A stretch of 32,339 bases of DNA, taken from the IMG/VR virus record IMGVR_UViG_3300027499_000021, positions 1-32,339 of that record. The stretch is one strand, 5' to 3'. This document shows positions 1 to 32,339 of the stretch, piece by piece. A model generated the notes under the pieces. It saw only the letters and a program-made list of their open reading frames with translations, did not search any database and had not been told where the DNA came from. This DNA comes from a virus. Positions within the stretch are counted from its first letter, which is position 1. Each line of letters begins with the position of its first letter. A program made the translations under genes and the position numbers.

Positions 1-486
1 GGTGCTTGCAGTCCAGTCGGCGTTTGTTGCCCCACGGACAATCTTGACTGGGTTTATGTCTGGGTGAACCACAATCAGCGTATCGGCAGATTGCGTCCAG
101 TTAATTGTTGCTAGACGTGCGCCCGTCAATCCTGCGCTGCTAGTATCTAAGTAGTCTAATGACCCACCATTTATGTCAAGTACCTGAGCTCCGTTACGGA
201 ACACGTGCATACGGTTATGCGTAAAGCAAAGCATATACGAATCGCTGGTGCTAAACTCAAACGGTACTAAGCGTACGCCGTTGGCAGTAGATTCGGAACC
301 TGAGTTTGGCAGGGCAAGAATGTGCTTTAGGCCGGGGCGACGACGCATACCGCCTTGTGGCTGGATTACTACGTTCGTAGCTTTCTCAACGGCATTGTTG
401 TAGGCTTCTAAGTCAATCCGAGCTCGAAGCAGCGGGTCAAGCTCGCCGGTCGAGAAGTTGGTTTGAACGCTTAGAAACCGTGCCAT
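1..486 (-). CDS. Tail nozzle / tail tubular protein B-like, C-terminus missing
   Basis: The first 162 residues of a structural protein, cut by the left window edge. It begins MARFLSVQTNFSTGELDP and continues with NNAVEKATNVVIQPQGGMRRRPG. This opening (a TGEL/TGEV motif, then a conserved GG-x-RRxG) is typical of a large podovirus protein, usually 600-900 residues, annotated as tail tubular protein B or a stabilisation protein at the distal tail. Its ATG overlaps the stop of the tail tubular A gene (TGATG), so the two are probably translationally coupled. The family call comes from the N-terminus and position only. Confidence 0.8.
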   Translation of the reverse strand, partial: MARFLSVQTNFSTGELDPLLRARIDLEAYNNAVEKATNVVIQPQGGMRRRPGLKHILALPNSGSESTANGVRLVPFEFSTSDSYMLCFTHNRMHVFRNGAQVLDINGGSLDYLDTSSAGLTGARLATINWTQSADTLIVVHPDINPVKIVRGATNADWTAST

Positions 487-1100
487 CAGTTTCTCACGTC
501 GATGAGGCTGTAATCTTCAATGACAGAAATTGGCTGACCTTGGCCATCAATGCTGGTAGCGGTACGCATATACCCGCCACGGTTGTTTTCCGATGCTGCG
601 CCAATTGCAATACCTTGCCAATAGGTAGCTTTGTCAATCTGGTCTGTAATGGGTATGGCCAAGTGCCAAGCCATCATGTACTTCATAAGCTGGACAAAAT
701 ACACCGGCATCTCGTACTCTTGTACGTCATAAGGATAGTCTATGTAAATGCTGGTTTCGTTAGTTAGAAGTTGGTCGCCAAATATCCGGTAGTTACGGAT
801 GGTTCCCGACCCGGGTGTTGCGCTAACGGTTACAGAACGTGGTGGGCCAATACGGTCGCCGGGTAACTGATAGGCGTAGGTGTACTCAGTCGTTGGCCCT
901 ACTAGCAGTCTGGCTAATGCAATCTTTTTATACACAAACGACCAAGGATAGACCAAAAGGGCTTGCTTTTTGATATCTTGGTACAGGGAGTCGGCAACGT
1001 TTGCCTCATCCGTTCCTTCTGTAAAGGACGAGATTGGCTTGGCGCCTAACATTTGCAAGGCGTCAGAACATATTGAGAGAGCAGAATCACCGGCAGCCAT
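486..1100 (-). CDS. Tail tubular protein A (head-tail adaptor, T7 gp11-like)
   Basis: A 204-residue protein of the usual family length. The N-terminus AAGDSALSICSDALQMLG is the helical start typical of these adaptors. It is followed by the conserved YPWSFVYK stretch near residue 50 and by YAYQLPGDRI near 75. Tail tubular protein A forms a ring between portal and nozzle. An AGGA motif 7 bases before the ATG serves as ribosome site. It sits directly before the nozzle gene, the standard podovirus order. Confidence in the family is high. Confidence 0.88.
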   Translation of the reverse strand: MAAGDSALSICSDALQMLGAKPISSFTEGTDEANVADSLYQDIKKQALLVYPWSFVYKKIALARLLVGPTTEYTYAYQLPGDRIGPPRSVTVSATPGSGTIRNYRIFGDQLLTNETSIYIDYPYDVQEYEMPVYFVQLMKYMMAWHLAIPITDQIDKATYWQGIAIGAASENNRGGYMRTATSIDGQGQPISVIEDYSLIDVRN

Positions 1101-1108
1101 AATCTATC

Positions 1109-1750
1109 CTATCCTCGAATGGCACGTAGCCACTCGGCGTCAACGTTGTTTGGTTTATATTGCCCACCAAAAGCAACAATCCTACACCCGTCAGGCGGTT
1201 TGCCTCGGTCTTTTACGTGTAGGCGGTATGAATAGACTCCGTATTTCTTGGTTTCTAATACCGGCACGTTTCTATCTAACGCATCCCAGATAAACGCCTG
1301 ATCGCCCAAATATGGGCCGTCCTTGTTATCTTGGTGATATTTTACCCAATAATCTGGGTTTACCACAAATCTTTTATAGACTTCAACGGGAGCTTTGTGA
1401 TAGAACCACATAAGGGCTGACGAAACCATGTGTGGACGATTGAGGTTTTGCATCATCGCAAAATCGTACCCGCACTCGGCAATGTCCAAAAAATCATCCA
1501 GTACAACGGTATCAAGGTCAAGGTAGATGGTATTGGGCGGTAGCACTCCCGGTCTAAATAGCTCAATCTTTGACCACCACCCAGACCAGTCATGTTGCAA
1601 AGCAATACGCTCGCACGGTACTGGAATGTCAGAAAGGCATACAAAGTTATGGGGCAGGCTTATTTTTTGAGCTACATTCCGACTCAGCTTTGCCACGTCA
1701 TCCGGCTTGTATCTGCCGCCAGACTTTAGAACGCAAGCAACCGTAATCAT
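1109..1750 (-). CDS. Glycosyltransferase-like protein (GT-A fold, DxD motif)
   Basis: 213 residues. The core IYLDLDTVVLDD holds a DxD motif (D78, D80) after hydrophobic strands, as in metal-dependent GT-A glycosyltransferases that bind nucleotide sugars. Other family-like features are SSALMWF near residue 110 and GPYLGDQAFIWD near 145, where a second acidic metal or sugar-binding region is expected. Its ATG overlaps the stop of the preceding Rossmann-like gene (ATGA), so the two are probably made together. They interrupt the capsid-to-tail gene order and look like an inserted cassette. Donor and acceptor are unknown: it might modify virion protein, host surface or phage DNA. Confidence 0.75.
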   Translation of the reverse strand: MITVACVLKSGGRYKPDDVAKLSRNVAQKISLPHNFVCLSDIPVPCERIALQHDWSGWWSKIELFRPGVLPPNTIYLDLDTVVLDDFLDIAECGYDFAMMQNLNRPHMVSSALMWFYHKAPVEVYKRFVVNPDYWVKYHQDNKDGPYLGDQAFIWDALDRNVPVLETKKYGVYSYRLHVKDRGKPPDGCRIVAFGGQYKPNNVDAEWLRAIRG

Positions 1751-2352
1751 TCTGGGGCTCCTAGCAAATCCTTGGTTCTTCCGGACATTGAGTAGATTCC
1801 CATAGTTAGCCCTTCCTCTTGATGTCGCTTGAGCACCCGAAACCAGTTATCTATCTGGTCTGCCCTAGCGTAGCCTGCGTGCTGGCTGTATCCGTTTGGA
1901 TACCCTTGGGCGTATTTCTGGTCGTCGCCAGACAGGGTTATGCCAGCCATTATGACTTCCTCAAACCCCATGCCGTGCCTAGCCCACATAGCCCCAGCCA
2001 CGCCACTAGAGCCCACGGCAAAGGATAGCCCGGGCCACACGTAATCGATGGCGTCAAACGCTTCTCTAGCGTAAGGAATGTGCCATACCGTTCCCTTGGC
2101 TGTTTGTAAGATTTTGGGTCTGGCGTGTATCTTGATTGGCCTATCCACAGACGCCCTAATTTTCAGGGTCATCTCACCGTGCTGAGTCCATATATGCTCA
2201 ATCTCTGGCACGATTGCAGCCGCATACTTAACGCCTAGGATGGTAGCCTCTGGCCGCAGCTTGCGTGCGGCTTCTAGGTCTTCAAAAAGAGAAGGGGCTG
2301 CGCCACATATAATGGCACAACCCCTATGCTTTACTGCGTACTCGACAGGCAA
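1747..2352 (-). CDS. Rossmann-like protein, Maf/MptE (DUF115)-like
   Basis: 201 residues starting at a TTG placed directly after the stop of the previous gene. No ATG lies close enough to keep the first strand. The N-terminal strand and loop AIICGAAPSLFEDLEAA resembles a nucleotide-binding turn. Around residues 112-145, GSSGVAGAMWARHGMGFEEV, then IMAGITLSGDD and YAQGY, follow the pattern of DUF115/MptE-like proteins. Those include the Maf proteins linked to flagellin glycosylation with nonulosonic acids. Pairing with the downstream glycosyltransferase supports a glycan role. The family call is by motif resemblance and the substrate is unknown. Confidence 0.55.
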   Translation of the reverse strand: MPVEYAVKHRGCAIICGAAPSLFEDLEAARKLRPEATILGVKYAAAIVPEIEHIWTQHGEMTLKIRASVDRPIKIHARPKILQTAKGTVWHIPYAREAFDAIDYVWPGLSFAVGSSGVAGAMWARHGMGFEEVIMAGITLSGDDQKYAQGYPNGYSQHAGYARADQIDNWFRVLKRHQEEGLTMGIYSMSGRTKDLLGAPE

Positions 2353-2631
2353 TTAGTCGCTGTCGATAGTGCCGATAGCAGTTACGTTGGTAACGTCAAC
2401 AACCGTTCCGCTGTTAGCATTGACCACTACAAAGCCGAAAGCGGTAGAGCCGCCCACGCCAGAGTAGACATACATAAGGTCGCCAACTTTCAGGATTGAT
2501 GCGGCAGAGTCAAAATACCCTGCGCCGTCAATATCGCCAATTGCATCAGCAGATTGATACGTCCAAACCTGCGGCGAGTTGCCAGCCTTGGAACCGCTTA
2601 CTAAGTTCAAACCGTCTTTGTTATATGCCAT
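2353..2631 (-). CDS. Small virion protein after capsid (possible decoration protein)
   Basis: 92 residues with a strong AAGGAG ribosome site. The sequence is rich in Gly, Ala, Ser, Val and Asp, with alternating hydrophobic residues that suggest mostly beta structure (VGDLMYVYSG, FGFVVVNANSG). Proteins of this size and make-up directly after the major capsid gene are often capsid decoration or head-fibre proteins. That role is inferred from position and composition; no catalytic motif is visible. It follows the capsid gene by 11 bases and should share its transcript. Confidence 0.6.
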   Translation of the reverse strand: MAYNKDGLNLVSGSKAGNSPQVWTYQSADAIGDIDGAGYFDSAASILKVGDLMYVYSGVGGSTAFGFVVVNANSGTVVDVTNVTAIGTIDSD

Positions 2632-2642
2632 TGTCGTTCTCC

Positions 2643-3485
2643 TTAGACTGAATCAGTTGTTTGGACTTCGACAATACCTTCGGCATCAATAGCAATTGCA
2701 CCTGCCGAGAATACTGCGTTTACCAGCCAGCTAGTCTTCTCAGGAATGTAATTGATTTCGGTGCGTGGTGCAATGCCTTCGCCGTAGCCGATAGCGTCAC
2801 GGTGGAAAGCCCACAGTTTGCGCTCGGACGAAGCAACGGGCAGACCGCCTTCCGAACGATCACCAATGGTGTGGAAGGTAAAGCCTAAGAACGTGTTGAG
2901 CTCACCAGAAACCAAAGCACGCACGGTGTTGAAATCAGCCGAAGTTACGGCAGTCTCAGACAAAATGCTTGCCAAGCTGTTTGCGTGGATGATGATGTGG
3001 CGGTTGTCCATTGGAACGTTGTTTTTGTCCAACAGTTTCTTAGCAGCACGCAGCTTGGCTACGTTCAGGCCGGTATCTGTACCACCTTCGTCTTCGGTCA
3101 CGACAAGGCTTGTGCTCGAACCTGAAAGTGCGTCCAGAATAAGCTGGTCTTGACGACGGCCAATAGCGTTGGCAACAACCTGAACAAGCTCATTACGCTC
3201 GTCGAAGTTGACTTTTTGCTGCGAGAAAATGTCGCTGTACTCTGCGGCGTTCCAGTCTTGGAGCGTGCAGGTTACGTTTGAGAACGATACGTTCAAAGGG
3301 GTAACATCGGACTGGGGAATACGTGATGTAGCCACACCCTTACCGACTTTGGGAAACTTAACAGTAGAGCCTTCAACACCCCGACGCTGACGAACCGCAC
3401 CTACCAATTGGGCTACGCCCTGATAAGCCTGTTTAACTTCAGCATCAAAGAGCGTTACAAAGGCGTTCGATAATGAAACGGACAT
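2643..3485 (-). CDS. Major capsid protein
   Basis: 280 residues. The start MSVSLSNAFVTLFDAEVKQAYQG, then VRQRRGVEGSTVKFPKVG and LNVSFSNVTCTLQDWNAAEYSD, matches the HK97-fold capsid group common in podoviruses of this type (Phage_capsid_2-like). An AAGGAGATACAA ribosome site precedes the ATG, the best in the window and suited to a highly expressed gene. A 239-base leader containing a terminator separates it from scaffold, so capsid dosage may be set independently. The GRRQDQLILDAL helix near residue 110 is typical. No separate maturation protease gene is visible. Confidence 0.88.
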   Translation of the reverse strand: MSVSLSNAFVTLFDAEVKQAYQGVAQLVGAVRQRRGVEGSTVKFPKVGKGVATSRIPQSDVTPLNVSFSNVTCTLQDWNAAEYSDIFSQQKVNFDERNELVQVVANAIGRRQDQLILDALSGSSTSLVVTEDEGGTDTGLNVAKLRAAKKLLDKNNVPMDNRHIIIHANSLASILSETAVTSADFNTVRALVSGELNTFLGFTFHTIGDRSEGGLPVASSERKLWAFHRDAIGYGEGIAPRTEINYIPEKTSWLVNAVFSAGAIAIDAEGIVEVQTTDSV

Positions 3486-3662
3486 TTGTATCTCCTTGAA
3501 AGTTAAAAAAAGTTTTCGTCGCTTCGGTTAGCCGGTGATTTGGGCCGTATGCTTGCCCCTTACGGGAGCCGGTCGTCTGTATCCACAGCGGATAGGGTCG
3601 CAAAGGATTGGCCTATGGTGCATTTTTACAACACTAATTTTGGCAATGCAATAGGTTTATGC
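3486..3662 (-). promoter_or_regulatory. Long structured leader of the capsid gene
   Basis: The gene-free stretch between the scaffold terminator and capsid. On the transcribed strand it can form a hairpin at 3612-3655 (CCTAT+TGCATT pairing with AATGCA+ATAGG, two-base bulge). A second hairpin is possible at 3545-3565 (CCGTA/TACGG, loop of 11). The word AGCCGGT (plus strand) occurs twice, at 3530-3536 and 3567-3573. A weak promoter may lie inside the first hairpin (TTGCAT, 17-base spacer, TAAAAA, at 3651-3623). Its function is not known; capsid-specific transcription start or mRNA stability are the obvious options. Confidence 0.4.
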
Positions 3663-3694
3663 AAAAAAAAACCCCCAGCCTTTTGAGCCGGGGG
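3663..3694 (-). terminator. Rho-independent terminator after scaffold gene
   Basis: On the minus strand a 9-base-pair stem (cccccggct / ggctggggg, two G-T pairs) with a 5-base loop is followed by nine T residues. It lies 30 bases after the scaffold stop and before the capsid leader. It should stop part of the transcription coming from the packaging genes. Confidence 0.85.
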
Positions 3695-3724
3695 CAAGTC
3701 TCCGCTTGAAGGTTGGAGAGGGGG

Positions 3725-4513
3725 TTACTCAGAGAAAGCCTGCGAAAACATCCGTTCTACCTTTTGGCGATAAGCAACGTCTGTCTTGTATTTCGGGTCA
3801 GCCACCATCTGATAGAGCTCATCCTTGCTTGGAGCACCCTCGGATGGGATTGATTGTGTAGGTATTCTAGTACCTTCAAATGCTTCCCGCAACTTGGACA
3901 GCACACGGATGCCATTGGCCGTACCGCCCATGTACTTAAATTCCTCAAAGTCGTCCTTGCTTAGAACCCCCTTGCGGACTAGGCTTGCTCCCCACTCGCC
4001 CATGCCCTTGATGATTGCATCGGCGTTCGGGCCTAAAGCCTTGCGCTCTTGCTCAATGCTCATGGTGACTTGCTCTTGCTGCTCACCTTGCATTGCAACA
4101 ATGGGGCCAACTAAAGCATCTAGGGCAGCTTGGCTAACCCCAAACTCTTTAGCCCAGTTAGACACGTGACCACGAACAGGGTCATCGTCTGGAGTCTGGG
4201 CGAAAGCGGTCATATCGTACTTGCCGTCTTCAGGAGCCTTGTGCTTGCCTTGGCTAATTTGCTTGCGTAAGTCCATCCATGACTTAGCAATCCCCTCTAG
4301 GTCTGGCGCCGAGTCGTCTTTTTTCCAGAAGTTCTCTGGCCACCAGTCCGGACGCTCTAGCGGCCCGTCGTCTTCCTTGGGCTCTAGGTGCTGAATGGTA
4401 GTCTTAGTTGTATCTTGGCTCTGGCTTTCTTGGTTATCGGTTACTACCGCCGAATCCAATAGGCCAGCTTCTTGGGTTCCCCCGCCGCTGGGTTGGGTTT
4501 CTTGGGTTTCCAT
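3725..4513 (-). CDS. Capsid assembly scaffolding protein
   Basis: 262 residues, very acidic and Gln-rich at the N-terminus (residues 1-50, low complexity). It carries the conserved motif RPDWWPENFW near residue 55, a hallmark of podovirus scaffolds. Helical segments follow, and the basic-aromatic C-terminus VERMFSQAFSE fits the capsid-binding tail. Scaffolds direct procapsid assembly and then leave. The ATG at 4513 overlaps the upstream stop (TGATG) and has GAGG 8 bases before it, so it is preferred to the in-frame TTG one codon upstream. Portal, scaffold, capsid order supports the call. Confidence 0.88.
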   Translation of the reverse strand: METQETQPSGGGTQEAGLLDSAVVTDNQESQSQDTTKTTIQHLEPKEDDGPLERPDWWPENFWKKDDSAPDLEGIAKSWMDLRKQISQGKHKAPEDGKYDMTAFAQTPDDDPVRGHVSNWAKEFGVSQAALDALVGPIVAMQGEQQEQVTMSIEQERKALGPNADAIIKGMGEWGASLVRKGVLSKDDFEEFKYMGGTANGIRVLSKLREAFEGTRIPTQSIPSEGAPSKDELYQMVADPKYKTDVAYRQKVERMFSQAFSE

Positions 4514-4770
4514 CAAAGTTTCCTCGCTCTTTTAATCCGTGCTTCAATGTCCCTTACTACGCTGTTCTGTCCCTCTCGGTAGAACCCATAGGACGGGTCG
4601 CTTCCCGGCACGGCGACGGGTTGCTCTAGTAGCGTGAGCCTAAGCCACGCCATCAGTTCTTGGCCATCTTCGGAGCCAAAGACTCGTAGGCACAGCTTGT
4701 CCAAGTCTTCAGATTTCTGAGCGACATCTCTTATGTCGGTCGGTATTGCCTCAAGTTCTTCCCAACTCAA
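4513..4770 (-). CDS. Bbp19-like small phage protein
   Basis: 85 residues lying between portal and scaffold. The layout resembles the Bbp19 family of podovirus proteins: a region LCLRVFGSEDGQELMAWLR, then SYGFYREGQNSVVRDIEARI. The family has a conserved F/Y-x-EGxxxVVxxI segment. Its role is unknown; position suggests head assembly. The stop overlaps the scaffold ATG and the portal gene ends 11 bases later on this map, so it belongs to the head operon. There are no membrane segments. Confidence 0.6.
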   Translation of the reverse strand: MSWEELEAIPTDIRDVAQKSEDLDKLCLRVFGSEDGQELMAWLRLTLLEQPVAVPGSDPSYGFYREGQNSVVRDIEARIKRARKL

Positions 4771-4781
4771 TGATTACCCCT

Positions 4782-6332
4782 TTATTCTGGTATTTCGGCT
4801 TGCGCTTGGGCTTGGGCTACTTGCTGAGCCATAGCCATTGCTTGCTCCATCTTGTCGGCACGCTCTGCTGGTGATGCACGCATAACGGCTGGCACTCCCA
4901 GCTTGTCGGCAACAAGGTCGAGCATCTCCCCCACCTTGACTGCGACTTGGCCTTCTGGCCCAGCTTGGCTTGCAATCTGGAAGAACTTGAGAGCAGAGTC
5001 TACTTCTTCCATATTCTGAGCCATAGCCAACGGCGATACTGCTGCGACACGGACTTCAAGCCCGTTGACCCGTAACGGCAGGTCAATGATTCCACGCTCA
5101 TCCATAACCTGTAAGATTTTGGATACTACGGGAACCATTGTCTCGTTAATCAGGCGTCCAAAGGCGGAGCCTAGGTTCTGGGCCAATTCCTTCATGCGCT
5201 CCACAATCTCGGTGGCCGACCGTGCGCTCATGTTATCTGGCGGCAAAGACTCGTCTAGCAGGATTCGCTTGATGTTCTGTACCAAGTCGTTGATAACGAG
5301 CTGGCTTACGTTGAAGTCTCCCGACCGTGGCAGAGCTTTTAATGACTCACCCTGCGGCCCACCGTTACGTGCAACCGGGATAATCGCACCCGGAACAATA
5401 CGAATGGTATTGGGGTTGAGAACGCCGTCATCGGCTGCGGTATAGACACCGGCAATGGCTAGAGATGCGTTTTTAAGAAGCAGCTCTTTGGTTTTGTTGA
5501 GCGTCTTGATGTCTGGCAGGGCAGTTAGTAACGGGCCACGTCCATATATCTCACCGGCCACCTTCATGTATCTGGCCACAATCCAAGGGCTAGTCTTAAT
5601 CTTACGATAGACAATCTCCTGCTTGGACTCCTTGTGGATAACATAATACCCAAAGTCGCCACGCTTAACGTCGATAATCGTTGCCTCAATAAACTCAACT
5701 TCTTCAGTAGGCTTATCCTGAACCAAGCGTGCAAGCTGGCTGTTCTCTGGTATGACCGCATCTTTCCATTGGTTCACAATGGACTCGGCCTTAATTCTCA
5801 TGCGCCGGTACACATTGTCTACCTGACCATTGGCGCCTTCCTCAAAAGCTACAAGGTATTGCGGAACGGGAACAAAGTTTACCGGGGCTACGTCATCTCC
5901 CGGCTGAACCATCATAACGGCTGTGCCAACAGATAGATCTAGCAGGAACTCGCCAATAGCAATGTCGAAGTTGGATTGCTTGAGTACGGCAAACATCTTC
6001 TCGTTGTAGACATCCAGCGCAGACTGGGCTTCTGCACGGCGCTCGTCAGGAATGTCCGGCCCCGGCTCTAGCTTGCACCACTTACGCTGCGGCGGGAAAA
6101 TGCCAGACTGAAGGCGGTTGGCAAAACGCTGGGTCGAGCTGATAGCCGTGGAATCAAACACACGGCCCATCTTTTTAGCGCCGCCTACCTTGCCTTCCCA
6201 GTATCCGTCGTACAGGTTACGCTGTGGCAGGGCAAACTCATAGGCATCTTCATAAAGACTTCTAAAGTCATCCTTCTTACGAAGCGCAACGTCGTGTCGT
6301 TTTAATACTTCCTCAGCCTTTAGTCGTGCCAT
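4782..6332 (-). CDS. Portal protein (head-tail connector)
   Basis: 516 residues from the ATG at 6332, which has an AAAAAGGA ribosome site 6 bases upstream. A longer in-frame start at 6395 would add 21 residues of unlikely sequence and overlap the upstream gene. The opening ARLKAEEVLKRHDVAL, FALPQRN near residue 35, GRVFDSTAISSTQRFANRL near 60 and FPPQRKW near 80 match T7-type podovirus portals. The C-terminus is Gln/Ala-rich (EQAMAMAQQVAQAQAQAE), as is common in these proteins. It forms the dodecameric DNA channel that terminase docks on. Confidence 0.92.
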   Translation of the reverse strand: MARLKAEEVLKRHDVALRKKDDFRSLYEDAYEFALPQRNLYDGYWEGKVGGAKKMGRVFDSTAISSTQRFANRLQSGIFPPQRKWCKLEPGPDIPDERRAEAQSALDVYNEKMFAVLKQSNFDIAIGEFLLDLSVGTAVMMVQPGDDVAPVNFVPVPQYLVAFEEGANGQVDNVYRRMRIKAESIVNQWKDAVIPENSQLARLVQDKPTEEVEFIEATIIDVKRGDFGYYVIHKESKQEIVYRKIKTSPWIVARYMKVAGEIYGRGPLLTALPDIKTLNKTKELLLKNASLAIAGVYTAADDGVLNPNTIRIVPGAIIPVARNGGPQGESLKALPRSGDFNVSQLVINDLVQNIKRILLDESLPPDNMSARSATEIVERMKELAQNLGSAFGRLINETMVPVVSKILQVMDERGIIDLPLRVNGLEVRVAAVSPLAMAQNMEEVDSALKFFQIASQAGPEGQVAVKVGEMLDLVADKLGVPAVMRASPAERADKMEQAMAMAQQVAQAQAQAEIPE

Positions 6333-6334
6333 GT

Positions 6335-6607
6335 TCAATCCTTTTTGTGACGCATCGCAAAATTGCGTGCAGCTTCTTTGCTTCCAAAGCCCCATGCTTT
6401 TAGGGCTAGCTTGAGCCTAGTCGGTCTACCCTTGCTATCCGTAAGTGGCCCAGCCATACCGCCAAATCTTGCGGCAAAGCTAACCCGCCTTGGGTTTGTG
6501 CCAGACTTTACGGGTGATTGTAGGTTGCCGCCTTCTTTGCGCTCAAAGTGTTTTCTTCCGGCCTCGTTAAGACCGCCTTCTGGATTTTGATATTTTTTCT
6601 GTACCAT
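6335..6607 (-). CDS. Conserved small basic phage protein (DUF6321-like)
   Basis: 90 residues from the ATG at 6607, which overlaps the upstream stop (TAATG). A GTG at 6619 is the alternative. The core RKHFERKEGGNLQSPV, then GTNPRRVSFAARFGGMAGP, then GRPTRLKLALKAWGFGS matches a conserved phage family of unknown function that I recognise as DUF6321-like. The NPRRxSFxARxxGM segment is its signature. The protein is strongly basic and may contact DNA or capsid, which is inference. It ends two bases before the portal start. Confidence 0.65.
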   Translation of the reverse strand: MVQKKYQNPEGGLNEAGRKHFERKEGGNLQSPVKSGTNPRRVSFAARFGGMAGPLTDSKGRPTRLKLALKAWGFGSKEAARNFAMRHKKD

Positions 6608-7188
6608 TATTCGTACCACTCAATTCGCATATTGGCTGGATGAGCCTGAGAGTTGACGTTAGTAAATCTGAACAAGTAAGTCGTCAAAGGCTTGAGCACA
6701 TACTCAAACGTAAAGCCAAGCTGACCGCCACCTTTGTTCCCAGCTGGGACAAACTCTGCATATATCTCGGTTCCAGTATTGCTAACCGTTGGGTCTAGTA
6801 CAGCCGCACCAGAGCTTGTTGTGACTAGGTTTCGGTTACGACGGTAAATCGTCATGGCCGTACCGCCGCTAGTTGTGGGCGACTCGTACATAAAGAACTC
6901 AGCTTCTCCCGGGCTTTCGTAAGAGAACACGGCATGAGGAAATATCCCGGCTGGCCAAGCAATTGCAATGTTGATGCTAGACCCAGCCCCAAGACCTGCC
7001 GAGTACGGGTATAGCTTATACACGTAATATGCACGCCCCTCGTGTAGACGGAGATGGTTTACGTCTACCGTAGGCAACGGGTCGGACGAACCAACTACTC
7101 TTTGGCCTTCGTCTTTGTCCATGTACGTCGGAGTCACATGACGTGACTTCGTGTTCATCGACTCCCTGTTGACGTACTGAGTTGCCAT
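6607..7188 (-). CDS. Beta-rich phage protein of unknown function
   Basis: 193 residues without membrane or catalytic motifs. The central part reads LHEGRAYYVYKLYPYSAGLG, then FSYESPGEAEFFMYESPTTSGGTAMTIYRRNRN, with many aromatic and alternating residues that suggest a beta-sandwich. A similar layout (EGRAY..., xxESPGEAExxxYE, NRNR) recurs in proteins near portal and terminase genes of many tailed phages. A virion-surface or head role is possible but not shown. Start and stop both overlap the neighbouring genes by one base (TAATG), marking tight coupling. Confidence 0.55.
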   Translation of the reverse strand: MATQYVNRESMNTKSRHVTPTYMDKDEGQRVVGSSDPLPTVDVNHLRLHEGRAYYVYKLYPYSAGLGAGSSINIAIAWPAGIFPHAVFSYESPGEAEFFMYESPTTSGGTAMTIYRRNRNLVTTSSGAAVLDPTVSNTGTEIYAEFVPAGNKGGGQLGFTFEYVLKPLTTYLFRFTNVNSQAHPANMRIEWYE

Positions 7189-7340
7189 TACTTCTTATTC
7201 TTCATTGCGGTTTTAGCCGCTTTCTTAAATGCTGCATCGGTAGGTGCTCCGGGAGAGCCGGGTTTACGCATCTTCTCGCCGGAGCCTTCAGCTATGCGCT
7301 CACGCTTTTTGTGGATGTTAGCGTAGAGTCCCGGTTTCAT
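7188..7340 (-). CDS. Very small basic phage protein, KPGLYANIHKKRERI type
   Basis: 50 residues: starts MKPGLYANIHKKRERIAEGS, continues GEKMRKPGSPGAP and ends with a Lys-rich tail. This pattern (KPGLYxNIxxKRxRIxxGSGExMRxPG) is common in short phage proteins near portal genes. Function is unknown. The high Lys/Arg content suggests nucleic acid contact. The ATG overlaps the stop of the next upstream gene (ATGA) and its own stop overlaps the start of the beta-rich protein (TAATG). The family pattern and overlaps make it a convincing gene. Confidence 0.7.
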   Translation of the reverse strand: MKPGLYANIHKKRERIAEGSGEKMRKPGSPGAPTDAAFKKAAKTAMKNKK

Positions 7341-7495
7341 TTGTACCCCGCTGCCTTTCGGCCTTCGCTCATGGCAATAGCTTTAGCCTGTTGCTCGCTT
7401 TTGACCTTTTGGCCAGAGCCAGACTTCAACTTGCCTTTGGAGTATTCACGCATAACCATTGCAACTTTCTTTTGCATCTTGTCTTTATCTGGCAT
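7337..7495 (-). CDS. Very small phage protein, DUF6496-like
   Basis: 52 residues: MPDKDKMQKKVAMVMREYSK, then GKLKSGSGQKVKSEQQAKAI, then AMSEGRKAAGYK. The pattern VMxExxxGKLxSGSGxxVxxxxQAxAIAxSExRKA is that of the DUF6496-like family seen in phages and some bacteria. An AAGGAG site 7 bases before the ATG supports the start. Its role is unknown. It is helical and basic and was probably acquired as part of the packaging operon. Confidence 0.7.
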   Translation of the reverse strand: MPDKDKMQKKVAMVMREYSKGKLKSGSGQKVKSEQQAKAIAMSEGRKAAGYK

Positions 7496-7504
7496 GGTCG
7501 CTCC

Positions 7505-7726
7505 TTAGACTGATGGGCCTGAGCCTAATGTTTGACCGGCCATTCCAGACTCAGGTGACAATCTTGCCTCGGATAACAAGGCTCTACCGCCACGGCGAGC
7601 ACGGCGACGAGCAGCACGTTCTTCATTAACAACAGAGGCAACTGGTTTTATTTCTGTTTGTGCTTTTACTTCGGCAAATTTTTCTTTTACCTCGGGTTTT
7701 TGAATAAGTCTGGTTATTGCGCCCAT
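7505..7726 (-). CDS. Small protein with RRGGRALLSEAR tail motif (copy B)
   Basis: 73 residues. Its C-terminal half has the run ARRRARRGGRALLSEARLSP followed by ESGMAGQTLG. The same run, slightly changed, ends the next upstream protein, while the N-terminal halves differ. Small proteins with an RRG...LL...TLG tail are found between terminase and portal in many phages, without an assigned role. The Arg cluster suggests nucleic acid or capsid binding. An AAGGA site lies 10 bases before the ATG. The function is unknown. Confidence 0.55.
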   Translation of the reverse strand: MGAITRLIQKPEVKEKFAEVKAQTEIKPVASVVNEERAARRRARRGGRALLSEARLSPESGMAGQTLGSGPSV

Positions 7727-7728
7727 AA

Positions 7729-7974
7729 TTAAGCAGTCCTTTCTGCGCTTGATGCGCCCAATGTTTGAATACCAGTCTCAGGGGCAACACGTGCCTCTGA
7801 TAGCAACATACGTGAACCGCCACGCATCCGTGACCTGCGACGTGCGGCTTCGGTTTCCATCATGTCTCGCTTTTCTTCCTCAGCTCGCTGACGCTCCATT
7901 GCGGTCTGCTTGCGGGTTTCCTCAAGCTGGCGTTCAGCTCCGCTGGTATCTGGCTTTTTAAATAGTCCACTCAT
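7729..7974 (-). CDS. Small protein with RRGGRALLSEAR-like tail motif (copy A)
   Basis: 81 residues. Residues 10-45 form a charged helix, probably coiled coil (ERQLEETRKQTAMERQRAEE). The tail then has ARRRSRMRGGSRMLLSEARV and APETGIQTLG, shared with the next gene. Its ATG lies 17 bases inside the end of the GNAT-like gene. The predicted coil plus basic tail fits a structural or adaptor role, which is inference. The shared tail suggests duplication of one module, or two proteins docking on one partner. Confidence 0.55.
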   Translation of the reverse strand: MSGLFKKPDTSGAERQLEETRKQTAMERQRAEEEKRDMMETEAARRRSRMRGGSRMLLSEARVAPETGIQTLGASSAERTA

Positions 7975-8458
7975 CTCTAATCCTTGCCATCATGTATGAA
8001 TCCGAACCGTCCGGCAAAAACTTCCGCATTAGACCTTCTTCCTCAAAACCTAACGCTTTAGCCCACCGATACGCCCTAATGTCATCAGATTTTACTGTGA
8101 TTTGTAACCGGTGCAATACTTCTGATCTCTCAGCGATATACAGAAACTGTCGTGCTATGTGAGTCATTGACTTTGGATAGCGTCGCATCCTGTCATCGAA
8201 CATAGACCAAAACTCAGCCATGCCACTCCAATAGTGTATAAACCCAAACACGGCTAGTGGTGAATTATTGACCACCGCTGTTATGGCTGGCCCAAGTGCT
8301 GCTTGGCAGTTCATGTGCTCGGCGGCGGATTGGCCTGAACCTAGAACCTCTGGGTTGGATACCTGAATCTCCATCGCATGAAGCGGGGAGTATGGCATCA
8401 GCAAAATCCCGTTTCTGTTCTTTATTTCCGAGTTTAGGCTAAGAATGTCCAAAGACAT
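7958..8458 (-). CDS. GNAT-like acetyltransferase domain protein (T7 gp13-like)
   Basis: 166 residues. The C-terminal half has the GNAT end pattern: RLQITVKSDDIRAYRWAKAL, then GFEEEGLMRKFLPDG, with the typical A..W...LGF..EG stretch, and ends YMMARIRDEW. The acetyl-CoA loop (Q/R-x-x-G-x-G/A) is not clear, so catalysis is uncertain. Proteins with this degenerate GNAT look (DUF2833, T7 gp13-like) occur in podovirus virion gene blocks. It overlaps the terminase large subunit by 20 bases and the following gene by 17. Confidence 0.6.
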   Translation of the reverse strand: MSLDILSLNSEIKNRNGILLMPYSPLHAMEIQVSNPEVLGSGQSAAEHMNCQAALGPAITAVVNNSPLAVFGFIHYWSGMAEFWSMFDDRMRRYPKSMTHIARQFLYIAERSEVLHRLQITVKSDDIRAYRWAKALGFEEEGLMRKFLPDGSDSYMMARIRDEWTI

Positions 8459-10001
8459 CGAATTCTGTATTGACTACGGTTTGTGCGGTAAATGTACGTG
8501 ACTGGCCAGAGTTTGATTTGGTCATCCTTTTGTGCTCCCCGCCACCAAGCAGTAGGTAGCCAAAGGCGTCGCCAACGTGAGAGTGTTCGTTCTTGTTTGG
8601 CGTATCTCTGAATCTTTCTTGTCCTGCTCCAACGGCTATCCGCTTAAAGTGGTAGCCACCAGCCAAAGACTTCCGAAGTAGCTTACAGTTCCTATTGACT
8701 AGCAGCCCGGGCTTGCCAGCTACAAGCCGCTGCATCGGGGCGGCAGACGCTTCTCGTCTAACCTTGAAGTCGTTACTTGGCGTAGGCTGAGCACGAAGCC
8801 CCAAGGTTCTCAGATAGTCAAAGGCGGTTACTTCATATATGGCGTCCCTAGCCATACCAGCCGGGTCGCCCCAGACCATCACTTCGGCTTTTGGATAACG
8901 GGCATTGAGCTCAGCCAATAGCTGCTGACCAAATCGCTCAAGCCCCATATCAAAGGTGACAATCTCATGGAGTACGTGCCACGTACCACTTTGCGTACGT
9001 TGTCCGATAACGGCAGCAGGCGTCAAACCAAAGTCTAGCCCTACTTGGATTGGAATGGTTGGGTCGTGCTCCAAGTCAGATGTCATTAGTAGGTCATCGT
9101 ACTCTGGCCAGACTGGTCTACCCTCTTGAACGTAGGTGTACTTGCCCTCGGCGTAACACCGAATCCAGTCTAGGTTCTTACCTAATAGCATCTGTTGGTA
9201 GTAGCCAGCCGGTAGGTTACGTACGTTTTCGGCTTTGGTGTTTAGCTTCCACCAGCGTCCGGCAGAAAACAAATGGTCATTGGCTTCTGGGTTATCTGGT
9301 AGGTCTTTAGGGTCTACTTCGACTACACCGCCGGGTTGCTTATAAAACTTCCAAGCGTACGCTCCGGTCATCTTTTCTTTCTCGGATAGCCTATGCCACC
9401 AATGGTCATCGTCCATTGGGTTTGTATCCATCCAGATACCGTGCCAGCTAGCGCCACCATCCCTTTTTGTTGGGTATCGACCGACCCGGTGGGTGAGGCC
9501 ATCGATAACTGCTTTTGGCAGCTCTCGGGCCTCGTTGACCCAAGCGCCGGTAAGCTCTAAGGACAACAACTTTCGCACGTCTTTGGGTTGGTCAAGTGCT
9601 AGAAATATAACTTCGCAGTCAATACCCGCCGCATCGCCCCGGGAAGGCAAGCGGATATGGTGGGTAATCGGTGGAGTATAGAGCATTGGCCCAAAGGTGT
9701 TCTCTGGGAATAAGTCTTGCCACGTCTTGATTGTGGTCGTTTTGAGTTCTGGGTAAGAGTTTCGTACAATAACCCAACGGCTATATCGGATGCCATCGAT
9801 AGGGGAAGGCTTTTGCCTAACGGCACGCAACATTATCTCAGCAGCGCACGCATAGCTCTTGCCAGAGCCAACCGGCCCCATCAATCCACGTACAAAAGCA
9901 TTGCTTTGCAGGAAGTTGTAGACGACTGGGCTGGTAGAGAAGTCTAGGTCTAGCCCAGCTCCGTTAAGCGCCTTCTGGCTGCGCTCTTTCTGGTTGCTCA
10001 A
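8439..10001 (-). CDS. terL: Terminase large subunit (packaging ATPase and nuclease)
   Basis: 520 residues of normal length. ATPase: Walker A GPVGSGKS at 42-49, and a Walker B region LTGAWVNEARE at 150-160 with E157 as likely catalytic acid. Nuclease: strand VGLDFG with D323, GDP with D379, and HVGDAFGY with D478, the three RNase H-fold acids. It packages DNA into the procapsid through the portal. The start is a TTG with GAGG 7 bases upstream, lying 38 bases inside the small subunit gene. No ATG is near enough to replace it. Codon use is unremarkable. Confidence 0.95.
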   Translation of the reverse strand: MSNQKERSQKALNGAGLDLDFSTSPVVYNFLQSNAFVRGLMGPVGSGKSYACAAEIMLRAVRQKPSPIDGIRYSRWVIVRNSYPELKTTTIKTWQDLFPENTFGPMLYTPPITHHIRLPSRGDAAGIDCEVIFLALDQPKDVRKLLSLELTGAWVNEARELPKAVIDGLTHRVGRYPTKRDGGASWHGIWMDTNPMDDDHWWHRLSEKEKMTGAYAWKFYKQPGGVVEVDPKDLPDNPEANDHLFSAGRWWKLNTKAENVRNLPAGYYQQMLLGKNLDWIRCYAEGKYTYVQEGRPVWPEYDDLLMTSDLEHDPTIPIQVGLDFGLTPAAVIGQRTQSGTWHVLHEIVTFDMGLERFGQQLLAELNARYPKAEVMVWGDPAGMARDAIYEVTAFDYLRTLGLRAQPTPSNDFKVRREASAAPMQRLVAGKPGLLVNRNCKLLRKSLAGGYHFKRIAVGAGQERFRDTPNKNEHSHVGDAFGYLLLGGGEHKRMTKSNSGQSRTFTAQTVVNTEFDVFGHS

Positions 10002-10434
10002 TTGGTTCCTCAGTTACGTCTATCATGTCTGGGGCCTTAACGTTAATGCCAATAACGCTTGGCCTGTCAGACTCGGATTGTTCTGGCTCTAGCATCCCGG
10101 CAGCTTTGGCCAGTAATCGCAGCACGCCCACCTTGTCGTAGAGCTCAATATCCAATACCGAGTTGCCATCCTTATCGGTTTTAACCGAAACCTTTTTAAT
10201 GGCGTTTAGGGCGTGCTCGGGTATCTTAGACGAAGCCTTTACCCGTACGTTGCCAGCTTCGTCCCATTCCATGATGTCCGTAATCTTGGTGTTGGCCATT
10301 GACAAAAGCGAGTAGGCAATAGCTTCCTGGTTGGCGTACAGGGTATTGGAGCGAGTAAGCCTTTTTTGTACGGAACGTACCCCACCCCAGTTCTTGAGGT
10401 TGGGCATTTGTGTCTGCCCTTTGGCGGCGGTCAT
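9964..10434 (-). CDS. Terminase small subunit (probable)
   Basis: 156 residues just before the large terminase gene. The first half has a helical stretch starting LTRSNTLYANQEAIAYSLLS. It is followed by KVSVKTDKDGNSVLDIELYD and KVGVLRLLAKAAGM, a beta-then-helix pattern (..x-ELxDKxxxLxxLxKxxGM) frequent in the oligomerisation part of small terminases. The C-terminus is acidic and Pro/Gln-rich. Small subunits recognise the packaging site and regulate the large subunit. Its start overlaps the SSB-like stop (TAATG). A classical N-terminal HTH is not obvious. Confidence 0.7.
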   Translation of the reverse strand: MTAAKGQTQMPNLKNWGGVRSVQKRLTRSNTLYANQEAIAYSLLSMANTKITDIMEWDEAGNVRVKASSKIPEHALNAIKKVSVKTDKDGNSVLDIELYDKVGVLRLLAKAAGMLEPEQSESDRPSVIGINVKAPDMIDVTEEPIEQPERAQPEGA

Positions 10435-10727
10435 TAGAACGGTACGTCTGAGTCTACGTCGTCAAACCCGGATGGTTGTGCTTTTTGTTTGGCAGGAAAT
10501 GGCTTGTGTGCGGCTGAGTATTCCCCAGCTTTGTTCGCCACGGGCTTGCCAATCTTCATCTTGAAGTATGGCTGGCCATCCTTGGTATTAGCGTTGTAGA
10601 TGTCTACGTAGTGCTCGTTACCGTCTGGCAGCACGACCTTGCCCTTAAAATCTCCGTGCCAGTCTTCCGTCTTTTTGTCGTTCTTAAACACCGAGCCATA
10701 ACCCGGCTTAGGTACGTACTTATCCAT
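10434..10727 (-). CDS. SSB-like protein with acidic C-terminal tail
   Basis: 97 residues from the ATG at 10727, which has AAGGGG 5 bases upstream. A GTG two codons earlier would bury that site. The body (KGKVVLPDGNEHYVDIYNAN, then GQPYFKMKIGKP) is beta-rich and could be a small OB-like fold. The end reads SGFDDVDSDVPF, close to the DDDIPF tail by which bacterial SSB recruits partner proteins. A single-strand binding or SSB-mimic role is likely but inferred. It is followed directly by the terminase genes. Confidence 0.6.
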   Translation of the reverse strand: MDKYVPKPGYGSVFKNDKKTEDWHGDFKGKVVLPDGNEHYVDIYNANTKDGQPYFKMKIGKPVANKAGEYSAAHKPFPAKQKAQPSGFDDVDSDVPF

Positions 10728-10736
10728 GTTCACCCC

Positions 10737-10895
10737 TTATGGTTGTAGTTTTGATTCTTTAACAGCTTGCAGGTACTCGTCAGCCTGCATCATCTTCACC
10801 TTCTGTGAGGCTAGAGCCTCGGCTACTTGTTCCGTGGTAAACCCACGTCTGAGTAGCTGTAACACAAAGCCATGCAACAAATCCTCTACTGTCAT
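10737..10895 (-). CDS. Small helical protein at head of packaging operon
   Basis: 52 residues from the ATG at 10895, preceded by GGGGGGAAA as ribosome site. An upstream in-frame start at 10934 would run into the operator repeat. The sequence MTVEDLLHGFVLQLLRRGFT and then TEQVAEALASQKVKMM is strongly helical with an HTH-like spacing (TTEQVAEALAS), but too short to assign. It is the first gene after the promoter at 11007-11034, so it could be a leader regulator. Function is unknown. Confidence 0.55.
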   Translation of the reverse strand: MTVEDLLHGFVLQLLRRGFTTEQVAEALASQKVKMMQADEYLQAVKESKLQP

Positions 10896-10929
10896 TTTCC
10901 CCCCGTTTAAGGTGTTGGCTCCCAAGCAC

Positions 10930-10976
10930 CCCAATTCCTAGGATTGATTCTAGGTACTGTCCTAGAATCTATTGGG
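10930..10976. promoter_or_regulatory. Operator-like repeat cluster
   Basis: Three copies of a nine-base half-site: CCTAGGATT at 10937-10945, its inverted form GATTCTAGG at 10946-10954, and CCTAGAATC at 10961-10969. The last two form a perfect 9-base inverted repeat with a six-base spacer. An outer inverted repeat CCCAAT/ATTGGG (10930-10935, 10971-10976) encloses all. It lies just downstream of the predicted start from the promoter at 11007-11034, so a bound protein could block late transcription. An RNA hairpin in the leader is the alternative. Confidence 0.6.
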
Positions 10977-11006
10977 CTACTTTCCCGGTGAGAGCCAACG
11001 GTTAAA

Positions 11007-11034
11007 AGTATATCACCATGAAATAGACTTGCAA
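11007..11034 (-). promoter_or_regulatory. Sigma70-like promoter of the packaging/head operon
   Basis: On the minus strand TTGCAA (11034-11029), a 16-base spacer and TATACT (11012-11007), with TGA before the -10 box, giving an extended -10. Transcription should start near 11000 and read through the repeat cluster into the small helical protein, SSB-like and terminase genes. The layout is the same as the promoter at 16492-16519. Confidence 0.6.
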
Positions 11035-11093
11035 GTAGGGTAGAAAAGGTTTAATCTGTTTTCACGGGGCCATTAACCCAGCCCTCGGGAATG

Positions 11094-11229
11094 TTGTGGG
11101 TGACAGACCCGGATAAACGTGGCTAATCAGGTGGTACTTCTTTCTCGACGCAGGTGGATGCCGGAACGCTAGAGAATCGGGGCCAGACGCTTGAACGTAA
11201 CAGTAGCCTAGATAAACGAGAACCCACAA
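11094..11229. ncRNA. Possible structured RNA closed by an 8-base stem
   Basis: TTGTGGGT at 11094-11101 is exactly complementary to ACCCACAA at 11222-11229, enclosing 120 bases. Inside is the word GATAAACG near both ends. A short hairpin (AAGCC, loop ATAA, GGCTT) follows at 11228-11241. No convincing promoter or T-run was seen, so the direction is open. It could be a small RNA, part of an origin, or chance. Confidence 0.25.
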
Positions 11230-11348
11230 GCCATAAGGCTTTCTACCTGTTTCTACACGGGTGAGGTGTTCTATCGTCAGATGGTTATACCGCTAGTAGG
11301 AAAATCTCAGCAAAAATTTGTGTGTAGCCCCCACGCAGTATGACGCAT

Positions 11349-11369
11349 GGGCGGGGGGCAAGGGGTGGG
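11349..11369 (+). other. G-quadruplex motif
   Basis: Four G-runs of 3, 6, 4 and 3 with loops C, CAA and T, a textbook four-run pattern with very short loops. A run of six C follows at 11372-11377, so a GC hairpin is an alternative fold. It lies 74 bases beyond the stop of the winged-helix gene. Confidence 0.6.
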
Positions 11370-11442
11370 TTCCCCCCGTGGCGACATATAAAGTACACCC
11401 CCCCACTCGCTAACGCTCGGTTGCCCTTGTATAGCACGGCCC

Positions 11443-12126
11443 CTATAGGGCTTGTAGATAAGCCCTCACGGCCTTTGTGTAGCTCGACGGGCGCAGGGTT
11501 CGCACGAACGCAGAGAATGTATCGGCATGGGTCGCCCAATCAATCGAGGCGATGAGCTGGTCGCCGAGTAGGTCGGCCTCGCTCTTGCGCAGCTCTACCC
11601 CCATCTCCTGAGAGTACGCCTCAAACGGTTCCCGTGTAGTTATATCAACCGTTTTCTCTTGATTCGTTTCCTCTATCGGCTTGCTTTTATCGATAGCTTT
11701 CCTCTTTCCTCTTGCCATATCTAGGTTCCTCTTATGTTCAATAGCTGGCGGGATGTCATCCGAGCTAGCGAGCGCCAGCGCCTCGCTTGCCGTTATCGCT
11801 TGGTCATATATGATTCGGTTCGTATCGCCTCGCTGTCCCCATATCCCGCCCGATACTCGCTCGACATATCCCTTTTCCCTGAGCTTCTTAATATGCAAGC
11901 TGGCCGCTTGCTTAGTTATCCCCAGCTTTGCGCCGATAGCTTGCTGTCCCGCCCATAAGAATCCCCCACGGTTCGCAAAGCTCGACAAGGCCGCTAGAAC
12001 CCTGAATTGTCGATTAGTCAGTCTCTCATCCCCGATAGCTCTCGACGGAACCACGGCGAACCGGCTGGGCGGCGGCGGTTCCCTGAGCTTTAACTTGGGC
12101 TTCTTGGGTAGATTAAATCCCGACAT
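11443..12126 (-). CDS. Winged-helix DNA-binding protein (replication initiator or regulator)
   Basis: 227 residues. After a Pro/Lys-rich lead (residues 1-25), a winged-helix domain spans about 35-95. LTNRQFRVLAALSSFANRGG leads to a helix-turn-helix AKLGITKQAASLHIKKLREK and a wing GYVERVSG. The middle (135-165) is charged linker and the C-terminus is helical. Such HTH proteins in phages and plasmids act as replication initiators or regulators. No replicase, helicase or primase is nearby, so an initiator using host enzymes is plausible. No SD precedes the ATG and a promoter ends only a few bases upstream, so the mRNA may be leaderless. Confidence 0.65.
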   Translation of the reverse strand: MSGFNLPKKPKLKLREPPPPSRFAVVPSRAIGDERLTNRQFRVLAALSSFANRGGFLWAGQQAIGAKLGITKQAASLHIKKLREKGYVERVSGGIWGQRGDTNRIIYDQAITASEALALASSDDIPPAIEHKRNLDMARGKRKAIDKSKPIEETNQEKTVDITTREPFEAYSQEMGVELRKSEADLLGDQLIASIDWATHADTFSAFVRTLRPSSYTKAVRAYLQAL

Positions 12127-12134
12127 ATCTAGTC

Positions 12135-12163
12135 AAGATACGGGTTTTCCCTAGGTGTATCAA
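12135..12163 (-). promoter_or_regulatory. Promoter of the winged-helix gene
   Basis: On the minus strand TTGATA (12163-12158), 17-base spacer, TATCTT (12140-12135). The expected start falls at or within a few bases of the ATG at 12126, giving a leaderless or nearly leaderless mRNA. The spacer contains the small palindrome GGGAAAACCC. Confidence 0.5.
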
Positions 12164-12164
12164 G

Positions 12165-12193
12165 TTGAACCCTTTACGATTGTTATGTATCTT
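12165..12193 (+). promoter_or_regulatory. Promoter of the small-gene operon
   Basis: TTGAAC at 12165-12170, 17-base spacer, TATCTT at 12188-12193. It is divergent from, and nearly touching, the -35 box of the winged-helix promoter, so one bound protein could control both directions. The first small gene starts 33 bases after the -10 box. Confidence 0.45.
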
Positions 12194-12225
12194 ACGGATT
12201 CCTAATCACTATAAAGGGGTTCACT

Positions 12226-12300
12226 ATGCTAGATATTCTCGCTCTACTCGCTGGGTTAGCCGCCGTCGTTCTCATCATGCGGCCATGGTCAATCAAATAA
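12226..12300 (+). CDS. 24-residue single-pass membrane peptide
   Basis: MLDILALLAGLAAVVLIMRP followed by WSIK: a hydrophobic segment of about 17 residues, then a short positive tail. An AAAGGGGTT ribosome site lies ahead of the ATG, the same as for the next four genes. Too short for any family call. Possible roles are a membrane-modifying or host-takeover peptide. The shared ribosome site and tight spacing (10 bases to the next gene) argue that it is translated. Confidence 0.55.
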   Translation: MLDILALLAGLAAVVLIMRPWSIK

Positions 12301-12310
12301 GGGGTTAAAA

Positions 12311-12544
12311 ATGGATAAAACTTGCAACGGTTGGACTAACTACGCTACTTGGCGGGTTAACCTTGAATTTTTCGACGACGGAGCCAGCGAATACTATAAA
12401 ACGGCTCAAGAATGTAGGGATTATGTCGAGTCAGTAGTTGAGGAACAAGCCGAGGGAATTGCATTAGATTATGCGCTGGCGTTTTTGTCCTATGTAAATT
12501 GGAACGAAATTGCTAGCCATATCGAACAAGAGGAAAGAGCTTAA
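12311..12544 (+). CDS. Conserved small phage protein (NGWTNYATW motif)
   Basis: 77 residues, acidic. The N-terminal CNGWTNYATWRVNLEFFDD is a recognisable conserved start (NGWxNYxTWxVxLxxxxD) of a phage and plasmid family I recall as DUF7249-like, with unknown function. The rest is helical (YYKTAQECRDYVESVVEEQA). It is preceded by AAGGGGTT. Proteins of this type are often found among early genes of phages. Confidence 0.65.
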   Translation: MDKTCNGWTNYATWRVNLEFFDDGASEYYKTAQECRDYVESVVEEQAEGIALDYALAFLSYVNWNEIASHIEQEERA

Positions 12545-12627
12545 AATCTCCGGCCTTTTATCCCTTGCTTGCAGGGGATAACGGGGCGGGGGTTTCCCGT
12601 CATTCCAACTATAAAAGGGGTTTTACT
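12545..12627 (+). other. Intergenic hairpins in the small-gene operon
   Basis: Two neighbouring hairpins: TATCCC/GGGGATA around 12559-12581, and ACGGG/CCCGT around 12581-12600, without a T-run. They sit between two genes of one operon and could stabilise mRNA ends or modulate reading. Neither looks like a terminator. Confidence 0.35.
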
Positions 12628-12777
12628 ATGAATCAGGAAACAAAGAAACAACAGCCAAAACAAGAACAACCAAAACAAACGCCACAAGAAAGAAAAGCGG
12701 CATTGAGCAAGGCATTGGAAAACAAAATAGCCCAGCGTTTCGGCTCCAAAATGCTCGATAAAATAATCATCATTTAA
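12628..12777 (+). CDS. Small Lys/Gln-rich protein
   Basis: 49 residues from the ATG at 12628, preceded by AAAAGGGG. An in-frame start at 12565 would run through the intergenic hairpins and is rejected. The N-terminal half is Lys/Gln/Pro-rich and disordered (NQETKKQQPKQEQPKQTPQE). The second half is a helix starting AALSKALENKIAQRFG. No family recognised. A basic, disordered tail plus helix could bind nucleic acid. Confidence 0.55.
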   Translation: MNQETKKQQPKQEQPKQTPQERKAALSKALENKIAQRFGSKMLDKIIII

Positions 12778-12788
12778 GGGGTTAAATA

Positions 12789-12992
12789 ATGAGAGTTTTA
12801 CTTTATGTCGAATGTGAATCGCTGGAAGACCTAGACGAAACGCTGGGACATGGCGTAGATTCAGGCAGGATTGAAAAATACGCCGCCCTGACAATAGACG
12901 GCTCTCCAATTGCCTACGAGATTGGGCAAGACTCGGCTCCCGATTTTCTTTCGGGAATGGCAATCAGGTGCGCCGGAATAACTGAGGAATAA
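12789..12992 (+). CDS. Small acidic protein of unknown function
   Basis: 67 residues with AAGGGGTT ahead of the ATG. It opens with a strand and helix (MRVLLYVECESLEDLDETLG), then continues IEKYAALTIDGSPIAYEIGQ. It is acidic, with no transmembrane segment or metal-binding motif. Not recognised. It belongs to the same small-gene operon, starting 11 bases after the previous stop. Confidence 0.6.
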   Translation: MRVLLYVECESLEDLDETLGHGVDSGRIEKYAALTIDGSPIAYEIGQDSAPDFLSGMAIRCAGITEE

Positions 12993-13001
12993 GGGGAAAA
13001 T

Positions 13002-13172
13002 ATGAGTTACTGTTACTTGCTAGATGATCCAACTTGGCCGCCGACATTGTGCGAGATACTCAATCACAATTGGGCGGAGAATCCCGAGCTGGAATCATTC
13101 ACAATTAAGCCCGTGGGGAATCCCGTCGTGAATTGGATAGTTAAGGCCGCCGATATATGGGTTGTCGCCTAG
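13002..13172 (+). CDS. Small hypothetical protein, last gene before terminator
   Basis: 56 residues, with AATAAGGGGAAA before the ATG, the same ribosome site type as its neighbours. Sequence: MSYCYLLDDPTWPPTLCEIL, then NHNWAENPELESFTIKPVGN. It is rich in Trp, Pro and Asn, with no known family. The stop is followed 14 bases later by the operon terminator. The ribosome site and operon position make it believable. Confidence 0.6.
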   Translation: MSYCYLLDDPTWPPTLCEILNHNWAENPELESFTIKPVGNPVVNWIVKAADIWVVA

Positions 13173-13186
13173 TCCCCTGAAATAAG

Positions 13187-13214
13187 CCCCGAGCTAATCC
13201 CTCGGGGTTTTTTT
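13187..13214 (+). terminator. Rho-independent terminator of the small-gene operon
   Basis: A perfect 7-base-pair stem CCCCGAG (13187-13193) and CTCGGGG (13201-13207), loop of seven, then seven T. It ends the plus-strand small-gene transcript. Confidence 0.9.
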
Positions 13215-13260
13215 GAGTTGATTAGGTTAGTAAGCGCACACACAAAGAAAACCGCATAGA

Positions 13261-13419
13261 ATGGCCCACATGACGACAACTAAAAAGGGTATATCTACCC
13301 CTTACCCGATACTTTACAAGGCCGCTATCGCCGTTCTAATCGTTCCGGCTTGGGCGTGCTTATTCTTGCTCGGCTTGCTCGGCGGGTTCGCTTCATTCGT
13401 TCGCCGGTTGGGTAAGTAA
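13261..13419 (+). CDS. Possible small membrane protein
   Basis: 52 residues from ATG 13261, or 49 from ATG 13270. A Lys pair is followed by a hydrophobic stretch (AAIAVLIVPAWACLFLLGLL, continuing GGFASF) and a basic end VRRLGK. One long or two short membrane passes are possible. It lies beyond the terminator and neither start has a strong ribosome site, so expression is uncertain. The hydrophobic composition and absence of stops favour a real gene. Confidence 0.4.
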   Translation: MAHMTTTKKGISTPYPILYKAAIAVLIVPAWACLFLLGLLGGFASFVRRLGK

Positions 13420-13501
13420 GCACTTACACGGGGATCTCACGGGTCGCTATGGGCCTGCACCGCTAGCCGCAAAATCCAAATTGGTTTTCAAATCCCAGTT
13501 T

Positions 13502-13942
13502 TTAGAGATTTACCCGAGTCCATCTGCTTAGCGGTACGTCAAAGAAGGGCTCATCATTAACATATTTGTTATCCACCCTCACGACAGGGGATTCCACAAT
13601 CACGCTGCCATGTGCCCACATACCCTGCTTCATGTCGCTACGCAGCACAAAGAGTATCGTGGGAAAGAACCCAAAAAACTTAGCCTTGCGATGAGGTACG
13701 TGTACGGTCTTGAATGGGAACTTATCCACCCAGTTGTGCCTACGCTCAATCTCAACCGCACCCTTGTACATCTTCGTGCTGTCCAACACGAATAAGTCCA
13801 CGTCGTACTTGCCGCCTTCCTCAGCGCCAAGCCCCCACGCCCGGGTTATGAAGTCAGATACAGCCTTACGTGCTGGCGGATCGTTCTCGTCGTGGAGCTG
13901 CTGGTCAAACTGCTTGTAGCTCACTTGCCAGATTCCAGCCAT
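13502..13942 (-). CDS. Phage protein with possible PD-(D/E)XK-like core
   Basis: 146 residues. The central KYDVDLFVLDSTKMYKGAVE and then IERRHNW shows acids D47/D49 on one strand and ExE (E64, E66) on the next. This spacing resembles PD-(D/E)XK nucleases, except that the usual Lys is replaced by Glu. The following HVPHRKAKFF and PTILFVLRSD fit further strands. Nuclease activity is therefore unproven. An AGGTGG site precedes the ATG and the gene starts 22 bases inside its upstream neighbour, as the last member of the minus-strand chain. Confidence 0.5.
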   Translation of the reverse strand: MAGIWQVSYKQFDQQLHDENDPPARKAVSDFITRAWGLGAEEGGKYDVDLFVLDSTKMYKGAVEIERRHNWVDKFPFKTVHVPHRKAKFFGFFPTILFVLRSDMKQGMWAHGSVIVESPVVRVDNKYVNDEPFFDVPLSRWTRVNL

Positions 13943-14067
13943 ATGCCCACCTGAGCCACAGCGTAGCCCAAGAACATCAGCGCAAGATACGACTTTCCCG
14001 AACGGTAAAGGTCAATGGCCACCACAATATAGATAATTCCTATGATTCCTATCAGCCACGACGCCAT
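13921..14067 (-). CDS. Two-pass small membrane protein
   Basis: 48 residues from ATG 14067, with GGGGTGG upstream. A longer frame from 14118 would double the overlap with the previous gene. Two hydrophobic segments, WLIGIIGIIYIVVAIDLY and YLALMFLGYAVAQVGIWL, are joined by RSGKS. It looks like a small hairpin membrane protein. Roles such as superinfection exclusion or holin-like function are possible but unsupported. It overlaps both neighbours. Confidence 0.5.
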   Translation of the reverse strand: MASWLIGIIGIIYIVVAIDLYRSGKSYLALMFLGYAVAQVGIWLESGK

Positions 14068-14153
14068 TCGAGCCACCCCGCAATGATAATAACGCCAAGC
14101 ATACATAGTAAGAACCACGCTGCGCTTTGTGCGTACAGATGAGCCGCTATCAT
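14052..14153 (-). CDS. 33-residue single-pass membrane peptide
   Basis: MIAAHLYAQSAAWFLLCMLG continues VIIIAGWLEWRRG: one hydrophobic segment with a basic end. It overlaps the two-pass membrane gene by 16 bases and starts 8 bases after the glycosyltransferase stop. A GGTGGA site is a little far upstream (spacing about 16), so the start is weakly supported. Two consecutive tiny membrane genes suggest a functional pair. Confidence 0.45.
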   Translation of the reverse strand: MIAAHLYAQSAAWFLLCMLGVIIIAGWLEWRRG

Positions 14154-14161
14154 TCCATTAT

Positions 14162-14818
14162 TCAATCGTCCACCCCCTGATTCATTCGTTTGTAAGACAG
14201 CCACCAATACTCAGACATATCGCAATTTTGATATGCTCCAAAGCAAGGTGTGCCAATGGTGTAATGCACAATCTGGGCGTTGTCATTGCCCGGGTACTCC
14301 ATTGCCAGCCAGTTCCAAGTAAGCGGCAACTCGCCAATCTCAGACTCGTTAAGCCAGCCAAACCGATGCAGGAACGAACCCTCTACCGCATCAATGGTCT
14401 GCTTGTCCAAGCAGCGGTTAGCAATATGGGCGCAGTTCCAAAGAATCAGGCTTGACCAGTTTTTTCTGGGGTAATTCTCGTTCTTATTTCCAAGATACTT
14501 GCGGGGGTGCTTGGTCTGGTAGTCGTGTTGGACGACTTGGACTGCGTATCTATCGTCACGCATTTCCCAGAGTCGGGCAATATCTTCACGGCAGACCATG
14601 TCCCCGTCTGCGAAGATGGCCCAACCACGGTAGCCCATGAGATGCGGTACGAGAAACCTTGAATAGATGAAGTCATTTGACCCTCCTTTCCGTTCTACAT
14701 TATTGGCCACCAACGGGGTGAATCGCACCGGTTCGCTGCAATTGTCGATCACCGACTGGCAAAACGTATGGTAGGCCACCGCTTCCCGCTGGTCAAAGCC
14801 AACCACAATGTCAATCAT
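14162..14818 (-). CDS. Glycosyltransferase-like protein (GT8-like)
   Basis: 218 residues. The start MIDIVVGFDQREAVAYHTFC fits GT8-type proteins acting on nucleotide sugars. YSRFLVPHLMGYRGWAIFAD followed by GDMV places the metal-binding DxD at D71-D73. SSLILWNC near residue 122 and the Leu/Trp-rich acceptor side follow the family layout. A strong AAGGAG site 9 bases before the ATG is present. The ATG overlaps the previous stop (ATGA). Phages use such enzymes to change host surface sugars or DNA; the target here is unknown. It differs clearly from the glycosyltransferase at 1109-1750. Confidence 0.75.
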   Translation of the reverse strand: MIDIVVGFDQREAVAYHTFCQSVIDNCSEPVRFTPLVANNVERKGGSNDFIYSRFLVPHLMGYRGWAIFADGDMVCREDIARLWEMRDDRYAVQVVQHDYQTKHPRKYLGNKNENYPRKNWSSLILWNCAHIANRCLDKQTIDAVEGSFLHRFGWLNESEIGELPLTWNWLAMEYPGNDNAQIVHYTIGTPCFGAYQNCDMSEYWWLSYKRMNQGVDD

Positions 14819-15060
14819 GTGTTCTTCTCCTTTAGTTTGGCTTCTATGGCTTTACCAAATGACTTGATTCCAAAATTACTGCCATGCTGATAAAGAAACT
14901 TGTCTGCATAGTCATAGATTTCATCATCCGTCAGCCCAACCCATTCAGGCTGCGCTAGTCGGTCACGCAGGGCTTCTAAAAGGACACGAATGGCATTGTT
15001 GTTGACAGGAATAATCGCTCCCGGTCTAAGCCATTGTTCTATTAGTTCACGGTCTGTCAT
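14815..15060 (-). CDS. Conserved small phage protein (WVGLTDDE motif)
   Basis: 81 residues. It contains PEWVGLTDDEIYDYADKFLY, a segment widely seen in small phage proteins (WVGLTDEE...), and ends in a helix FGKAIEAKLKEKN. Function is unknown. A TAAGG site lies 7 bases before the ATG. It overlaps the preceding gene by 14 bases. Confidence 0.65.
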   Translation of the reverse strand: MTDRELIEQWLRPGAIIPVNNNAIRVLLEALRDRLAQPEWVGLTDDEIYDYADKFLYQHGSNFGIKSFGKAIEAKLKEKNT

Positions 15061-15262
15061 GGTGTAACCTTACGTCGTGGTCGTTCAGAGTCTCCCAGAA
15101 TATATCCATGAAGTGCTCTGCATCATGGGTTCCGGTGTACTTCATCTCATTCCTAAAGGCACTAGATAGCGCCTCAAGTGCGTGCTTAAACTTCACCCCC
15201 TGCACCGCACAATCGTACTCATACTGGTCATCTGGTAGGTTGAATATCAGCTTTGCCTTCAT
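15047..15262 (-). CDS. Conserved small phage protein (MKAKLxFNLPDD motif)
   Basis: 71 residues beginning MKAKLIFNLPDDQYEYDCAV, a pattern common in phage proteins (MKAxLxFNLPEDxxEFxxA), followed by a helix FKHALEALSSAFRNEMKY. No catalytic motif; the role is unknown. An AAGGGG site lies ahead of the ATG. Its start lies inside the zinc-ribbon-like gene. Confidence 0.7.
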   Translation of the reverse strand: MKAKLIFNLPDDQYEYDCAVQGVKFKHALEALSSAFRNEMKYTGTHDAEHFMDIFWETLNDHDVRLHHDRP

Positions 15263-15407
15263 CGTCTTCCCCTTCTTTTAATTCGTAAGCCCAAAATGTA
15301 AACCCGCACTTAGTGCATATCCGATAGGTCGAGACAAGTAGCGGGGTAGTTTTGATTACTTTTGTGATTCCTGCTTCTGTTGGAGCTTCGCATTTCGAGC
15401 AGTCCAT
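15228..15407 (-). CDS. Small zinc-ribbon-like protein (two CxxC)
   Basis: 59 residues. MDCSKCEAPTEAGITKVIKT carries the first Cys pair (C3, C6). RICTKCGFTFWAYELKEG carries the second (C31, C34). Two CxxC pairs about 25 residues apart are the layout of a zinc ribbon, usually binding nucleic acid or protein. It overlaps the genes on both sides (52 and 35 bases). The ribosome site is weak, so translation may depend on its upstream neighbour. The Cys spacing makes it unlikely to be a shadow frame. Confidence 0.55.
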   Translation of the reverse strand: MDCSKCEAPTEAGITKVIKTTPLLVSTYRICTKCGFTFWAYELKEGEDDEGKADIQPTR

Positions 15408-15682
15408 ATCCGCATCATTTCTTCGTGGAGCTTGAGGTAGGCTTCTTGCCCACGGATTTCCCTGATTTGCTCGAGGTACTGGCGCCTAGTGTTCTTGGTC
15501 TTCTTCTTTTTGAAGACCCAACAGGCTTCGCCGTAGAGGAAATACTCTGCGGAATAATTGCCAAGGGTTCGGCCATCTTCCGTGGTGATGAGTCTAGCCC
15601 CAGTATGGATTTGATTGCACGCAAAACAGACCAGTCTTTCATCTCTATTCTCCTTATTCCCACTTGGGGAGTTTGATTGCAT
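15356..15682 (-). CDS. Cysteine-pair protein with charged helix
   Basis: 108 residues from ATG 15682; a GTG at 15700 is the alternative. LVCFACNQIHTGARLITTED has one CxxC pair. EYFLYGEACWVFKKKKTKNT and RRQYLEQIREIRGQEAYLKL follow, strongly basic then helical. I believe this is a conserved phage family of unknown function. A good AAGGAG site at about 15649-15654 stands in front of an ATG in another frame inside this gene, an oddity discussed in the findings. Confidence 0.6.
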   Translation of the reverse strand: MQSNSPSGNKENRDERLVCFACNQIHTGARLITTEDGRTLGNYSAEYFLYGEACWVFKKKKTKNTRRQYLEQIREIRGQEAYLKLHEEMMRIWTARNAKLQQKQESQK

Positions 15683-15854
15683 ATCGTTGGAATGAATCAC
15701 AAGTCTTACCCGATGTTGGCTTGTCGTAAAACCCGCACCACAAAAACGTGTAAGGCCCAGAGCTGTGGTAACACTCTACACAATGCCTTGTTTTTTTGTT
15801 ACACACAACTGGCATATCCACCTTTGCCTCTGGTTGTTGTTTGTCACCTTCCAT
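15654..15854 (-). CDS. Small cysteine-rich protein
   Basis: 66 residues from the ATG at 15854, which has AAGGGGGG 4 bases upstream. A TTG at 15887 would give 11 more residues. Five cysteines (C18, C25, C28, C40, C52) with CVEC in the middle: VVCNKKTRHCVECYHSSG, then WCGFYDKPTSGKTCDSF. A metal site or disulfide-held fold is likely. Function is unknown. It overlaps the zinc-finger-like gene upstream by 79 bases. Confidence 0.55.
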   Translation of the reverse strand: MEGDKQQPEAKVDMPVVCNKKTRHCVECYHSSGPYTFLWCGFYDKPTSGKTCDSFQRYAIKLPKWE

Positions 15855-15964
15855 ACACCCCCCTTCGCCACTTGGCTGTGCTGACAATTGCTACACCACC
15901 GCTTGCCCGTTATCGACTCCACTACCTGAGTCATGCTCTTGAGATTTTTGTTCGTTATTGACAT
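15776..15964 (-). CDS. Small zinc-finger-like protein
   Basis: 62 residues. Cys pairs WCSNCQH (C24, C27) and WICQLCVTKK (C51, C54) enclose a Lys/Asn-rich loop, the four-Cys arrangement of phage zinc-ribbon proteins. It begins 74 bases inside the nuclease gene and ends 79 bases inside the next. Both overlaps are large, so one of the frames could be misjudged, but the paired cysteines in each frame favour both being real. Confidence 0.5.
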   Translation of the reverse strand: MSITNKNLKSMTQVVESITGKRWCSNCQHSQVAKGGVWKVTNNNQRQRWICQLCVTKKQGIV

Positions 15965-16280
15965 CTATTGATTCCCTAATTGCAAACACCAAAGTATCTA
16001 GCGGTACAACCGCACGCCAAGGTTGACCGTTCTGGCGGAATACCACAATAGGTACTTCCCCTAACCCGCAGGTTGCCTCTACCTGACGCACCCAGTCCAT
16101 CACCGATAGGCGCTCATGTCTCTTAACTTCAATCTTATACTTGCCTACCTGTATGTCATCCCCACCATCCCGGGCCTGCCCTAGCTTGCGCTTGACCACA
16201 AAGCCAAGCTGGTCAGTTAGTAGCTGGGCTAGTTCGTTCTCCCCACGGGCGCCCTTTTGACGCCTTCCACGGCCTTTCAC
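15891..16280 (-). CDS. PD-(D/E)XK nuclease, Holliday-junction-resolvase-like
   Basis: 129 residues. GARGENELAQLLTDQLGF provides E14 in the first helix; GGDDIQVGKYKIEVKRHE provides D41/D42 and the E51-x-K53 pair. Together these give the E...D...ExK active site of small PD-(D/E)XK enzymes, such as archaeal-type Holliday junction resolvases and related phage nucleases. It would act on branched DNA during recombination or before packaging. A GTG start overlaps the previous stop (GTGA). The C-terminal 25 residues, overlapping the next gene, are low-complexity. Confidence 0.7.
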   Translation of the reverse strand: MKGRGRRQKGARGENELAQLLTDQLGFVVKRKLGQARDGGDDIQVGKYKIEVKRHERLSVMDWVRQVEATCGLGEVPIVVFRQNGQPWRAVVPLDTLVFAIRESIDVNNEQKSQEHDSGSGVDNGQAVV

Positions 16281-16468
16281 TTCGGCCCCAGCAGTTTGTC
16301 CAGCCGGGTTGTAACATCCGAATAGCGGGGCTGTAAGAAGGCTATGATGGCCTCATCTACAAGGCTGGCCCGACTGCGGCGTTGGTCTTCGGCGGCCCGG
16401 TCTAGCAGCTCTCGGGTGTACGGTCGAAGCCGGACTATGAATGTGTTGTACTTTCGCAGCGGTTGCAT
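16277..16468 (-). CDS. Ribbon-helix-helix DNA-binding regulator
   Basis: 63 residues. KYNTFIVRLRPYTRELLDRA forms the ribbon and first helix; EDQRRSRASLVDEAIIAFL forms the second. This is the CopG/Arc/MetJ layout of a dimeric repressor. An AGGAG site 5 bases before the ATG and a strong promoter at 16492-16519 stand upstream. It is divergent from the recombinase gene, so it probably represses itself and that operon by binding the repeats between them. Such small proteins can also be plasmid copy or partition regulators. Confidence 0.75.
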   Translation of the reverse strand: MQPLRKYNTFIVRLRPYTRELLDRAAEDQRRSRASLVDEAIIAFLQPRYSDVTTRLDKLLGPK

Positions 16469-16491
16469 ACCATCTCCTATAAGGGTAATCC

Positions 16492-16519
16492 ATTATATCA
16501 TCGAGATTGCATTGAGCAA
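16492..16519 (-). promoter_or_regulatory. Strong promoter of the RHH regulator operon
   Basis: On the minus strand TTGCTC (16519-16514), 16-base spacer, perfect TATAAT (16497-16492) with TGA before it, giving an extended -10. It should drive the regulator and the long minus-strand gene chain that follows. Confidence 0.7.
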
Positions 16520-16547
16520 TACAGTTGTGGTACATTGAGCTCTCGAT
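16500..16547. promoter_or_regulatory. Repeat cluster, probable operator or recombination site
   Basis: A perfect inverted repeat ATCGAGA (16500-16506) and TCTCGAT (16541-16547) frames a direct repeat CATTGAGC (16510-16517, 16533-16540; 23 bases apart, about two helix turns). One copy covers the -35 box of the regulator promoter. The layout suits an RHH operator. A resolvase site next to its gene is the alternative. Confidence 0.55.
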
Positions 16548-16579
16548 AAATCTTAACTACCGTTTCAGGAGATTAAGTC

Positions 16580-17263
16580 ATGCAGAAGATAGTTGCGTAT
16601 TACCGTGTATCCACAGAGCGCCAAGGCCGCAGCGGACTAGGGCTAGAGGCGCAGATGCAAGCCATCAAGAATATCCCAGATACGATGGTACTGTACTCAT
16701 TCGTTGAGGTTGAGTCTGGCGCAGACGATGAGCGCCCAGAGCTGGCCCAAGCAATCAACTACGCTCAGCGCCACAAGCTACCGCTTGCCGTGGCCAAGCT
16801 AGACCGGCTATCAAGGGACGCAGAGTTCTTGCTACGGGTTCGCAAGATGGGCATCAAAATAATCATTGCCGATATGCAAAACCACAGCACCCTTGAGTAC
16901 AACATACGGGCAGTCATTGCCCAAGAAGAACGGGAAAAAATTTCAATCAGAACAAAGGAGGCGTTAGCCGCAGCCAAGGCCCGAGGGGTAAAACTTGGCA
17001 ACCCACGTCTGGCAGATTCGGCAGGCAAGGGCAGGCAGACGTTAGCTCGTAGGGCTTCTGACTACGCCAAGAAGATTGGCGTCGTAGTCAAAGACCTTGA
17101 GGCACAGGGCATCAAGTCGCTCAACGGCGTAGGTCGTGGGCTAGAAGCAAGGGGGATTCTGACGCCCCGGGGGTGTAAGAACTGGTCGGATATGCAAGTC
17201 TCACGTTTATTAAAAAGGGTAAGAAATGACAAACCTGAAGCTAGTCAAAAGCAAGCCGCCTAG
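16580..17263 (+). CDS. Small serine recombinase (resolvase/invertase family)
   Basis: 227 residues. The catalytic domain starts KIVAYYRVSTERQGRSGLGL with nucleophile S11 and R9. KLDRLSRDAEF (R76, R79) is the second active-site motif. AVIAQEEREKISIRTKEALA begins helix E, and AKARGVKLGNPR is the usual linker. The last 70 residues have LNGVGRGLEARGILTPRG and WSDMQVSRLLKR, typical of small recombinases with a short DNA-binding end. No zinc or long C-terminal domain is present, so it is not a large serine integrase. Dimer resolution, inversion or a specialised integration are possible. A CAGGAG site precedes it. Confidence 0.85.
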   Translation: MQKIVAYYRVSTERQGRSGLGLEAQMQAIKNIPDTMVLYSFVEVESGADDERPELAQAINYAQRHKLPLAVAKLDRLSRDAEFLLRVRKMGIKIIIADMQNHSTLEYNIRAVIAQEEREKISIRTKEALAAAKARGVKLGNPRLADSAGKGRQTLARRASDYAKKIGVVVKDLEAQGIKSLNGVGRGLEARGILTPRGCKNWSDMQVSRLLKRVRNDKPEASQKQAA

Positions 17264-17390
17264 CAACGTGGCTCAGCAGATGAGCCTGTTGACTGGTAAA
17301 CCGTACGTTCTAGTTGAGCGTACAGACGTTGTACGTACATTCAAACAACACGGATGGGTTCCACCATCACAGAAAGGGGAAAAGAAATGA
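17226..17390 (+). CDS. Small phage protein before exonuclease
   Basis: 54 residues: MTNLKLVKSKPPSNVAQQMS, then LLTGKPYVLVERTDVVRTFK and QHGWVPPSQKGEKK. The NxAxQMSLLTGKPY...GWxPPS pattern recurs in small proteins near phage recombination genes. Function is unknown. An AAAAAGGG site precedes the ATG, it overlaps the recombinase by 38 bases, and its stop overlaps the exonuclease start (ATGA). The double overlap supports a single operon. Confidence 0.65.
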   Translation: MTNLKLVKSKPPSNVAQQMSLLTGKPYVLVERTDVVRTFKQHGWVPPSQKGEKK

Positions 17391-18349
17391 AGGGATACGG
17401 GAAGGTAACGCCTGATACTATGCTGTCGTGCAGCAGACTGGCTGCCGTTGCGGGTAGGTCTAGGTATTCAACGCCAAACGACGAGCTACGCAAGACCATC
17501 GACGCCTTGCAGTTGGTAGAGCCGGAGCCATTTGAGTCCGAGGCTGCCGACTGGGGGAACCGGCTTGAGCAGATAGTGCTACGGGAAGCTGCGCTGCGGC
17601 TGGGCATAGAGAAGTTAAACCTAGACCACCCCAAGCCATACTTCCATTCCTCTTGGCAGCTATGCGGTAGCCTAGATGGTAACGCAATGGGTACGGGTCA
17701 CTTTATCAAGCATGACCCAGCCAACGGTATCTTTGTGGTGTCAGGCAAGGGGGAGATCAAGCTCGATGGCGTCGGGGTAATGGAAGCCAAGGTAGCTGGT
17801 TGTAGCCCAGAAGATACGCTGCCCCTGTATCGTGGGCCGTTACAGCTCCAAGGCCAGATGTCTATCCTTGATGCCAAGTGGGGGTGTGTAGCGGTACTCT
17901 ATCAAGGGATTGCCATGCGGCTATTCTTGTTTGAGCCGCACCAAGAAAGCCTACTGTTCATTGAGCATCTATGCCATGACTTCCAGCGTCGGGTTGACCA
18001 TTGGAAAAAGACCAACGAAATCCTTTGGTATGAGCCACAGCACACCGACGATGCAGCTAAGTGCTGGCCAGTAGCAGACGATGGGGATGAGCCAGTCGTG
18101 CTGCAAAACGAGGCGGTGACTTGGGCTGCCGAGGTTGTAGAAGCCAAAAAAATTATCAAGGAAAAAGAGGAAATCATTGAGAACCGTCAGACAAAACTGA
18201 TGGCTCTCATGCAGGGTAAATCAAAAGCCGTGGCTGGTTCGTATAAGGTGTCGTGGCCAATGCGCCACTACAAAGCCCAAGAGCAAAGGGTTATCCCGGC
18301 ACGTGATGCCTACTCTATCCGTCAATCTTCTGTCTCAGTAAAGGAATAA
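17387..18349 (+). CDS. YqaJ-type viral exonuclease (recombination)
   Basis: 320 residues from ATG 17387, with AAGGGG 8 bases upstream; an in-frame start at 17354 lacks this site. Active-site pattern of YqaJ/lambda-exonuclease enzymes: DWGNRLEQIVLREAAL (E61), CGSLDG (D97), GVMEAKV (E133, K135) and GPLQLQGQM (Q155). The C-terminus has a charged helix (VEAKKIIKEKEEIIENRQTK). These enzymes resect double-strand ends 5' to 3' to give single strands for the annealing protein encoded next. Confidence 0.88.
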   Translation: MKGYGKVTPDTMLSCSRLAAVAGRSRYSTPNDELRKTIDALQLVEPEPFESEAADWGNRLEQIVLREAALRLGIEKLNLDHPKPYFHSSWQLCGSLDGNAMGTGHFIKHDPANGIFVVSGKGEIKLDGVGVMEAKVAGCSPEDTLPLYRGPLQLQGQMSILDAKWGCVAVLYQGIAMRLFLFEPHQESLLFIEHLCHDFQRRVDHWKKTNEILWYEPQHTDDAAKCWPVADDGDEPVVLQNEAVTWAAEVVEAKKIIKEKEEIIENRQTKLMALMQGKSKAVAGSYKVSWPMRHYKAQEQRVIPARDAYSIRQSSVSVKE

Positions 18350-18351
18350 CT

Positions 18352-19230
18352 ATGAGCAACGTAACCGTACAGCCGCAGGTGCTAGACCCTGCTATCCAAG
18401 AATCAATCGTTCTCAAGGGCGACTTGTCTGGCTTGAGCCCCATGCAAAAGAAGGACTACTACCTGTATCGCTGCCAGCAGGTAGGGCTTGACCCGGCTGC
18501 CAAGCCATTCGACTTACTGACCCTGAATGGCAAGCAAGTCCTGTATGCCAACGCTAGTGCGACGCAGCAATTGTCTAGCGTGCATAAGCTATCAACGCAG
18601 ATAACCCACCGTGAGAATGTTGGCGACATCTACATTGTGTCTTGCAGGGTAACGGGTTCCGATGGCAGGGTGTCCGAGAACCAAGGCGCAGTCAACATTG
18701 GCGGGTTGAAGGGCGACCATCTGGCCAACGCCGTACTCAAGTGTACGACCAAGGCTATCCGCCGTTCGGTGCTGGCTCACGTCGGCTTGGGTATGCTAGA
18801 CGAGACAGAGGTTGAGACAATCTCCGAGGCACGCAAGGTCAACAACCCGCTAGATGAACTGCCAAAGCCACCCGGTGCGTTCGGCAGCGCAATCAGTAAC
18901 GTCGTGGCCAGCGCAGTCCAGCAAGCCAAGAAGGATGAGGTAGCCGAGGCAGTCGAGATACCAGTAGGAACTGTATATACACTAACCCTACCCAACGGAG
19001 AGGCGGCAGACCATCCTACCTACGACGCATGGGAGTCAGCCTACGTGGGAATGATTGAGAAGATTGCCAAGGCAGGCAAGGCGCCGGTTCAGAAACGACT
19101 GGATAGCATTGACCAACTAAAGCAATGCAACCTTGAGGTTATTGAACAGCTAACCTTAGAGATGAGAATGGTTCTCAATACCAAGGTAGCCAAGTGGTTA
19201 GCACCGCTGCGGGAATCAGCTCAGGTATAA
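18352..19230 (+). CDS. Probable single-strand annealing recombinase (RecT/Bet/Erf-like role)
   Basis: 292 residues starting 2 bases after the exonuclease stop. Conserved-looking segments: LVLKGDLSGLSP-like opening near 22, YLYRCQQVGLDPAAKPFDLL (residues 39-58), GLKGDHLANAVLKCTTKAIR (121-140) and RSVLAHVGLGMLDETE. The dense charged/helical core and pairing with a YqaJ exonuclease indicate the annealing partner of a phage recombination system. I recognise the protein as a common phage type but cannot say which annealing superfamily it joins. The last 15 bases overlap the lysozyme gene tail to tail. Confidence 0.7.
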   Translation: MSNVTVQPQVLDPAIQESIVLKGDLSGLSPMQKKDYYLYRCQQVGLDPAAKPFDLLTLNGKQVLYANASATQQLSSVHKLSTQITHRENVGDIYIVSCRVTGSDGRVSENQGAVNIGGLKGDHLANAVLKCTTKAIRRSVLAHVGLGMLDETEVETISEARKVNNPLDELPKPPGAFGSAISNVVASAVQQAKKDEVAEAVEIPVGTVYTLTLPNGEAADHPTYDAWESAYVGMIEKIAKAGKAPVQKRLDSIDQLKQCNLEVIEQLTLEMRMVLNTKVAKWLAPLRESAQV

Positions 19231-19692
19231 ATCCCGTTCATGCTTGCGGCGTTTGACAAGGCCGGGGAGCTCTTTGCCCCCGGCTTTTGTCCATGCCATG
19301 AAGCCCTCGGCTGCGCCATCAAAGTCACCACGGTTATGCTTCATGCGGATAGTAGAACGTTGTAGATTACCTAGTCCGACGTTGAAGCTGAAGGACACCA
19401 GAGCATCGAAGCGGCCTTGGGTAAGTCCTTCTGGACAAAGTCTAAGTACGCCTCGCTCAAACGTAGCGAGGTCTTTTGCAAGTATGTCATCGACTTCAGC
19501 CATTGACAAAACTCTATCCCACCCATCAGGGATACTAAGTCCTTTGCGTTCATCTAGCTTTACCCTTATGTGATTAGGATCGATAACATGACCAACACCA
19601 ACAGTCCACAGTAAAGCAGGACAGCGGTATGGACGAAGTCGTACTCCCTCGTCTTTTTTGATTTTTTCGATTGCATCCTTACTCACCTTCAC
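19216..19692 (-). CDS. Endolysin, GH24 lysozyme
   Basis: 158 residues, normal for the T4/R-type muramidase family. The catalytic pattern is E15, C24, T30 (DEGVRLRPYRCPALLWTVG), that is E-8-C-5-T, where Cys replaces the usual Asp, a known variant. FDALVSFSFNVGLGNLQRST near 95-115 is the second family hallmark. No signal or SAR anchor at the N-terminus, so export depends on the holin. The GTG start overlaps the holin stop (GTGA). It cuts peptidoglycan at the end of infection. Confidence 0.92.
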   Translation of the reverse strand: MKVSKDAIEKIKKDEGVRLRPYRCPALLWTVGVGHVIDPNHIRVKLDERKGLSIPDGWDRVLSMAEVDDILAKDLATFERGVLRLCPEGLTQGRFDALVSFSFNVGLGNLQRSTIRMKHNRGDFDGAAEGFMAWTKAGGKELPGLVKRRKHERDLYLS

Positions 19693-20192
19693 TTCTTAGC
19701 CCAGCCCCTAGAGCCGAACCAGAATCCAATGATGCCGCCCAGCATGGCCATCTCGTCGCTTGAGAAGATAAGCTCGGCCACCTTCTCAACGTCGCCTACC
19801 GAAGCCACTAGGTGCGGCATGGTAAAGATGTTCCAAGCCAGCCATGCGTTGATTGCCACCAGCTCAAGCACAAAGATATAGGTCACGGTCGGTCGTACCG
19901 TGCCAACGTAGTTGACCACCCAAGTAGACGCACGCTCCATTACCTTCTTGTCATGGTCGAGAGCTGCGTTTTGCATCTGTGCCTCAGTCTGCATGGCAAT
20001 CTGGTCAGTCCGGATTTCCTCTACCTTTTGCTGTGCAATAAAGCCACGCTCTGCCAAGGCCAGCTCACGCTCAGTCTGAATCTGGGCTAGCTTTAACTCT
20101 TGCTCTTTGTCAGATTTATCTTGGAAAAAATCTAAGACACGAGGCAGGCCGGAGATAAGTAAGCCGCCGAGGGTAGAGATAAGAGATAGCAT
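19689..20192 (-). CDS. Holin, 3TM type (GTA_holin_3TM-like)
   Basis: 167 residues from ATG 20192, with AAAGGA upstream; the longer start at 20252 is unlikely. A short hydrophobic N-terminus (MLSLISTLGGLLISGLPRVL) is followed by a long charged helix (about 25-90). Next comes a membrane segment with VRPTVTYIFVLELVAINAWL. The end MAMLGGIIGFWFGSRGWAKK is the family hallmark. Next to the lysozyme, it is the membrane pore former that releases the endolysin. The start overlaps the preceding stop (TAATG). Confidence 0.85.
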   Translation of the reverse strand: MLSLISTLGGLLISGLPRVLDFFQDKSDKEQELKLAQIQTERELALAERGFIAQQKVEEIRTDQIAMQTEAQMQNAALDHDKKVMERASTWVVNYVGTVRPTVTYIFVLELVAINAWLAWNIFTMPHLVASVGDVEKVAELIFSSDEMAMLGGIIGFWFGSRGWAKK

Positions 20193-20641
20193 TACAGGTG
20201 TCCTTTGAAAATGTAATAAGTTGTAACAATAATTAGGGAAGCTATGAAGCACATGACCTTGAGCTCTCGCAGCTTCTTTAGGTCACGGCCCATCTCGTCA
20301 CGGCCATCCTTGACTTCTTTCATCTGCCGTTCTTTGATTGCCTGAATATCTTTCCACTCGTACTCTGCTTTGTCCTTGCCGTAACGTTCGACAAGCTGCT
20401 GGAACAGGTCGTCCTCTGCTTCCTTAATCTCTTTCAATCTGCGCCACTCCGCAAAGGCTGTAAGGATTGTGGTATCACCTTTGACTACACGCTGCTTCTT
20501 TTGAAACTGTTGCTTAGCCTGAAGCTCGGCAACGCCCAGCTTCTGAATGTCAGTAACAACCGACTCAATCTCTTTGCCAGCAGCAATTGCACTCTTGATG
20601 CTCTGCGCTGCGCCCTTAGCCGATGATACTAAGTCACTCAT
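20192..20641 (-). CDS. Coiled-coil protein with C-terminal membrane anchor
   Basis: 149 residues from ATG 20641 (AAAGGG upstream); a longer frame to 20722 overlaps the metallophosphatase. Helical throughout: AAQSIKSAIAAGKEIESVVT, then a coiled coil with KEIKEAEDDLFQQLVERYGK. One membrane segment lies at the end (VMCFIASLIIVTTYYIFKGH). The topology, bulk in the cytosol and anchor at the C-terminus, is opposite to an i-spanin. It may regulate the holin directly downstream. The family is common beside 3TM holins but has no named function I know. Confidence 0.6.
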   Translation of the reverse strand: MSDLVSSAKGAAQSIKSAIAAGKEIESVVTDIQKLGVAELQAKQQFQKKQRVVKGDTTILTAFAEWRRLKEIKEAEDDLFQQLVERYGKDKAEYEWKDIQAIKERQMKEVKDGRDEMGRDLKKLRELKVMCFIASLIIVTTYYIFKGHL

Positions 20642-20642
20642 G

Positions 20643-21584
20643 TCAAACCCTTTGGCCCCTGAAGTAGGCAACGCCATCAAGCACTTCGCACAACTCTGGC
20701 GGAAGCAACTTGCCGTTCTCAAATGTGAGCACTACAAACCCAGAGCACCAATTGACTGGGTTCATCTCGGTGTAGGTAAACTGATCCCCGTATGGTTCGG
20801 CCAGCGTCCCGGCGTCTACCCCCCAGCGACGGCCATCGTAATCTGAAAAGGGGGTCGTTTTGAGCTGATGTAGATGCCCGGTGATAATACTGCGCCCAGA
20901 TTTCAAGGCATTGTTCCACGTACTATGCACGCCGTTATGATAGCGATGCTTGATAACAACAGAGTCGTTAATGTCTATACGCCATCCGGTATGCCATCCC
21001 GGGAAGTATGCAAACAAATCGCTAAACTCTGATAGTTCCGGTGCGTTCTGGGCGATGTAGTTAAAGAGGCGCACGTCATGGTTGCCATACGTCCACAGTT
21101 TAGTAGCGTTCTTAGATGCGTTAGCAATCTCATGCAGCCGGTCTTGGCAGGCTTCGATTTCCTGCTTTGGTGTTGGCGGGTTAGTCTTCATCAAAGCGGC
21201 ATGGCGGCTAATCCTAGCCCCATCAAAGACATCACCATTAAGCACAATAGTCTTAGGCTTAAACTCAGTCAGCAATTTGACAAATGCTTTGTGGGCTACG
21301 GTTGATTCTTCTGGCCAGTAATGGCAATCGCTGGCGATGAATACATGGCCATTGTCTACCTTGTGTTCTATAACCCTGCGGTTCTCTGGTATGAATGTAT
21401 TGCGTTGGCTATCTTGTGGTGCTAAGTACGCTGGTAGAGAGATGCCATACTGCATTTGAATCTTGGCCTTGCGTTGGGCTAGAGCCCGGACAGACAGACC
21501 AACGTGCTCGGCAGCAATCTTCGTACTGCCAAACCTTTTCATCGAACTAATGATTTCTTCGTCAGATACTTTTTTTAGCGCCAC
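20643..21584 (-). CDS. Calcineurin-like metallophosphoesterase with N-terminal HTH
   Basis: 313 residues from a GTG at 21584 with GGGGAAAAGTC ahead; longer starts lie deep in the upstream gene. Residues 7-40 (SDEEIISSMKRFGSTKIAAE then HVGLSVRALAQRKAKI) form a helix-turn-helix. The phosphatase motifs follow in order: ASDCHYW (D86, H88), LNGDVFD (D118), YGNHD (N168, H169), ITGHLHQ (H237, H239) and GVDAGTLAE. All metal ligands are present. The substrate (nucleotide, RNA, DNA end or phosphoprotein) cannot be told. It is encoded between the Ntn hydrolase and holin genes. Confidence 0.85.
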   Translation of the reverse strand: MALKKVSDEEIISSMKRFGSTKIAAEHVGLSVRALAQRKAKIQMQYGISLPAYLAPQDSQRNTFIPENRRVIEHKVDNGHVFIASDCHYWPEESTVAHKAFVKLLTEFKPKTIVLNGDVFDGARISRHAALMKTNPPTPKQEIEACQDRLHEIANASKNATKLWTYGNHDVRLFNYIAQNAPELSEFSDLFAYFPGWHTGWRIDINDSVVIKHRYHNGVHSTWNNALKSGRSIITGHLHQLKTTPFSDYDGRRWGVDAGTLAEPYGDQFTYTEMNPVNWCSGFVVLTFENGKLLPPELCEVLDGVAYFRGQRV

Positions 21585-22005
21585 GACTTTTCCCCGTAAG
21601 TTTAACTTCGTCGATGGGCTCATGGGAACTTGTGTCATACATACAAGAAATAGCGACCGCCTCACGGGGAGATGCCCCCATATGCATTGCCGCTATTGCA
21701 AAGTTAGCACCAGTACCTATGGCCCAAAAGTCGTTCTTAATTCTGGCAGGTATGATGGTACTTTCGTAAATATAAATGCCATCATGTCTGAGCTCAAGAA
21801 CGGTCACGTCAATATCAGAATCTAAATCACCACCTGATTCCATTGCCTGATAAAACTTTAGAATCTTATCCCAGTCGCCGCAAGCACCATAGACGCAATC
21901 CTTGCCACGTCGTAGCTTCTCAACTAGGTAGAAAGAATCGTCGCCGCTAACCATACTATCTGCGGCGATTTCTCCCGTAGAAAATTTTGCAGCTACTGTG
22001 GTCAC
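21562..22005 (-). CDS. Proteasome/HslV-like Ntn hydrolase
   Basis: 147 residues, GTG start overlapping the previous stop (GTGA). MTTVAAKFSTGEIAADSMVS opens like HslV (TTI..., D17). The next motif VEKLRRGKDCVYGACGDWD corresponds to HslV K33 and GFAGG. Counting T1 after Met removal, D15 and K29 match the HslV triad T1/D17/K33. The later AIGTGANFAIAAMHMGASPR and EAVAISCMYD are family hallmarks. A processed N-terminal Thr peptidase is therefore likely, though no HslU-like ATPase is visible in the window. It might process a virion or lysis protein. Confidence 0.75.
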   Translation of the reverse strand: MTTVAAKFSTGEIAADSMVSGDDSFYLVEKLRRGKDCVYGACGDWDKILKFYQAMESGGDLDSDIDVTVLELRHDGIYIYESTIIPARIKNDFWAIGTGANFAIAAMHMGASPREAVAISCMYDTSSHEPIDEVKLTGKSRGAKKSI

Positions 22006-22163
22006 TTAAGCACTAGGCTTAGCAGTAAAACAATTATGAACCCAGCAGAGCCAATCAGGATTTGCTCTAGGCGTTTCAGTCTTGCGTTTATCCCAAGATA
22101 GCGTTCAGCACAAACGGCTTCGTGGGTGTCAAGTTGGCCTTTGACCTCTACGATTGTAGCCAT
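22002..22163 (-). CDS. Small coiled-coil plus TM protein (XhlA-like)
   Basis: 53 residues from ATG 22163, which overlaps the previous stop (TAATG); a longer start at 22250 is rejected. A helical part MATIVEVKGQLDTHEAVCAE, then RLKRLEQIL, leads to one membrane segment GSAGFIIVLLLSLVLK at the end. That layout (short coil plus C-terminal TM) is like the XhlA/hemolysin-type holin partners. Position in the lysis block supports it. The call is by architecture only. Confidence 0.55.
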   Translation of the reverse strand: MATIVEVKGQLDTHEAVCAERYLGINARLKRLEQILIGSAGFIIVLLLSLVLK

Positions 22164-22684
22164 TATGCAGGCCATCCTTGGTTGCCAACTACCGCAATCA
22201 AAGCCTCGACAGTCGTGCAAGCCGCAATCGCCGACTCTAGCCTGTCGCACTCAGCAACGATAGCGGCTCTCTTTGTAGCCACTGCAGCAGGCACATCGAT
22301 GTTCCTCTCAAACTTACGCCATACATACCAATCGGTCTGGGCAAGCATAGAGCCAGCAGTCTGCTTAACCTGTGCAATCCATTGGCTCTTGAGTCCCTTA
22401 GTTACCAGACGCTCTGCTGAGTCCACCATCGCAGGTTGACCATCAACCACGCCCAAGACTTTGACATACATGGGGTTACCATCTTGGTCTACTTCTTCAC
22501 GGTCATTTAAGAGCTTAGGATTGCCTACGCCCCACCAGAATCTTTGGTCATAGTCAGGTGCGTCTGCTACCTCAGTCACGCCTAACTGCTCACGCAGGGC
22601 AGGGTCACGCAGGTGTGGGTAGCGGATACCGTTAACTGTTACTTCAGAATCTATTGAGATTGGGTTGCCATTGAGTTGAAACAT
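22163..22684 (-). CDS. Tail fibre assembly-like protein
   Basis: 173 residues. The C-terminal half reads WIAQVKQTAGSMLAQTDWYV, then RKFERNIDVPAAVATKRAAI, a pattern (K..A...L..TDWYVxRxxE....P..V...R) seen in tail fibre assembly/chaperone-type proteins. The N-terminal NGNPISIDSEVTVNGIRYPH fits a small beta domain. Encoded after the fibre genes, as assembly factors are. An AGGAG site is 6 bases upstream. The homing endonuclease gene now separates it from its fibre. Confidence 0.7.
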   Translation of the reverse strand: MFQLNGNPISIDSEVTVNGIRYPHLRDPALREQLGVTEVADAPDYDQRFWWGVGNPKLLNDREEVDQDGNPMYVKVLGVVDGQPAMVDSAERLVTKGLKSQWIAQVKQTAGSMLAQTDWYVWRKFERNIDVPAAVATKRAAIVAECDRLESAIAACTTVEALIAVVGNQGWPA

Positions 22685-22693
22685 TTGTTACTC

Positions 22694-23326
22694 CTATCGG
22701 GCTAAACTGTACTTTGTTAAATAAGATATTGCATTTCCAAGTAGTTCTTGGTTGTCATAAAACAAACCAAGACCACGATTACATTTGCCACACAGTAATC
22801 CACGAACTTTCCCGCTGTCGTGGCAATGGTCAATGGCGAGTCTTCTTCCCTCAACCTCATCAGAGTTCCCGCAAATAGCGCACTTACCATTTTGGTCGGC
22901 ACACATTTCATCATATTGGGCAAGCGTAATTCCATATTGCCTACGAACACTTCCGTCTCTTTTATCTTCAAACATTTTGTTTGGCGGTTTGTACGCCGAG
23001 CAAGACATTGGATGTGAATTGCGCCTTATCTCACGCTGGTTTTGAACATGGGTTTCTCCGCAATGTTTACAAGATATTTCCCACATCTGATTACGAACCT
23101 TTGATACAACAACGCCGTGGTCATTTTCCATTCCTACAAGATTTGGTCTACGAATACATCCGCAAGACTTAGTGTTGCCTGACCTAAGTGAATTGCCTAA
23201 AACTTCAACTTCATTTCCACACTCGCACACACACCGATAGACAAGGTGAATCCTTTTGGTTCCTATCACCTCTACTGGTGTTAGTCTGCCAAACTGTTTG
23301 CCTATCATTTCAGCCCTTTCGCTCAT
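22694..23326 (-). CDS. HNH homing endonuclease (endonuclease VII type)
   Basis: 210 residues. N-terminal zinc-binding DNA domain: GKQFGRLTPVEVIG, RCVCECGNE and SCGC, then CKHCG near 86-90. Catalytic domain: CAICG (C149, C152), LAIDHCHDSGKVRGLLCGKC (D166, H167, H169, C179, C182), N183, as in phage T4 endonuclease VII-type HNH enzymes. Selfish free-standing homing endonucleases use this two-part layout. The ATG overlaps the fibre stop (TGATG); an internal ATG at 23308 has a better SD (AAAGGG). It interrupts the fibre/assembly pair. Confidence 0.88.
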   Translation of the reverse strand: MSERAEMIGKQFGRLTPVEVIGTKRIHLVYRCVCECGNEVEVLGNSLRSGNTKSCGCIRRPNLVGMENDHGVVVSKVRNQMWEISCKHCGETHVQNQREIRRNSHPMSCSAYKPPNKMFEDKRDGSVRRQYGITLAQYDEMCADQNGKCAICGNSDEVEGRRLAIDHCHDSGKVRGLLCGKCNRGLGLFYDNQELLGNAISYLTKYSLAR

Positions 23327-25764
23327 CAGCGTCCCAAACTATATTTCATGGGCACCTCGGCAAAGGCCATATAAATGTAGGTTCCACTACTTGCGTTTGT
23401 GTCGCTTCCGTTATTTCTTACTTTGAATCCATTTGAAAGTATGTCAAACCACGGGCCTGTGTTATCTGCCAGACTTAAGTTTGCAAACAAAGCATTATTT
23501 GTTGCATTGTATGTGTCTCTTGCCGTGTCTTGTATAACCCAATTGCTTGTTGAGTCAGTACGTTTGGTCATCACATACCTAGGGCGAAAGCCCGTGTACA
23601 CAAACACCCCATCCGTAGAACCATTACCTGTGTAACTTCCAAAGGCGCTATACCCCGCTACTGCGGCGAAGCAGTACATAACATAAGTATAAGAAGCACT
23701 TTGGTTTACAGATATGTCGTTACCAATTGTCACAAGAGTTGAAGAAACTGAACGAACATATTTAGAAGGCGAACCCCCGTTGACTTCTGCTCCGGTTGTA
23801 TTTAGTCCTTCAAAAGCGTAGTTGGCGGTTAGATTTTGATGCCAAACCATCCAGTTTGTTGAGTTGCTTCTGGACTTAATAAAAATCATCGCCGGACTTA
23901 CTCCAAGCCCGTGACCCACCGTAGCGCCACCAGAGCCGTTGCCAGTGTAGGTTGCAATCGAGAACCCGCTAGTCGTATTCGCCCTGACTGTGCTGGTTAT
24001 AGTGCCAGAGGTGTTGGTAGCGTTAGAGCCGCCAGCGTTCCAGTTCCATGCAACATAGGTGTTTGGTGAAGCGTTCCACCTAGAAGCTTTAATGTGGAAG
24101 CCATCAGACTCCCAGTAATCTAATCCGTTTGTTTCTGTTGATTCTGCCCCTGTTGTATTTGAATAAAGTTCTTTTAGCGCACCACGAACAGAGTCAAATA
24201 AAACATTGTTACCTGTTGTGTTCCGTACTTTTAGCCAAGTAAAGTCAGGTTGGAACCCAACACCAGTAATACTTCTGTCTGTGTCATTGCCAGTCCACAA
24301 CACCGCATTAAAGTAATCATTCGCCTGTGTAGTGCTAGTAGCACCGATGGTCGGCGTAGGCAGATTAGTTGTACACAATGCCTTAAAGCCAGAGGGGGCT
24401 GTGTAGGCAAATGCACGTTGACCAAAGTTGAAAGAAAGCGTACCGCTACTAGAATATGGAGAAACGGCTGGCCCGATAGCCCCAACAGTAGGAATAGTTG
24501 CTACTTGTCCTGTTCCAGCCGCAGGGTTTCCTGAGTTATACCAAGTACCGTTTCTACCCGCCCACACTTTTCCGCTTGACGGTTCAAACGCAACCATCAA
24601 AGTTTCTCCAGCACTAACCCCTGTTCCACCAGTGCCTTGATTTGAATTGTTTCTCCAAACAGCCCCTGTCCCAAGTTCAATTCCTACGCTACTTGCCGTA
24701 GCACCAACAAAATTACTAGATGTTGACAAGTTACCATCTAAACTTACACCAACATATGAATATGAATATGTATTAGCAGGACTTACTTCAAAATACCATT
24801 TTTCGCTTGATGGTATAAAAGTTGAAAAGTTGTTGTTTCCTGTGCTATTAGTGCTTCCTAAAACATTTAGGTTTCCATTTGAAAGGGTTGTATTACTTCC
24901 TTTTGCTAGTGGGTTCCATGTTCCATAATTCCCACGCACCTCACCACCAACACCTGTGTCTGTGCCGTATGGCGTAGGTGAATCTACTAAGGAGTCATTG
25001 CCAGCACCAGCGGTCACCGAGAAGTTATTAGGTGTCCAGTTGTTACCGTTGCTTGAGCTGTCCTTGCCTAGCGTTGTGCTGGTCGTGCCAGAGTTGTCTG
25101 CAAACTTTAGGTAGAACCCGTTAGTGCCGTATGTGCCAGAGTAAGCCTTGGGCTTCCATACACCTGTGGCAGAATCAGTTTCGCCGAATGAGGATGGTAT
25201 TAGGGCTTGACCGTCAATGAAATAAATCTCGGCCATATAGCCGCTGAAATAATAGTTGCTTATAGTTTGATTGCCGATATTTACAACAGCACCATTTGAA
25301 TTAAATGGAACTAATGTATAAGAAGAAATAGATTCAAAAGTGGAAAATGATGTAATAAGAGAATTATTAACATAAATTTTTAAAGCAGTTGGGCTATTAT
25401 TTGAATCAGATGGAAGGCTTGTATCGTATGCCCAAATTAAATGATACCAAGCTGAACAATCTCTAAACACCTGAGTTGTAATTTTTGTCCTGTTATCTGG
25501 GCTTGTTGCGGCGTTAAAACATAATTTATTGTTGGTATCAAACCAAACTTCCAAATTTGAATCGCTGATTCCTGCGCCAAATAACCCCGTGTTAATCCCC
25601 AAACCACTTCTTTTAACCCACATAGACATAGTCCATTTTTCTTGATTTGTGGGCGTTCCAAATGTTCGAGTTAATCTTGCACTATCCGCAGAGTTAAACC
25701 GCAGACTGCGCTCTATCTGATAGCCGCCAAGCGCAGAACCAAATCCTACTGGTAAGACGCTCAA
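23326..25764 (-). CDS. Receptor-binding tail protein with LamG- and SPRY-like domains
   Basis: 812 residues with a TTG start supported by AGGAG 7 bases upstream. Residues about 10-220 look like a LamG/concanavalin-fold sugar-binding domain (RSLRFNSADSARLTRTFGTP, WTMSMWVKRSGLG, GYMAEIYFIDGQAL). Around 310-460 a SPRY-like part follows (KWYFEVSPANTYSYSYVGVS, GRNGTWYNSG, LSFNFGQRAFAY). From about 500 there is a C-terminal domain (FQPDFTWLKVRNTTGNNVLF, LDYWESDGFHIKASRWN) like the DUF7483 family. It is Ser/Thr/Asn/Gly-rich. It probably binds the host surface glycan. The 5' part of the gene is unusually AT-rich. Confidence 0.8.
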   Translation of the reverse strand: MSVLPVGFGSALGGYQIERSLRFNSADSARLTRTFGTPTNQEKWTMSMWVKRSGLGINTGLFGAGISDSNLEVWFDTNNKLCFNAATSPDNRTKITTQVFRDCSAWYHLIWAYDTSLPSDSNNSPTALKIYVNNSLITSFSTFESISSYTLVPFNSNGAVVNIGNQTISNYYFSGYMAEIYFIDGQALIPSSFGETDSATGVWKPKAYSGTYGTNGFYLKFADNSGTTSTTLGKDSSSNGNNWTPNNFSVTAGAGNDSLVDSPTPYGTDTGVGGEVRGNYGTWNPLAKGSNTTLSNGNLNVLGSTNSTGNNNFSTFIPSSEKWYFEVSPANTYSYSYVGVSLDGNLSTSSNFVGATASSVGIELGTGAVWRNNSNQGTGGTGVSAGETLMVAFEPSSGKVWAGRNGTWYNSGNPAAGTGQVATIPTVGAIGPAVSPYSSSGTLSFNFGQRAFAYTAPSGFKALCTTNLPTPTIGATSTTQANDYFNAVLWTGNDTDRSITGVGFQPDFTWLKVRNTTGNNVLFDSVRGALKELYSNTTGAESTETNGLDYWESDGFHIKASRWNASPNTYVAWNWNAGGSNATNTSGTITSTVRANTTSGFSIATYTGNGSGGATVGHGLGVSPAMIFIKSRSNSTNWMVWHQNLTANYAFEGLNTTGAEVNGGSPSKYVRSVSSTLVTIGNDISVNQSASYTYVMYCFAAVAGYSAFGSYTGNGSTDGVFVYTGFRPRYVMTKRTDSTSNWVIQDTARDTYNATNNALFANLSLADNTGPWFDILSNGFKVRNNGSDTNASSGTYIYMAFAEVPMKYSLGR

Positions 25765-27485
25765 GCTAGTGCTCCTGAGTTGACTACATAGGTATTCGTA
25801 CCGTTAGTCCAGTACGACAGCAAATACGTCCCGGTTGCAGATATTGTGGTTAGCGATCCAGACACCACCTTGGTATTGGCGTGAGCTGACACGGTGTAGT
25901 TGCTACCGTTGACCAGCAGAATGAATCCACTCTGTCCTGCGGTCATATTGGTAAATGTCAGGGTAAATGAACCAGTAGGTGTGCAAGCAAAGTTGTTTGT
26001 CACCGACAGGTCAAAGGAGCCGTCATTGTCAGTCGTAACCGTGCCACGTTGAGATGCTGTAAATGTTTGGGCTACGTCAGTCTTGGCTGTATCTGCGTCA
26101 TAGGCTTGTACGTCAGTACCAATTGTCAGGCCAAGAGAAGTCTTGAGCGTGGCCCCAGACTCAACAACAAAGTTGCTACCGTTGCCAATGACTACTCCAT
26201 TGTCTGTCGGGGTTAGGCCAGCAATGTCTGCCAGTTGCGCATCATAGGCTTGAACCGATGTTCCAATGTTAGATGCCATCAGGACATTGCTGCCCTCGAC
26301 TGCAATCACTCCAGCAGAAACACGGGTGACAGTTGTGTCAGATGCGTTGCCTACGTTGACCGCTGTAAACTGTGGGCTGTCTCCAGTACCTAGGCCAATG
26401 TTTGTTCTGGCCGTGCTAGCCGTTGCCGTCAGTTCGGACAGGTTGTTGGCCGTTGATAAGAACCCACCACCAGACACATAAGCAATCACCCATGCCGAGC
26501 CGGTGTAGACCTTCATACCCGGCAGGACGGTGTTGAAGTACAGAGCCCCAGCTATCAGCGCATTGCCGTCATTATCTAGGGACGGATCAGAGGACTTAGC
26601 CCCAAGGTAGCGGTCATCGAAGTTGTCATACGCAGTCAAGGTCTGAGCTAATGCCGAGGCAGCAGAAGCTGCGTCTGCGGCGGCGGCAGATGCGCTAGTC
26701 GAGGCATTGCTTGCCGAGGTGCTGGCAGCAGTCGCATAGTTGCTTGCGTTTGTTGCCTGCGTTGATGCGGTAGAGGCAGAGCTTGAGGCTGCTGATGCGC
26801 TCGCAGCTGCGGCCGTGGCAGATGAGCTAGCTGCGGCTGCGTCAACCAGTAATGCCCATTTGCCAATATCTGCATTGCTTGAAAGCGGCAGGGAACCAGA
26901 AGATGTGTGCGGAGTAAGAACCTGATAGATGTTATCGTTGGTCGTATCCTTGGCAATGTCACGCTGGTTGTAAGCCGTACCAGAGGCCCAATTACCACGG
27001 TTAGTTCCGATGTAGTCCACCGCAGCAGGGTTGCCGTTGGAGTCAAATGACAGCACCTTGCCTGCCCGTGAGGTCGCCCGTGGCAGGGTCATACTGATGT
27101 TTGTTGGGTCAGTCTGAGGCGCTTTTAGAGCCCGGTCTACGGCCTCAGCATTTTGCTGGGCGAAGATGGTAAGGCTGTCTAGCTCATCGTTCAGGGTTGT
27201 AGCGAACAAGTCGCCACCAGTTGTGAAGTCTGAGGTACGCTGGATTGCCCGGTCGCCAACAATGGCAATCTGGGTAGCGCCGGTAGGTGTAGCCGTCAGG
27301 GTTACATAACCAGTACCGTTGGTGTTAATCGTTACGGTATAGTCAGTAGTCAGGGTAAGAAGGGTATCGTCCCTGTATACCGAAATGTCGGTAGCGGCAA
27401 GGATTTCAAAGGTAAAAGAATATGGCCCCGTGCCAGAGGCGGCGAGCACTACCCGGCGGGTAACATTTGAAATTGGGACAGACAT
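25761..27485 (-). CDS. Tail fibre with T7 gp17-like N-terminus
   Basis: 574 residues. Residues 1-150 look like the T7 fibre N-terminal attachment domain (VVLAASGTGPYSFTFEILAA, DLFATTLNDELDSLTIFAQQ, LKAPQTDPTN). The middle (about 215-280) is a long Ala/Ser repeat run that forms trimeric coiled coil. Two short fibre repeats follow (FLSTANNLSELTATASTART NIGLG-type and DAQLADIAGL / TDVAQTF). The C-terminus is a beta-rich tip. It anchors to the tail; the next gene probably carries the receptor-binding part. An AAGGA site precedes the ATG. Confidence 0.88.
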   Translation of the reverse strand: MSVPISNVTRRVVLAASGTGPYSFTFEILAATDISVYRDDTLLTLTTDYTVTINTNGTGYVTLTATPTGATQIAIVGDRAIQRTSDFTTGGDLFATTLNDELDSLTIFAQQNAEAVDRALKAPQTDPTNISMTLPRATSRAGKVLSFDSNGNPAAVDYIGTNRGNWASGTAYNQRDIAKDTTNDNIYQVLTPHTSSGSLPLSSNADIGKWALLVDAAAASSSATAAAASASAASSSASTASTQATNASNYATAASTSASNASTSASAAAADAASAASALAQTLTAYDNFDDRYLGAKSSDPSLDNDGNALIAGALYFNTVLPGMKVYTGSAWVIAYVSGGGFLSTANNLSELTATASTARTNIGLGTGDSPQFTAVNVGNASDTTVTRVSAGVIAVEGSNVLMASNIGTSVQAYDAQLADIAGLTPTDNGVVIGNGSNFVVESGATLKTSLGLTIGTDVQAYDADTAKTDVAQTFTASQRGTVTTDNDGSFDLSVTNNFACTPTGSFTLTFTNMTAGQSGFILLVNGSNYTVSAHANTKVVSGSLTTISATGTYLLSYWTNGTNTYVVNSGALA

Positions 27486-27498
27486 GACTTATTCCTTC

Positions 27499-30400
27499 CT
27501 AACGTGGATTATAAGGTGCTTGCTTGATTTTCTCTAGCGTATCGGGTGTTAATGGCAGCTTTTGCGGGGCTTTACCAAATGCGTCCTCGAACGCCTTACG
27601 CTCATCAACCAAGGTTTTGAGCTCGGGAAACTCCAAGAGCATCAGGTCTTTGGCATACGATGAATATACTGCCCGGACGTTTTGGAGCGCACGTGCTCTG
27701 TCTCCGGGTGTGGCTGGTCTACGGACGCCTGTATTGGGGTCATAAGAAAAGTCGTAGGTTTCCTTGTCGGCTATGGTCGAAACCATCTGCTCCAAGATTG
27801 GCTTGGGCAGGAAAATGCCAAAGTATTCCTTGGCAAAGGCTGAACGCTCTGGGTAGTTAATGAGTTCTTTATAACGGTCAAACTGAATATCGTTTAGTTT
27901 AATACCGGGCTCGTTCATGGACTTGCTGATAGGCGGAAACCCAGACTTGAGCTTAATCATTTCCTCATTGATGGCGTTATACCGCTTAGTCTTGACCTGC
28001 ATTGGCAAGGCATTGGCCACAGAAGACCACTCATCAAACTCACGGTAGACCGGCTCATACCAGTCATTAGTCTCACGGATACCCCTGCCAGTAAAGTAGG
28101 ACGCCTTGGCTCTGGCTTCAGCAATAGCCTCATACGAACCACGCAAAGACATCCGAAACCCGGGAATCTCAGCATAGGCGTACTGGTTTTCTGGCATCTT
28201 GGACTTAATGGGATTTTCCATTATCTTTTCAATGGTGTTTGTAATCCCAACCGGGGCTACCCCAAGCGTGGCTGCTGATTGGCCAATTACTAGACTTGCC
28301 TCGGTAGCCTGTTTTTGCAGCAATTGCAGGATTCGCTCAAACTTGTCGTCCTCACCCTCGTATCGTGTCCCGATAGTATTGGCAAGCTCGGCAAAGAATT
28401 GCAGCGCAGGCTGGCTCTCTGTCATGTATTGCAGGTTGCTAAGAGCCAAATGCGTCAAAATGTTTTCGGCTGCTTCTGGCTCATCAATATGGGATACCGT
28501 ATCTCTGGCATCAGCCATAGAACCAAGAGCCATACCAACCGGCTCATACCGCTTATAGGATAGCCAACGATATGAACCGTCTTTTTGCCTGATGCCAAAC
28601 GAATATGGCTCGTTCTTGGCAAGCCACTCACGGCGCTGCTTAGGGTCGCTTGGGCCGTAGCCAGTCATCCTAAACTCACCCTCTGTCCAAAAGTCTACCG
28701 TCATAAACGTACTAGCAATGGCAGACGATACCCCAACCTTGGCCAGCGCCATATTGCGCTCACGTGGGTCAGCAGAATTCATAGCCTTAAAGAACCGTGG
28801 CATAGCGATAGCCATTGGACTGCGCTCCAGTCCACGCAATCCAATCTGAGTTACCGTTTTGAAGAACGGGAAACCGGCAAGTTTTGCCACAGGGTGAGAC
28901 ATGACTTCTTGCATCTTCCCAAGAATCTTGCCCTCTAGCGCATCTTGGAATGTAATCACACGAGCCATCTCAGACGCTTCTTCAAAGGCGGCGTCAGAAT
29001 TCATTGTGGCTCTGTATACGTCTTGGGCTACCTTGGTAGCATCGGCTTGGCTTGCGCCATTCTCGACGGCTTTGATTGCTGCTTTGCTGGCTGCGTCAGT
29101 TGCCGCAAACTCCATTTCCATCCCACGGAACAAAGCCTTGTAGCCTTCGTCTGCGCTGGTTAGCACACGGAATCCCATGAACCGCATAGCCTGCCCAAAG
29201 TAGTCGATGCCCTTGCCAAGCGTGGAATTGGGGTCTACATTGAAACTTTCGGCTGTCGTGGCCAGTCTGCTTTGGGCAAACTTGGTTGCCATGTCAGATG
29301 TCTTCTCAGACTTGAATGATTCGGCAGCGGCCCCTAATGCTTGCGACCAATACCGTGGGAAGGCACGCAGAGATGCAAATGTTGATTGCATCAAAGCCTC
29401 ATCCTTGCCGACAAGGGCAGAAGCAAAACGCTCTGCCGTTATCATTCCATAATGCAGGGGAGAGCCAAGGATGTTAAAGGCGTGGGTTTGTACGCCAGAT
29501 ACCAATGCCGACTGGTAAATCTCAGACGCAGAATCTAGCACCGCACGGGCCATGTGCTTGGAATAGAACCCACGGGCATTAGAGTTTGGCAGTTGCTCGT
29601 AGGAACTAAGCGCAGCAAGCATCTTGTCCTTGCCGCCAAGTTGCTCAAGTATTGCCGCAGCTTCTTGTTCGCTAACCTCGCCAATCTGTTCTAGTTCAAA
29701 TGATTCAATAGTCTTGCGTAGCTCACGAACCCTTGCCTTATCTGGGCCAATGATAATTCTATTGATGGAAAGAGCACGTCCTGTTTCGGCTGTCACGCCC
29801 AGTAATGATGCGCTGGCCTGACCATCTAGGGTCATCAACCTACCGGCTTCCAGAATGTCTTTGGCATTGCCGGTAGATGCCGCTTGTTTGATTGCGGAAA
29901 GAGTTGCAGACTGAAGATTTAGGACTGCTAGCCGTGCAGCAAATGAACGTGAATCGTTAAATGGGTCGTCGCCCGGAGCACGCTTTAGCAGGTCTTGAAG
30001 AATCTGTACGTCACCGATTTCCTTGGCGTCATTGATAATGTCTTCAAATGTGCGGCCAAGTCTACGTTGCTCATCTACAAATGTTGAGTATTCGTCAACC
30101 GTGGCTAGATAGAACTGCTTGAGCTCGTCTTCAGATTGGATGCGGTCAAGGTTTGGTCGAACCGTTGGCGGCTTGCCTTCAACCTTTTGAATCTTCATCG
30201 ACTCCAGTACACGGAACATTGTGGCCGGAGCTACTGGCTCGGCAATGACCATATCGCCTTCGACACGGATTGGTTGCTCTCCAACCGCTGCCCTAACGTC
30301 AATGTCGTCAATTGGTTTATCAGCGGCTTCTTTGGCTAAAACTTCCTTAGCTTTTCCGGCACGCTTGACCGGCGAAGTCTCTACTGGTGCGGTAGCCTTC

Positions 30401-30588
30401 TGAACGCTCTTTAGAATTCCTGTAAGCCCCTCAATACGGCCAGCAACCTGTACTGGCTCTAACTGCGGGTCTTCTAGGGTTAATGATGGGTCTGGTGTTA
30501 CCGGCTCAATTGGCGCAGGCATTTCTTGCTGTGGGCCATCTGGTATGGCTAGTTGGTCGATGCGTTGGTCAATTGACTTAATAGCCAT
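27499..30588 (-). CDS. Large internal virion (ejection) protein
   Basis: 1029 residues. Pro/Glu-rich and disordered up to about residue 110, then long helices without a clear enzyme motif. Segments such as SALVSGVQTHAFNILGSPLH (near 360-380) and GKGIDYFGQAMRFMGFRVLT (around 450) resemble other very large podovirus ejection proteins. Length, place between the smaller internal proteins and the fibre genes, and composition fit a T7 gp16-like role in passing DNA across the envelope. I did not find the transglycosylase motif of T7 gp16. The ATG overlaps the previous stop (TAATG). Confidence 0.75.
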   Translation of the reverse strand: MAIKSIDQRIDQLAIPDGPQQEMPAPIEPVTPDPSLTLEDPQLEPVQVAGRIEGLTGILKSVQKATAPVETSPVKRAGKAKEVLAKEAADKPIDDIDVRAAVGEQPIRVEGDMVIAEPVAPATMFRVLESMKIQKVEGKPPTVRPNLDRIQSEDELKQFYLATVDEYSTFVDEQRRLGRTFEDIINDAKEIGDVQILQDLLKRAPGDDPFNDSRSFAARLAVLNLQSATLSAIKQAASTGNAKDILEAGRLMTLDGQASASLLGVTAETGRALSINRIIIGPDKARVRELRKTIESFELEQIGEVSEQEAAAILEQLGGKDKMLAALSSYEQLPNSNARGFYSKHMARAVLDSASEIYQSALVSGVQTHAFNILGSPLHYGMITAERFASALVGKDEALMQSTFASLRAFPRYWSQALGAAAESFKSEKTSDMATKFAQSRLATTAESFNVDPNSTLGKGIDYFGQAMRFMGFRVLTSADEGYKALFRGMEMEFAATDAASKAAIKAVENGASQADATKVAQDVYRATMNSDAAFEEASEMARVITFQDALEGKILGKMQEVMSHPVAKLAGFPFFKTVTQIGLRGLERSPMAIAMPRFFKAMNSADPRERNMALAKVGVSSAIASTFMTVDFWTEGEFRMTGYGPSDPKQRREWLAKNEPYSFGIRQKDGSYRWLSYKRYEPVGMALGSMADARDTVSHIDEPEAAENILTHLALSNLQYMTESQPALQFFAELANTIGTRYEGEDDKFERILQLLQKQATEASLVIGQSAATLGVAPVGITNTIEKIMENPIKSKMPENQYAYAEIPGFRMSLRGSYEAIAEARAKASYFTGRGIRETNDWYEPVYREFDEWSSVANALPMQVKTKRYNAINEEMIKLKSGFPPISKSMNEPGIKLNDIQFDRYKELINYPERSAFAKEYFGIFLPKPILEQMVSTIADKETYDFSYDPNTGVRRPATPGDRARALQNVRAVYSSYAKDLMLLEFPELKTLVDERKAFEDAFGKAPQKLPLTPDTLEKIKQAPYNPR

Positions 30589-31178
30589 TATTTCTCACCT
30601 TTTTCTTTTGCCGCCGGAGCCACCGCAGCCGCAGCGCCAGTCAATGCTTTCTTACTACGGGCAACAGCTTTGGTTGCGGCAGTAACAGTTTTGCCAGCCC
30701 CACCTAGCTCGCCAACAAACTCTGATACCTTAGCGCCTTCCTTGCGTGCCTCGTCAGTCTCGCCAGCGGGAATCAACTGGCTAATGTTAGTGTCTAACCA
30801 CTTCTTAATTTCCTCTGTTTTAGGCAGGATAGTCTCAGACTCAAGCCCTTTGATAAAAGCATCTAATGCGCTTTCGCCAGCACCACGCTTAATAATCTCA
30901 CGCACGCCGTAGACTAAAGACTCTATATCGCCACCAATCCCAACCGTACCCTGAATCGCACCCTTGGCTAGACCGGCAGGAACGTCAGCCGCAATCTTGC
31001 CAAACGTAGACGCAGACATTGTCTTTTGGTCTGATGGCAACGTCATTCCGCCAGACTCAAGAAATTCCTCAACATAAGCGGTTTCGTTGACACGATTATC
31101 TTTGTAATAGACTTGGCGCTGCCCACCAGCATCCCTTAGTGTCAAGGTCAATAGATACTGTTCGTCAATGTCTTTCAT
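30588..31178 (-). CDS. Internal virion protein, small
   Basis: 196 residues. An N-terminal domain (LLTLTLRDAGGQRQVYYKDN, then EEFLESGGMTLPSDQ) is followed by a Gly/Ala-rich amphipathic part (KIAADVPAGLAKGAIQGTVG) and a Lys/Ala-rich tail (SKKALTGAAAAVAPAAKEKG). The amphipathic Gly/Ala stretch suggests membrane insertion on ejection. No family recognised with certainty; the role comes from position between two internal virion proteins. Starts and stops overlap the neighbours (ATGA; TAATG). Confidence 0.6.
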   Translation of the reverse strand: MKDIDEQYLLTLTLRDAGGQRQVYYKDNRVNETAYVEEFLESGGMTLPSDQKTMSASTFGKIAADVPAGLAKGAIQGTVGIGGDIESLVYGVREIIKRGAGESALDAFIKGLESETILPKTEEIKKWLDTNISQLIPAGETDEARKEGAKVSEFVGELGGAGKTVTAATKAVARSKKALTGAAAAVAPAAKEKGEK

Positions 31179-32339
31179 CGTGTCCCGCCAATCTTGTTGC
31201 CGTTTTGGTCAACCAGACCACTTTTAATTGCTTCTTGTAGCTGAGCCTTTTCGCTAATCAACTTTGTTTGGAGTGTTTTATCGTTGGCATTGATTGCTTT
31301 GCGGATTGCGTCGTCGTAACCCTGTATTGTTCTAATTGGGCGACTAACCACAACATCGGCAAGATTTGCCGTATCTGATTTGCGTACCGTGTTAGCAATG
31401 ACAGTCACGTTATCTGCGACCCATTGTGTTGGGTCGATATTAGGATTGGCTTGTTTATCAGCCGCCCACTTAGTAACGACTTGGTTTGCAATAAGTTCGT
31501 TTTGATTTCTTGCCGCAGATGAATTCATTGGGTTGCCAATCAGCAATCCAAGCTGAGCTTTGGTGCGTCGCATCACTTCTGACGTTTGTGCGTCTTGCAG
31601 TATTCGAGCCTTGTTCATGTACTCGGTGTAGGTAGATGGCGTCAGATATTTACGGTGTGCTTCTACGTCTTCTACGGTCAGTACCTTGCCGGTAACGCTG
31701 CCAATCTTTGATGACAATGCTGAAATGGCAGGGCCGTGGTCATACTGGGAAAACATACCGCCACTTTCGTCACGTACTTTAACCATCTCACGGTACTTGT
31801 TTCGGTCAAGATAGTAGAGCTGGTCAAGAATCTTATCTTGCTCTGGCTTGTTATTAGCCGCAACCGCAAGGCTAAAGTCTGCCGTAAGGGTGTTGATTTG
31901 CCGCTTGGTAGTTGTCTCACGTGCAAGCTCTGCATCACGAAACTCATCCATTTGTTTCTTGGCTGCATCCACAACAATTGCACGTTTGTCTGTTTTAAGG
32001 ATTGAATCCATTACTGCATTGCCAGTATTTCCGGAAATAATTGCCGAATAGGTTTTGTTGATGTCGCCAGAGCCACGGACAAACTCTGAAGCAAAGGCGG
32101 ATATTCCTGCGTCTTTTGCTTTGGCAGATTTTTCTATCCATTTTGGAACAAGCGTGCGGTTCTTCGTAGCAATCGCTCCGCCTAGGGTTCCTTCTAGCTG
32201 GGCAATCCTAATGTTTGCGTCATCAAAATCAACCGCAGTTCTTAGGATGTCTGAGACTTGGGTTTGTAGCCCACCGGCCACGGAGTTCATTTGGTTTTCT
32301 GCGTCAGCCAAGTAAGCCTTGGTAAACGTTTCTGCGCTC
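31175..32339 (-). CDS. Internal virion protein, N-terminus cut by window edge
   Basis: The frame stays open to the right edge (reading ...AETFTKAYLADAENQMNSVA), so the true start lies outside. The visible 387 residues are helical and Ala/Lys/Asp-rich, with a segment REMVKVRDESGGMFSQYDHG near the middle. No membrane or enzyme motif appears. It precedes two further internal virion proteins on the same strand, like T7 gp15-type proteins. An apparent TTG start at 32311 is not supported, because the frame continues through it. Confidence 0.65.
   Translation of the reverse strand, partial: SAETFTKAYLADAENQMNSVAGGLQTQVSDILRTAVDFDDANIRIAQLEGTLGGAIATKNRTLVPKWIEKSAKAKDAGISAFASEFVRGSGDINKTYSAIISGNTGNAVMDSILKTDKRAIVVDAAKKQMDEFRDAELARETTTKRQINTLTADFSLAVAANNKPEQDKILDQLYYLDRNKYREMVKVRDESGGMFSQYDHGPAISALSSKIGSVTGKVLTVEDVEAHRKYLTPSTYTEYMNKARILQDAQTSEVMRRTKAQLGLLIGNPMNSSAARNQNELIANQVVTKWAADKQANPNIDPTQWVADNVTVIANTVRKSDTANLADVVVSRPIRTIQGYDDAIRKAINANDKTLQTKLISEKAQLQEAIKSGLVDQNGNKIGGTR

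Follow-up and report, generated by a model that had tools for sequence, protein, structure and literature searches.

A predicted ribbon-helix-helix operator in the divergent early control region of a MEP301-like podovirus

What purpose is served by the 111 bp (positions 16469-16579) that separate the divergent genes for a small ribbon-helix-helix (RHH) protein and a small serine recombinase in a 32.3-kb freshwater-type phage, the virus record IMGVR_UViG_3300027499_000021, whose whole 32,339 nt are the window analysed here? An initial annotation had rightly placed a control region in this gap, and had proposed that it serves at once as RHH operator and as recombination site, in a lysogeny switch without CI. 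The 111 bp are real control DNA, for which the best evidence is other than the repeats flagged at the outset. From a comparison with the control regions of about 80 related phages, we would put at roughly 0.78 the probability that the region serves a MEP301-like podovirus as its main divergent early promoter, autorepressed through an operator for the RHH protein encoded next to it.

Among cultured phages the nearest is Methylophilales phage MEP301 (MW452941), which was isolated on marine OM43 bacteria and whose portal protein is 75% identical to that encoded here. In MEP301, the RusA and RHH genes lie on one strand and the recombinase, YqaJ and ERF genes on the opposite strand, and this RusA-RHH/recombinase-recE block recurs in over 60 environmental records. 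Related structural genes and this same early-gene order make the present phage one of MEP301 type. Genomes of ~33.9-34.5 kb are found in relatives with terminal overlap; one 40.2-kb contig (G026, L280-L281) repeats its own start after ~34.5 kb, which indicates a genome of about that length and an over-long contig. All 19 records in which recE was found also hold the recombinase and RHH genes, and of the 69 non-redundant RHH loci whose upstream sequence is long enough, 68 have the recombinase gene divergent and within 1.5 kb, at distances from the RHH gene of 98-1145 bp. The two starts are 300-1100 bp apart in many relatives, with small genes between them in the cases inspected, and in MEP301 three small genes separate the control region from the recombinase. 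Elsewhere in the window, an 81-aa gene at 14815-15060 (gap 14820-15056) is missing in several otherwise collinear relatives.

The features of the locus are collected in Table 1. The leftward operon begins with the 63-aa RHH protein, which is conserved across the phage family and has no Pfam family at E<=0.001. Its AlphaFold model (pLDDT 83) has helices at residues 16-29 and 33-49, the N-terminal strand not being formed in the monomer, and its top PDB matches in Foldseek are mainly RHH proteins (PutA, P22 Arc, CopG, AmrZ), with weak E-values and probabilities up to 0.99; as modelled, the protein has the ribbon-helix-helix fold. The aligned RHH sequences of the family had diverged too far to be scanned with a degenerate query, so single RHH proteins were used instead. 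The RusA-like gene follows the RHH gene in the same order in most family records. In the rightward operon, family searches gave no match for the product of the third gene, whose place is occupied in MEP301 by an ERF protein.

Table 1. Genes and candidate regulatory features in and around the divergent gap (window coordinates).
Feature	Position	Strand	Remarks
PDDEXK/RusA-like gene behind the RHH gene	15891..16280	-	PF24608, phrog_244
RHH protein, 63 aa, proposed autorepressor	16277..16468	-	AlphaFold model, family conservation
Ribosome-binding site AGGAGA, RHH gene	16473..16478	-	
Extended -10 TGATATAAT, RHH promoter	16492..16500	-	unchanged in L002, L003, L007, L008
Candidate operator half-site 1, TATATC	16494..16499	.	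register of the 11-bp GATATC array
Candidate half-site 2, GATTGC	16505..16510	.	11 bp from half-site 1
Candidate half-site 3, GCAATA	16516..16521	.	11 bp from half-site 2
PWM array, 15-mers 16495-16509, 16506-16520, 16519-16533	16495..16533	.	10.2, 7.0, 9.3 bits
Putative -35 TTGCAT, recombinase promoter	16507..16512	+	18 bp upstream of TACATT
Direct repeat CATTGAGC, two copies	16510-16517, 16533-16540	+	not judged functional
Extended -10 TGGTACATT, recombinase promoter	16528..16536	+	weaker than TGATATAAT
Ribosome-binding site AGGAGA, recombinase	16567..16572	+	
Small serine recombinase, 227 aa	16580..17263	+	PF00239, E=8e-23
RecE/YqaJ-like exonuclease, rightward operon	17354..18349	+	PF09588, phrog_434
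Probable annealing protein	18352..19230	+	named by position only

Two extended -10 promoters stand back to back in the gap, and the candidate half-sites described below lie between them. The extended -10 that had been noticed on the minus strand (16500-16492) is real, TGNTATAAT turning up on either strand in 0.95% of shuffles of the 111-bp region, and there is a second, rightward one, in which the N position alone changes in two related phages (L007 and L008); both -10 boxes persist in these two. The putative -35 of the rightward promoter has its last base altered in the same pair, and the TTGCAT/TACATT combination occurs at 17 bp spacing in L201-L206 and L217. A consensus promoter scan returned nothing in the gap because it demands a better -35. 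The recombinase leader (16545-16579) is unchanged in near relatives. One further observation is that the leader TACCnTTnnAGGAGA precedes the start codons of both divergent genes (16472-16487 and 16558-16573), the two copies forming a 13/16 inverted repeat that is largely conserved in L092.

Within 16469-16579 alone, a 15-bp dyad is not significant (p ~0.84 in a single-region palindrome test), and a comparative approach was therefore taken. Dyads recur across the RHH-recombinase intervals of the family (ATATCGC-N-GCGATAT, ATATCACAGTGATAT and ATTGCACAGTGCAAT, in a side-by-side reading), usually in two places: near the RHH start, and where the rightward operon has its promoter or start, in the latter case mostly within the promoter spacer or immediately following the -10. 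A matrix-free weighted count gave 55.7 GATATC-like hexamers against 23.9 in shuffles, and 9.74 pairs of them exactly 11 bp apart against 0.09 (sd 0.23), with no other hexamer spacing comparable; as 11 bp is about one helical turn, this is the spacing to be expected for side-by-side RHH dimers. A palindromic position weight matrix (PWM), trained for each cluster on all other clusters, reached p_best<0.03 for 18 clusters out of 22, that of this genome included. The clusters share ancestry, and the test is not blind, because both hexamer and motif seed were chosen after viewing all clusters. One of the four clusters that fail has a diverged RHH protein and differently spaced GATATC sites. Scored with the PWM from which its own cluster was left out, the region itself gives p_best 0.027 and, for its two best sites, p_two 0.007. 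The register here, overlooked by the initial annotation, would be TATATC-N5-GATTGC-N5-GCAATA (16494-16521), with degenerate half-sites, and in near relatives none of the 18 half-site bases is changed as against 7 of the 15 spacer bases, a difference (p=0.0015) that is indicative because the bases tested were chosen after the alignment had been seen, the register having been fixed from the family motif. Family motif and half-site constraint together lend computational support to the proposal of an RHH operator, which is very probably correct.

To which of the two neighbouring proteins would such sites belong? Upstream of 89 relatives of the recombinase that lack an RHH gene, the best PWM scores average 4.5 bits, whereas the median for family control regions is near 13 bits, a contrast favoured by the make-up of the 89 controls, most of them from bacteria and probably of higher GC content, with lower scores as a consequence. 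Two phage controls without RHH score high (L271, 10.4 bits; L269, 8.6 bits). Conversely, L369 has RHH and recE genes but lacks a recombinase, both in the interval between these two and on the rest of its 9.4-kb contig, and near its RHH start it holds a weak, borderline site, GATTGC-N5-GATATA (p 0.03-0.06), which shares GATTGC with half-site 2 of the present array and has GATATA 11 bp away. A sub-lineage with a diverged RHH protein (strand FYFRL; L231, L241, L253, L257, L260, L265 and L267) arranges GATATC differently, with four sites at other spacings in L231 and L253, and provides a natural test of RHH-operator co-evolution. The background level in RHH-less controls, the site in L369 and the respacing in the FYFRL sub-lineage favour the RHH protein as the binder: the predicted operator appears to follow the RHH gene and to be largely absent upstream of recombinases without one.

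How such an operator might work is suggested by where its sites lie. RHH dimers would line up on one face of the DNA, one per half-site, and would cover the -10 of the RHH promoter together with the -35 and spacer of the recombinase promoter; it is from these positions that we infer repression rather than activation. The RHH protein would then repress both its own operon (RHH and RusA-like genes) and that of the recombinase, RecE and annealing protein. Early in infection, with the RHH protein not yet accumulated, both operons would fire, and later the recombination operon would be turned down by the RHH protein, the serine recombinase thus being a regulated product of the switch.

The initial annotation went further, and suggested that the region may be operator and recombination site (attP- or res-like) in one, with RHH binding gating the recombinase. 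Sites of the att and res kinds usually lie beside the recombinase gene, as does this gap, the sole sizeable non-coding DNA adjoining an apparently active recombinase, and RHH is paired with recombinase almost without exception. The recombinase belongs to the resolvase/invertase clan, with a PF00239 domain and its active-site residues present (Y7, R9, S11, D75, R76 and R79, without variation across 32 relatives). When modelled at full length it looks like a serine integrase in its catalytic and first DNA-binding domains, and the likeness is limited to these. It has no PF07508 match at E<=0.001 and, at 227 aa, is not a large serine integrase, a type characterised by PF07508 together with a zinc-ribbon domain and a coiled coil. 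MEP301 has been described as without an integrase, and its recombinase homologue as possibly not functional, PF07508 being absent (PMC8024684); conservation of the active site in relatives speaks against simple decay. Against a dual site, the motif goes with RHH and not with recombinases, many relatives have the long, gene-containing intervals described above, the aligned relatives run through the region without a breakpoint, and no partner site was found, nor was any res-like arrangement recognised by eye in 16469-16579. No long inverted repeats beyond chance were present in 12 genomes, a search in which poorly matching sites could be missed. The dual role is therefore unsupported, and we consider it unlikely. 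Unsupported, too, is the lysogeny switch, MEP301 having no described integrase and no related prophage having been found, in searches by recombinase and portal that cover part of the possible hosts: none of the 80 top-ranking bacterial relatives of the recombinase lies in a MEP301-type prophage, and no related portal gene of >30% identity occurs in 399 genomes of an order that includes Rhodoferax. A DNA invertase system was considered and rejected, since that search of the 12 genomes revealed no invertible segment enclosed by two inverted crossover sites.

It could also be argued that the repeats first flagged arose by chance in AT-rich promoter DNA and that 16469-16579 contains no specific operator. 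As regards the repeats themselves, we concur. The direct repeat with two-turn spacing is present, at 23 bp (~2.2 turns), but is weak, as a direct repeat of 8 nt turns up in 6.5% of shuffles; the inverted repeat ATCGAGA/TCTCGAT (16500/16541, 7 bp) is present too, but at chance level (30% of shuffles). Both decay in 87%-identical relatives, where the changes at 16512, 16514, 16538-16540 and 16502 in L007/L008 break them, and the dyad alone is, as noted, weak. For the region as a whole, chance is nevertheless quite unlikely, given that a motif derived from the other lineages scores significantly here and that substitutions avoid the half-sites.

Alternatively, the sites might belong to another regulator, of host or phage, while the RHH protein acts elsewhere, for instance as an orphan antitoxin or partition-like protein. 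RHH proteins do include antitoxins and ParB-like factors, and the weak profile matches of the one encoded here are antitoxins (TacA1, RelB-like). Neither a toxin-like neighbour nor a ParA gene was noted beside the RHH gene, however, and the sites cluster at this gene in many lineages, a diverged RHH protein going with a respaced GATATC array, so that we regard a foreign regulator as very unlikely. Highly improbable, finally, is that RHH protein and recombinase form one device, in which the array is operator and accessory site at once and its filling by RHH decides whether a minimal integrase-like serine recombinase, reduced to the catalytic and first DNA-binding domains, acts on this same DNA. 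Such a device would be a repressor-gated switch in phages regarded as strictly lytic, a notion that the pairing at 68 of 69 loci fits without proving.

The favoured reading, an autorepressed divergent promoter, predicts, for a widespread group of aquatic podoviruses, which protein represses, where it binds and which genes it controls, and yields a testable sequence rule, namely GATATC-like half-sites 11 bp apart. The near-constant pairing with an intact-looking recombinase, in phages not known to integrate, raises the question of what role that recombinase plays.

The RHH protein may have a second target. Nowhere in the window is there a better operator-like match than ATATCACCATGAAAT (11010-11024, 13.7 bits), which lies just upstream of a non-coding element at 11029-11292 (+), and operator-like matches are found in the same place in MEP301 (33367) and at the 3' end of the element in G081, G082 and L205. 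The element, which sits within non-coding DNA (10935-11442) between the SSB-position and replication-initiator genes, has conserved counterparts in roughly a dozen related phages, MEP301 among them (E down to 1e-73), and contains the GATAAACG motif twice; it has no Rfam family, and the copy in this genome folds no better than shuffles. In the L096 genome (G015), it is inverted relative to the recombinase. The surrounding non-coding DNA also holds a perfect 9-6-9 dyad, GATTCTAGG-TACTGT-CCTAGAATC (10947-10970), which was discarded as a recombination site, being limited to the close lineage and mismatched in L003.

Among known systems, Arc and Mnt of P22 (immI) are likewise small phage RHH repressors of divergent promoters, and Arc is among the top structural matches of the present protein. 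At its operator, Arc occupies two subsites with a spacing of about one turn. No sequence relation to either was detected in family searches, the operon regulated here would be recombinase-RecE, and, unlike in P22 immI, no lysogeny or antirepressor gene was found in this phage. A small serine recombinase is carried by pSM19035 too. In that plasmid the repeats of the RHH protein Omega overlap its own promoter as well as those of further genes (PMC9499535), but they are contiguous 7-bp repeats and Omega works with ParA, whereas here the half-sites are of 6 bp at a spacing of 11 bp, with no ParA seen. Dimers of RelB bind 6-bp repeats on one helix face as an autorepressor (PMC2812701), and the likeness to its operator relO lies in these 6-bp repeats on one face; RelB has a toxin partner, and none was seen here. 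No description of an RHH operator controlling a recombinase-RecE operon was found in the literature searched. MEP301 has the same divergent block, with operator-like sites before both operons, and most likely this group of phages possesses an autorepressor that works like Arc, Omega and RelB but recognises a half-site of its own.
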